DNA of 64,000 nucleotides, taken from positions 2,790,001 through 2,854,000 of the forward strand of contig MU271145.1 of NCBI GenBank assembly GCA_021432605.1, in the 5' to 3' direction. Source of the DNA: Coniochaeta sp. PMI_546. Taxonomy: Eukaryota > Ascomycota > Sordariomycetes > Coniochaetales > Coniochaetaceae. Under the pieces are notes generated by a model. The model ran no database searches. It was not told where the DNA came from and saw only the letters and a program-made list of their open reading frames with translations. Position 1 is the stretch's first letter, and the number at the start of each line of letters is the position of its first letter. This document shows positions 1-64,000 of the stretch, piece by piece. A program made the translations under genes and the position numbers.

Positions 1-732
1 ATATGTCCACACAGGTGCAAGACACTCGAGGCAGATTGAGCTCAGTTTCCGCCGTCGGAACTTTGTTGTTGAGTCCAAGACATGCTTGAAGGCCACGGGA
101 CGAAGCGAATACGGACAGAACGACGAGGTCGAATAGGCTCCTTCTCAACAAAATCGGCAATCAATATGACGAGAAGGCGATCCCTGTATGTCTCTCTTTT
201 TGCACAATGGGCGCCTAGAAGACGGTTTGTCTGCGGTTGTCTCGATGCAAGCTGCAGAGGCTCTTCGTGCAATCGGAGACGAGCAGCGACACCCGGCACC
301 ACTAATTGGCTCAAACTCTTGGGCTTCAGACAGCAGTAAAGACTGTTGTTGCAGCGAAGCTGGCGAGTAAAATCCGCTAAAGCGGGCAGCAGGTCGCTCT
401 TTTGGCCGCAGCCACGGCTCTTGGTGTGTACCACCGCAGGCTGATTTAGCCCGTAGCCTTGTCCCAGCACAGTATTGGCGGCTTCCCAGCACACCACCTG
501 TCATGTTTCCACGCCGGATAACAACTTGCAGGCTCCTGCACACTGCAGGACCGTCTGGAATGGTAATGGCCCGCAAACAACCTGCCATGTGCACTTGCGC
601 AGCAGACCATATTTGTATGCTGACTGGACAGGTTGTATGGTCCAGTGACTCGTGGCTCATGCAGTGGAACGGGCTGGAGTAAATTGAAGGAAACAAAAGG
701 GTTGCGCAGGAGGTAAAGGACAAAAAGGTCTC
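1..732. other. region downstream of the PXA gene, no convincing gene
   Basis: Several frames stay open here on the minus strand, including one that continues in frame past the TAG of the neighbouring PXA gene to about position 145. None of them resembles a protein family I recognise. The left edge of the window cuts whatever lies further out. Confidence 0.4.
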
Positions 733-2167
733 CTACCTGTCAAGAACGCCATCTACATCTGCGATCCGTCCTGGGCCGGTCATGGCAATCCACTGGAGAA
801 AGGACAATGTGCCGCTAAGCCATGGCATCCGCAGGTCTATTTCGATCAAATCCGATATTAGCGACCAGATACGAAACGCGAGCACGGGGACCTTGACTCG
901 CTCCGCACGTGCATCGAACAGGCTGGCAGGGTCTGTGGCCAGAGTTTCCGCCTTCTGACGAGTCATTTCATCGGCATGGCTACCGTCACGGGTCCGAGGA
1001 GGGATGGACCTCAATGAGACGACGGTGGTGAATGTGAGTCGGATCAAGTTGGCCGCGAGGAAGCACCACTGCAATAGCGTAAGAAATAGGCCGTGGATGG
1101 AGAACGATCTCGTTGCGCTGGTTGGCTGAATATTCGTGCTGATGGGACTTGTCAAAGGATCGCTTGCTCGCCGCCGAATCAGACCGGAGAGAATGATGAG
1201 ACCTTCCCATATTAGCCAGGGCTCCGCGAGTCTATTGGCCACAACGTTGCCAATGATAAGCTCCGAAAATATCTGGCCAACCAAGGCCGTGAGACAGTCA
1301 TTTTCGAGGTCCTCGGTGGGGAGGAGGAGAGCCAGGACGCCTTGAACCAGGAGCTGCCGGTATGCCGCCTCGTTCTCAGCTTGCTCGGTGATGGCGGATG
1401 GCGCGTCTGTTTTCGGAACAGGAGACAACGCCGGCAGGGGCCACATGGAATGGTAGATCTCGCGAGCATCGGTGTGGACTGGAGGCCGGGCAACCTGACT
1501 GTGGGATGCTCGGTAAGCTGAAGAGGGAAAGTCAGTTACATATCCTGGCAGAGGCAGAGAGGCAGACAGGCCAGCCGTGGCACACACTATTGACATGCTT
1601 GTCGAGGAGGTCGGGGATCTCGTCGAATAGCAAGCTCTCCAAGTCCACCTTTCGGAGCCTCTGCTCGAGGGCACGGGTGCAGTGGGCGATGATCTGGACC
1701 GTCTCGGCCACAAATGTCTCGTCCGGGGTGATCTTGTTGTACCATTTTTGGACGTACTCCCTCAGGATAATAGCGATAAGCGCGTAGAGCTGGAGATCGA
1801 CATCGTTGCGGCTGGTCAATGGCGGCAGCAAGTCTTCGATCGACGTAGAAGTATCTCTGCCCTTGTCGAGCTGTTGTTCGGGACAGAGAACACGACGGAT
1901 GAGGGAGGCGGTTGCTCGATCCGACAGAGGGTCGGCGACAGCAGCACGAGGGCCACGGCGTGCTCCAAGCTGTGATGGGGCGCGTGTTGCGGGTGTGCCA
2001 GCCCTGGAGATCGGGGTAGTCGCTGACGAGTGTGCGATAGGGGTCGCAGTGGTGGTGGAGATGTTACTGGATGCAGTGACGGATTCGGAGCTCAGACTGG
2101 ACGTGGGCGGTGCCTTGGGCACCCGCGGAGTCGGCACGCGAGGAGGTGCCGTTGCGCCAGTCGTCAT
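733..2167 (-). CDS. PXA (PX-associated) domain protein
   Basis: Two exons, 2167..1588 and 1517..733, separated by a 70-nt intron (donor GTGTGT, acceptor CTTCAG); the join closes the frame and gives 454 residues. A Ser/Thr/Pro-rich N-terminus of about 85 residues is followed by a helical PXA domain: the segments DRATASLIRRVL, LREYVQKWYNKIT and DLLDKHVNTYR lie in exon 1, and LLLPTEDLENDCLTALVGQI and the ELIIGNVVANRLAEP stretch in exon 2. Hydrophobic stretches towards the end (around LFLTLLQWCFLAANLIR) suggest membrane contact. PXA proteins such as Mdm1 relatives work at endosomes, vacuole or ER contact sites, so a membrane-trafficking role is inferred. The 3' end is uncertain: the last codon and TAG sit inside a fair splice donor (AG|GTAGGA), and relatives as I recall them have a longer C-terminus. 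It is divergent from the NFKBIL1-like gene. Confidence 0.75.
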
Positions 2168-2766
2168 GACGCTATCGTACTATGCAATAGCTACATCATG
2201 CAAGTAACAAGTCCTACTTGCTGCGCTCGAAATTAAGAGGGCGTTGCGGATTGTTTGCGATGTCGTGAAGATGTTGAAGATTGAGGTTCAGGTTGGAATG
2301 CGGGAAGGTGCAGCTAAAGCTAGGAGCCGCGCTGCAGTGATCATCTCGCCTAACGTCATGTGCTGTCAAATGTCAAATGCACGGCGGGCGGTGAGCTTGG
2401 ACGTGCATCATAGAGAGAGAAAGAGCATTTCGGCTTGAAAATAACAACATTACCATACCAAATTTACAATTATCTAAGAGCGCCCGTCGTTTGATATGGT
2501 TTCCAGCCTCTGATACATCATCTCGAACTCAACTTCATGTAGGAGCGTAAGGGAAAGAACAGGAATCGTAGTTGCTCCTTCCCTGTCTACCTAACATAAA
2601 GTACACTAGAGTCTCCTGGACCCTAGCTTTCCACGTTTTATCTTATCATATCTTATCGCTATCGATAAGGCAATGTTCCTCCATCAACGTCATTGCCTCC
2701 GGTGTCTCGACAGCGACTGCGAATATCAACATCAACATTCTGCAGACCTAGCATGGCTGTGCAACA
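2168..2766. promoter_or_regulatory. divergent intergenic region, PXA / NFKBIL1-like
   Basis: This 599-bp region separates two divergently transcribed genes and must hold both promoters. The visible signals are three GATA-factor core sites clustered about 100-125 bp upstream of the rightward ATG (listed separately). No small gene is seen in it. Confidence 0.5.
2642..2669. promoter_or_regulatory. cluster of three GATAAG sites
   Basis: CTTATC occurs at 2642-2647 and 2652-2657 and GATAAG at 2664-2669, all within 28 bp. HGATAR is the core bound by fungal GATA zinc-finger factors (the AreA/NIT2, SreA and WC families). The cluster lies about 100 bp before the start of the NFKBIL1-like gene. Binding itself is inferred. 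Confidence 0.4.
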
Positions 2767-3861
2767 ATGACAGACGCACTCCCCTCGCCCAAGCGGCGAC
2801 GCATCTTAAGTTCCATGAATCCAGACGGATACGTTGACCAGAGGAGGTCAGCTTCTCCAAACGCAGCAGCGTCCATGTTTACCTCTCAACCTCCATCCTC
2901 AACTCCTCCTCTAGCCGACAATGTGAACGGCGACCAGGCTGCAGAACCGGACCCTTCAGAAGCAGCACCAAAACCCTCCAGATTCCGCTTCAAATCCAAG
3001 CACTCCTCTCGGCACCATCACCGAAGCTCGCGCCACCGCCAGGACGACCGAGACTCAAGACGCGACGACCACGAACCATCTTCCTCCAGGCGGCACCGCC
3101 ACCACCGCCATAAACGGCGGCACCGCACCCCTCCCCCGGCCGAAGCCGAGGAGACACCGGACCCCGCCGCCAGCGGCCGTCTGTCCCCCAACGCCGCCTT
3201 CCGCGAGTCTCTCTTCGACGCCATGGCCGACGACGAGGGGGCTGCCTACTGGGAGGGCGTCTACGGCCAGCCGATACACGTCTACTCGCGCGATAGACCC
3301 TCTGACTCGACCGACCCTGAAAGAGGAGAGCTAGAACGCATGACGGATGATGAGTACGCTACGTTTGTGAGACGGAAGATGTGGGAGAAGACGCACGCAG
3401 GGTTGCTTGAGGAGCGGGCCAGAAGGGAGGAGGAGAAGAAACGGAAAGAGAGGGAGCGCGAGGAGGATAGGAGGATAACGGAGGAGATGGAGCGGAGTTT
3501 GAGGAGGGGAGAGGAGAGGAGACGGAGGAAGGTCTGGAAGCAGGGCTGGGAACGGTATACTGATGCTTGGGCGGGTTGGGATGGGGGCGTTGATGCGTTG
3601 CCTTGGCCTACAAGGAATGGCACGAGGGAAGGGGTAGGTGCTGAGGGTGAGGTCAGAGAGTTCTTTGAGAAGGGGCTTGATAGAGAGGAACTAGGGGAGA
3701 AGGAGTTTTCTGCGAGGCTGAAGGAGGAGAGGGTTCGGTGGCATCCTGATAAGGTGCAGCAGAAGTTGGGAGGCACTGTCGAGGGAGATGTCATGAAGGA
3801 CGTCACGGCCATTTTTCAGATTATTGATAGACTATGGAATGATACCCGGTCGAAGGCTTAG
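2767..3861 (+). CDS. NF-kappa-B inhibitor-like protein 1 (NFKBIL1-like) homologue
   Basis: A single-exon gene of 364 residues. The first 130 residues are disordered, with an Arg/His/Ser-rich tract like those of splicing-associated nuclear proteins and a KRRR motif near the start. The middle third is a highly charged coiled coil (about residues 205-265, EERARREEEKKRKERE-type). The C-terminus carries a degenerate J-like segment, with RWHPDK followed by IFQIIDRLWND. This layout matches the fungal proteins annotated as NFKBIL1-like; the animal protein is nuclear and has been linked to mRNA processing, so a nuclear RNA-related role is inferred. The J-like HPD sits at the very end rather than in a complete J-domain. 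Its stop codon is only 47 bp from the stop of the convergent patatin-fold gene. Confidence 0.8.
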   Translation: MTDALPSPKRRRILSSMNPDGYVDQRRSASPNAAASMFTSQPPSSTPPLADNVNGDQAAEPDPSEAAPKPSRFRFKSKHSSRHHHRSSRHRQDDRDSRRDDHEPSSSRRHRHHRHKRRHRTPPPAEAEETPDPAASGRLSPNAAFRESLFDAMADDEGAAYWEGVYGQPIHVYSRDRPSDSTDPERGELERMTDDEYATFVRRKMWEKTHAGLLEERARREEEKKRKEREREEDRRITEEMERSLRRGEERRRRKVWKQGWERYTDAWAGWDGGVDALPWPTRNGTREGVGAEGEVREFFEKGLDREELGEKEFSARLKEERVRWHPDKVQQKLGGTVEGDVMKDVTAIFQIIDRLWNDTRSKA

Positions 3862-3908
3862 CACCGCTGAGCGTTCGGTCCTCTGTTTCTGATTGTGTTA
3901 TCCTGCAT

Positions 3909-5567
3909 TTACCTGATAAGCTCCATCGCGTGCTGTATCGCGCGGTTTCGCGCCGCCCTCCTGCGACTCTCCAGGTCCATGCAGTACTGTCTGAGCTTAT
4001 CAATCTTCGCCGCCGCGCAGTTAGCTTCGTATTGCAACATTTCCCCGTCTGCGGTAGTGCGGTCGACGGCCCTGTCGAGCCGGAAGTAGTGGTTCTCCGT
4101 GAAGTCTTCCGTGAACACATCGGGTCGCCCACTGTCGCTTTGGGCTTCTGAGCAAAGCTGGGCGTTCAAGCTCAGGACTTGCTCAAAGGTAAGCCTGTTC
4201 TGCTCTTCATCCCCGCGCGTTCTGTCGTTCTCAATGTCTGCCTCTTCAGCAGTCTTCCTCTTGCTCAAGCCCGTCCCTATACTCACGAACACTCGCTCTC
4301 GACTTCCTAGTCGATCGTCTCCGAAGATCAAATCAACCTCCTTCCTGGCCAAATCAAGCGGATTGTAGAACCTCGCCAGTGAGCCAAGATTCCTGCCGGT
4401 CCCTTTTCTGCCAAGAAGCTCCGAGTTGTAAAAGGCCAGGTGCGAGACAGTCGCCATGACAGCCTCCACGATGGAGCAATTGGGGTCGACAGGATCACCT
4501 GGGCGATAAACGTTCCACTTGTAATCATGATCGACGGCATAACGATGGCTCCTCAGCTTCCTGGCCTGGATGTATTGTGTTCCGCCAACACGATCCTCCA
4601 AAGCACTCACAAGCACCTTGCCCAAGGCTGGATCGTCGCCTTCCAGCAGGTCTGTTCCTAGGTTTCGAAGCTTGACGAGCTCTGTGATCTTCTTCGCCAG
4701 CTTGTCTGCGGCCGTACTGGGCAGCATGACAGGCCCTTCCACAACCTTGATTCTATCCATCTGTGTCAGTGGTGTGAAAACGTCCTCTTCGACACCACGA
4801 TAGAATTGGATGACTTCCTCAACGGACATGCGGAGGCGGCCGAGCAGAATGGCAATCATTCCTCCGGTGCCATTACCAACGATGAGGTGGAAAACTTCAC
4901 ACGGCTTCAGGATCCTGCCAGGTTCTTGGTCTTGTAGCCTGAACCAGCGCGTGAGTTTTTTCATAAACGTGTCCAGCATCTCCAGCTGGATGGTCGTGCG
5001 GCTACCACCTCCATAATCTAGGGAAAGTACGATAGCTGGTCCGTCGGGGAAGGTCGCAATGGGCAATGCCGGTTCGCCCTCTTCCTGGATGAAGGGTGGA
5101 GGTTGAACTGTGCTATAAACACGGTCAATGGACGTGTCTTGGTCCAGATGCTCGAGCTTTCTAGTTATGACGTCCAGTGTCTTGTCCAATGTCTCGTCCA
5201 GATCTCTCTCGGCTCGCATCCACCCGGCTTGCGGTGGATCAACATGCTTTGTCTGCTCATCCTCTCGCCTTTCAACTTTCTCAGCAGGCTTATATTGCCT
5301 TTGAAAGGGTTGGCATGCGCGAGGGTCGGCATACATTGATCTGGGCAGGTAGTCATGTCCGACTAACCTTTTCGAAGTCTGAAGTGCTTCATCACTCAGT
5401 GATGGAAGCGGCGGTTCTCCTTCGCCCTTGCCTTTGCGTTCTTTTACTTTGTGATTGAGCGCTGTCTCGACAGTCTTCCCGGCTTCAAGGTCATCGTCAC
5501 TGCTATGGTCTTCGAATAAGTGTAACGCACGCATCTTGTGTTGCTTGTCCTCGTCTCTGGACGTCAT
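3909..5567 (-). CDS. patatin-like phospholipase-fold protein, probably catalytically dead
   Basis: A single-exon gene of 552 residues. The first 170 residues are charged and low in complexity. The rest follows the patatin fold: IVLSLDYGGGSR at 179-190 aligns with the oxyanion loop (DGGGxR), and the nucleophile elbow position reads GNGTGG at 231-236, followed by the typical MIAILLGRLRMSVEE helix. In active patatins this elbow is GTSTGG (GxSxG); here the nucleophile serine is a glycine (residue 233). The second catalytic element, a DGG/DGA motif after the conserved SIVEAVMAT helix, cannot be found either. Family knowledge therefore predicts loss of acyl-hydrolase activity while the fold is kept, so a binding or regulatory role is possible. 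No signal peptide or membrane segment is seen. It is convergent with the NFKBIL1-like gene. Confidence 0.8.
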   Translation of the reverse strand: MTSRDEDKQHKMRALHLFEDHSSDDDLEAGKTVETALNHKVKERKGKGEGEPPLPSLSDEALQTSKRLVGHDYLPRSMYADPRACQPFQRQYKPAEKVERREDEQTKHVDPPQAGWMRAERDLDETLDKTLDVITRKLEHLDQDTSIDRVYSTVQPPPFIQEEGEPALPIATFPDGPAIVLSLDYGGGSRTTIQLEMLDTFMKKLTRWFRLQDQEPGRILKPCEVFHLIVGNGTGGMIAILLGRLRMSVEEVIQFYRGVEEDVFTPLTQMDRIKVVEGPVMLPSTAADKLAKKITELVKLRNLGTDLLEGDDPALGKVLVSALEDRVGGTQYIQARKLRSHRYAVDHDYKWNVYRPGDPVDPNCSIVEAVMATVSHLAFYNSELLGRKGTGRNLGSLARFYNPLDLARKEVDLIFGDDRLGSRERVFVSIGTGLSKRKTAEEADIENDRTRGDEEQNRLTFEQVLSLNAQLCSEAQSDSGRPDVFTEDFTENHYFRLDRAVDRTTADGEMLQYEANCAAAKIDKLRQYCMDLESRRRAARNRAIQHAMELIR

Positions 5568-6383
5568 CTTTGTTTGCTCTGCTCGCGCCTAAAATTTCGT
5601 TTGAAGGGGTCGATGCTGCTTAAAAATATGGGAATCTGTCTGAGCTGTCAGTTTGGGCAGTAGTGGCTCTTTATAGCCTGCTGTCCAGGTCCGCTCGAGG
5701 TTCTTTGTTCGCGGGATATTGGTGACTCGATGCCAACACATGAGTATCATAAAGCACCTTCTGATCGCTAGCGCGAATTGCGACAAAGAGGGTGCCCAAA
5801 GCCTCGTGAATTTGCCAGTATCAATTCCTAAGTTATCCTGAGAGAAGTTGCGTGATTTGTTGCGGCCTTTGGGACCAGTGGTGCTGGTCAACGCTGTCGA
5901 ACGGGTTTCATTGTTGACTCCCCCTATTCACCTGGTCAGCCTTCAACATCAAAGATACAACACAACCAACGACAATATCACATAGCTTGGAAATCAGGGA
6001 TTCGGGTGTGGTGTGACGGTCATCGGTCTTTGTGTGAATTGGGTAATGACACGGCATTGTCTTCGCTCCAATCATAGTCACCATGCTAGCGTTTCAGTTG
6101 TCAAGGCAGATGATTTGTGGTGCAAAAGTGACTTTTGTTGCCTTTACTATTGGAATGCAAATCCAAATGACTCTATCGCACATCAGACTGCACCTGCGGG
6201 GACACCCAGCGACAGAGTATGTCGGTTTCTTTCCGATCCAGCTCTCGTAGTGATCAAGCGACACAGCAACCAACCAACTGGCCAGCTTATTAATCAATAG
6301 CCCTCTCAACGATATTACAAGTCTTTCCACCATACATTATCCTCCTTCTCCGGTCATCAACCCCGTAACTCACTCAAACTGAT
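5568..6383. other. intergenic region, no gene seen
   Basis: This is the upstream region of the patatin-fold gene and the downstream region of the Ser/Ala-rich gene. The short open frames on both strands have no recognisable features. Confidence 0.5.
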
Positions 6384-6924
6384 CTACCAGTTGGCCATAA
6401 CAGCAGCACCGCCAAAGAGAGCACCCATACCAACGGCAGCAGTCTGGTAAGCCGCGGCGTTACCAGTGTTACTGGCGGCGCTCTTGGTGGCGCTGGCGAT
6501 GCTGCTCGCCGCTTGGCTGGTGAGGGAAGCGATCTCGGAGCTCAGGCTCGAGGCGGCCGAGCCGGTGGCAGTGGCGAGGGAGGAGCTGAGCGCGGAGGAC
6601 CGCGAGGCGAGGTCCGAGCTGACCGACGAGGAGACGGAGGAAATCCTCGAAGACAGCGAGGAGGAGACGCTGCTAGCGGACGAAGCGAGCGAGCTAGTCT
6701 CCGAGGAACCTGCCGAAGCTGCCGAGGAGGTCACTGAAGAGACAACGCTCGAGAGCGAGCTCGCGATTGAGCTTGCGGCATCTTGTGTCGTTGTTGTTGT
6801 TTGGGCCTAGTCACAAGACTATTAGTAGGCTGGATCTAGACATCTTGTGGTGAGGTGGTCAGTAACATACAGAAACCAGGGAGAAGGCTCCCACGAGGAC
6901 ACTGGCAATGGTAGCGAAACGCAT
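6384..6924 (-). CDS. small secreted Ser/Ala-rich protein, possibly GPI-anchored
   Basis: Two exons, 6924..6871 and 6806..6384, joined by a 64-nt intron (GTATGT donor, CTAG acceptor); together 158 residues. The first exon encodes almost exactly the signal peptide, MRFATIASVLVGAFSLVS, which starts with the MRFA signature common in fungal secreted proteins, and cleavage is expected at the exon junction (AQ). The mature part is about 60 percent Ser and Ala with short repeated SSxxSS runs and no cysteine. The last 17 residues (AVGMGALFGGAAVMANW) are hydrophobic, as in a GPI-anchor signal, with small residues before them as a possible omega site. A heavily O-mannosylated wall or surface protein is the likely role. 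No enzymatic domain is present. Confidence 0.75.
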
Positions 6925-8515
6925 GTTGACTATGTGTGGTTTGATAGTGGTAGTGGTGGTTTGGAGTGTTGGAGAGTGGGAGGTAGGAGTAGCAAGTAGA
7001 TTATGTAGCAGTGAAATATGCCTGGAGGAGGAGTAAGGTAATGTAGTAGATGTTTGAACACCACCGGAGTCCGGGTTGGCACATCTTTATAACAGTCAGT
7101 GGCGGATGGGGCTGAAGCATCGTCCAAGTCGGTACTGTGGTAACTTATCCCAACGTCATCGCCGAGCCACACGTCCATGCCAGGCTTTGTGCATGATGAG
7201 GCCGGGCGTAGGACTGTGTACGTACATAGTAGACTAACCCAACGTTGCGAATAGGAAGGGGTCCATGTCTGTTGGGGGGGTTCCCACAGGGACGTTGTTA
7301 CGACGAAGACCAATGATCTCATAAGTGTTGGGTAACCGCCACATCAATGCCACCAAACAAAACAGTCGCCCAGCAGACGGTGCTCGACTCTACATTAGTG
7401 TACTTGCTGAACAGACCACTCTCCGCTGGTAAACTGGTTTCTGAGACCCAACGTCAAGGCTGTGGCTGAAACCCTGTGGTGTCCCGGTTTCTCACTGGGG
7501 CTGAGTGGAGGAGGTACAAAGCAATCCAGTCCAGTTACCATTTGATCCGCCGTTAGGTCTCCACTACATGTGTATACATAACAAACAGAGCAACCGAAGA
7601 CGCAGGAGATGGAAGCACCACCCCGCAAATGCATGGATGACGATGGAGTAACCTTGACTGCGTAATGAGGACGTAGGCTGTTTCAGCTCGTTTGTGAGGA
7701 TATGTGTCACGACCTGCAGTGGATTAAGTGCCGAAAACCCGGCCAAAGACAGTTGAGGAGGCGACCAGGACAAACACGTTACTTTGTCTTGGTAGTTTAG
7801 ACAGCCCTGACAGCTTGTAGTGTAGTCAAATCGTAGTGAATCGCCAAGAAGCTTCCATGTATTCCGTGAGGTAGGTAGCCTGGACCGGGGAGCATGGAGA
7901 AACACCAATAGAGCGACTCCGAGACGACAGGGTGTGCTGGCCACGCCCCGCAGTGCGATCCAATTCCGATCCATTGTCACAGCGGGCACTAGTGTACCGC
8001 ATATAGTGCGTCATAAAACTGCGGTTTCTGGATTTTAGGTTGCTGCAAGCCTGCAAGCCAAGAACCCAAATGGTCCCTAATTTGAAAATGCCGGAAACCT
8101 TGCCGTGCATGCGCCGTGGCGACCGGCCTCACGGGGAATGAACCAGTAGAAGGCACGGGTGCACGAAAGGGACGAAGGCATCAATTGCTTGCTGGTCCAT
8201 TCGGTGGCCTGGCCTGTCTGCCTAATCATGAGCAATGGCCGGGGGCAATCGACGATGTGTAAGAGAAAGCTTGCAGCTTTGGTTAGTCCGATTCGTCCAG
8301 GTTTGAGCCGCAATGTGACGCCATTCAACCCCACATGATGCAAGGACCCGGATGCTCAGAATGTGTGGTTGACGGGAACACCGGCAAACATGCCCGACAT
8401 GCTCCCAGGCGTGTCCGAAACGGGGTATTGCAACAAAGCATCGAGCTGGTTGCCTTGGTTTATCGCGCAGTCGAGTGGATCAACGAGGTCCAAAGAGGCA
8501 ATGACCAGCTCATAT
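6925..8515. other. intergenic region, no gene seen
   Basis: About 1.6 kb between the Ser/Ala-rich gene and the 3' end of SIN1. Open frames of up to 141 codons on the minus strand have no recognisable domain, no splice-consistent extension and no codon pattern like the neighbours. The part nearest 6925 should hold the promoter of the secreted-protein gene. Confidence 0.5.
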
Positions 8516-11086
8516 TCAAACTTCTCTGTACGGCGAAATGCCTTTCTTAAGCTCCGCAACAATCTCTGCGGCTTCATCGGTACTCCTCGTCTCAAAATCA
8601 TACCGCTTGCTTTCCGTTGCCTTGTAAACAACAAGCTGAGTGGCAAGATTCGGTCAGCGTCAGGCAGACACCCAAGGGGCACACGGAGGATGAACTAACC
8701 TTGAAGTTTGTTGGATGTTTCCGAGACACCTTGCACCCAACAACATTGCTGAAATGCACCGTAGTCGTCTTGCCACCCCCTTCCATGATCTTGCCCTGCG
8801 AAGCCGGCATGATGTGGATATACTCCCCGTCTATCACGAATAACCGCTCGTTCATGGCAACAAAGCGCATCGGCTGCTTGCGCCAAACAGTGTACTTCTT
8901 GTAGTTGGCGTTGCCGCCCAGCTCGTCCATTTTCAATGCCTCCTTCGCCAGCGGATGAGTACCCATGATTTTGCCCTTCTTCCCTCTTCCGAAGCTTTGA
9001 TTCTCCGTGAAGAGGAATGGCTTTGGCGATGAACTGCTAGGTGATCCCGTCATGCTCAACGGTCCATCTGTCGCAAAGCGGCGCCTATACAGGTCCAGGT
9101 CCGTGATGTTGCCGATCGAAGACACAGCACGGTCCAGTAAAACTACAGCGCCGGAGCCCGGGAGTTTCAGCACGTGGTTAGCCTTGTCTAGTTGCCTCTT
9201 CCGGCAAACCATATCCAGTACTTCGGCCAGATAGGTGTCTGTAGTCACATCTAGTGTGACCAACTGTCCGGGAGCCACATCTGATGAATGTATATGAATA
9301 CGTAGTAGCTTGTGCTGTCCTCGCGCGGTGTTGGTGGCTGAGGACGGCTGTGGCTGTTGTGGCATATCGGCAAGCAGCGTGTTCGGTCGGTGTTGTGTTG
9401 TAATGATTGGGTTCAAGTATGGCCGGGGAGGTGGTGGCACTGCCGTGGTTGGCTGCGGCGTGTTCCGCGGCGTGGTCTCCTCGCTCTCCTCGCCATCGCC
9501 TGTTTCCTCTTGCTGGAACTCCGGTGTGAGCTTTTGATTCTCGGCAAACTGCTCCGGAGACGCTTGTATCAGAGCGAACGAGTCGTAGACCCTGGAATTT
9601 GATCGCCCTCTGCCTGCTCTGTTGTTCGCCGTGGTGAATGATGTCAGCTGCTTCCTCCGGTCCAGCGGAGGGAAATCTTCGTCTACTTCGCCATCTTCCT
9701 CGACCATGCGGAGCATCCACCAGTTGACGTTCAGCTTGTCACTCGGAAGAGGTGGCTCGAGTTTCTCCTCATTGTAGCGCCAGAGACTCAAGCCGATGAG
9801 ATCTGCTACGGTTACCGATCTATCACCGCCCTCGCCTTGATGGACGGTCCGTCGAATACGGACCTCGAACGGCTTGGAAGACTTGGAAAATGGAGCGTAT
9901 ATGCGCAGCATGATAGGATTCGGGTCGCCCTGGCCAGAGAGCGAAGCGAAACTATCAAAGGGGACGGCGGGTTTCGTCTTCTTGGCATTCAACGCCGCAG
10001 ATAACAAGCTCTTGGGCTGTATCATGCTCAGGGGCCTGATCGCACTCATCGGACGGGCAGGAGGCAAATCTCCGACCATTTGCAGTGGAGCGGGCATCGC
10101 AGACCTGCGGATTGTAGATCTTCTCGTGAACTCTCTTGGCGGGGTGCCCACAACCTGTTCTCGCGGTGACGCATTGATGGGGTTGTCCACTGCCATCAAG
10201 ACGGAGGCAGAGTCCATACTTTCCACGAAATTGGAAGATAGATCAGACACATCCGAATCCTCATCTTCCTCGCCCTCTAACAGATCGCTCTCTTGACGCT
10301 TGATGCCTATTGCGGGGTCGGAGTTCAGTCTTACGGAGAGTTTAACAGCGCGAGCTGCCGCTCGAGCTGCCTCTCTCTGTTTATGAAAACCTGAAGCATC
10401 AAACTCGTTCTCGGAGGACACCTCACTGCTTGTAACGGTGTCCCGTCGTGCTCGTTCCTTCACCGTCTCGAGTGCTGACTGGGAACCTCTCCTGGCACCC
10501 GGGCGCGGAGAGGAGAGGGAGGATGGCTGTCGAGCGCTGACCGACTGGATGGGGGATGATCCTGACCGGTTCCGCACAGGCATTTTCGCGAATTTGATCT
10601 GCTGAGCAGCTCGCTGATCTGTGTCGTCGTCGCTTTCATCGGTCAGGTCGCTACTGTCATCTTCCTCCATCTGCTCCCGACGTCTTCGTCGCTTCGTAGC
10701 TAATCCAGGTCCGACTGTGTCGCCCCCTCCGCCTGCGAGCATTCCTCCATCTTCGACTTCATCCTCGAGGGTCAATCGTCGTGCGCGAGGAGCCTGAAAG
10801 TACTCGGAGGCGATCGCAGTCGGAATTGGAGGCGAATGTGTTCTCTTGACAAGACTCGGGTTCGGACGCCACCCAGCAGCTTTGAAAGGCGCGGTGTTAA
10901 GGAAGGACTCGTTTAGGGTGATGAGTCGCTCGCCGACACCGTCTGCAATATCATTGAGGTAACCGGTTCGCAATTGATAGGATACGAGGCTAGGAAGCCA
11001 TTGTCAGCGACGTTGATAAGCAATGTGATCTTTGCTCAAGAGAAAGAGCATCGAATTACTTACTCTTCAACTTGTATGACCGACAT
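8516..11086 (-). CDS. TORC2 subunit SIN1/AVO1 (stress-activated MAP kinase interacting protein)
   Basis: Three exons, 11086..11064, 10989..8700 and 8635..8516 (introns of 74 and 64 nt), close to 810 residues. The N-terminal LVSYQLRTGYLNDIADGVGER segment is typical of Sin1/Avo1. Domains in order are a disordered acidic region, the CRIM domain around residues 320-470 (PNPIMLRIYAPFSKSS, ending in VNWWMLRMVEEDGEVDEDFP), a Ras-binding-like ubiquitin-fold segment (LLRIHIHSSDVAPGQLVTLDV) and a C-terminal PH domain (KYTVWRKQPMRFVAMNER to FETRSTDEAAEIVAELKKG). In the family, CRIM recruits AGC-kinase substrates to TOR complex 2 and the PH domain binds phosphoinositides at the plasma membrane. The first exon encodes only seven complete codons. 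The gene is divergent from the PRCC gene. Confidence 0.92.
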
Positions 11087-11493
11087 GGCGATGACATTTG
11101 ATACTTTCAAAGGACTAAGTAGACTGCGCAATTGAGTAGGTGATAAGTACTCAGGAGGGCAAGTCTTGGAACAAATGCAAGCGGGGAAACATCCTAACGC
11201 AGGCTAGTTGCTCTGAGTGAAGGAATACACATGAGGTGGTTGTTCATGCCATGATTTGAGTTGACGAAGACGCGGGGTGAGGTCCAGATGGGACGTCGAC
11301 GAGCGCAGCCTTGTGAAACGAGGTCAAGGCGCCACATCCACTTTGCCCAGCCTTGTCTCCGATAAGCTGATAAGAAGTAACCATAGTCCAGTTCTTATCT
11401 TATCGTGAACAACCACCGACGACATCTCGCCTCTGCAACTGTATCAACACCACATCACCAAAGTTGACCAATACGTTTATTAAAATCGAAAGC
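11087..11493. promoter_or_regulatory. divergent promoter region, SIN1 / PRCC-family gene
   Basis: 407 bp lie between two divergent start codons. The main visible signal is a cluster of four GATAAG-type sites near the right end (listed separately). No open frame of interest is present. Confidence 0.5.
11361..11404. promoter_or_regulatory. cluster of four GATAAG sites
   Basis: GATAAG lies at 11361-11366 and 11369-11374, and CTTATC at 11394-11399 and 11399-11404, so two facing pairs fall within 44 bp. The cluster is 90-130 bp before the ATG of the PRCC-family gene, the same distance as the cluster before the NFKBIL1-like gene. Confidence 0.4.
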
Positions 11494-12711
11494 ATGGGCC
11501 TAGTCGACTACTCCGACTCGGAGTCAGAAACCGAAGTGCAAACCAAGGCACCAGCTAAAGAGACCAAACCCAGCAACAGCAAACCCTTCCAGAAATTCGT
11601 CGACCGTTCCAACCCAGGCAAGATCCTCGTCAACCTCCCTACAACCTCAAGCGCAGCCGAAAGTCCGGCGCCTAGCGATGAACCACCAGCCAAGCGGGCC
11701 AGGACAACAGGCGGCAGCCGCTTTAGCGGCTTCAGCTCCTTTCTACCACCGCCCAAGACAACAGCCAAGCCTGCTTCTTCATCGGCGCACAGCAGCAGCA
11801 GTAGGGGTAGCGGCAATGCAGCACCGCGGCCTGGAGTACATCTGAAGACAGGCGCTGAACCAGCTTTCAGTCGCGAGCAGCCAAGTACTGAGGAGTACGG
11901 GGAGGATGGATCTACAGCCAGTGCTGGAGGAGGAGGATTGAAGCTTCCGCCGCCGAAGAACCACAACTCTGGCTCAGCTAGCGGGCCTAGCATACCGGCT
12001 GACCAGATACCGGCGGAGGACGTCAAGTTGGTGGGCAAGCCACTGATGTTCAAGCCGCTGTCTGTGTCGAGGAAGCCGGCCAAGAAGAAGACCTTCAAAG
12101 CCACCGATACGACCGGAACTACAACCCCCAAAAAAACAGCCGAACCTCCAGCCGCCGTACCAACCCAGGCTCAAGAACAACCAAAGAAGAAGATATCACT
12201 CTTCTCGATAGGAGCCGAGACAGACTCCCCAGCACCCGCAGAAGCAACCAGCACCACCGGCGCCTACGAGCCCCTCTTCTCCTCCGGCGAAGGCGCAGCC
12301 GACGCCCCAGCTCCTACCTACGATGACAACTACTCCACACCAGCCTACAACCACACCACCCACCCCCAACCCCGCCCTACTACCTCACAACCCGAGTCCC
12401 TGTCCTCGATAGCAAACGACCTCCACCTCTCGGCGCAAGCCCGCCGCGAACTCTTCGGCCGGGACGGCATGCCGGGCGACGCCGCGAGGGTCGTCAACTT
12501 CGACATGTCGCGCGAGTACGAGCACAACGAGACCATCCGCCAGTCCGGCGAGGCGGTCACGCACAACCCCGTCAGGAGCATCAGGGCGGGCAAGCATAAC
12601 CTGCGGCAGCTGGTCAATGCCGTGCAGAGCAATGCGTCTGCGCTGGAGGAGAGCTTCGCGAAGGGCAAGGGGAAGAGGAGTGAGGCTGGGGCGCGGTATG
12701 GGTGGAGATGA
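11494..12711 (+). CDS. PRCC-family protein (mitotic checkpoint / splicing-associated)
   Basis: A single exon of 405 residues. The ATG at 11494 (MGLVDYSDSESE) is chosen because this acidic SDSESE start is typical of the family; the frame is open upstream only through a TTG. The N-terminal half is Pro/Ser/Thr-rich and disordered, with an AKRAR nuclear-localisation-like stretch near residue 70. The conserved C-terminal PRCC region covers roughly the last 95 residues: VVNFDMSREYEHNETIR, then KHNLRQLVNAVQSNASALEE, ending EAGARYGWR. Human PRCC binds MAD2B and associates with spliceosomal proteins; the fungal role is inferred from that. It is divergent from SIN1 and convergent with the next gene. 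Confidence 0.85.
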   Translation: MGLVDYSDSESETEVQTKAPAKETKPSNSKPFQKFVDRSNPGKILVNLPTTSSAAESPAPSDEPPAKRARTTGGSRFSGFSSFLPPPKTTAKPASSSAHSSSSRGSGNAAPRPGVHLKTGAEPAFSREQPSTEEYGEDGSTASAGGGGLKLPPPKNHNSGSASGPSIPADQIPAEDVKLVGKPLMFKPLSVSRKPAKKKTFKATDTTGTTTPKKTAEPPAAVPTQAQEQPKKKISLFSIGAETDSPAPAEATSTTGAYEPLFSSGEGAADAPAPTYDDNYSTPAYNHTTHPQPRPTTSQPESLSSIANDLHLSAQARRELFGRDGMPGDAARVVNFDMSREYEHNETIRQSGEAVTHNPVRSIRAGKHNLRQLVNAVQSNASALEESFAKGKGKRSEAGARYGWR

Positions 12712-13050
12712 GACAGGGGAGTGGTGTTATGTTGAGGTATGGGAATGGGGATAGGAATATGGACTACCTACCGGGGTGATCCGTCTACTGCGATGAATTG
12801 ATAATGATGGTTATAATCATTTCGGGAGACTGTATGACCAGCCTAGGCAGGCCTTCGTCCTCTGATAAATCGATTACCTTGCTAACGGCAAATTCGTGCA
12901 AGTATAGTAGGGTATCTGAATTGTTGAAGCTATAGATGAAGGGCCAACCATAATCTCATCATGATGCACTGGGATACGGCGCCAGTCATAAAATGTCGTC
13001 AAACGGTATGCCAAACGAGCGTAAAAAGTGAACAAATGTTATATACCACC
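12712..13050. other. convergent 3' flanks
   Basis: This 339-bp gap lies between two convergent stop codons and holds both 3' untranslated regions. No further feature is seen. Confidence 0.5.
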
Positions 13051-15347
13051 CTAACACCTCTCAACCGTCACTGTCCGCCCGCTCTGCCACGTCTCCCCTT
13101 GGAATAGAAAACCCCACTCGCCGCGGGTAATAGGGCTGATATCCTCGTAGCCGTTTGGTGTCATTGGCCCTAGTTGGCTATCTTGTTGCTGCTCCAAGGG
13201 GGGAGTCGCCAGCCGTCCATCGATACTGACGAGGCTGTTCCACCTCTGCGTCCACCTATGTTGGCGGCTCGGGTGGCCGCTTGTTGGTTTGGCTGTCAGC
13301 TCACCATCCTCCTCATCTTCGTACGGCTTGCTGTTGATATTGTGTCTCGCAAGCAACGAATCGAAGCTGGGAATTACTCCCTCGGTGGGCGTCATGCCGA
13401 CGAGATTTAACGTCGTTTCAGCACCCGAGAGCGTGAGGCGGTGACTCAGAGGCGGGATTGGAGCCAGTTTAGGGAGCACCGGCTTGGTGGTAAAGGTCGT
13501 TTGCAGCTTCAGCATCGGCATGCGCAGGGCTACTGGTTTGGTGATTCCCAGAAGTGGCGACGCGGGAGATGTCTGCAGCTGTAATTTTGGTTTCTCGGCG
13601 ACCTTTGGCGTACTTCGCCCGATCTCGGCATCCGCGATGGCTACTGGGAGGAAGAGAATGTCTTCTTCAGAAGCCGTTTTGGGGCTGGGATCCGTCAGAT
13701 GAAGATGTCCAACCGCTTCCTGCTTTCGACTCGCCAATTCCGGCAGAAGCACCCCATCTGCTTGATCAGCTATCTCGCCAGATGCACCGGCTGCCGCCCA
13801 CGCTGCTGCCTCGGCCTCCTCACGCTCGGTAAGCAGGTCTCGTGCGGATGAGAGTCGATAGTAGTCTTCAATCTGAAAGTCGAGTCCGAATTGAGAATCC
13901 AGACCGACGATGGCGAAGCGCTTGTCCAACCCCTTTCTGCTAGTCCTGCTTAGGCAGAGGCTGGGAAGGTCTTCGCTCTCCCAGCCAGATGACTCACCCG
14001 ACTCTGATGCGGCATCAGATGATGACTGCCACGCCTCATCTGGAGGTGCTGGAAGGGGCTTGGCCTCGACATCTGAACCATTTATGAAGACCGGCTGGTC
14101 CGGCAGAGGCCACGACGCGGAAATGTTTGTGCTATTTGTCGGGGCATCAACATCGTTCTCTAAGCCGCTCTCTCCGGCTATACCGCCATAAGCACGGCGA
14201 TACATTCGACTGACGTCGCTGAGAGCCGAGTCACTGACAGGGCCAAGCCATAAGAAACTTGATAGCAAGACACTTTTCTGCAGCTTACGTCCGCCTTGCG
14301 CAAGGACTAGTCGACGCAGCTCGTCAACGGCATCCTCAAGCATGCATGAAGATTGTGTCTTTGCGTAAGAGGAAAGCGCCGACTTGAATGTGTACAGGTG
14401 ATCCAGCGTCAACAGACAAAGGCCGTTTGACGAGAAGATCGGCTCGTTTTGGGCCAGCGAGCGGTGTATTACATCTGCCGTTAGACCGCATTCCGAAGGC
14501 GCAACGGCTGGCGGAAACCAATCTGGTCTGGGGTGGAGGTAATCAGTATGAGCTGAAACCTGGCTTAAAGATAGAATGGGCGACTGGAGACATACCCGAG
14601 GTGGAACTTCCGTTCGGCTTTTTGCATCGTCTGCTTCAATACTTTCTCCTCCTTCAAGCTTACCGGACTGGTGTGCACTAGTCTGACACCAAACGTGTTC
14701 GCTGGAAGTGGCCCATCTATGCCTGAAACGGCACTGGACGCATCCGTGGTGGTATGGGTTGACATTGACACCTCGGAGTGCGGAGTAGCTGGTGTGGCAG
14801 GCATCGTCAGAGAGTAAGGGGTGGTTGGCGAGAGTGGCCATCTACGAGAGCTGCCAATACTCGACTCCGCAGTGGATACAGTCGATACTGTGCTGGCCAT
14901 CGAGGACATAGATGAGACACTGAAGGCCGGAGAGATCATGCCGGTACGAAGTCCTTCATCATACGAAGGCTTGACGTTCACTGTCCGTTCGTGAATGGCA
15001 TTGGTGGAGGACAAGCCGGTCAAGGGGAACGTGTTGCTGCGGACTATGTTCTTGATGCTGCTCAGACTGATACTTGACTTGCCAGTCGCGGTATTTGGTG
15101 AGCTCAACGGGGCAAGCGACCTCAGGGCGGCCGGGGAAGACGCCGATGACGTCGACCAGCCGGGAGAGTTTGCTTTCGATGGAAGCTGGTAGTCTCGACG
15201 GACGATGACGAGAGTTAGATGGATGTCCTTCCTCGATAGCCTCTTGGACGTGTATTCCAGGGCTGAGTTGACATGGCTGGGCATGCTGCGATCGAGAACC
15301 GAGGTACCAGCCTCGAGTGGAGAGGAAATACTGTATTTCAAAGACAT
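13051..15347 (-). CDS. conserved fungal protein of unknown function
   Basis: Two exons, 15347..14596 and 14527..13051, with a 68-nt intron (GTATGT donor, CCCCAG acceptor); the join restores LGPDWFPPAV and gives 742 residues. Two blocks look conserved: SALEYTSKRLSRKDIHLTLVIVRRDYQLP near the N-terminus, shown here in part as LEYTSKRLSRKDIHLTL, and a central helical block from DWFPPAVAPSECGL through LCLLTLDHLYTFKSALSSY, EDAVDELRRLVLAQGG and SRMYRRAYGG. Between and after them are long Ser/Thr/Pro-rich disordered stretches. I recognise this as a recurrent filamentous-fungal protein (possibly the family named DUF7582) but know no function for it. It has no signal peptide or membrane segment. A GATAAG site lies about 75 bp before the ATG. 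Confidence 0.72.
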
Positions 15348-18300
15348 TTTGTTTGGTTTTCGTGTTTTCCGTTTCTGCTCAAGTCGAATCTCGAAAGAAT
15401 GTGATCGGTAACTTGAAAATGATAAGGTGAGGAGGCAAGCTTGTGGATATTGACAGCTCCTTGTCTTGTCTGCTGGAGATCGTCGTTTTATGTCTTCCTC
15501 ACTCACGCGAAGGTTAGGATGAGACTTGGCGTAAGGACGACGACGACGTGAAGTCCCTCGCACCTGCTAACACTCTCCTATCAAATCCGAGGACCGTAAG
15601 GCGATGACAACCAGGTCATGGAGACATTAGAAAAGAAGTTATTGAAACCTTAGATTCCCCCATGAAAGCCACAAGACCGAAACGAGCAGACTGTACGGGA
15701 ACACACGCGAAGCGGACAAGAGATTATATTGAAGAAGTAAAGTTTAAAAATATGCCCAGGCGGCTAGAAAACGACAAGGAGGAGACGATGAAACAAAAAC
15801 AACGTGCTGACGGCAAGAAGCGAGAAACGGGATAAGGGTAGATAGGTATTACCAGATATCTCTCTGTGCCACAAAGCTGCATTGTTTCAGGGCTTTGTGG
15901 ACCAGGGAGCTTGCCAAGTGGTATTCGGCAGGCACCAAGTGAGCGTAAGGCTTGAGCTATCTCCACTTGGAGGGTATCGCAAAGGTGGCGCTCCTAGAAA
16001 GCAGCGGAGAGGTTGGAAGATCCCAGGCTTCTGCAAGCTCCAGTTTCATTGACACATGGTCACACAACTGGCCGTGGGGCGTAATGGCGGGCATAACAGG
16101 TCACCTAAAAGGTCGACCATTCAGATAAAGCCAGATAGCAGTTGACAAGGTCGAAGAGCAGGTTGCTGAGAGCCACCTTCTCGAGCACCACTGGCGAGTA
16201 CCGTGGCTTGAAGCAAGTGTGGTTCTATCGCGCTGAGGAGGCTGCGGAGTTGGGGCCTGTCCTTAGCTCACAGCAGCTTTGGGCGTCAAAACTTTTGGCC
16301 AAGCTTACTGTGGAAGCGGAGGACGAAGTTCGTCGTGATGGTTCACACGTCACTTGAACGGCCACGAATGGAATGAGCTCCCCTATTGGTCGCCTGGCAG
16401 GCCGGCGGTTAACTACGTGCTATTTTCGGCAGGAACGCGGGGACTGGAGCCAGGATTGCTTGGCTGTCGTTCTTGCGGGAGCTAAGTGGGAACTCTTTTC
16501 CGCTGACCTGGATCGTATGGACCAATGAGGGGAGACCCTCCCGAGTGAGCGGAGCGGTGGGTGTGATGGCGCCGGCCATTGTGCATGAGTCTCTTTGTTT
16601 ATGCTCGACGCCATCTTCAATTCCACCTCATCGAAAATCAACGCGAACCCAAAAATAGTCGAATGGCACATGCCGATCTACCACCTCTCAATGCTGCAAT
16701 TCGTGCACCAGTCATGATGCAGCTGGTGGCTGGTGATCAAGCTCAGATCTGTAACCACGGCATTTTCGGGGCAAGGTTGTTTTCGACACGCGAATGTGTT
16801 CTGTCCTGCTTCTGTTGTTGGAGATGATGCTAAATTGGGAGAGAGGTTTCTGAGATCGAGACTTGAAACGAAGAGGTCACATATTTGGCAACTCAAATCT
16901 TATGAGACTGGCGTCTGCTTGTCAGGGTTACAAGTAAATGGCTCTCGTCCAATATCTATCTTCAGTGATAAGGTAGGTGTAACACGAACGTGCCGACGTG
17001 TAAGCTCGATACCAGTAGTCAAGGGCTGAACGAAACATACATGAACACATCTCGTTCTGACCCATAAACCGACCATGACCGCGTATCCGAGCAGATCAGA
17101 GTACATAGCATCACCTTATCGCAAATGTCAAATTACTGCCTTGTAAGACACTCACGCCTCCAGAACGATCATCAACCCGACGTCTCGATAAGAAGCCACA
17201 ACAATGACCACGATGGTAACATTGTCTCCATTCCCATCTTCACCCACTGAGACTAAGTATTTCCATCATTTTCCCAAATTCTCTATTCTCAATTCTCGTT
17301 CTCCCCAATTCCGCAAGCCACAGTCACACCCGCCATCCCTGTTCCTATCCATCAGCGCCATAAAGTTAACTTCAAGCGTCATCGTCACCGGAGCAAGCCG
17401 AACTGTGTCACCACCTGTCCAGACATGCGATGCTTCCTCGGCGCAGGGAGGGCGCTTTCGAGATCTTGCTCTGCACCTGCCATGACCAATAACAGTGCTG
17501 TAAAATGGAGGTGTATACGTGACGTCAGATCTGAAGACGGATGTGCCGAAGGAGCGCCTAGAAGTGGTGTACTTGTAAATTGATGGACTAGAGAGTTAAG
17601 ATATTTCACTTCATCGTGTTGCACGATGACCTCGGGAAGTAGATCCATGCGACGGAGCCAGGATATACTTCCCCAAAGGACTAAATCATCATCATCTGGT
17701 CCTGGCAAGAGAATAGATGAAATTGTTGGGAAGGTAGCCAAAACTCCGCAGCCAAATTCAGTCTAGAACCACCGCATATCATGCTACGATTCACTTGCGT
17801 GGAGTAAATCAATGTCTAACCTGAACAAGATAAAACGCGGAAGAGCTTTTGCTCTCTCAAGGAGAGCATGAAGAAGACAGGAGGGTAGATTATGTATAAC
17901 CACTTAGATAGGTTCCTTGATCTTGAGTGGAATCGAGCGGGCTTCGAGATTTCATGTGCTAACTTGTGCTTTCCGTAGCTTGTCTCCAAATAACTAGCAA
18001 GGTCTTTCCGAGAATGACACGATGGACATGCCTGAGAGACTCTTGCTGTGCACCATCGTGGTGAAATCGGTAGCGTCGCCCTTCTTGCCTGGATGTTACT
18101 GTCACTAACAGTTTACAAGTTGTGGCTTCCCTGAGCGATCACATCTCCTCCTGTAACCTGGAGAACTCCATGGGATGTATAGCCAACACGGCGAATCCTG
18201 TAACGTAGCATGACCGCCGGTCGTAACGAAAGTCTCGTCAGCCGTCGGTGAGCAAAAGGTGTACGGCCGCGCCCCCGGGGCTCGAGGTGAGGGCTATCCC

Positions 18301-19377
18301 GGCAGGCGGGTCCGATCCGCCTGTAATTACGTGTGAGTCGGTGACACGAGCGCCCGTGGATCATGGATCCACAACCACCACCCGGACGGGCCGCTCAAAA
18401 CAAGGAGAAACGAAACGAAGCTGTTCTTGGTTTCTGGGTGCGTGGGGGGAAGTGGAAACAATTGGAGCCAAAAACTTCTCGGGATCTGTCTTCGATGGCC
18501 ATCCCTTAATGGTGATCTGGCGAGTCATTTGCATCCGTTCTTATCTTCTTTTTCTTCTCAAAGGGATGAGAAGAGAGCTAGCCCTGCTAGCCATCTAACG
18601 GCAGTGCGTTTGGGGTTTATTTGCTGGGCATCCCTGAATGTCAGCATACTGTTACGCGTAAAAGAGGGAAGATGAAGTCACTCCGGGCTTTTGCGGTCAA
18701 GATTAGCGTCCAGTTCGCCTTCCACAATTGGAAGCACCGTGACGAGTTCATTGGCTCACAGTCAGTTTCAAACTTGACATGCCAGGAGCCAATGAGGTGG
18801 CGGTTTGCTGACCCCGATTTTTCAATGGATCAAAAAGGCAGATCAGTGGATCCCAGGGAGATTGCGCTTCCCATCTCAGGGGTAATTGGATACCACCCCG
18901 TCGTCCCGGACTCACCAAGAACTGCCAAGTCAGGAAAGGGACAGAAAGGGAGGAACCGCTCTTGTCTGAGACTGCGGACACGCTCCTTTCCCTCTCTCGA
19001 AGACACCAGTACTGTGCAGTGGGGAATGTCTTTGCCTTACCGCAGAGACTTTTCAAGAGGAGGGGAATGGAACTATTGTGACAGAGAATTCAAGAAGCGA
19101 AGATGGTTTTTAAGTTTGAGTTTTCAAAGTAGGCTTCCCAGACACGCCTTGTTCAATTGGCAAGGCGACCCGAAAGAGCCCGTATGCAATTAGAAGATTA
19201 AGTACATGTAAAGGTTTTTTGGTATCTGCCATATGCCAACATGCTAGACATCCCAGGTTGGATCTTTTAAAATCGCTGCCAACAAAGCAACCCCCGTTAA
19301 ATTGTCATGATAATGCCGTAGCCATCTTTCCAGGCTTGATGAGAGAAAATTCAAGAAAATGGTTGGTGAGTCCACGC
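15348..19377. other. 4-kb gene-poor interval
   Basis: No open frame here has recognisable domains, signal peptide or consistent splice partners. The longest, near 18621-19193 (+), has an unremarkable composition and no family resemblance. No terminal repeats, transposase motifs or strongly AT-rich (RIP-like) blocks were seen, so this does not look like a dead transposon. The left part holds the promoter of the 13-15 kb gene. Confidence 0.45.
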
Positions 19378-20028
19378 TTATGCGAAGACGATGGCGGCGA
19401 GGCCGGCAGCAGCGGCGACGAAGAGGCTGTTGCCCATGGTCGAGGCACCAGCAGTGACGGTGGCCACTGGGGGCTTGGTGGGGGTCGTGCCGTTGGTGTA
19501 GGGGGTGCTGAAGCCGGATGAAGGGCTGGCAGTCGGGCAGGGGATGGAGACGGTCTCATAGATGACGGTGGGCACAACGGTGGTGACCGAGGTGGAGATG
19601 GTCTTGACAGAGTAGGTAGGGCAAGCAGGGGCCTTGGAGGTGGTCAGGACAGCGGTCTGGGAGTAGCTGGGCTGGACCGAGCCGGGGGTGGTGGCCGGGG
19701 CAGAGCTGTTGGAGTACTTGGTGCTGCTGGCGGTGACGGGGCAGATGGTAGTAGAGACGGGGATGGTCTCAGTCACGACGACGGTGGAGTGGGCCGGGCA
19801 GTTGGTGACGGTGGGCGCGCACGATGTGATGGTCTTGACAGTGGTGCTGTAGACGGTCGAGGTGGTCAGGGGGTAGACCGAGGTGTGGACCTTGGTGCTG
19901 CTGGCAGGGCAGTCGGTCACGGTAGGGCCGCACGAGGTGACGGTGTGGTACTCGGTGGAGTAGACGGTGCTCTGGATGCTCTCGGCCATGACGGCACCGG
20001 CGAAGACAGCGACAGCAGCGAAACGCAT
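19378..20028 (-). CDS. Ser/Thr-rich GPI-anchored cell-surface protein with cysteine repeats
   Basis: A single exon of 216 residues. A signal peptide ([17 protein letters not shown]) opens the protein. Two tandem copies of a roughly 35-residue unit follow, each containing STVYST, then a core [14 protein letters not shown] or [14 protein letters not shown] and a variable tail; a weaker third copy ([15 protein letters not shown]) comes after. Then comes a Pro/Thr/Ser-rich stalk and a C-terminal hydrophobic tail ([17 protein letters not shown]) preceded by small residues, which is a good GPI-attachment signal. Such proteins are wall-linked mannoproteins; adhesion or wall structure is the inferred role. 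The paired cysteines in each unit could form disulphides. It sits alone in a gene-poor region. Confidence 0.8.
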
Positions 20029-23000
20029 TTTGACGGTTGTTTAGAGGGTTGGTTCGTTAGAAACGAGGAGTGTTGTTGTGTGGTAAAGAGAGTGGTAAGC
20101 TTAAAGCTTGTTGGATAGTTGTTTAAAGAATGGACGACCGAAGTCAAGAGGTGAGTCAGAATGGTTTGCTTGGCTGGTGAGGAAGAAGGAAAGAAGAAAG
20201 ACTGAGGGTGTCCTGGAGGAGAGCAGTGTTAAATAGGGTAGAGTTCTACCCCGGGAAGTCACCTTGCGTTGCGGTGACACTCGGTGACCTAGATCCAACC
20301 TCCGCTAAGAGACGGGAAATTACCTCTTTTGCCCACCAAGTCCACCCCCTCCACAAAAACATCAAGGCCACTTAAAGACCCATGGTAGCGTGCGCTAACC
20401 CAGGGGCTCTGTGGAGATGTGTCCTGGGCTAATTTATTAGCTGCTTGAGTGATGGCAGGGTCCTCTCCACTGGAGATTGACAGCTTCAATTGGTGAGCTG
20501 AGGCAAATAAGGCGGCGATGGCACAGAAGCTGTGATCCGACCTGGATTGGTCTGCGGTAAGAAGAGCCAAACCGCTCATGTGAGGCGCTCAGCAACCTCA
20601 TTTGTTCACACGTCAGCTCTGTGCCACTTGGGACAGGCCTTTGATGGTATTTTGATCAGAGAGCGCTTAACGGTCTAGCTGGATCAAGGCAAAGTCGAGG
20701 CGCTCATGTCGGTGGATTGGACGTGCAGGCGCAAGGGACGAGTGGCAGGGGGCTGCCAGTTTTCCACTCAATCTCGCCTGGAGATGGCACTGCCACCTGA
20801 CGACAAGGTACAACAAATGAGAGCACAGGAAATGCGCCATCTGGCTTCGGTACTTCTGTTTCTGCGCCGTAGCGTTGCGTTGCGGATCTTTGGACCCTTG
20901 GCTTCCAGGGCTTCTCAAGTATCGAAGCTTCGAGGGGTACTTTAGGATGAATAAGTCGACCGCTTTGTCTTTCGTAGCATACCTTGGCTATTTTCCCTCT
21001 TCTTATTAAGTTGTGTTAACTTAGTAGCTAGCATTCTGGACAGATGCTGGCGGGATATCTCCCGGGTACGGGCAGGAATCACAGACGGCAGAGAGGCCGA
21101 GAACCTGGATTTGGCTCTTCCACTTTTTCCATTTCTCGGGAGTCGGGGACAGTGTATGTTCATTAACAAATACGAAGCATAATCTCTAGCATCCATGTTA
21201 TTCCAGCATGTTTACCAAATCCATAACGGAGATCAAATATCAAAGCGGCAACTGCGCTCCAGCTCCCCGCATTTTCCAGGTATCCCAGTGTTCGGTACCG
21301 TCGATACCTCAAGGCAACCCAACTTACCCAAGGCACATAGTAATTATGCCGCCGGACAGGCTCCCAAATCTGGCAGTCACGCTCGGTGAAATACCGTAGT
21401 GGTACCTTTATACTGTATGTATAGTAGTTGGCTGCAGTGCGATGAAGATCTTACGGAACAGGACTCCCGCACATTACTACGACACAGATTGTACACGTAG
21501 GTATTATGTATGCTAATCGAGCTAATGCAGGAACAGAGAACAGCTGTGAGCGTGTTCCTGCATTCGACCATCTGTCCCGCAGCTGGTACACTTTTCACAG
21601 CCCACAACGGCGCAAACGACCTGGCCAACGGTAAACGGCTGTGTGACTTTTAGCGGAGAAAGGGAAATCTCGAAACACAAGCGAGATGGAGTTCTCCATT
21701 GGCTTTCTGCCCGCCAAGGATCTGTCTCCCGTCTTTGATCTCATCTCACCGCCGACCAGTGATAACGTATCACCGAGCTTCTCTGGTTTTTCTATCAAGA
21801 TCCATCCCGGTCACTGGGGCTGCGGGAAAGAGACGCTACGTTTCATACAAATGTCGACTTCTCGACCTGGTCCCTGCGAAAGCAGCAAAAACCTGGTCTT
21901 CGACATGTCAACGCTCTTGATCTTCGCTGTACGATGTCATTGGACGCAGATCCGACGCGATGATCTTTCTCCCGCGACTTTTGGCGGAAGCACTGCTTGC
22001 AACATGTGAATGACGGGGAATACGTGTACGACCGTCGTTCAGCGTGGATGTCGGATGTCGGCCTGCTGTGTAGATCTTAACGGAATACTCTCAGGGGTGT
22101 CTGCTAGTCCTCCCTTATTTCGCATCCGCGAGGTACTGATTAACCTGGTCTGCTTGCTGTCAAGTTTTCTGGCCCGATACTAAATCGACTGTCTGAGAAA
22201 ATGACGGAAGATAAAAGTCGGAGATGATGTTCTCTCACCCTAACACCTACCTAGTGTAGGCAGCGCGCTACAGGACGCTGTTCTTGGCGGCTAATAGACT
22301 TCAAGGCCAGGCATGGTAACTCTGGTCCGTCGATGGCGCGAGCCAGTGCGTCGCAAGGTGGTCACTGGGCACTCACCGTTGTGACATTGAATGAACTGAA
22401 AAGAGACAAGTCGCCTGGAAATCACGCTGTGCTCTCCTTTCAATAAAGCCGTGAATAATAGGGCCGTATCAACCGTCGCTCATAGATTAACTCCAACACC
22501 GCCCCGGGAGGGTTGCATTTTGACTGAAGCGCTCTGGACCTTCCCCAGGCTGCCAGGCCTAGGGCAACATCATGTCAGAGTGTGGTCCAGTCAATCAAAC
22601 CCCCGCAAAAGGGGATATTAGGGGTCCAAGGCGCTCGCATGACCTACCTACCTGCACGGGCACATGCTGCTGAGTTCCATGCTCTTGAGGGATGGGAAAA
22701 CAGGAGGCACCAAAGTTCTTAGTGAAGAGTAACTCGTTCTCAGATGGGAAGACAAACTCTACATGCGACTCTTTTCTGAACATTCCGTGACCTTGGTCAC
22801 TGAATGGACAGCTTGACATCCTCGCCATGTTGTCACGTACCTACCTCGAGGATATCGACGAAGAGACGCGAGATATGCTCTCGATACGCCCCCTTCGATT
22901 CCGGACGCTGTTATGGCGACACCCTCCACGGACTCGATACGCGGCCGACGCAGGATACGCGCTGCGACCCAGCGCCCATGGTGTCGATGCAAACCGCGCG

Positions 23001-23457
23001 ACACTCGCCGAGCTCAACGTCAAATTGTGTCCTTAAAGAGCACCAGAACGACTGCTACACATCGCGTCTGCTGCCCGTATTGCTGGCTACCAACCACGGT
23101 TCCTGCGTTGTTGTGTCGCGACGTGTGGTAGGCGCAAGACCTGACAACGCCCATATGAGTCGTTCTGCAAGTGCCGCGGAAGAAGCAATTGCGACGCGAA
23201 GACCGCTCCTCTCACTAGCTTGGCACCAAGTCACACCGACACCGACGACCGCCACCCTAACTATGTTGTTGTTTCCAGGCGAAGGACATCAGACAGACTC
23301 TTGCCCGTCGCTCACAGGCCCTGCTGATTCAAGTAGAGCTGGACTAGACCGGCCGAGTTTCGTCCCTCCTATCACGCATATCCCCTGAGGTCCTATTGAC
23401 TCCGAGTAGAGTTCAAACTCATATAGGTACAGACTGCCTTGGATCTCATGCCCAGGC
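20029..23457. other. 3.4-kb gene-poor interval
   Basis: The 5' region of the GPI-protein gene lies at the left end. The 22.8-23.4 kb part has several overlapping open frames of up to 194 codons in different frames on the plus strand, but none has a recognisable domain or a consistent exon structure, and I do not call a gene. No transposon signatures are seen. Confidence 0.4.
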
Positions 23458-26400
23458 TCAACGCAGCACCCGGACGGTATACTTCTCAGCCGAGAACTCC
23501 AGTGTCCCTTGACGCTCCAGCTCGGGGGGATTGATGTAGAGTCTCACATTTATCCCGCTGCCGTACAACTCGAACACGCGGAATATGATGTACACCGTAT
23601 CGTCCGCGGCGGACAAATCTTTCATCTTTCGGACCGATCTGGTCAGTACCTCTACTATGGAAAGTGGACGGTCGGCTCTTACCTTGCCATGCTGGGTACC
23701 GCTCATATAGAACGGGGCCTCGAGCTCCTGCGGTGTGGATTTGACCTCGAAGTGGTACTTTGGCGTCTTGTTCTGCCAGAGTTGGGACGGGAGATAGCCA
23801 TTGTTTACGAGGTGCGTTGTGAAAACACCAGCGATGTCGTCATACTCCAGATCCGAGATCTCAAATCTGCCCGGCCAGGCAGCCATCGATGCATAATCCG
23901 GATGAGCCTTCACGGCCATCTTTATATTGCTGGTCCAGTTATCGTTACAGAATCCGGGCAGCGGCGGGTTCATCTTGGAGAGCATTTTGAAGACCTGTTC
24001 GAGATTTGGTCAGTATGCTTACTGTGGTATCGGGTCATTGACTATGAGTACTCACAAACAGCTCGCCCGCTGCGCCGATCTCGAAGGTCGAGAAGCGAGA
24101 CGAAGAGAAGGACTGTGCCGGCACGTTCAAACCCGGGCTGCCCAGAAGCGCGTCCCGGAGCGCTGACAGGTCGAACACACCGTGGCTTGGAAACTGAACG
24201 CTACGACCAGCTTGTACAACGTGGTCTAGGAGTTTCCGATACAGAGCGCCCGACTCGGCCGACTCTCACTGAGGATCTGGACTCAAGTGGGTCCTGGAGA
24301 AATACCCGCCGTGTGCGGGAATGCGGAATGGCGCTGGGCTAGGACTCGAAACCGAGAAGGGATCGGTCACCGGAGTATCCTGGCTCCAGCGTAGGTCGTC
24401 GGGGTTCGCCGATGGCTGGGGAGTGAAGAAGCCGCTGGACGCGACTGACGACACGCTGGGTGATCTGGCTGGCGTGTGGGGTGCGTCCGGCGCGGAGGCG
24501 ACACCGCGGACTTCTTCGTCTTCATTGTCCATATTCTGGATGTCGACATCGATGATTCCTCCTCTGTCAAGAACGTGTTGTACAGACGCTAGCCTCGCGT
24601 TCAGGAGGCCTATAACAAACCCGATGGCCTCTCTGTCCAGGGGCTGTGGTGCGTTGGTCCCAGGCTTGGTCATGATCCAAGAAACTAGCATTTTCGGCAA
24701 GGTGTCTTGAATGCAGACGTCTTGCCGTCCCTCGTCGTGGGGTATGTATATTTTGAGCGGCGTGTCGGGACTGTCGTCTATATAGACTTTGCCTTGCTCG
24801 AGCTCGACAGTGATAGCTTGGCCGTCCATAGTGAGACTGAGTTGTGATGTGATCCTGTTGGTCTCCCATGTCTCGGAAGTTCGCATCAGGTCGTAAAACT
24901 CCTGCCCGTCCCCTGAGAGCTTGGGGCTACCGAAGTGAGTTGCAATCCTGCGATATCACCGTTAGCTTATGGTTCAAGTCAGCCAATAGGGAGGGAAAGG
25001 TCGTTACCTGAGCAATCCGTGCGCTTTCTTCCGGATATCGTAGCGTGGCTCAGAAATCGGGAACTTGTCACCGGAACCCAAGATGGTGATCTCTTTCACT
25101 GTACATGATATATACCGATCTTCTAGTCCCGCCCATTTGAGGAACGGCTTGAGCTTTCGAACTTCGCGGTCGTCGAAGTCAAGGGTCTTGACCTTATCGT
25201 GAAACCTGTCACCGAGTGACTTATGATCAACGACCGCGAATTGAGTGTTGGCAGCGCGCAAGCAGACCTGGCCACCTGGGTATCGAATAGGCAATATCGG
25301 CTTCTCAAGGAGCGGCGGCGGCGTCTGACCTTCGCCAAGAATTTCGGTCTTGAGGAGCGAGTTGAAACTCCAGATTTGGGTCTTGAACTCAGCCACTGTT
25401 GTATCTTGTGGACTCAGGCTCAGGAGCTCGTCGTAAACCATACTGAGATTCAGCTTCTCTACTCCAACCTTCCGGACGAAGAAAGCTTCGAGTGTGGGAT
25501 ACTGCGTGGCCATGTTCGTCCTCGATCCAACCCCGGATGCGGATGCGGAAGACCAGATACAGTCCTCCACCCTCAGCCAGTTTGATTCACCTTCTGAGTC
25601 GACTGGGACGTAGATCAAGCCATCTTTCAAAAAATATTGCCTGCAGTTAGTTTTAGCTGTTTCCGAGCAGTCAAGTTGAAATAGACACTAGTATGAATCT
25701 ACCTCAACTCTTCCTTGTCCTCGGCGTTCAATGTCTCATCGTCGAGAAGTTCGTACTGCTTTTTAATACGCTCAATATCCGTGCTTTTCCAGTCCCTGAG
25801 CCACTCGAGCTCCTTGACAGAGGATATCCACGACCAACGTGGAATGTCCACTGCATCCCGGAATAAGGAAAGCACCGATTCTAATTTGATCTGTTCGTTC
25901 CCGAAAGCCGCACGGTAGATGGCGTCGATAGGGTAGTACCTCCTCATATCCGGATGGGCACCGAGAAGGCACTGCTCTGCCGTGCACCAGTCTGGTCCGC
26001 CATCCCCGTGGGACGGAATGAAAATACAGTTCGAGTTACAGAAGGTATCCCTAATAACACGTGAGCATTTATTCTCATACATGCTGGAATCTTTATGATG
26101 TGGTGATATACTTGACCAAGTCGAGCGCCTGTTGCGGTTCGCTGCTGCCGGTACAGTGTGCGTAGATGGCACTGTATAGATCTAGTATCCTGGACGGCCT
26201 CTGGACGCTGTCTGCCTGTGTGCTCGTTGCAATGGTGTTAAGCATAGTCAGGTAGAAAGAGAGCTCATGCTTGTAAACAACGCCAAAGTGTTTGAGAAAC
26301 CACCACCCTCCGAGATTCCCGTCAACAAGTGTCGTCTCAAGCTTGAGAAATGGAAGAAGCTCATCTTGGTCCATGAACCGTGCGGACAGCTGCTTCAGGT

Positions 26401-28957
26401 GAGGCCGGGGAAGGATGGTACCATCCAAGGAACGTTTCCTGCCCCTATCACAGAGTACCCTGATTGACTTGAGCGTTTGCACAAAATTCGCGCTCGATTC
26501 CACTCGGGCATCTCGGTGCGGCCACAAAAAGTGTAAGAGTCCGAGGAATTTGGCCGGAAAGTGCCTAGCTACATAAAGAACCTCCTTGGCAAGGGACAGC
26601 TGACCAGTGGCATCAGCGGATGCCAACCTTAAGCGCTTGCGGATTCCCAAGGACCGGTAGAGCCATTGTCTCCAGGCCTTCCCCGACTCAGTGCTCTCTC
26701 CGGAGCGCATCGGAGGGTCCCGTAGGTAGTCTGGGTGAAGATATTCGACCGCCAGCCCCAATTTTGCTGGGCTGTAGCTGCTCGTATCGTCACCGAGGTA
26801 GATGTCCTTTTGAAATGGCATACAGAATACCATGGAAGCGCTGATGACTGCAACCTTATCATAAAGCTTGGTGGATCCATCTTCAGGATGTGTCAAGTAC
26901 AAGAACCTCATGAAGGTGATCGAGGTGTCCTTCTCGAGATTGCTCGCTTGCCCCTGCCGGCCAACGTCGCGGAAGATTAGACTCCGGACCTCATCCGATG
27001 AGAGCGGTTTGGCGCCCAGAGTATGAAAGAGTTCCTTGCGCCTGGGATGACTGACGGTATCAGGATCGAGAAGTTGTAAGCCGAGCCCCTGCGGGATCTG
27101 GATGCCTTCACTTGTCGCTGGAAAATGGACGACGCGGTTTTCTGTGCTAACCCACTCTCCATTGTCTAGCGGCAGGAGTGCAAGACTCTTAAGTCTGGGT
27201 GTAAATTGCTGTAACTCAGCCCTTTTAAACGGAGCGATGAGAAGATTTGCAGCTCGCGAATGCCAATCATGGTCGGTATCCGGAGTCCGCATAATCGACG
27301 AAGAGCTTCGTAACTCCGTTTCCACTCTGGATACAACCTGCGCCCAGTTCATAACCGACAGTCCATAGTTTCTAAGGGTGTCGAGATCCCTGGTATCATA
27401 GTGGTCTTGGTAGATGTCTATCGCGTTCGGACCTTCTAGATCCCTGAATAGAGGCTGGCCATGCTTATCAACAAAGTCACTGCCTAGACGTCTAAGCTGC
27501 CTCATCGGTCGTAATTGAGATGGCTGGCCCCGAGGAACCATGACCTCGGCATCCACAATCAAGTCTTTCAGCGTGTCGACGAAAATCTTCCAGAATGGAT
27601 CGTCAGACGGAGATCCAGTAAGGCTGGGCAGATACGCCATCCACTTGAACCGCAGCTGAGGATGCTCGCACATCTGCTTCACTGCAGTGACGAACACAGC
27701 GGCCAACTGCCGGCAAAGCCCGCGGTTTCGAAGCGAGCTTGTGACGATATCCTCACGGTTGGCCATGGTCACGAAATCGCTGTGGATGAGAAACTATGAG
27801 GGGCGGTTTCGTCAGTACAGCAGGTTTCCTGGTCTCTATCAGCGGAACTAGACACTTACTTTGAAGCCGACTCGTCGGATGGGCAGAAAAGCAAATAGTT
27901 GTTGGGACTGGACAAGAGGTACGGATTGCTCTGTGAGAGGAAAAGCAAGAATGATATCTGCCATCGAATACGCTTTCCGCGCATGCTCTTCAGCCGAGTA
28001 GTCGCGGTTCTCGTTCGGGGCAAGTCCGGTGGCCTTGGCCGTTGTGACGTGGTAATATTGTTTGTCTTGTCGCGGTGCTTGCCCGGTTTCGGTCCTCACA
28101 GTCTGAAGCACAGCTCGATTGGTGTCGCCAACGGCCACCACTCTCGAGAGTACCGATGATGATTTCTCGTTCCCAGCATCGTCATGCAGATGAACCTCAA
28201 TACGCCTCAGTTTCTTCAAAAAGAGCAGCATCTCAGGCTTGAGGTCGTTGAGCTGATCGATGATGTTCTTACGCTGCTCCGCTCGGACAGCTGGGTCGTC
28301 ATCGTTGTCCAGATAAAATGTCATCCTCGTGAGCGGCCCTTCCAGCACCTCCGTAGTCTCCTGCCACTCGGGCGAGATCATCCCCATCCCAGAGTCACCG
28401 CGGCGATGCTTGAAGCTGAAGGAAAAGGGACCGGACTGGACCCAGACCTTCCAGGCCACCTTGAAGACGGACTTGAACCCGATGCCTTTCTCGCCGATGT
28501 AGCCCTGAGCGCCTAGTTTAGAGCTCTGACCCACATTGCAGATGGCTCTGAGATTAAGCTCTGTGAAACCGTCCTCGTTACATTCGACGACGATCTTGCT
28601 GTGATAGACACGAAATGCAATGTATGGGTCCTGCCTAGCGGAGTTTGCCTTCTCAAACTGATTGTCATCAGCGTTCTGGAGAAGCTCGAAGATGAAGCGT
28701 ACATCTTTTGAGTACAGGTTCTTAGCAAGACTAAGGCAAGTAAGTGGTCAGTTAGGGACTCTAAGCAGGATATATAATGGGTCAGATGCATACGTAATGA
28801 CGGTCGAGCCGATTAGTTTGTCTTTCATGAGAAAAGCTTCTTCCACCTGGAGCCGGACAGGAGCAGTCATCTCGTTGTAGACAGCCTCATCTAGGTGGCC
28901 GTGACCCTTAGCGATGCTCCTCACCAACTCTCTTGCTTGGGCTTCGGAGATGCTCAT
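23458..28957 (-). CDS. sacsin/NO VEIN-like GHKL ATPase with C-terminal nuclease-fold domain, interrupted by an in-frame TGA
   Basis: Eight exons: 28957..28794, 28730..27860, 27793..26112, 26050..25703, 25640..25008, 24947..24056, 23994..23683 and 23625..23458; the introns are 57-66 nt with good GT/AG ends. Together they make 1690 codons in one frame. The N-terminal GHKL (HSP90-like) ATPase shows the N-box ELLQNADDN at 70-78, NEDGF at 106-110 and GEKGIGF at 134-140. A long helical middle resembles fungal sacsin-like proteins. The C-terminal 180 residues (GAAGELF, then WTSNI, YDD and FEVKST) match the NO VEIN/DUF3883-type restriction-endonuclease fold. Codon 1460 is TGA (24268..24266), between a Ser/Pro-rich linker and the C-terminal domain, so the simplest product is 1459 residues without the nuclease-like domain. 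The molecular function in fungi is unknown. The start at 28957 is the first ATG before a conserved helix. Confidence 0.85.
24266..24268 (-). other. in-frame TGA inside the GHKL ATPase / nuclease-fold gene
   Basis: The reading frame before and after this codon is the same, and the residues after it (ESAESGALYRKLLDHVV) continue the family sequence as I know it. A C-to-T change of a CGA codon (CAG CGA GAG) would create it. It may be a true nonsense mutation, a sequencing error, or lie in an unusual intron. Confidence 0.75.
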
Positions 28958-31049
28958 TTTGGAAGCGATGTCCTGTACGTCAGGCAATGAGGGAGTCTTA
29001 TTTGGGAAGAGCCGCAACCATACAGCGATGCAATGCGGGAACAGCCGTCTGACGCCGGACTTGATCAATAAGTCCTATGATGATCGACAAACGGAAAATT
29101 GTGATATCTTGGATGAGAAAAAGGGAGAAGAAGTTGGTATTCAGCGATGCTGCAGTCGGAGGCAACCACATCGGCCTGGACTGGCCTTCCATTACTTATA
29201 TGCTGCCTTCCATTACTTATATGCTCGCCTCGTGAGGGAGGTAAGCCAACAGCATTGCACCGTGTCTGCAGCACCAACTGCAGCGTCGTGCGTCGTAGAG
29301 GGAAATTCTCGCACACAGTCATGGAGTGCCTAACATACCTACCGGTCACCATGTTGGCACATCTGAACCAAGGTACTATTCGCATATATAACGTAGACAA
29401 GTGACAGAAGGCTTGGACAACCAACACCGAGTCCGGCCCTCCTAGTGTGGCAGCGTGTCACGGACATGAAACCTCGAGGCCTGTTGGCTTAGCTGGAAGA
29501 CCAATGACAGCCCAATTTGCACGCGCGGGGTCCCTAAGGAATGGCCCAAGGCGACATGCTCGATATCTTGGTGCCAGAGTGGTTTCGTGTGCTTTTGGCC
29601 TCAGCAATGGAAGTCGGCTGTGTCTACCTTGATATCTAACATGGTGTAGACGAGGCTATATTGGTGACTTTCCAGCTTGTGTTGTGTGATGATACTGTCC
29701 GAGCGGGCAACGGGATCCGCACGCTAGCGGCTACTTCCCGTCCGCGAAGATCGCGCGCCGTAGTTAAGGTAGTGCGAAGCAGAACAGCCTGGAAAACTTC
29801 TTTAGCCAGGTTGTCACCATCGTGCGAGAGCGGCAAGAGCGGAAACGTATGCTTCTGCTGCAGCACAGCACTGACTGGCATTGTCCAACGAAACCAAGAA
29901 AGCTAATTGCTAGCTGAAAAGATGGGCCATCCTAAGGACTCGACCTCAAGTCGATTACTCGTCAATTGGCCAAGGCAAGGTACCTAAGGTATCCTACCTC
30001 ATGCTTCATCTCTAGCGGCAGGTAACGGTGCATCATGCGCAAGCAAGCCGCCCGCTCCCACCCGATCGTGGTGCATCAAGCTACGTTATGCAGTGGACTA
30101 CAAGTTGTCTAGGACTTGAAAGGTGTTTTTGCATTAATCGTGGGAAGCTCTACCCTACCTTACCTAAGGTAGTTCTAGACTTCCTCCGGATTATATCTCG
30201 CCGTCTTGGTAGGGCTGACCGGTAGGCTGCCTAGCGGTCCCGCAATCATGACGTTCCGGGGGGGATCCCACGCTGTCAAGCCTCACAAGGCCCCACCAAA
30301 CTACGGTGTTCGCGATACCCCACGTTTTCAGGCCTTTCTTGATTGGGCTGGGGTTGATCTGTGGCATCCCCGTCCACGATCCTGTGGCTAGTGCTTGGGT
30401 TGCCTCCTCCCTGTGCTGCTCAGCCCGTTGCGTAGCAAATGCGCAGCAAGCTCTGCTTTGCGCATTCCACGGCCCCGAAGGAAGATGCAAGAAAACACAT
30501 GAACCCTCACCTGGGGCCAGGACGGCCGTCAAAAATGGTGACCTTTCCTTTCCGCTGTCGTCTCAAAATGTTGTTTCTGCCACTTGCATCTGTCGTCGCG
30601 ACGTCGTATATCATTGACCTCTTTACGGTGCCAATGTCTGCTTCTCACTCCTCTTCCCTACCAGAGCCTGCTGAGAGCTCTGCTTCGTAGCTGTTCTCTC
30701 TGCAAGGCTACTTACTATTCTTGTGGCACTTCGTTTGCCTACTTGACTTTATAAATTTGGGCTCTTGATTTTCTGCGTAACTTTTGATTAACTTCATCCT
30801 CTTTTCTGCTGATTCTCAGAAATATGCCGACTTAGCATCGTCTTGGCTTCCAGACGATTTTTGAGCTGAAAATAGAGTTCAAGGGCCCTTTCGTGGAAGC
30901 CCATCGATCGCTTCCTTTTATACATACATACATCTATCTGCATCGGCCTTACACAGGCCGAAGGATTAGAAGCACCGGCTGCCTGTGAAGGCCAGCCCAA
31001 CTCTCGGCTCTCACCCAACTACGACGGGTGTTCGCACTCATTCGACATC
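28958..31049. other. 2.1-kb intergenic region, no gene seen
   Basis: This region holds the promoters of the divergent GHKL ATPase gene and C2H2 gene. It contains a 21-bp tandem duplication and two copies of the near-palindrome TACCTAAGGTA (29981-29991 and 30161-30171). No open frame is convincing. Confidence 0.45.
29184..29225 (+). repeat. 21-bp perfect tandem duplication
   Basis: The unit at 29184-29204 (starting GCCTTCCATTACTTATATGC) is repeated without change at 29205-29225. Two identical adjacent copies point to a recent replication-slippage or repair event. Confidence 0.85.
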
Positions 31050-33786
31050 ATGAGTGCCGCACTGAGCCACCGTTTTGCGTCTCTAGACGGAACTCTGAGT
31101 GGTACGTCGCCTAACTACACTATGGTCCCTCGACAAAGATAAGCTTGACTAACGTGGTGCTGGTCACAGGTAGCTTTGCTCAGGACAACGAGCCAACATC
31201 CAACTCCGGCGAGCCTGTCACATCGCGCTGGTCTAGTTTACCAAATCCGGGTGCACTTGGCGTGTCTATGTCAGTGGATTCCGCAATGGCGTCGCACGGA
31301 GACGTGGAAAGTCCACAGGCTGAGACACACAGCTGTCAGCACTGCGAGAAGCAGTTCGCTCGACTGTGTGACCTCAACAAGCATGCCAAGTCTCACAGCC
31401 GACCCTTCAAGTGTGCTTTCCAAACCTGCAAGTACTGGTCCTTAGGTTGGCCAACTGCAAAAGAGCTCGAGCGTCATGTCAATGATAAACACTCGGCCGC
31501 CCCTCAAACATATGCATGCCTTTTCCAGCATTGCTCATACAAGTCCAAGCGAGAGTCCAATTGCAAGCAGCACATGGAAAAGACCCACGGCTGGAGATAC
31601 GTGCGGAGCAAGTCTAACGGAAGGAGAGTCTCACGTCGTGTCGGTTCGCAGTTGGCCGCCTTGCAGACGTCTCGATTACAAACGCACCTTTTCCACTCCA
31701 ACCACCCCGAGCCAAGCTCCTTGAAGCCAAGTTCTCGCCCAGCTGAGGATGACTTTGTGCTCTTTCCCCATGGCCGTGACTATGCACAATCTGACGACGA
31801 ATATGACCGTGACGGCTTCATGGATCTCGACGACCGCGGCAGCCAAGGCTCGGATGTTGTTATCCCCTGGACTTCACCTGATACGAGGCTACGGAGGAGA
31901 GAGACCTTCTTGCAAAACTTCACCCAAAGATTCAATCAGAAAGATGATACTATTCCCATCGATCCTCAACTCTGTTCAATGGGTGGTGGCACCGACACAG
32001 CACGGTCGAGCACAGCCGATGACAATCTCGACCCCTCAAGAACGGTCAAGGGCAGTACAGAAACAACAACAACAACAACTGCCTTAAGAGAAAGTGGGCA
32101 TATCCTACCTGCGACGACTCATTCGCTGCCAAATACGACTTTTACGTTAGCTTTCAAACAGGTACCCGGTGGTTCAGGGCCCCCAGTACACCACGGCGGG
32201 CCCTCTCCTGTTAGATTAAGGCAGTCCGGTTTCTCTCCTTCGGCGCAAGATGCCATATATCAAATGCCCACAACATCAAAAAGGAAGGAGGAAGACGATC
32301 CGGAAGATGAACATCCTCAAAAGAAGCTTAAATCCTCTCCAAAATCGGACTTTAAGGACAATCAAATGCCTGACATCTTCTTTGCGGCGTATCCCGCCGT
32401 TTATAATCGAAACACGAAACCCTTGTACCAGTCGTGTGAGACAGAACACAAAGATGTTTCCACTTTGGTGTAAGTACCATCTCCTTCTCTTGCTCATCTT
32501 CTCGCCACTGACTTCTTTCTAGGAGACATCTCAGCAGAGCACCCCATCGTCTGGAATGCTCAGAGAGATATATTCACTCATTCGATGTTGAACCGGTGGA
32601 GCTGACCCACGCCAAGCGCGCTGTGTGCCGACGATGCTGGGAGGTATTCACTGATCGCGAGAGTTTTGAGAAACACTTGTCACCCGTGTGTGAGAAGGTC
32701 TCAAAAGGCAAGAGAGAGAAGTGGCAGATTCTCTACGACTCTTTCACGCCTTCAGATTCGCATGTTACGCCTCCCGGGACACAATATACTGCACGATTAG
32801 CTGACGCTACACAACACGTCGCTCTACCAGGCGTCACGGCGAAAATTCGGGGAGCGTATGGCTCTACCGCCTCTATTGAGGAGGATGACTCTCCTGTAGC
32901 TCCGCCGTCACCTACCACAATTGATCTGGGGCCCCGGGTCCCAGTGGAGCACGAGGGCGATGGAGAAGTTGAACGATTACGCAGAGAGAACGGTCAACTC
33001 AAAGCTTTCGCACAAGTCGTTCTGAAGCACGTCAAGGGAGTGATCGACCTGTCGCATTTCATGGCCATTCCAGCCGTCCTCCAGGCCACCGAAGGAAACA
33101 ATGAATTCGAATCCAGCCTAGAGATCAGACAGCCAGGCCGGTTAACGTTCCCAGCCCTTGAAGAGGAGACTCCAGATCCAGCAAGTCTGGTTGGTCATAT
33201 GAACTCGCAGCCGACCGACGTCAATGCGCAGGGGATGATGGACGACATCCAGCAAACTCTGTCTCGGACTTCTTCGGGTATGAGTGGCTCGGATCGGTCT
33301 ACTATACGCCATGTGTCGAACAGCCCGCGCCAGCCCTTCGAGGCGTACACTGCGAACAATTCGAGCACCGCTAACTCACGATCGGTCGATCCAAAGGGAG
33401 GTCCGACACCTACTCGGCATCAGCCGACTTCTCTTCCCGACTCGGGTTACGGGAGCGATAAGAAAAAGAACAGTGTCGTCGGGCCAGACATCGTCGATCA
33501 CACGAAGCAGGCGTATCCGCAGCCACACCACGCCCCAGCCCTGGTACATGGAGATCAAGTGGCCCGACCAGCATCCAGCTCGCCAATTATTCAGGACCGA
33601 GTTGAACAGCCTAGCCACCAGCCAGCGCATCCGATGAACGCCCCTCTAGACCCGATGCTGCCGCCCTCTATGTCGCCCGATCCATTCGCGGCTCCGGACG
33701 AGGTAGATGCTTACTACCTGAGTAAGGATCTCATGGAACAGTTCAGCGGATATTCGCAACCATCTTCTTCCTCTTTCCAGTCTTGA
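31050..33786 (+). CDS. C2H2 zinc-finger protein (putative transcription factor)
   Basis: Three exons, 31050..31101, 31170..32469 and 32523..33786 (68- and 53-nt introns); the frame closes at 871 residues. Three C2H2 fingers lie near the N-terminus: C73/C76/H89/H93, a wider-spaced one at 99-125 (CAFQTC ... HVNDKH) and another at 134-157 (CLFQHC ... HMEKTH). A basic segment follows (RSKSNGRRVSRR). The third exon opens with a fourth zinc-knuckle-like motif, CRRCWEVFTDRESFEKHLSPVC, in the region of residues 470-495. The remainder is disordered, Ser/Pro/Gln-rich, with a short coiled coil (VERLRRENGQLKAFAQVV) that could dimerise. DNA binding is inferred from the fingers; no target pathway can be read from the sequence. 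Confidence 0.85.
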
Positions 33787-34253
33787 TTTCGCCGGGAAAT
33801 CTATCATACCGCTTTATATTAAATAGCTATGTGTGTCTCTGTTCCTTTTGATCTGTCTGCGGTTGGATTTTCGTTAGGGCTTGGTGGCATTTGGCTCTCT
33901 TTTCTTCGCAATAGACTCTTGCATAGTTCCGGCGTTATGATACCCCCCTAGCGAAGCATCTCTATGCTTTCTCGCATTCACGTATATATACCCGAGTACA
34001 ATGAAACTTTGTCATCACGTCTCGTTCTCGCCGTGTTGGTAATCACATGGATTCTGTGCTACTATCGTACAAAACTTCATTAATTCTTAAAAAAACACTC
34101 GTGCTCCTCGCCATCCTCGGCCCATCCTCCCCCCCTCAACTAATCATACAGCTCTCCCCTCCCCTCCCCTCCTCCCCTCCCCTCGCCCAAACAACAACAA
34201 AATAGAAAGCAAAAACTCCTTCTCCTCCCCCCTCACCCTCCCCTTCTCCTCCC
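33787..34253. other. convergent 3' flanks with C-rich tracts
   Basis: 467 bp between convergent genes. The right half is strongly pyrimidine-rich on the plus strand (see the guanine-run entry). No coding potential is visible. Confidence 0.55.
34156..34188 (-). repeat. guanine-run tract, predicted G-quadruplex
   Basis: On the minus strand this tract is a series of GGGG runs separated by single bases or AGGA (runs at 34156-34159, 34161-34164, 34166-34169, 34174-34177 and 34179-34182, and GGG at 34186-34188). It lies about 65-100 bases after the stop codon of the minus-strand gene, so the 3' untranslated region of that mRNA would carry it. Confidence 0.7.
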
Positions 34254-36950
34254 CTAAAGCCTCCGCGGCACCCCCTCCCGACCGGTGACGTACCGCCGAT
34301 CGTGCGGCACGCACCCCTTGGAGGGGTGCGCGGGGCGCTCGGCCTCGTCATCCTGCCGCTCGAAGCGGGCGGCCCAGAACTCAGGCGTCTTCTCCTCCTC
34401 CTTCTCCTCCTTCTCCTTCTCCTTCTCCTTCTCGGCCCGAGGGGCGTTGGGGTGGTCGGCCAGGCTGGCCAGGCCTGCCGCCGGAGCGGGGGCGGGGAAG
34501 GGGAAGAGGCTGATGCCCGGGATGGGCGGGTTGGTGGTGGTGGTGCCGGCTTGGTCGGCGGCGGGGGCGGGAGGGAGGTTGGTGGTGGAGGTGGGGAGGG
34601 CGGGCTCGGCATCGGCGTCGGACTCGGGGTGGGGCGAGACGGCCCTGCCCTTGCCCTTCTTGTCTTTCTTTGCCTTCTTGGCCTTCTTCTTGCCCTTCTT
34701 GGGCTGCTCCTCCTCCTTCTTCTTCTCTTCCTCGTCCTCCTCCGCCTCGGAGTCGGGCTCGGCGGCCTTCTCCTCGGCCTCGGCCTCGGCCTCCTCCTTC
34801 TTGCCCTTGGCCTTCTTCTTCTTCTTCTTGCCCTTGCCCTTCTTCTTGGGCTTGGACTCGGCCGGCACGTACTCCTCCGGCATCTCCACCTCCTCGTAGT
34901 CGGTCAGCTCGTCGGTGTCCGGGTAGAAGATCCTGGCCTTGATGGCCCGCGAGAGCCAGGTGGCGGCCATCTGCTCGGCCTGGACGAGGGTGTGGTTGAC
35001 CGACTCCATCAGCTTGGAGGCCTCGTCGAAGTCGGCCAGGATCTGGGCCGCGTTGGCCGGCACGGTGGCGGAGGAGGCGGCCGTCTGGGCCTGCTCTCTG
35101 GCCTCCTTGGCCATGATCTTGACCATCTTCTTGGTCGTGTGGATGACCAGGGTCGCGAGGTGCATGGTCGACATGAAGTGGTTGCCCCACGGGAGGATGC
35201 CGAAGGCCTGCAGGACGTGGGGTTTGTGATCCCGGAGCTTGAGGTTGGCGGCCGGGTTGGGCGGGAAGATGGGTGCGTTTGGGTCGAGTGTCGCCTCTCC
35301 CTTCTTGATCATCTCGGCCTCCTCTTGGCGGATCGCGTACCACTTGACGTGGAGCGCCAGGTTGTAGCCGTACCAGGCCAGGGCTTCCACGAACTTGTTG
35401 CGCTCCGAGATGGTCATGGAGTAGTAGTACTCCCAGAACTCGCTCCAGGTCTCGCCCTCTGACAGAACGGGGTGGGCGGGGACGTAGCCGTAGTCGATGT
35501 CTGGCACTGCCGCGTCCTCCTCGTCCTCGGCCTGCTCGTCCTGCTCCCACATGACAGCCGCGTCGACTGCGTTGACGCCGTTCATCTCGCGCAGGTGGTC
35601 GAGCTCGATCTCCTCCTCCTGACGCTTGAGGTATTGCTTGAAGATGTCGTTGCGCTCTTTCTTGCTCAAGAAGCCAAGCTTCTCCTTGATGCGACGCATC
35701 AGACTCGCCTCAGGGTCGGCTCTGAACTCCAGAAGGGCATAGTAGTTATCCTCGTCATCCTCCTCGACATTGCTGTAATCGGGAGCAACACAAAGACTCT
35801 CGGTCGGTCGCGGCCAGACACTTCGTCTCCAGCCCATCTCTATGTCGAGCACCGCACCACCAGGCGAGAACCAATTGGTCATCTCGTGGGGCTTGACGGC
35901 GCCGGGGTTGGTGGCGGGAGTCAAAACGGTCGAGTCCTCACCGGACAGGACGCGGTAGACGGGGTCCATTGCTCCAATTAGCAGATCGGAGGTGGCGTAG
36001 TGGTGGATCCAGGTCTCTGTCTTAGGACGTGGGATGTGGATTGCACCGAAGTGAGAGACGATGTGTCGGTAGGCCTGGTTAGATGGATAGCAGACGCCGA
36101 CTGTGGTGATGCTGTAGGTGGGTTTGACGGGCGGTGCGAAGGAGTTAAGGTGGAATTCGCAGACAGCAGGGTCAAGCCTGAGGTGATGGTATTGCTGATG
36201 AGGAAAGTCAGTCAAGCTGAAGAGAGAAGTTGTGATGCTGCTTCAAGAAATAAGAAATATGAAGCTTGGAGAAGAGGTGCTTGGAGTGTGGGTTGGACAG
36301 GAATGGTGAGGAACAAGTTGTGACGCGAGTATGAACGCGAGGAGGAGAGTTTCGCGGGGCAGCAGCTTTCAGAAGAAACGGAAACCCTCCAACGCAAACT
36401 AATGGGCGTGAGGTGAGGTACGGTATAGGTGCGAATACCGATAAGGGGGGATGTCAACACGTGCGGTCGATAGGGGAAACCAGTTTCGCCTAAGCCCTCA
36501 GCTACTTCCCCCGTGGGCCAAAATTCATGGAAGCAAGAGCAAGGAAGTCATGTGCTGTTCACTCACCATAATGTCCAACTCCTTAGGCTCATCGGCTGTC
36601 TCTCTGGCAATCCACCTCTTGTATTCCAGACACCTCTTCATCACGGAGACGATATAGAAGTTCTCGATCAAGACGACCCAAGTCCAGAATCCCATGCGTT
36701 TAAAGAACACAGTGTGGTAGGGGAACTTCTTATGCAGATAGCGGATGATCTTCATGAAGTGGTAATGATATCGGATGTTAGGCGCTGCTGTCTTGACGAA
36801 CGAGGTGTCGCCCTCGACGAGTGCGCGATATGCTGCGAAGAGGCCACTGTATGACCCGTGGGTTTTGATGAAGTCGGCTGCAAGTTCGTCCGCTGCTGGC
36901 TTGAGCCTTCTGATGACTACCTGCCATGACATTGTGGCTGTGATGAGCAT
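34254..36950 (-). CDS. protein of unknown function with a long Lys/Glu-rich C-terminal region
   Basis: Proposed exons are 36950..36567 and 36194..34254, joined by an unusually long 372-nt intron (GTGAGT donor, CATCAG acceptor), giving 774 residues. Exon 1 (SWQVVIRRLKPAADEL) contains a hydrophobic helix around FWTWVVLIENFYIVSV. Exon 2 has a folded-looking N-terminal region (TNWFSPGGAVLDIEMGWRR, then FREADPEASLMRRIKEKLG-like charged helices) and a helical middle (HKPHVLQAFGILPWGNHFM). Its last 200 residues are low in complexity: Lys-rich blocks (KKKGKGKKKKKKAKGKK), acidic blocks and Pro-rich spacers. I do not recognise the family. Another ATG at 36932 (MSWQ) has an equally good fungal start context. 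The two exons could instead belong to separate genes, because the gap is rich in promoter-like pyrimidine tracts. Confidence 0.6.
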
Positions 36951-39318
36951 TTTGCCGTGAATATGATGGGTGATTTGGGTTGAATGTGAGTTCGGCAAAT
37001 CTGAGGCTGTTCTGCGTCTCGACTTGATAAAAGCTGACTTGACTCCAGTGTTGTATGAACTGAAATCTCTTTCGGACCCAGTGCTTCACTCTTGGTAAAG
37101 GTTAGGAGAAGAGCGTCTTGGGGATCGGGGCTTGAGAGAGTGAGAAATCAACGGCAAGGTTTTGACTCTCGATGATGGTGAACACCTCAAAGAAATCACT
37201 GCTGCCAGGACTGGTAGTCGAGAACAGTGATGCGGCCCTCGTGACAGCAGGAGAGAGTCGAGCCTTGCTGCGCACCAGCCTGAATTGCTACTGAGTGGTA
37301 GAAAGACGAGCGGCTTCAAAGACCAGAGAGAATAATGATGGTTTATCTGTGAGCAGATAAAATGATGAGCCCTGCTGGAAATGTGCGTGAAGCTGGGAGA
37401 GTGGAAAGGCTGCGAGGTTGTGGGCAGTGGGAAAAGTGAGGAGAGTTGGGAGTGCGAGAAAGTTAGGACTTGTGGAAGATGAACAGAAGAAGGGGAGAAA
37501 TTTGAAGGGTCAAACAAGAGCTTGAAGACATCGAGACCCACGAGGAGTCCAGAAACTCGTGGGGAATACTGCTCGCTAGGCTCCGATACCTAAAGCACCG
37601 CTTAGTCGGCGCCGAGAGGCCCGGGCCAGCGTGGCCGGGGGTCTGTTGTTCGGATGCCGGCGGACCCTGGCAGTCGGCAGCAGTCGACCATGCCAACCGG
37701 GCTGCCAGCACACATCACAGAAATTGGACATCCTCATATCGATATAGAAGGGACATTCAGGAGGCATTGTCTTCCCAGGATTGAAAATATCAGGCACGGG
37801 TAAAGGGCTTAAAGAAGGACTATGTATTCAGGGGCCACAGGCAGATGTGCAGATGGGTTTATTATCTTGCACGCTTGTCAGAGCATTGTCTCTGAGGGCT
37901 TGAGTACCGCGTAATTACATGAAGGGCTCAGTGGGCACAGGACAAATAATAGTCTGAAGTTCACCACAGCGAAGGCAAGATTTGCCATTGATGCATGCGT
38001 ATTGACAACCACGACCAGACACAGGGTGGCATAGAGTTTAAAGGTTGTCTTTTATGTTACTGAATAAGAAGTACAGCACATAAAGACTTAACACTCACCT
38101 ATCTCATATGCTTGTTTTTCAGCTCACTTGACAGCCTTTCTTCATCCTTTGACACTTGTGTGAATATATGTCGTGTACAGTGGCCTCGCAGACCATTAGA
38201 CCCATGTGTGGTCATCAATAACATGATAATTTGTTTCATCCGTAGAAGGCGCGATTTCGACAAATCTGATGTTTCGAATGAAAGAAAGCCCATGTTCAGC
38301 ATAGTGCCTTTGCCCAGTTAATCGAGGAAATAGGTAAGTGATGCCAATAAGCGCGAGACATACTGAAGAATGAGCCGAATATGCCATGACACTAGGTCTA
38401 GGACTAGACTCTAAGCTATGCTTGCCCCTTTGGGTCAACGCGCTCCTCCACTGCTGTGGGGGAACGCTTCATTCTTCCTAGTTGCACGATCCAAGCCGTC
38501 AGTATGCCGATATGCTCTCTGTGATACTACCTGCAGATTCGTGCCGAGGTATGTGCACGAAATCACTCCACTTCTAGAATCCATATGATGGAAGTTAAGA
38601 AGCATACAGTAGAGTCAAGTAGGTAACAAGTATAGAAGTTGAAGTCATGGGTCCTAATAAGGTTAGTCCCAACATGGAGTTGACTAGGTTACACTAGCGT
38701 CCGATAAGCGAGCCGATCAGACTAAGGTAGTCTATGTTGTATCTCGACTACCTACCTCTCTCGCTTCCTCCACTTCCGCTGCATCAACATCATGCCAAGC
38801 TCGCCGTGACTAAGAATTGCTGAGAGCAACAGGGGAATAATTCATAACAAGATTGTAAAGAAAGACGATGGCATCGAACCCGGAAACCGAGCCATGAACA
38901 ATTTCCCCCAAGGGTCGGGCCTGTTACATCCCGTCCCCCACGGGGTAGTCGCACGGACAGACTCCAGACCTCATGGCCACGCCGACCATGGTTGCATAAC
39001 CCCCAACCCAGTTGCAGGGGAAGCAGTGGCAAGGTTGCCATACGGAATATATGGCAGTCTTAACCGGGACACGGCGCCAGTTCAGGTCCGTGTCGACAAG
39101 GAATGCATAGTGTAGGTAGACGAGACCGTGTCTGATCGACAAGGTGTCGGCGACACCTCCCCCCTGATCCACGTGGTCGCCTGCCCACCTGCCATGAGGA
39201 CCGAGTCCATCCCCATGCATACCTATATCAATCTTGCCTACCAGTAGTGATCTTTTGCATTTTTGAACCCACCTTTTTATCATTGCTTCATGACCTGTAT
39301 CTTTCTAGTCCTAAGCAA
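36951..39318. other. 2.4-kb intergenic region, no gene seen
   Basis: The left part carries pyrimidine-rich sequence (minus strand, about 37.1-37.5 kb) typical of a fungal promoter or 5' untranslated region. Short open frames near 37.5-37.8 kb (-) have no recognisable features. Confidence 0.45.
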
Positions 39319-40533
39319 ATGGATGGCCTGACGTGTTACGAGGTCAACGGCGTGGAAGCCTGCATACAGGGACCAGCGGACGTAGGCCCATACCTGCTAC
39401 GCGTAATATGGGTTCTGGCTGGTCTCTCAGGGCTGTTTCTGGCGTTGCGGTTATACTCCAAACTATGGCGGCGGCGACCGCTCTGGTGGGATGATTGCTT
39501 CCTCATAGCTGCTTGGGTAAGTTGCAACCCGATACGTGACACGGCAAGCTACAGTCGGTTGAAATCTGCTTCAGCCGATAAACTAACGAAGCTGTCATCC
39601 AGCTCTCCCTCCTCATCTCGGTAGCAATCCAGACAGCTGGCGTCAGCCACGGCCTCGGCATGCATTACGTCGCCATGACCGAGGAGCAGAAGTCTTATGT
39701 CGCCCTGTTGTCTATCTCCGCAGGGTTCGGCTCCATTCTCGCCACAGCCTGGAGCAAGATTGCCTTCGCAATGTCTTTGTTGCGCATATCGACGGGGCGG
39801 GTCAGACTCGTGGTTTGGCTCATCATCATATCGACAAATATTGTGTTTGGTGCCAACGGCCTGATACAGTGGATACAATGCTGGCCAGTAGCGAAGGCGT
39901 GGGACTGGTATCTTGAGGGTTCGTGTTGGCCGAGTGCAATCGTTCAGGACATCAATACCGCCGTGGCTGGTTAGTGAAGACATGCTAGTTCCCTTTTGAA
40001 CGATAAGATACTGACGTATCACAGCCTTTTCCGGTACGATGGACATCACACTTGCCATACTCCCTTGGAAGATCGTCTGGCTAGTCGCAATCAACAAGAA
40101 AGAGAAGATTGGCGCGCTGCTAGCCATGAGCATGGGCGTTTTGTAAGGTTTTCTGACTCCCAAATCTATTCTTTCCCCGAGCTAACCATTTGGCAACAGC
40201 GCCGGCGCCATGGCCTTCCTCAAGATCAGGACCCTCTACACGATCGGAAACGACAACACTACGACAGTGGACCTTTTCATCTTTGGCACAGCCGAGCCAG
40301 CCACGGCAATCATGGCCGCGTCCATACCTGTCCTGCGGGCCCTGATCAGGCGAGGGGACGAGTCCAGACAGGCGCAATTCATACAGCTTGACGACGAGAA
40401 GCTCGAGGCTGCGACGCCGACGGATGAGGAGAAGTATGCCGCTACTCCGTACCCGGGCACGCTCCCTCTCGGCCATCTCGACGAGGACGAGACGTGGGAG
40501 CCGAAGATTCGGGGGGTCGAAAAGCTGCAGTAA
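39319..40533 (+). CDS. rhodopsin-domain (Pth11/SAT4-like) integral membrane protein
   Basis: Four exons, 39319..39516, 39603..39969, 40025..40142 and 40200..40533 (introns of 86, 55 and 57 nt), 338 residues. About seven hydrophobic segments are visible, starting with VIWVLAGLSGLFLALRLYSKL, then DDCFLIAAWLSLLISVAIQ, IVFGANGLIQWIQCWP and GTMDITLAILPWKIVW. The diagnostic features of the fungal rhodopsin-domain family are present: LR-Y-SK after helix 1, WWDDCFL, QCWP-AKAWD before SC, and D-LA-LPW-I. The C-terminal tail is acidic and cytoplasmic. Relatives include Pth11-class GPCR-like proteins, but there is no N-terminal CFEM domain here, only two cysteines (C7, C17). A membrane-receptor role is possible; the ligand is unknown. 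The next gene, for a chitin deacetylase, is convergent. Confidence 0.88.
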
Positions 40534-41048
40534 TTTCCAATGCGCAGCTCCCGAATTTGTAACTGCACTTCTGTACTCGGTTTTTTTTCTTACTGTATTC
40601 TATTCACTGCATCTTTGGTCTGCATTTTATTCTTCTTATCGTTTCTTTTCTGCTTTTCACTCTAAAGGTTGAGCGGGCATCGGCAAAGCATTACTCGGGA
40701 TTTGAATAACGGAGAGGCGAGCCGCTCGCTGAGAGGGTTACGTGCCGACACCCGGGGGCGATCAAACGTAGCCGAAGTGGCTCGAGGTTCAGATGACTTT
40801 TGGCATGGACGGGCGGATCACACCACCAGCAGAAAGATCTACATCGGCAAGAATCCTTTATCCATAGTCCTTCCTGGCGCAGGAGACTGAGCCAGCATTT
40901 CGTACCTAATGCAAAATGTAAAATAATATGCAGTAAGTAATGCTCTATACAAAGCTGCCTCGGAATATACAACACGGCCAATCAATATATACTAGCACTT
41001 TTTTCGCCCTTTTCTTCTTCTTTTTCGACCATCTTTCATCATTTCACA
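40534..41048. other. convergent 3' flanks
   Basis: 515 bp between the rhodopsin-domain gene and the chitin deacetylase gene. T-rich stretches near 40580-40660 fit the 3' end of the first gene. No coding feature is seen. Confidence 0.5.
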
Positions 41049-43236
41049 TCAGAGACAGGCCCCAAAGTCACTCTGGCACCCCAAGATAGCGAGACAGAGC
41101 AGCGTGCTGTCCACGCACGTGTTGGAGACGGAACAGCACTTGCCGAACGAGGTGCCGGCGCACGTCGCCCCGTTGGCTTGCCCGCACTGGCCGTCTGTGC
41201 TGATGGGTGTGCCGCCGGAGGGCGACGTAGGGGTCGGTGTGGGCGTGCGGGTTGAGGTTGTCGTTCGTGTGGTCGGGGTGGAGGTCGGGGTCGGAATGAC
41301 GGTTGTGGGAGGGGTTGTCGAGGTTGGTGCCGGGGTCGAGCTTGGGATGGGCGAGGTGCTACTTGTTCCCCCTGAATTGTGTTAGTGGATCATCACGCAA
41401 TATATCGCGTTGCAAAGGAGAAGGAGATGTGGACAGATTGGTGGTGCGACGAGAAGTTGACGGCGAGCCAACTGTTGGGGGTGTCAGTGTTGAGGAGCCA
41501 GTATCCTAGTGAAGACCGCGAGGTGGTGATTGCGGTACGCAGATCGAGCGCTCACAACTGTGCTGTTACCGTGAAGCTCAGTGCTAGGAGCCTGAAGAAA
41601 GGCACAATTCGGAGGGGAGGTGATCGGTCTGCCGGGCGTGCGCGGTAGGATTCGGGCCAGGCCCACGAAGTGTAGACGGTAGGTGAGCAATAAGATCCCA
41701 ATGGTGTCGTCGGTGCCTCCCCATTCCATCGATGCGCGTCGTGCCGTACAGCGTATCTGCTGTGCCGCTCTCCACGATAATACGAGGCCAGGAATTCAAT
41801 TTTCAAGAACCAGACGTGGGCGACCTTCACACAGCTAGAAACTAAACACAGAGAAGGAGGAAACTAACCCACCAGGTCCAGCACGATACCAATTCGCCTC
41901 CGGGTCGCCCAGGCATTGACCCACGGTCACACTCTTGTAGCCGTGCTTGAAGAGAGAGGCCAGCATGTAGTCGGTCAGGTTATAAACAGTCTGGTAGTGG
42001 ATGTCGTGCTCGATGTTCAGAAAGCTGTCCGTCTTGACGTTGGAAGGGTTGATGGCCTTGTCCCAGATGTTCTTGGAGGTCTGGATCAGCTTCGGGTCGT
42101 CCATCAGGTAGCCCTGCGTGTCGAGGTCGAAGTAGATGGCGTGGTAGCCTAGGACCGAGAGGATGTTCTGGCAGTTCTTGGCGCAGATGGAGTATGGAGG
42201 TCTGTGGTGCGATGTTAAAGGGGTGACCACGAGATGGGAGAATGGGGGAAAGCGAACCTCATGTACGTCGGGAAGAAGCCGAGGATCGAGTTGAAGGCGA
42301 TCTCGTTCCAGATCATCTGGTTTGTGAACTGGTTGTTTGTCAAGGCGCTTGCGTTCTCGTGGGACCAGGTGTGGCTGGCGATCTGGTGGCCCTCTGCGTG
42401 CATGCGCTGCAACCTGTAAGTGTGTGTCTTGATGGGACTAGCTGTGTTAGAGGGGCACGAACCCGGATGATAGCCGGGTATGGTGTTGACGGGTCGTTGA
42501 TCATCCCCTTTCCGATGTTGTTGCCCGTGATGAAGAACGTAGCCCTCGCGCCGTAGCTCTAGATCATGGCATTAGCAAAGATCGAAGATGCCAGTATGCG
42601 ACGATGTCACTGACCTTGAACTTGTCGAGGAGGTCGTTTGTGTAGAGGTATGGACCGTCGTCGAACGTGATGGCTATTTCGCCGGCGTTGACACAGTCGT
42701 AGATGCCAGCCCCGGCGATAAGCACATTGCCCAGCTTCGGTCGCGGTATGGAGGAAGTGTCCAGGCCCGAAGGCTTCTTGTTCTGAGCACATGGCAATGT
42801 CAGTAACCTTAACCCTCAAATCCAGGTGAGCATCACGGCGTACCCCGTCGCATGCAGGCCCATAGTTGATCTGGCAGTCGGGAGAGGTACAATAATCCGA
42901 CCCCTTTCCACACCATCTATTCGCATGTCAGGGGTTATTCTTGACAGGAAAGGCGAAAGGGGCATAATACCCCTCTGATGAGCAGCAATAGCCCACAGCA
43001 CAGCTACCATAGCCCTTTCCGCACTGCCCATTGGTGTTTGACTGCCGCTTCTCAGACTTCGACCGCTTCTCAACGTGGGCATGCTCGACTGGTAGTGGTC
43101 TGGCCAGTTCGGGTATATGGCGGGCCCTCATGTCAGAGAGGAACCTCCTGCCTCCCACGATCCTAGGTATTGGGAGGTCGCCATGGGCAGCTACTAGCCC
43201 ACATGAAGCGGCAGTCAGAGCTAAAAACCACTTCAT
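41049..43236 (-). CDS. secreted chitin deacetylase (polysaccharide deacetylase) flanked by two CBM18 modules
   Basis: Seven exons: 43236..42971, 42916..42844, 42782..42615, 42558..42463, 42406..42258, 42201..41873 and 41371..41049; 467 residues. A signal peptide (MKWFLALTAASCGLVAA) and a KR-rich propeptide-like stretch precede an intact eight-cysteine CBM18 (QCGKGYGSC ... CCSSEGWCGKGSDYC). The carbohydrate esterase 4 (NodB) catalytic domain shows TFDDGP (catalytic base and metal Asp), HTWSH (metal His), RPPYS and an IEHDIH motif, with FDLDTQGY replacing the usual NLDTxDW-type motif. A Pro/Thr-rich linker leads to a second eight-cysteine CBM18-like module at the C-terminus that lacks the usual aromatic sugar-binding positions (SVSNTC). 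Family role: deacetylating chitin to chitosan in walls, which can also mask hyphae from plant chitinases. The last intron is 501 nt, far longer than the others. Confidence 0.9.
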
Positions 43237-45803
43237 ACTGGATCAGGGTATATATAGTAAGGTGCGGGCAAGCGCAAGGAAGGGGTGGTGGGAGGATAGT
43301 TGTATATATGTACGCATAAGCACACCCTCAACCCGTGTAATGGTATGACTATGTGAGCGACCGCGTGGCCCAACTATAGGCTAATGGATGAGAAGAGCAT
43401 GGAACAGGACTTGGCAGCTAACACAAGGGGACGGAAAAGGTCTTCTAGAAGAGAGACACGAGACCCTTATACTCCGGGTTCGGAATGGATGAAGGGGACC
43501 AAGAGAGAGAGTGACTACACCCCAGAATAAAAAAGAAACGACAGAAGCAGGGTAGGTCGGAAGATATATGATCTGCGATACCACCTGGTCGGGAAACCCT
43601 GCCAAGACCTGCTACCCCATATTGCGTGGACGGCAGAGCGACGTTGGATCCAGGCTTTGCCCAGACTTTGAAGAAGGGTGACATGCAGACGGAGGCTCGA
43701 GTAGATGCATTGGCGATGACACTGTTGCCTCGCTAAAGAAAAAACTTGAGGCAACGACATCAGCAAGGAGAGCTAGTACGTGTCCGCTCTTCCACGGAAC
43801 AAGCACGGGTATGGTGGCGTATACCTCTCATAGTAGGCTAATAAGCTCGTGTGTACTCGTGGGTTGTAATGTCCCAGATGTTTCTCGTGTCTGGCACAAT
43901 CGAGACGGCTATGCTTCCCATTTCCGTCCGAGGTGGCTTAACAGACGTGGGCTCTGCCATCCACAGTGGCAGTCTCGGTCGGTGCCTTGTTCTCTTGCTG
44001 TGTGTAAGCTGCCTCGTAGGACATATATTGAAGATACAAGCAGCAATAATCATGCGGGCCGGTCCTGACCAAGGATTGGTGATGCACTCGGCTTTGAGTG
44101 CCGGCCATGATTGTATGACGATCAAGCTGCGGTTTGGGGAAGGCTCAATATGTTCTATACAACAAGATCAGACGCGCTGGTGTGTAACCAACAGACCCTC
44201 GTCGAATCGTGGGTACATGAATTGTGCCCGCTTGGATGAGAGAAAGAAGCAGATACAATAGAGCCAATGATGCATGTCAGTAAGGTCAAGGTGCCATAGA
44301 CGATGTTCCGACCAGCCTCTACGATCCTGAAGACAGTATGAACAGCCAATCGGGCCTGGAGATACTTGAGCCAGGGGCGAGGTACGAGGACACATGAAAA
44401 TTGATTGCTTGCGTAGCCAGGTTGCATGCTTGTCCGCACGGCCGGAAGAGGTCTCTCCAAATGCCAAGAGTCAGCTCGAGGGCGATCAGCCGCACGGAGG
44501 AAGGATGTTTCGCTTCCGGCAGATCTGGATCTTATGATTGTCGTTAGTCATGAGACTTGCTACCAGATGGGCCATAGATGTCAATTGAATTTCTTGTCCA
44601 GGAGTTACGAAGTGAGGTGTCTCGACATCCTCGTTCTTTTCGAATGTCGATGTAAAGGACACTTGGATTCTGCATGGCAAGAAGCATCCCAGACAGAATT
44701 AAGACAAGGGTGTTGTTAATTGGGAGATGGAGGTAACGTGCGAGCGCAGTAAGAATCAGGTCGACCTATTCCGGCTGATATGAAAAAGTCTGGAAGCGGA
44801 CAGAAAGGAGCCGGAGCAGAAGGCAAGAGTATGAGAGGTAGAATGCGGAGAGCATGCAACATTTAACTGCAATATAAATTGAGGGCAATATAGGCCCTGG
44901 CCGCACGCATACGTAAGGCTCGATGAGGTGATGAAGATCGTCTGCGTCTGAAGCGACCAAAGAGGTGTTTTTCCTTGTGGTCTACGATCTCGCATATGGA
45001 TCTGTAGATGGGTGTACCGTCCTTGACGATGAGATTCTGGGGTAGTTGGTATTCTAAGTAGAGATGCTCCCCAACCTTCAGTTCATCTTCCTCGCAGAAG
45101 CAGACAGTACCATGATTTGCGGTTATGGGGATGAAGAACAAAAAGGAAACCACATTGATCAGAATAATCCAATGTGACCTTGCCTCGCGGATATCAGGAA
45201 GATAATCAACCCGCCAGCAGCTTCCAAGACGCATCGACTACAATCCGCAAGACATTCTTGAACTGTCCAGAAAATAAATGTCGCTTGCTCATTGCGGCTT
45301 TCGGCACGCACTTCAAACATCCGATTCTCATACCCGCTCTCCATCATCTCATCTCGCCGGCATGTCTCAGGCCGAGCACGCCGGAGTCACCTCGTGATAG
45401 TCTGCATGGTGGTGCCAAGAAATCTCCCGGACGGGTTACTGATCCCTAGTCCTCCCAAGTATTTCCGGGAACCGGATCCGCCAATTTGAGCGTCGAGCTT
45501 CTCGTCACGTCCGTATCCTCTGAAAGAAGACCGAGAGAAAGACACTGAGGTTCGTCGTCATCATGCCTTTAATTTGTGCGATGCGCTGCAGCTAATATAA
45601 ATATGCTCCTTGCCGTTGTACCGAAACTCCACGTGCTCGCCGGGCACGCCCACACCCAAACCAGAGCCAAGAGACAAGAAGGAAACATAAGGTAGTGTAC
45701 AGAACCTGTTCGGTGGTAACGTGTCATAGCAGGATACCGATTCCTCTTGGATACTCGCGAGGATTCTTTTTGCCCCCGTAGCATTTCCTCTTTTTGGGTC
45801 CAC
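43237..45803. other. 2.6-kb intergenic region with one doubtful small ORF
   Basis: The chitin deacetylase promoter lies at the left (TATATATAG at 43248-43256, just before the ATG). Apart from the small minus-strand frame near 44.9-45.2 kb listed separately, nothing supports a gene. Confidence 0.45.
44863..45234 (-). CDS. doubtful small ORF with one hydrophobic segment
   Basis: An ATG-started frame of 123 codons with a hydrophobic segment (WIILINVVSFLFFIPIT, about residues 22-38), two nearby cysteines (CFC) and a well-mixed polar middle (DELKVGEHLYLEYQLPQNL) that looks more protein-like than its surroundings. The end is basic and serine-rich. It could be a small membrane or secreted protein, a remnant of a larger gene, or chance. 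No family is recognised and no promoter or splice signal strengthens it. Confidence 0.2.
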   Translation of the reverse strand: MRLGSCWRVDYLPDIREARSHWIILINVVSFLFFIPITANHGTVCFCEEDELKVGEHLYLEYQLPQNLIVKDGTPIYRSICEIVDHKEKHLFGRFRRRRSSSPHRALRMRAARAYIALNLYCS

Positions 45804-47184
45804 TCACTTTGATGACTCCTCGCTATCTTCCTCCTCTGGCGACTCCTCTTCTGCTTCCTCTTCCTCTTTCGCATCTGCATCTGGAGGCTTTGCTAGCTCT
45901 AGAGTCTCCTTTGGCCCTGCAACGTTGTTCGTCGCTGACTGTGCCAATGACGTTGTCTGCGTCGCAGCCGGCACCGCCGTGGTGCTGGCAGCGGCTGTCT
46001 TGGCGGCCTCGGCCGCCTGCTTTCGGGCCTCCTCCTCTGCCTTCTTCCTCCGCTCCTCTGCCCTCTGCGCCGCCTCCGCAGCCTTCTTCGCCGCCTCGGC
46101 TGCCTTCTCCTCAGCGGTGGGGTGGATCTCACCCTCCTTGTCGTCACCCGGGCAGCGCTCCCTCTCCAGTTTCATGTCCATGATCAAGCTGAGCTCGGGA
46201 CAATACTTGAAGATTTCCTGGCGCTGCTTCTGATCCTTCCACACAGCGTCCGCCAGCTGCGTTCCGCCGTTGCGGACGTGGAATCCCATCGCATTCTCCT
46301 TGTATACATCCTCGACAGCCAGCATCCCGTCGCTCCCCGATGCAACCTTGGCTCCAGGCAGGATGTACATGCGTGTGCCGAACCACTCATCTTCGGGCTG
46401 GGTATTGTTGTACCGGGCCTGGAAATTCAGCACTCTCCTTATAGCCGACACGCGACGGAGCGAGAGGCCGCCATTGCCAGAGAACCTGTCGTCCGGCGTC
46501 CTCGGAGCGCCGGCCCAGTGCCAGTCCAGCCAGTCGTTCAGGCTCTCCTCCGAATTGGCGCACAAGATGCTGTCCGCCTCGTACTTGAGCAGCCACTCGA
46601 CTCCTGGCAGGAACTCGTCATAGAACCGCATGTCGGTCAGAAGCCGGAAGACCTTCTCCTTGCTTTCAATCTCCCACGGTTCCGGGAGCACCATGAGGTC
46701 GAGCTTCCCGATGACCTGCTGATGTTTGGTCGCATATGCCCTCCCAACGCTCACGACGCTCAGATTCGAACCGATGAAGAGGAAGCGCCAATCGGGTGGA
46801 ACCACTGAGATCATGTGGAGGATCTGAGGTACTAGGTGCGGTAGTGGTCGCGGCTCGATCAGGAGAGCCACCTTTGAGGAATTATACGCATCGCGTGGGT
46901 CGGTGCTGGGCTCTTGTGCCCAGTCAACCTTGATTTTGGGTATCTTTTGCCGTGCTTCCTCTATTCTCGACTTGATTCCGGCCTGGATCATAGGTTTGTA
47001 GTGTGGTAGGTTGGAGGCAAGCCACCATCTATGTTCGTAAATGTCAGAAACATGGCCGTAGAGATTGAGGCAGGAACCGTGCGCGCCCAGCAACTTACGT
47101 GAATGAGAGAGACACTAGAAGAAATAGCTTTAACTTTGTAATGGCGAAGACGCCCGGAGAATGCGGAGATGGAGCGGTAGCCAT
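45804..47184 (-). CDS. DUF5672 glycosyltransferase-like type II membrane protein (paralogue A)
   Basis: Two exons, 47184..47099 and 47028..45804, with a 70-nt intron (GTAAGT donor, CATAG acceptor); 436 residues. A short cytoplasmic tail is followed by a membrane anchor (KLKLFLLVSLSFTWWLASNL) near residues 16-36, the layout of Golgi type II enzymes. The DUF5672 domain covers roughly residues 85-310: KVALLIEPRPLPHLVPQIL, VVPPDWRFLFIGS, WLLKYEADSILCANSEESL, WAGAP and the strongly conserved GNGGLSLRRVSAI. After it comes a long Ala/Glu/Lys-rich coiled-coil-like tail (EEKAAEAAKKAAEAAQRAEE) ending in an acidic run. Members are thought to be sugar transferases because of their context and fold, but the donor and acceptor are unknown. 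It is head-to-head with paralogue B. Confidence 0.85.
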
Positions 47185-49274
47185 GGTTCGGTGGTGATAG
47201 AGCAACCAGCGCGGGATGCCAGATGGTGATATCCGGTGTCGCCGGCTCTCAGGTATCGTCCTCGCCCGACAGTCAACGTCGGAAAGTGTTGCAAGAAGAA
47301 GAATAGAAGTCGGTAGTCTCTCTATAGAGACATTGTGGTGATACGAGCAATCTTGAACCGGTAAGACAATCGTGTCACCCCACGGTTTGACAAGTGGTTC
47401 GTCGAACGGTTACACGAAGCGATGATGGATGAGGGAAGGCTGGACAGCCAGGTAGGATGGCAAGGAGATGCCGAGAGAGAGTAAAGTGCTCGTGAGGACG
47501 ATGTTCGCGTTGTAGGAGTCAGTTTTGGGGAAATGTCTGGGAAGTTGCGCCCGTCCCGAGAAGGGTCCAGGAAGTCGAGATTCAATGCTTGAAAAGGGAG
47601 GAAGGAAGCATCTGTCCGACGGGGTGACGAATAAGATTGGCTGCTGGCCCTGGATTTCAATGGTGGCCGCTCCGGGCTGGGAAAGGGCGAGGATCTAGAC
47701 AATGTGGGGTGGACTGGGGGTACATGCACTGTACTTGTTCCAGTGGCCACAGTAGCAGGTACAGCAAGCAGTGTACTATGTTATCTTTGCAATCACGAAA
47801 ATCAACCATCGTCACATTCCATTCTCCCTCCCTTTTAAGTGATTAAGACCTGTCTCGCCGCGGTTCGCGATTCATACATGAGTACAGTGCTGCAAGGGCC
47901 TACGTGTAAGCTCATCTTAAACCCTTGCGTCGCTTTTTTTGCGAGCCTTTCCGCGCCTTGCATTCTGTTTTCAACTTTGCAACAATGTATCGCTCCAAAC
48001 GTGATAAGTGCCTCGAGTCTAAGCGAGAGCATCATACTGACTGTTGATGGACTCTTCTTCGGTTCACGGTTGTCGTATGCAGTACTTTAGCATGTCAACA
48101 GAGAGAAAAAAGCGCCCTGAGAGCAGAGCGTGACCTGGACAGTCGGTTGATACGAGGTTCGAACCCGTGATATTACCAGGCGATTATTAGACTTGGCTAC
48201 CATTTGAAAGATTACAGGGCTTCGTATTCTACACAATAACCCTGCTAGTAACATTTCCTCCTCAGGGCCGCGTGGCTGGTTTTGTTCTTTTCCTTCTGTT
48301 GTTTTGCCCCGCATCGGCAGCCCTCATTAATGCAATGGCCTAAAAATGGCACCAAGACCCGGGAAACGGGGACGACCTTCAAAGATTGCGCCTTAATCGA
48401 AACAGAACTTTAAGCACAGGTAAGAAACGGCTCAGATCTCCAGCTCAGTCGACGTTTCGTTTTACGGCGTGCCGTGCCTCCATGTAGACGGGAAGGATAC
48501 GATACACCTTATGCTCCATGAAATTCTGTCGGCAGGGTGGTTCAGGTATGCAATATCCCAATGTCAGCGACACGATCGACAAGTGGCTGGTGATCAGTAG
48601 TGAAAGTACCTCGGAAGTACCGTATAGATCATCTTGGCGCTCTTCAGCTTGGCACTAAGACTGTATAGCGCCGCCCCAACCCACGGATACCAAGGGAGTC
48701 CCTTCCATGTATCCCTGTCCTCCTTTTTCGAGGGACCGGACTCCTTTCCAACCACGAGGAACTTTGGGAACAACTCACATCACGACACACACAGACTTCA
48801 TTCTTGGGCTTGGCCAAACATTTCTTATCGTTGACCATAGGAGACGTGATCGTATTCTGCAATATCCAGGCAAGCAAAACCCATGAGCAATTGACGATGC
48901 GACACCGTGACCCGGTATCACCGTCATAGTCGGAGCATCCCACCTTTCGGTCGCCTATCCTAGTCCGTAACACCATCAGACGTTTCCAAAAGCGTGCTTG
49001 CGTCACCCATCTGCAGTCCGCGTCGTCAATCATCCTCAATCATCTCGCGCAAGATCCACCGATGAGAGTGCTGCGTCCTGTGGATCACTGTCCCTAGAGG
49101 CTAGAGCCAGAGTCCAAAACGGATACCTGGAAGAACGACGACCGCTGTCCGCAAAAATCCCTTCTGGGGAAGAAACAGCCCATCCCTGTCCCACTTGGGG
49201 CGCTCTCACACGTGTAGTCGGTCTCCTTTCGGTTGACAAGGCCCTTCGGCCTCGACTTTTCCCTTCCCACCACC
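47185..49274. promoter_or_regulatory. 2.1-kb region between divergent DUF5672 genes
   Basis: This region must contain both promoters. No convincing gene is present; an isolated B-box-like sequence near 48150-48166 lacks the rest of a tRNA. No repeats are visible. Confidence 0.45.
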
Positions 49275-50699
49275 ATGAGCGTTCTCAAGCACCTTACCAG
49301 CCACAGCCATGTGCTAGACGACCTCACCATGAACGACCTGTGGGATGGCTTCAAAGGCCTTGTGCTGGCGGCATGGGCGAGGACGACCCGGCGGATGCGC
49401 GCGGCCGGCGCATTTCTCATCTTCTTGTATGGCATCCTACCACCCCATGACGAGAGTATACCTTCCGAGGTCGACTAACATCGTACTCACAGATCTCTCA
49501 CAATCTACCTATCATTACCAACCCTCCAAAACCTAGAATACACCCTCCCCAAAGTGTCACTAGAATACCACTACGAACAACAAGCCTCAAAGTTCAACGA
49601 GTCCAAAGTCGCCCTCCTGATCGAGAACCGCATCAACCCGATCCTCGCCCCGCTGATGCTGCACTTCATCTCGGTCGTGCCGCCAGACTGGCGCTTCCGC
49701 TTCATGGGCAGCGTCGACAGCGTCGAGTACCTGAACAAGAGCATGGCCATCCGCGAGCACGTGGCCGCCGGGAAGCTGGACCTGACCTACATCCCCGCCA
49801 ACATGAGCACGGGCTCGCAGGAGGAGATTAGCCGGTTCCTGACCAACCTGTGGCTGTACGAGGTCGTGCTGCAGCCGGCCGAGTGGCTGCTGGTCTTCCA
49901 GACCGACAGCATCCTGTGCGCCAACAGCCGGCAGACCCTGAACGACTACCTCGAGTTCGACTGGGTCGGCGCCCCGTGGAACCCCCACGGGAGGTTCGGC
50001 GGCAACGGCGGGCTGTCCCTGCGGCGCGTGAGCGCCATCATCGACGTCCTCCGCAACCAGGAACGGGTGCCGGGTTCGGAACCCGAGGACGTCTGGCTGA
50101 CGGAGCGGCTGGGCCACAGGCCGGGCTCGAAGCTGGCCAACGGCACCATCTCGTCCACCTTCTCGGGCGAGATGCACAGCGGCGACGCGACCCACCTCGA
50201 CATCGGCGGGAAGTCGTCTTCGTCGTCGTCGTCCAAGCCCGGCGCGGGCGCGCCGCAGTTCAACGGCGGCAAGAAGGTGTACAACAGCTCGCTCGAGGCG
50301 GCGGAGCACGGGGAGTACGTGGAGGAGCTGGACTCGTGGCGCGACGGCTTCTACGAGCCGATGGGGTACCACACGGGCGGGAGCGGGGTGACGCTGCACG
50401 GCGCCATCTGGGGCACGCCGGCGCTGAGGAAGCACATCTGGGAGTACTGCCCGGAGGTCAAGATGACGCTCGCCATGGACGCGGCCAAGTACGTGCCCGG
50501 GTCGTGCGGGAGCAACTGGAAGAGGTGGGAGGCGGGCGAGGCCGCGGCCGGGGCCGGTGGACTCGAGGAGAGGGGGGAGGTGGCGATGCCTGGTGCTGGG
50601 GCCGAGGTGGACATTGGGTCGGCGGATATTGGCTATGGGAGCGAGACTATTGACGGGAAGGAGTATCCTGTTCTGCCACCCGGGTTTAGGCCGTGGTGA
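49275..50699 (+). CDS. DUF5672 glycosyltransferase-like type II membrane protein (paralogue B)
   Basis: Two exons, 49275..49426 and 49493..50699, with a 66-nt intron (GTATGG donor, CTAAC branch, CACAG acceptor); 452 residues. The membrane anchor is formed across the junction (AGAFLIFLLSLTIYLSL, about residues 44-60). The DUF5672 domain parallels paralogue A closely: SKVALLIENRINPIL, FISVVPPDWRFRFMGS, WLLVFQTDSILCANSRQTL, WVGAP and GNGGLSLRRVSAI. The TDS/ADS motif in this region could be the metal-binding position of a GT-A fold (inference). After the conserved core it has a Ser-rich insert (SSSSSSSKPG) and a different, Gly/Glu-rich C-terminus instead of the coiled coil of paralogue A. The exon is very GC-rich at third codon positions. 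Confidence 0.87.
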
Positions 50700-51812
50700 A
50701 GAAGGGGGAAGGAGGGGATTTGGTGGTACTGTATGTTGGATGTGTACAGCATTGGGCGTATGGCGTTTGAGAAAGTTGATGGCTTTTTTCCTCTCTCTGC
50801 CACCTGTCTTTGAAAACGAGGTTGGCTTCCACGTCGGCAGACAGGAACATAGAGATTGTTTGAGAGGGGGGGACAAGGGGTTCCGGGTTTGGACAGGCTT
50901 CTCAAGCTGTGTTCTCAGGGCTCCAGATTGGGAGGATACCCGCTGGATAGAGAATTCAAGACTCTTATTACTTCATTACCGATCACCATGTGGGAAAAGT
51001 CACTTGAGACGAAATCAACACGTTGCAATTCTCGTCTGCTGGCCTATGTTCGAGTGGTCATTTGAGACTGATACAGAGACACTGTACCGGCCTTTATAGG
51101 CTCAGCATATCTGTGGTTGCTTCGTAGGTGACGTGTATCTTTGAAGCACCAAGTAGAGGTCATACATGTGTAAAAGAGATGGGCAAAAAGAAGGTCACCT
51201 CATCATCAAGCCCCCCCTAGAAGTCTTACTCACCATCGATTATTAGAACCCGGTATTTCTTTTTCTTTTGCATTTCTCTGAAGTGCATGTGTCTTGGAAA
51301 AGCGGATGTCCCTCAGCAGATTAGCATTATCGATTAGTGATTCAAGCATTAATGATTAGGTGCGCAGGAGAACGTCTGTACAACAGACCTCTCAGTGAGG
51401 CTGGGAAGTGATAAAGTGTGAGTGGGTTTCGACAAAGGCACGCCAGCGTGCAGCTCTGTCGAGAACGGATTAGTATAAATACAAATATCGGACTCTGGGA
51501 GAGGCTGGAGACTTGACGACTCGGCGACTTGAGGAAGTTTGTTGGAATGGTCTGGGCGTATTTAGGTCGATACACACGGTGCGACTTGTGCACAGATAGG
51601 AAAATGTTAGAACGGTGATAGGGAATCCCACAGTAGGGGTGAAGCACATGACGGTCGAAAACGGTTGGTGTGGTTGCTACTTGAACAGCAGCAGACAGAA
51701 AACGCACGCATACGCCTAAATTACTATACAGACGGCTTGTTTGGGCTACCCTACCTCATCATCGTCACCACAGCAGGGTCCCCAACACCGTAGCACCACC
51801 ACCCACAGCCAT
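50700..51812. other. intergenic region between DUF5672 gene B and PRE6
   Basis: 1.1 kb holding two convergent 3' flanks. The minus-strand frame near 51.3-51.7 kb has no recognisable features. Confidence 0.5.
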
Positions 51813-52865
51813 CTAATGATCACCTGGCTCGTCCTGGCTCCGCGTCGGTAACGCTGTGCTGCTCCCCGTGGCGGCGCCCCGGCCACCAGTCTTCTTCTTC
51901 GCGGCCTCCTCTTGCTTCTCCTGCTCGATATTCTTGACGTAGTTCTCGATATCCTCCAACGGCAGCATCTCAATCGTCTTGTTGGGAGCCATGATGGCGA
52001 TTTCGATATTCTTGGCACCCGTCTGCACTACCTCCAGGAGGGACTTAATCGCCAGCCGGATAGTGGCCTCACGGTCCATATCCTCCTTGTAGTTGCGCTC
52101 GAGGAACTCGCGGACCGTCTTGCTGGAACGGCCGATAGCGTTCGCCTTCCTGTATAGGTCATCAGTAAGTGAACTCCTGTCCTTGTTATGAAATGACAGG
52201 TCATACCATGCAGAGTAGATACCCGACGGCTCCGTCTGATACAAGCGGGGTGTCTTGTTGCCCTTGTCGAAGCCGACAATGAGTGTGCTGATGCCGAAGG
52301 GCCGGACACCACCGCTCTGGGTGTACCGTTGCTGGACACCGGCGACGTACTTGGTGATGTATTCGATCGTGGCAGGGTCCTCTACGGTGAGGCGATGTGA
52401 CTGGGCTTCTGTCCGCGCCTTGTCGAGCAGGATGCGGGCGTCGGCATTCAGTCCGGCGAACGCGAGGCAGACGTGTGTGTCGATGAGGCCGATCTTGGAA
52501 GGGGTTATTCTCGTGTCTTGCAGCTTCATGGCCGACCGCTTCTCGCACCCCAGCACAACGATGTCTGCACCCTTGACTCCGACGGCACATGTTCCTGGTT
52601 TACGGCTGGATTAGCTCGGACCTTCTTGACGACATCCAGACTCTGGTGATGCGGCTCACCTCGTTTGACGGCTTCGCCAGCGTACTCGACTTGGAATACA
52701 TGTCCATCGGGACTATAATCATCTGTTAGAACCGACACGGTGGGTACAGTCGGTCTGAGCAAGAGATATACCTGAAGACTAGATTGCACCGTCCGTTAGC
52801 GATAGCTTCATTGATATTTTGGGTGATATTGGCTTACCTGAAAGAGCTCTGTCGTATCCCGACAT
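51813..52865 (-). CDS. PRE6: 20S proteasome subunit alpha-4 (PRE6 / PSMA7 type)
   Basis: Five exons: 52865..52838, 52778..52772, 52712..52660, 52594..52207 and 52149..51813, 270 residues. The N-terminal alpha-subunit signature [16 protein letters not shown] is assembled from the first three exons; it needs a 7-nt microexon (TCTTCAG) to supply V-F-S in frame, because skipping it breaks the frame. The fold then follows without gaps: [74 protein letters not shown] and [15 protein letters not shown], ending in an Ala/Lys-rich tail longer than in yeast. This subunit sits in the outer ring of the 20S core, which gates substrate entry; it has no catalytic threonine. It is divergent from the D-2-hydroxyacid dehydrogenase gene. 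Confidence 0.93.
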
Positions 52866-53374
52866 TGTGGAGGCTGTGTAGAAAGCGAACGAACGACGAC
52901 TCGTGCCAGTGATTGAGTCGCAAGGTAAGGTCGCAAAGTCGAATGAATGGCGTGGCTAGAAGGAGTCGGTGATGGATAGGAGGGTTTGGTGTTGAGGTGC
53001 GATGTGAGGCCAGGCAGGCTGCAGCTGTTACGAAGCTTAGGAAGGCTGAAAGCAACGGAGCTCTCCCTGCTGAGAACAGGTTGTCATTGGCTGACAGGTC
53101 TCAGCTTCAAACCGTCAGGTACCTAGGTACAGTACAAGACGGCATCAGCGCGTCAAATCTGGCGGGCCGTCGGCTTCAGTGTGGGGCCTTGCCACCTGTC
53201 CCTACTTTTGGGAGCCGAAAGACATCATGGATCATGAAAGTCATCACTCGACTCTAGTTTAAATATCTGTCGTGACTGGTCTGGACTCTGGCTGAGCACT
53301 CTTTAAAGGTTTTCAAGAGTCAGAGGCTTGTAAGACGGTCTCCAGGGCCTAGAACTCCCAAATATCACGTTGCA
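52866..53374. promoter_or_regulatory. divergent promoter region, PRE6 / D-2-hydroxyacid dehydrogenase
   Basis: 509 bp between divergent start codons. The sequence CTTGCCACC at 53188-53196 reads GGTGGCAAG on the minus strand, one base from the yeast proteasome element PACE (GGTGGCAAA). Whether an Rpn4-like factor uses it in this fungus is unknown. Confidence 0.35.
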
Positions 53375-55094
53375 ATGGCCTCAAGAGCAAGGGCGGTTCC
53401 TGCGCTTCGGTGCCTGAGCAGAAGGGCACCTTCGCTGCGAAATCGGATGAATATTCAAACTGCTCAAGTGGCACGGCGAAGTTTCAGCACCACCGAGTGC
53501 CGTCCCTTCGCGCCCTCCTCGACACGGGCCTTCAAACACACATCTGAATCTTATCCTGACATACAACGAGATTCCCGATTTTCAAAAGTCACGGAGGAAC
53601 ACGTTAAGTACTTCAAGGAGATCCTCGGGTCCGGATCGGCGGTGCTCGAGAGTGTAACCAATGATGCCGCACAAGACGACATCGAGCCGTTCAACGGCGA
53701 CTGGATGAAAAAATACCGTGGCCACTGCAGGCTGGTTCTGAGGCCTGGCTCAACTGAGGAAGTCAGCAAAATCCTGAAGTACTGCAATGACAACCTGCTC
53801 GCCGTGGTTCCGCAGGGCGGCAACACTGGACTTGTTGGAGGCTCAGTCCCAGTGTTTGACGAGATCGTCGTCAACATGAGCCGCATGAACCAGGTGCGGG
53901 ACTTTGACGAGGTCAGCGGCACGCTGGTTGTCGATGCCGGTGTCATATTAGAAGCTGCCGACAAATTCCTCGCTGAGAAGGGCTACATCTTCCCCCTGGA
54001 TCTTGGAGCAAAAGGTTCTTGCCACATTGGAGGGAACGTTGCCTGCAACGCCGGTGGCCTACGCCTCCTCCGTTATGGCAGCTTGCATGGCAATGTGCTC
54101 GGGATTGAGGCGGTGCTCCCGGATGGGACAGTTGTGGATGACCTCTTCAAGCTTCGCAAGAACAACACCGGCTATGACTTGAAGCAGCTCTTCATCGGCG
54201 GTGAGGGTACGATCGGCATCATTACATGCATCTCAATTCAGTGCCCGCAAAGACCCAAGGCCGTGAACGTTGCATTTTTCGGGTTGGAGTCATTCGAGCA
54301 GACACAGCAGGCGTTCCGAGAGGCCAAATCACACTTGTCCGAGATCTTATCCGCGTTCGAGATGATGGACAACCAAGCGCACACACTGGTGCACCGGGTC
54401 ACGCAAAATAAGCGGCCACTCGAGGGTGAATATCCCTTCTACTGTCTAGTTGAGACGAGCGGATCCAACACGGAACACGACAGCGAGAAACTCCAGGCTT
54501 TCCTCGAGGATGTCATGGAGAAGGGAATTGTCGCAGACGGAACCCTGGCGGAGAACGAGACTCAGATCAAGTCCCTCTGGGCATGGCGCGAGGGCATTGC
54601 CGAGGCACTAGGTCATCTGGGCGGAGTCTACAAGTACGATGTCTCGATACCGCTAAAGGATATGTACAAGCTTGTCGAGGACACACGGGCGCGGATCGAC
54701 GAAGCTGGCCTATTGGGCGATTCCGAGGAACATCCCGTCATTGACGTGGTCGGATACGGGCACATGGGCGACTCCAACCTCCACCTCAACGTGGCGACCC
54801 GCCACTTCGACAAGAGAGTCGAGAAGGTATTGGAGCCGTTCGTATACGAATGGATCCAAGAACGACAGGGCAGCATCAGTGCCGAGCACGGACTCGGCAT
54901 CGCCAAGAAGAAGTACATCGGATACAGCCGCAGCAACACCATGATCGAGTTGATGAAGCAGATCAAGAAGCTATATGACCCGGTAAGTTTAGCTCGAGGC
55001 GGTGTATTCATTCCTGAGGGTGTGCACGTCGTATTGTCCGCCACTAACCGTCGAGTGCCAGAACGGGATCATGAACCCTTACAAATACATATGA
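53375..55094 (+). CDS. mitochondrial FAD-linked D-2-hydroxyacid dehydrogenase (D-lactate / D-2-hydroxyglutarate type, DLD2-like)
   Basis: Two exons, 53375..54982 and 55062..55094, with a 79-nt intron (GTAAGT donor, CTAAC branch); 546 residues. The first 50 residues are Arg/Ser-rich with few acids, a mitochondrial presequence. The FAD-binding (PCMH-type) half has VVPQGGNTGLVGGSVP and DLGAKGSCHIGGNVACNAGG, with LRYGS following it; the C-terminal FAD-oxidase half has YKYDVSIPL, GYGHMGDSNLHLNV and AEHGLGIAKKKYI, whose histidines match the metal and substrate site of the D-2-hydroxyglutarate dehydrogenase group. The second exon supplies only the last ten residues (NGIMNPYKYI), a conserved ending; reading through the intron would replace it. 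It oxidises D-lactate or D-2-hydroxyglutarate and passes electrons to FAD; which substrate it prefers cannot be told. Confidence 0.92.
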
Positions 55095-56950
55095 TATAGT
55101 CTAGTAAGCAGCGAGCGGAATGTCGGGGGCACTCTGCACCACAGCGCGGAGTGCGATCGATCGCTTTTCCTCTTCTGTGCAAAATTGGCGCGAGGTGCAA
55201 TCGTCCTGCTTGGCGACTCATGGGGAAGTTCTCCAACTCGATTTTGGCATTTTGATACCTGCAGTATATATCATCAGAAAGATTTCTAATCAGTATATAC
55301 AACTGGAGATTGTACCTCAAAAGCTCCCTGCCCGTTACTCAGGTCGTGCATCAGCCAGTCAGCGTCGCCTTGGATGCAGCGCCTTTGCCGCGTCCGGCGA
55401 CCTCGACCTTCGGGAAACACAGAACAGGCTAGTACGTCTCATTCGCCGTGATACGCCTCAGGCCCCTTTGGGGTCTGATTATTGAGGAGGGGGGGTCTCG
55501 CACTGAATACACACATCAATCACCTCCGCACCTCCACTCTCTCTTACATGCAGCGACATTTCAAAATGGCCACTGGTGCCGAGACGTCCAGAAGAGTCCA
55601 AGTCGTTGTGCCGCTGCACAAAACATGGAGTGCTGGAGTTATACAGGTAGATGCTAATATTCAGCTCGGCCATGTGTCACCCACGATCGCATATCAGCCC
55701 GTTTCATTCGCCTGCAAAATATAGAGAACATTTCCGACTGCCGACCAACCAGGTCTCTGATCTGGCCGGTCGACCGTAGGCGGCCAATCCTCCATGGGTG
55801 GGCCGCCCATCCCCTTACCGAGCTGCAGCCCTGTAGGGCTCACGCCATCAAAATTATGCAAGGTTCTTGTTCCGAAAGGCATGCGGAAGATTGTCCGCGC
55901 TATGATGTATGATTCCAGAAGGCGCTCTGCTCGTGCTGTGAGAGGGCACGCGATTGCAGACCGCCTCGACTCTGTCCTCTCAGCGGCCCACTCGGATCAC
56001 TTCGCACCAGATCCCCCCCCCATCTCAACCTCACCCACACCCAGTTCGTCAAAGGCTCCTGAGTTCTGACGTACTCAACGCAGACACACACACACACACA
56101 CACTGCCTGACAGGATTGTTCCCACTCCGCACAATCCGCGCGTCTTTAGGATATACGTACGAGCTTGTGCCTTGTAGCACGTTGCCCCATTCACACCTTT
56201 CAGATTGGCTCCCAGGTCGCTCTGTGTCATTCATTGTAGCGACAAGCCACTATCGGCTGCCGGGACGCCCTCTGCTGGGAAACTGACTCCACTTCGTTTC
56301 CCAAGCCAAACCTAATGTGAAAGGTGTGACGGGAAACACTGCTTCTCTTGGGTTCCATGATCCTGGTTTGACAGGCTACGGCTGGTGTATTGGTTGCTGT
56401 CATGTTTCACAAGACGCAGATGAGGCTCCTGCTTGAGATTTCGAGATGCTATATCTAGAAGGCCCTCCCGTAACGCTACCAAGCTAATGGAGTATAAGCT
56501 TTTATCCATCATGCCGGGGGAAGTCAAGCATCAGCAAGCATGGCCGAGTGCAGGTCTGTAGGGAAAAGGGGAGCAGGGTTAAAGGCACTTACCCAACTTT
56601 GACTATATCTTTCTTGCAGAAGGATCTGCCACGTTACGCAAACGCACATGATATAAGGGCTCCTCTCTCGTACCCTGTCTGAGGGGCCCATCAAGTTGCT
56701 TCTGGGGCCTTCGGTTCAGACTTTCCTTACCCGTTCTGTCGGTAATTCTTGCAGAGTCTTGGGGTGTAAGATATCACTTGTCCCCTTTCGGTTTTCTGGC
56801 CCCCAGGAGTCCTCCCCTATCCTTGATACGCTTGTACAGAATACGCAGTGCGACTTTTCTCGGGGCATCGGAGATGCTATCGCCCTATTACGTTTACACA
56901 GAACGCCCGAGCTCGTCTATTTAAGGGGTAGTAGTACTGATATTGCGACC
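55095..56950. other. 1.9-kb intergenic region with a CA microsatellite
   Basis: Upstream region of the Zn2Cys6 gene. It contains a (CA)n microsatellite (listed separately). No coding feature is supported. Confidence 0.45.
56084..56103 (+). repeat. (AC)10 microsatellite
   Basis: Ten perfect AC dinucleotides, the longest CA/GT run in the window, lie in the intergenic region about 850 bp before the Zn2Cys6 gene. Confidence 0.9.
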
Positions 56951-58776
56951 ATGGTGGGCGTCCCGGGCAAGTATAAGGGCTGCGAAACCTGCCGCGCGCG
57001 GAGAGTAAAGGTAAAAATATCCTCTTGTCACACTCGGTGCGGGACTTCGGCGCCCCCTTAACGGTCGCTTTTTGCCCTCCGCCAGCGAGGGGGAAATACT
57101 AACAAGTCTAAAAACTCTCAGTGCGATAATCAGCGACCATACTGCAAGAAGTGCCTCGACAACGGGCGGCAGTGTGCTGGCTACGAGCGCGAGACAGTCT
57201 TCATCATCGGGACCATCCAGGACGAAGGCCGATGTTCGTCACATCCCCCGCGCGTTGTCAAGTCGACGACAAGGCGCGGAGGCAAGACTTCAAAGAAGAA
57301 GGAGGAGGAGCAGGAGGAGGAGGAGGAGGAGAGACTGGCACCTGTTCCCATCGAACCCTTCCAGCCTGCCTGGGACGACCTGATCAGCTTATCGAACGCG
57401 GGGAAGCAGTACAGGATCCAGATAGCAGCGCTTCAGACCACGCTGCAGGCAGTTGTGCGCGGTAAGGATGAGGCAGGCTCGTCTCAATTCTCGTTGATCT
57501 CATTTCCGCCGTACGAGCCGTCCAATCCGCAGCCATTCTTGAGGGATGACGACTTCGACCTGCGGTCGCAGTGTCTGGTGCATCTCGACGAGGATGCGGG
57601 CGGTGATGCCATGGATGCCGACGACACGGACATGAACATCACCGATAGCATCTGCTTGTTCCTGTACGAGGTAGGTCCTTCTTGCCTTTGCAGAGACACA
57701 GCGAGAGAGAGAGAGAGAGAGAGATGCAGGCTAACAGACGACATCGCTTCAAAAAGCACAACAACTCGGTCATGTTCAGCAACCAGGCACCGTGGCGAGA
57801 CCCATCTGTCCAGGCCAACCTGGTAAGACAGGCTGGACCGGCCAACTTCCGCACGTTTCCAAACCATCACTTCTTCGTCAGGGTCTATCGACACAATGCT
57901 GTAAGTTTTGATCTAATTTCTTCCCTCGAGAAAAGAAATGACACTCAACGACAAAAACCCCATCAAAAGATCTGCGCCGCCCTCCTGAACCGGAAATCCA
58001 GCTTCCTCTCCTCGCCAGAATGGCTCAGCACCCCGTGGGAGGTCCACCCCAAATCCCCCTTCGACCGCCTCCTCGACATAATCGTCTTCCTGCCCTCCCT
58101 CTTCTCCCGCGCCGACCGCATCTTCCCGCACGACCCGACCCTCCAGCGGCGACTGATGGCCCAGGACCTGCTCGCCAACTGCCTGAGCCTGGAGCGCCAG
58201 CTCGAAGCGTGGCACGCCGCCGCCGACCCGGGCTCTTCCTCCTCTTCCTCCTCCTCCCCCACCATCTACTGGATCGAGGACCCAGACCCAGACCCCACCT
58301 CCGAATCCGCCGCAGCCCAGATCCCCTTCGCCGACACCTTCGCCTTCTCCTCGGCCCTGGCAGCCGCCACGACGATCTACTACTGGACGTCCCTCATCCT
58401 CCTGTACCCGTGCATCGAGCGCCTGCACGAGGCCATCTTCCACCGCGTCATGGACGCCTTCCCGCAGACCGAGCCCTCCCTCCCGCGCCACCTGCGCCTC
58501 GACCCCCACCGCTACTCGGCCCTCAAGGTCCGCGAGCTGGCCGCCTGCGTCTGCCGGGCTCTCGACTTCGCCCTCAACGCCACCGTGCAGCCGGACCTGC
58601 TCGTCGTGCCGCTCTACGTGGTGCAGGAGTTCTACCGGGGCATCAACGAGAGCGCCGGCGACGGGCAGCTGGAGCTCATGTGGTGCGAGGGGTTTAGGGC
58701 CAGGCTGCAGATTAAAGGGGGGGATATTGCTGATGTTGTTAGGGGGAGGAGGTGGAGGGACTTGGCGGCTTGGTGA
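56951..58776 (+). CDS. Zn2Cys6 fungal transcription factor
   Basis: Four exons: 56951..57010, 57122..57670, 57757..57900 and 57970..58776 (introns of 111, 86 and 69 nt); 519 residues. The binuclear zinc cluster is split by the first intron and reads C-x2-C-x6-C-x6-C-x2-C-x6-C (residues 11-38, CETCRARRVKC then YCKKCLDNGRQC). A Lys/Glu-rich low-complexity stretch and a linker follow, then the family-specific C-terminal region (LFLYEHNNSVMFSNQAPW, NHHFFVRVYRHNAICAALLNR, WEVHPKSPFDRLLDI). The acceptor after exon 2 was chosen at AAAAG|CAC because it alone restores LYEHNNS and has a CTAAC branch site. The protein is expected to bind CGG-type sites in the nucleus; no cluster of pathway genes lies beside it. 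The second intron holds an 11-copy GA repeat. Confidence 0.85.
57703..57724 (+). repeat. (GA)11 microsatellite inside an intron
   Basis: Eleven GA units lie within the 86-nt second intron of the Zn2Cys6 gene, between the donor and the branch site. Length changes here would alter intron size but not the protein. Confidence 0.85.
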
Positions 58777-61671
58777 ATGATGGTGCTTTTTTTTTATTCT
58801 TGGTGGAGGATATTTGAGGCACGCGTGGGGGGTTTTTTGTTTGCTTTGGAGGGAAGTTAGGGAGGGGAGGAATGATGGCTTTCAGCTGGACTGGAGGTGG
58901 AGATTAGCACTCGTGGATCCTACTGGGAGACCACATGGAAGGGGGAGATTCCTCTGGAGAAGGAGACATGGATGGAGAAGCGACTGTGGTCGTTATCCAT
59001 TCAGGGGAATGTACTGTGTAAGGATATCGGCACTCGTACAAGGGGATAGGAAGGACAGCTTGATATCTGTTGGTTACTGATTTGTCGCTCATCCATACGG
59101 ACCATACCCGCCTGCATGACTCGAGCACAGCATCTAGGTTCCCCCCTAATGATCCAGGCTAGATACACCAGCGGTCCACATCCCACAGACGAGGATGCGG
59201 CTCATCTGAAAAATCTTAACGACGCCCGCCTCCAGCAGCGGGGATGTAGCTCATCTGGTAGAGCGCGTGCTTAGCATCCATCTGACGAGTGAATCGTCAG
59301 CACATGCTCCTGCACGAGGTACTGGGTTCGACTCCCAGCTTCTCCACGGTTTCGTTTCGTCTCTTTTTTTTTTCGCTTCCGGGACATCCATACCCAAAGC
59401 ATCCACCACCCAACAATTAGACCTCCCAACCCTCCTCACATCGTGCTCAAGCGTGGATGTGGTTTGGCCAAGACACACCCAGGCGGTGAGCACAAGACGA
59501 AAGAACCGGACCGAAAGGCTGACCCCAGACTTGTCAGTCGAGTCGGACGAAAAACTCCCCAAAATCCGAAAGCGTCGCATCGGGGATCTGTGATACCTTC
59601 CTTTCAGGTACCTCCCTTGGCCGCATGGGGCCACGCACGCAAATGGTTACACGAACCACTCGACCAGAGAATAGGCGCGCGGAGACGCCGGACATGGCCG
59701 AGGCTCACAGCCACATTGCATGTCCTCGACGTCCGACAGACCACACCAGGCAGGTTCCGCGCAGTCTATCATAATGTGCAGACCGGATTCCACATGGAGT
59801 AGAAGACCCGAATGCCACACCCCCAGAGGAATGAGAGACAGGGTGTCAGCAGGAGCCAAGTAACCGGTAGTCCCGGGCGAACGAATCCGGCATGTTAGCC
59901 CCGACGTGCGTGATGGGCTTCGGCGAGGGGGCATTGGTAAGCCGGTGCATGGTGCAGAAAGTTGTTCCTCGACCATACTTGGGTCTGTAATGCAGGAAGA
60001 ACGGGGGGAAGGGAAATTCCGCTCGTGACGTGTGCCAATTTATTGCTCGAAGGAGCATGGGGACGCAACGGCATTCAACCTTTTTGTGCATCATAGGGCT
60101 GAGCACCAAATACGTCCCTTCTAGGTTCTCGGGTCAGCAGGGAGACCACATGGGATTAAGCTTAGAAGTGCAACTAGTTCTTTGAGCTTGACCCGAAGTG
60201 GATAACAGGACCGGGGAAGACTCAGAGGTTTGGCATTGAGATGTGCTTATGTAGTTCATGAGGAGGGGATACTTGTTGAGCAATACGCGTGCTGTTCCAA
60301 GCAAAAGTAGAAAGCTTCCCACGCAACTTGAGGCGTGTCCGTCTGGAAGGTTGGGCTGGCTTACATCTGACGAGCCAGATGTAGCCAGGATAATCACGGA
60401 TTATAAAACATGGGATAAAAGAAAGGCCCCCACTTAGAGGTCTTCAAATGATCATGGCGATGTCGGACGACAGCGGAACGGGATGATCTGATGGATCATC
60501 TTTCTATGGGACGAGAACACAAGACGAACAGAGTACATAGTTCAACCCAAGAGTAACATGAAGTAAAGAAGGGAAGAAACCTAAGAGATAGTGGCAATGG
60601 CAGCAGCGGGTAAAGACGGCCCGGCCAGGAACTGGGGGCTAAATGGCAGGCCGACTGGGTGAAGCAGAGGTTGTCGGAGGCGTGGTTGCTCGCCTGCAGG
60701 CTCAAGACGTGCCGTTCATGCGGTCTGGCTTCGGGTCCAGGGCAGGCAACATGATCCGCGAAACACCACACCTTGCACACTTTCTACTAGGGCTAGAGAG
60801 AATGTGAACAGTGGTAGGGAACTCTAGACATTTCAACACGCAGGATTGGCATGGCATGCCTTGATGAGAAGGGCAGAAGTGAACTAGGCGAAAGTCGTAA
60901 TGTTAGCGAACGAGGAGAAATTGTCTGGGATAGACCTCCAATCGTTTTGGCTCGAGGTCCAGAACAGGCGCAGTCGTCCAGTCAGAGGAGCAAGGAGGCA
61001 AATGCTACCTTTGACTCGATACCCCAAGTGATCGTCGGCATGGACATGGGAGCCGGCGTGGCCTGCTCGGGATGGGTCACGAGTGTTTTGGGCAGCCATG
61101 GGTGTTGTTAGCAAGCCTGGCAAGGTATGCGATGGCGTGCATTCGACTCGCATCCAAGGCCGACGTGGCTGTAGGCCACAGGCCCCTAGGATGTACGATG
61201 CAAGGATGTTCGGGCTGAGAGATGGCGAGAGTCGATCATTGGCAGGATGGTGTCGATGTCGACTGTCGAGGTCAGAGAAGCCCAAACCAGCACAAGAGGG
61301 CGCGTGTTTCAGAGTCCCGGTTGGGTGTCTTTCGTTATGCGTCTGGCTCTCCTTTTTTCCTTCTCTGGGCCGTCTGAACTGCTGTGGAAAGGGATCTATA
61401 AACCCGAGATGGCCAGCTCGAGTCAATGCAAGCCCGTTAGTAGATCTGATCTCTTTAACGCTTTTCCGGTGTGTCGTTGAAAAAAGTGAAGCTATTCAGA
61501 GCAGCATTCATTCCAGTTGCTCAGTCGCTCTTTCCCTGGGCTCCATTAATTAATTAATTACTGTGACCCCTGTCTTGGCCCCAACACGCTTATCGATAGC
61601 AGTCCTGCAGCTACTGCTAGCGCCCGCAAGGTACCCTAAGTCCAGGTGTCCTAAGTCCAAGGTACACAGCC
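58777..61671. other. 2.9-kb region holding only a tRNA gene
   Basis: Apart from the tRNA-Ala at 59.2 kb no gene is supported; short open frames on both strands lack domains. Upstream of the alpha-actinin ATG there is a TTAATTAATTAATTA run (about 61547-61561) and a repeated CCTAAGTCCA motif (61634-61643 and 61650-61659), which probably belong to its promoter or 5' untranslated region. Confidence 0.45.
59240..59346 (+). tRNA. tRNA-Ala (anticodon AGC) with intron
   Basis: The cloverleaf is complete. The acceptor stem GGGGATG pairs with CTTCTCC and has the G3-U70 pair that identifies alanine tRNAs. The D stem is GCTC/GAGC, the anticodon stem CGTGC/GCACG, and the T arm CTGGG-TTCGACT-CCCAG. The anticodon AGC is at 59273-59275. 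A 34-nt intron (59277-59310) sits at the canonical place one base after the anticodon and folds into a 7-bp hairpin (CTGACGA/TCGTCAG). Mature length is 73 nt with discriminator A. One U-U mismatch (positions 6 and 67) weakens the acceptor stem. Confidence 0.93.
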
Positions 61672-64000
61672 ATGTCTCTGGGGCAAGACAGCGGTGGTGG
61701 CACTGGTGGCACTGGTCGCCAGCTGCCCACCAATCAATTGCCGGGCAACGCCGACAGCGTGGAGAAGTTCCCCGAGTATTGTTTACAAAATGCTGCCAGC
61801 CTCGTCACCGCCGGAACGACGCCGACACCGGTACATACTAGCAACAAGGACTTGTTGGCCAATCTTGGAACTCCCAGTCTTGGAACTGCCGATTTTGGAC
61901 GACAAAAGATATCCACGCAACAAGGCCGCCCGTCATCGCTCTCCATCCAGTCTGTCGCTTCTTCCGACTGTTCTTCAGCATCTTCCCTCCTCGACAAAGA
62001 CAGCACCCCGTTCGACTCGCGCCGATCCTCCATCATAAGCAGTGCATCGTCCCACACGAGCCATTCCTCCTCCCACTCGCAGTCCCCACAACAGCCCCTG
62101 TGCAGCTCTCCGGAGGAACAGCACCAGCACCAGCACCAGACTCCCCTGCCCAGGAGCCGCCACAACGCAAAACAGCTGCATGCCGCCCGCCTGCAGCGTT
62201 CAGGCTCGACCAGCCTAGCCACCGTCTCCAGAAAGGACGGCTCCTCCCCGACCTCCAAGTCGAGACAGCAGCGCTTCCGCAAGAACAGCTCCCAACCCGG
62301 CGACGCCCTCGCCGCCACCGAACCCCCCCACGAGCAGGGCCTGACGAGGATGGCCTTTGCCGAGCAGCAGCGCTGGATCACGGTCCAGCAAAAGACCTTC
62401 ACCAAATGGCTCAACACCAAGATCGAGGCCAGGAGCCTCGAGGTCAAGGACCTGGTGCAGGACCTGAGCGACGGCGTCATGCTCATACACCTGCTCGAGT
62501 GCCTGTCCAACGAGAGCCTGGGCCGCTACGCCGCCAAACCGAAACTGAGGGTGCAGCGCTTCGAGAACGCCAACATAGCCCTGGATTTCATCAAGTCGAG
62601 GGGCATCCAGATGACCAACATCGGCGCCGAGGACGTGGTTGACGGCAACAGAAAGATCATCCTGGGCCTGATATGGACGCTTATCCTGAGGTTCACCATC
62701 AACGACATCAACGAGGAGGGCATGACGGCCAAGGAGGGCCTGCTGCTCTGGTGCCAGCGGAAGACGGCGTGCTACGACGAGGTCGACGTCAGGGACTTCA
62801 GCGCGAGCTGGAACGACGGCCTGGCCTTCTGCGCGCTGTTCGACATCCACAGGCCGGATCTGATCGACTACGACGCGCTGGACAAGTCGGACCACAGGGG
62901 CAACATGCAGATGGCGTTCGACATTGCGCACAAGGAGATCGGCATCCCGAAGCTGCTGGACGTCGAGGACGTGTGCGACGTGGCCAAGCCCGACGAGAGG
63001 AGTCTGATGACGTACATCGCCTACTGGTTCCACGCCTTCTCGCAGATGGAAAAGGTCGAGAACGCGGGGAGGAGGGTGGAGAAGTTTGTCAACAACATGC
63101 AAGGGGCGTGGGAGATGCAGAGCGCGTACGAGAGGCGGATGGCGGAGCTCCTGAAGGCCGTGCGGGCACAGATAGTCGCCTGGCAGGACGCCAGGTTCGA
63201 GGGCAGCTATGCGGACGCGAAGAAGCAGGCCGCCGAGTTCGCGGCGTACAAGAGGGGGAAGAAGAGGGATTGGGTGGCGGAGAAGAGCGACCTGGCCACG
63301 CTGCTGGGCAACATCAAAACTAAGTTGGGCACATACAGGTTGAGGCCGTACGAGCCCCCGGCTGATTTAAGGTTGGAGGTTATGGACCAGGCGTGGGCGG
63401 ATATGGCGAAGGCCGAGATGACGAGGGGTCAACTTATCAATGAGACTATCCGAGAGTAAGTTTCGTCCCGAGTGATAGGCCCTGCATTTTATTTGGTACC
63501 ACCCAGCAGCTATTAACACGGGGAACAAGCATCAAAAACGCCCTGAGGAAATCCTTCGCCGACAAGGCAAACGACTTTGCACTCGCGCTCAACACGATGC
63601 AGCTCGCCATATCCGGGCTGGAAGGCGACGTCGAAGACCAACTGCACCACGTGCGCAAGCTATCCGAGAACCTGGCGCCGCTCGACGCCTACCTGGAGAC
63701 CATCGCGGCCGTGGACGCCAAGTGCGAGGAGGCCAACATCGAGGAGAACGACTTCACGACGTACACGTACGACGAGCTGTGCTACGAGCTGTCGCTCGTA
63801 AAGACGTCGGTCTCTAAGAAACTCGCCTTTCTCGAGAACCAGATCGTGGCGCGCAACATGACGAACCTGACCCCGATCCAGCTCGAGGAGTTCGAGTCCG
63901 TCTTCCGGCACTTTGACCGGGACGACTCCAACAGCCTGGCGGAGCTGGAGTTCTCGGCCGCGCTGGCGAGCTTGGGGCTGGTGTTCAGCGAGGACGAGAT
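61672..64000 (+). CDS. alpha-actinin (actin cross-linking protein), 3' end outside window
   Basis: Two exons are visible, 61672..63455 and 63530..>64000, with a 74-nt intron (GTAAGT donor, AACAAG acceptor). Residues 1-226 are a Ser/Gln/His-rich disordered extension. The actin-binding pair of calponin-homology domains follows: CH1 around 235-340 (WITVQQKTFTKWLNTKIEA, LLECLSNESLGRYA, LIWTLILRFTI) and CH2 around 350-460 (GLLLWCQRKTACY, SWNDGLAFCALFDIHRPDLIDY, YIAYWFHAFSQME). Spectrin-type helices come next, and exon 2 ends in the first EF-hand (FESVFRHFDRDDSNSLAELEF). In fungi this protein bundles actin at septation sites and hyphal tips. A start at the internal ATG 62350 would remove the extension; extensions of this kind also occur in filamentous relatives. 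Confidence 0.93.

What the first reader, a model, noticed from the sequence alone, without database searches (positions are those of the whole stretch)
23458..24947. In-frame TGA cuts the nuclease-fold domain off a 1690-codon GHKL ATPase gene
All eight exons join in one frame (total 5070 nt, divisible by 3), yet codon 1460 is TGA (24268..24266). The frame before and after is identical and the sequence after it is family-like, so this is neither a frameshift nor a wrong exon join. It falls in the Ser/Pro-rich linker, so the ATPase and middle region stay intact and only the C-terminal NOV/DUF3883-like domain is lost. In-frame GT...AG alternatives that remove it (117 or 99 nt) both need an unusual GAG acceptor ending at 24254 and weak donors (GTGACC or GTTTCG). 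One C-to-T change in a CGA codon would explain it.
Basis: partly seen in the sequence, partly recalled or inferred. Interest (0 to 1): 0.75.

Follow-up and report, generated by a model that had tools for sequence, protein, structure and literature searches.

The report
Premature stop in fungal Tiamat-like gene
A single early stop signal in an otherwise healthy-looking fungal gene, a relative of bacterial antiviral proteins, should cut off its nuclease-like tail; it is most likely an ordinary recent broken copy or a sequence error, although a splice that would skip the stop has not been ruled out.

Summary
Eight exons on the minus strand (28957..23458) join into 5070 nt with one stop before the end: TGA at 24268-24266, codon 1460 of 1690. 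The 229 codons after it look like real coding sequence: codon usage matches the rest of the gene, and a profile of prokaryotic NOV_C/DUF3883 domains matches the tail (hhalign score 39.1; best of 300 shuffles 18.0), with the nuclease-type Asp and Lys kept. Direct Pfam search of the tail finds nothing. The part before the stop is a sacsin/HSP90-type ATPase matching the TmtA defence profile (E 3.9e-70).

The TGA lies inside GTGAGA, a donor-like hexamer; removing 24269-24201 (69 nt) or 24269-24138 (132 nt) keeps the frame. Neither has a CTRAY branch site, and 113 of 2088 TGAs in the window sit in GTGAG, so I rank this below a plain nonsense allele.

The stop lies 210 and 522 nt before two exon junctions, so nonsense-mediated decay is expected. 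No fungal relative, reads or second strain were available. Verdict: probably a recent loss-of-tail allele, or an error.

The parts
23458..28957 (-). Whole gene, eight exons, 1690 codons with the in-frame TGA
   Evidence: Exon phases fit, two stops only
24266..24268 (-). In-frame TGA, codon 1460
28445..28699 (-). Sacsin/HSP90-type ATPase core (FELLQNADD, GEKGIGFKSVF)
   Evidence: NF047352 match at G000:C3:2818445-2818699; Pfam SACS 2.1e-10; alignment with 5 relatives
24201..24269 (-). Candidate in-frame intron, 69 nt, GTGAGA..TAG, containing the TGA
   Evidence: no CTRAY branch site
24138..24269 (-). Candidate in-frame intron, 132 nt, GTGAGA..CAG, containing the TGA
   Evidence: no CTRAY branch site
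24056..24076 (-). GAAGELF at the start of the NOV_C-like domain (exon 6)
   Evidence: tail residue 64; similarity to the G..xE motif of relatives by eye
23458..23994 (-). NOV_C-like domain, exons 7 and 8 (intron 7 at 23682-23626)
   Evidence: hhalign score 39.1 against shuffles <=18.0
23839..23841 (-). Invariant Asp codon of the nuclease-type motif
   Evidence: A2 column D57, 17 of 17 rows
23740..23748 (-). Glu-Val-Lys of the nuclease-type motif (Lys invariant)
   Evidence: A2 column K90, 17 of 17 rows

Best explanation
A fungal gene, single-copy by the searches made, for a large sacsin/HSP90-type ATPase with a C-terminal NOV_C-like (restriction-endonuclease-like) domain, related to the prokaryotic TmtA defence protein, carries a recent nonsense codon in the linker between the two halves. 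Translation should stop at codon 1460 and give a 1459-residue protein without the NOV_C-like arm. Because two exon junctions lie downstream, much of the mRNA is probably removed by nonsense-mediated decay, so the allele is likely strongly reduced or null. Shown: the stop, the intact frames, the family relations. Inferred: mRNA decay, loss of function, recent and perhaps strain-specific origin.
For: One disabling change in 1690 codons and none further in the 229 tail codons. If the tail decayed neutrally, zero further disablements bounds the time since loss at about 0.03-0.06 substitutions per site (assumed ts/tv and indel rates). Tail codon usage is still typical. TGA lies 210 and 522 nt upstream of the exon 6/7 and 7/8 junctions; in Neurospora, introns near or after a stop can trigger decay through the exon junction complex (PMC7746235, passages). 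The tail's first Met is residue 74, after GAAGE at 64, so restarting would not give the whole domain. TGA followed by GA is not the UGA-CU readthrough motif (PMC4207609, passages). TGA is also the gene's own terminal stop. No clear RIP signature: TpA/ApT is 0.60 in the 1 kb around the TGA and 0.77 in the tail, against 0.68 window-wide.
Against: No reads, transcripts or second strain, so neither base nor transcript is verified. A donor-like hexamer overlaps the stop exactly. The 1459 codons upstream show no decay, which also fits a sequence error or a bypass that keeps the protein whole. In the tail the second RIP index falls to 0.98, against 1.2 window-wide.
Confidence: 0.6

Rival explanations
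1. The TGA is a base-calling or assembly error and the gene is intact.
For: The gene is otherwise perfect over 1689 codons and the tail still looks constrained.
Against: The contigs seen are long (2.9 and 2.4 Mb) and the site is not a homopolymer; nothing measures base accuracy.
Confidence: 0.2
2. The TGA lies in an unannotated in-frame intron (exitron) from 24269 to 24201 (69 nt) or 24138 (132 nt). Splicing removes the stop and linker residues before GAAGE and yields a protein that keeps the NOV_C-like domain.
For: GTGAGA is one of 3 of 245 GTs in the CDS with so high a donor score (recalled frequencies), and the only one with in-frame CAG/TAG partners at 50-140 nt; such introns cover 45 of 1690 codons. 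69 nt is close to the gene's 57-66 nt introns.
Against: No CTRAY branch site in either candidate while 6 of 7 introns of the gene have one. 113 of 2088 TGAs in the window sit in GTGAG. It would remove 23 or 44 codons that look coding; no transcript data.
Confidence: 0.12
3. The stop is bypassed after transcription: A-to-I editing of the TGA, or programmed readthrough.
For: Premature stops in filamentous ascomycete genes are corrected by editing in sexual tissue (PMC7306014, PMC6160140, passages).
Against: Fungal editing prefers hairpin loops and the stop editing described often turns UAG into UGG; here the A of TGA is paired in the predicted fold and the region is not unusually structured (z 0.67). 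The context TGA-GAG lacks UGA-CU.
Confidence: 0.05

Closest known systems
TmtA (PADLOC profiles; the system name Tiamat is recalled)
   Same: ATPase and middle region collinear with PDLC03972 (residues 50-742 on 27-685 of 1302, E 3.9e-70); the tail hits the end of the same profile weakly (1181-1287, E 0.0033).
   Different: A eukaryotic gene with introns; no profile match over residues 743-1459 to PDLC03972; defence activity untested; TGA before the C-terminal domain.
NOV_C / DUF3883 domain (PF13020), called a novel REase domain in PMC3710099 (passage)
   Same: Asp and Glu-x-Lys pattern and C-terminal position.
   Different: Too divergent for direct Pfam detection; extra residues between Asp and Glu-x-Lys.
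Premature-stop correction of the puk1 kind in Fusarium (PMC7306014, passages)
   Same: Premature stop in an otherwise intact fungal gene.
   Different: TGA with a paired A; no editing evidence.
Ordinary nonsense (loss-of-function) allele
   Same: Single stop, rest of the frame intact.
   Different: Nothing found here sets it apart.

Membership tests
TmtA-like ATPase | ATPase and middle region match a TmtA profile | tested here: met
   8 TmtA profiles match, best E 3.9e-70 over residues 50-742
TmtA-like ATPase | C-terminal end matches the same profile in order | tested here: inconclusive
   Tail on 1181-1287 of 1302, E 0.0033; a stretch between is unmatched
TmtA-like ATPase | Antiviral activity | not testable with these tools
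   needs experiment
NOV_C (PF13020) | Reaches the Pfam gathering score | tested here: not met
   No hit to the tail at E<=1; 0 matches in the own-genome search
NOV_C (PF13020) | Homology by profile-profile comparison | tested here: met
   hhalign prob 83.9, E 7.7e-6, score 39.1; 300 shuffles at most 18.0, seven upstream pieces at most 22.1. Plain hmmsearch is weaker: rank 2 of 2002, 1 of 2000 shuffles higher
NOV_C (PF13020) | Conserved Asp and Lys | tested here: met
   Invariant in 17 of 17 rows of A2 with the window
NOV_C (PF13020) | Nuclease fold by structure comparison | tested here: inconclusive
   AlphaFold2 mean pLDDT 57.4, pTM 0.53; fold searches not answered
Exitron | Splice sites and length divisible by 3 | tested here: met
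   24269-24201 and 24269-24138
Exitron | Branch-site motif like the gene's introns | tested here: not met
   No CTRAY in either; 6 of 7 introns have one
Exitron | Spliced transcript | not testable with these tools
   no RNA data
UGA-CU programmed readthrough | UGA followed by CU | tested here: not met
   TGA GAG against PMC4207609
A-to-I premature-stop correction | Edited A in a hairpin loop | tested here: not met
   Paired in the MFE and centroid models
Nonsense allele | TGA confirmed in reads, intact allele in relatives | not testable with these tools
   no reads or fungal relatives held

The most novel reading that the evidence does not exclude
Stop codon and 5' splice site share the same letters: in this fungal relative of an antiviral ATPase-nuclease, in-frame splicing of 24269-24201 makes the ATPase-nuclease, while unspliced mRNA ends early and decays. 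One element would gate a potentially self-harmful nuclease arm.
Probability: 0.08. Interest if true: 0.65.

Novelty: new member of a known kind. Interest (0 to 1): 0.3.

Why it matters
If the stop is real and fixed, this fungus or strain has lost the nuclease-like arm of an ATPase-NOV_C protein related to bacterial TmtA: a natural knock-out of a gene type for which my paper searches found no fungal study. If the overlapping donor is used, it is a simple splicing switch for that arm. If it is an error, one base call is wrong. None of these is far from known kinds.

Tried and rejected
Rejected: frameshift or wrong join (all phases fit); TGA as a sense codon (also the terminal stop); RIP (index cut-offs recalled); UGA-CU readthrough; editing hairpin; restart giving a whole NOV_C-like domain; a second copy. 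For the last, protein searches with the tail and with the ATPase core found only this locus (best candidates only). A sacsin-ATPase family search gave 4 places: this gene, a DUF3684 protein and a MutL-type protein (Pfam), and an HSP90 recognised by eye; Pfam shows no NOV_C in the two scanned.

Led nowhere: tail against PDB, plasmids, NCBIfam, PHROGs and viral contigs; ATPase part against viral contigs; 5.8S rRNA search meant to identify the organism; harvesting introns from the window to train splice weights (2 and 15 noisy candidates, not used); paper searches for exitrons in fungi (listing only) and Tiamat (listing; PMC12629846 passages), which describe bacteria. Splice scores use recalled fungal consensus frequencies.

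84 ORFs matched the upstream part, 78 with complete C-termini, 26 of these matched the iterated NOV_C profile. A2 used 16 of the 26 plus the window, A3 used 18 of the 26, chosen by judgement. Of 19 plasmid hits 8 were fetched and 6 scanned.

Full report
Observation. The minus-strand gene 28957..23458 has eight exons whose phases fit; the joined 5070 nt hold two stops, codon 1460 (TGA, 24268-24266) and codon 1690. Its seven introns are 57-66 nt long with GT..AG ends, and 6 of 7 carry a CTRAY branch site.

Is the tail real coding sequence? Very likely. Its 229 codons are open (6.6e-5 by composition), the two other forward frames of the joined tail hold 10 and 6 stops, synonymous codon choice lies 4.4 s.d. 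above a base-composition null and within the range of the upstream part, and GC3 is 0.71 against 0.62 upstream. Pfam, NCBIfam and PHROGs scans of the tail give nothing at E<=1; PADLOC gives two weak hits, one of them the end of the TmtA profile PDLC03972 (1181-1287 of 1302, E 0.0033). A profile of 18 prokaryotic NOV_C domains, from proteins whose ATPase part is related to this gene, matches the tail with hhalign probability 83.9 and score 39.1; 300 shuffles reach at most 18.0 and seven upstream pieces at most 22.1. Plain hmmsearch with an iterated profile is weaker: rank 2 of 2002, with 1 of 2000 shuffles above. The Asp and the Lys of the D..ExK pattern are invariant in 17 of 17 aligned rows including the window. 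The model of the exon 7-8 piece has low confidence (mean pLDDT 57.4, pTM 0.53), and the fold search did not complete.

What the gene is. The upstream part has a sacsin/HSP90-type ATPase (Pfam SACS 2.1e-10; NCBIfam 1.8e-16) and matches eight TmtA profiles of PADLOC, best E 3.9e-70 over residues 50-742. Of 19 plasmid records with a relative, 8 are annotated DUF3883 at the match; one lies next to qatABC. Of 6 proteins scanned, 5 carry NOV_C over the Pfam cut-off near the C-terminus; all 6 match SACS, 4 over the cut-off. In the wider set 26 of 78 complete C-termini match the NOV_C profile, so the fusion is common but far from universal. DUF3883 is called a novel REase domain in PMC3710099 (passage). 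In the window's genome (33.5 Mb, 24 contigs) only this locus matches by protein; the other sacsin-type places are a DUF3684 protein, a MutL-type protein and an HSP90.

What the stop does. If translated normally the product ends after 1459 residues. The stop lies 210 and 522 nt upstream of two exon junctions. [quoted passage not shown] Restart at the next in-frame ATG (tail residue 74) would lose GAAGE at 64. With no further disablement, neutral decay of the tail could hardly have lasted longer than about 0.03-0.06 substitutions per site (assumed rates).

Alternatives. The enumeration found 47 candidates of 40-300 nt; the best use the donor GTGAGA at 24269, which contains the TGA itself, with acceptors at 24201 (TAG, 69 nt) or 24138 (CAG, 132 nt). 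In the whole CDS 3 of 245 GTs score as high, and only this one has CAG/TAG partners in frame at 50-140 nt. Against: neither has a CTRAY branch site, and 113 of 2088 TGAs in the window sit in GTGAG, so the coincidence is at the few-percent level. Readthrough lacks the UGA-CU motif (PMC4207609). Fungal A-to-I editing prefers hairpin loops (PMC6160140) and often turns UAG stops into UGG (PMC7306014); here the A is paired and the fold is unremarkable (z 0.67). RIP is not clearly indicated, although one of two indices is low in the tail (0.98). A sequence error cannot be excluded.

Verdict. Most likely it is an ordinary recent nonsense allele of a fungal TmtA-like ATPase-NOV_C gene (0.6), next a sequence error (0.2), an exitron (0.12), or editing/readthrough (0.05). 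Interest is modest. The overlap of stop and splice donor is the one feature that could make it more than ordinary, and RNA-seq over 24.0-24.5 kb would settle it.

Noticed in passing
window 23410-24342 (+): A 310-codon stop-to-stop frame runs antisense across the tail and the TGA site; probably a by-product of GC-rich third positions.
   Followed up: no
window 45804-47114 (-) and 49479-50699 (+): Two divergently transcribed related genes; the first is a DUF5672 protein, the second similar by eye. A likely old local duplication.
   Followed up: partly
window 59240-59346 (+): Rfam finds a 107-nt tRNA (50.2 bits) that ARAGORN does not report: perhaps an intron-bearing tRNA.
   Followed up: partly
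window 3909-5588 (-): Patatin-like protein just under Pfam's cut-off (26.3 of 27.7 bits), with GNGTGG where GxSxG is expected, by eye; possibly inactive.
   Followed up: no
L096 1130-6634: Another sacsin-type ATPase gene of this genome: one 1834-codon open frame, DUF3684 family, ending by eye in a HELAHN zinc-peptidase-like motif.
   Followed up: partly
L006 5264-12924: NERD-domain gene, SACS-NOV_C gene and qatABC in a row on a Sulfuricurvum plasmid: a likely defence island.
   Followed up: no
window 29184-29230: A 21-nt tandem repeat of 2.2 copies about 230 bases upstream of the gene's ATG.
   Followed up: no
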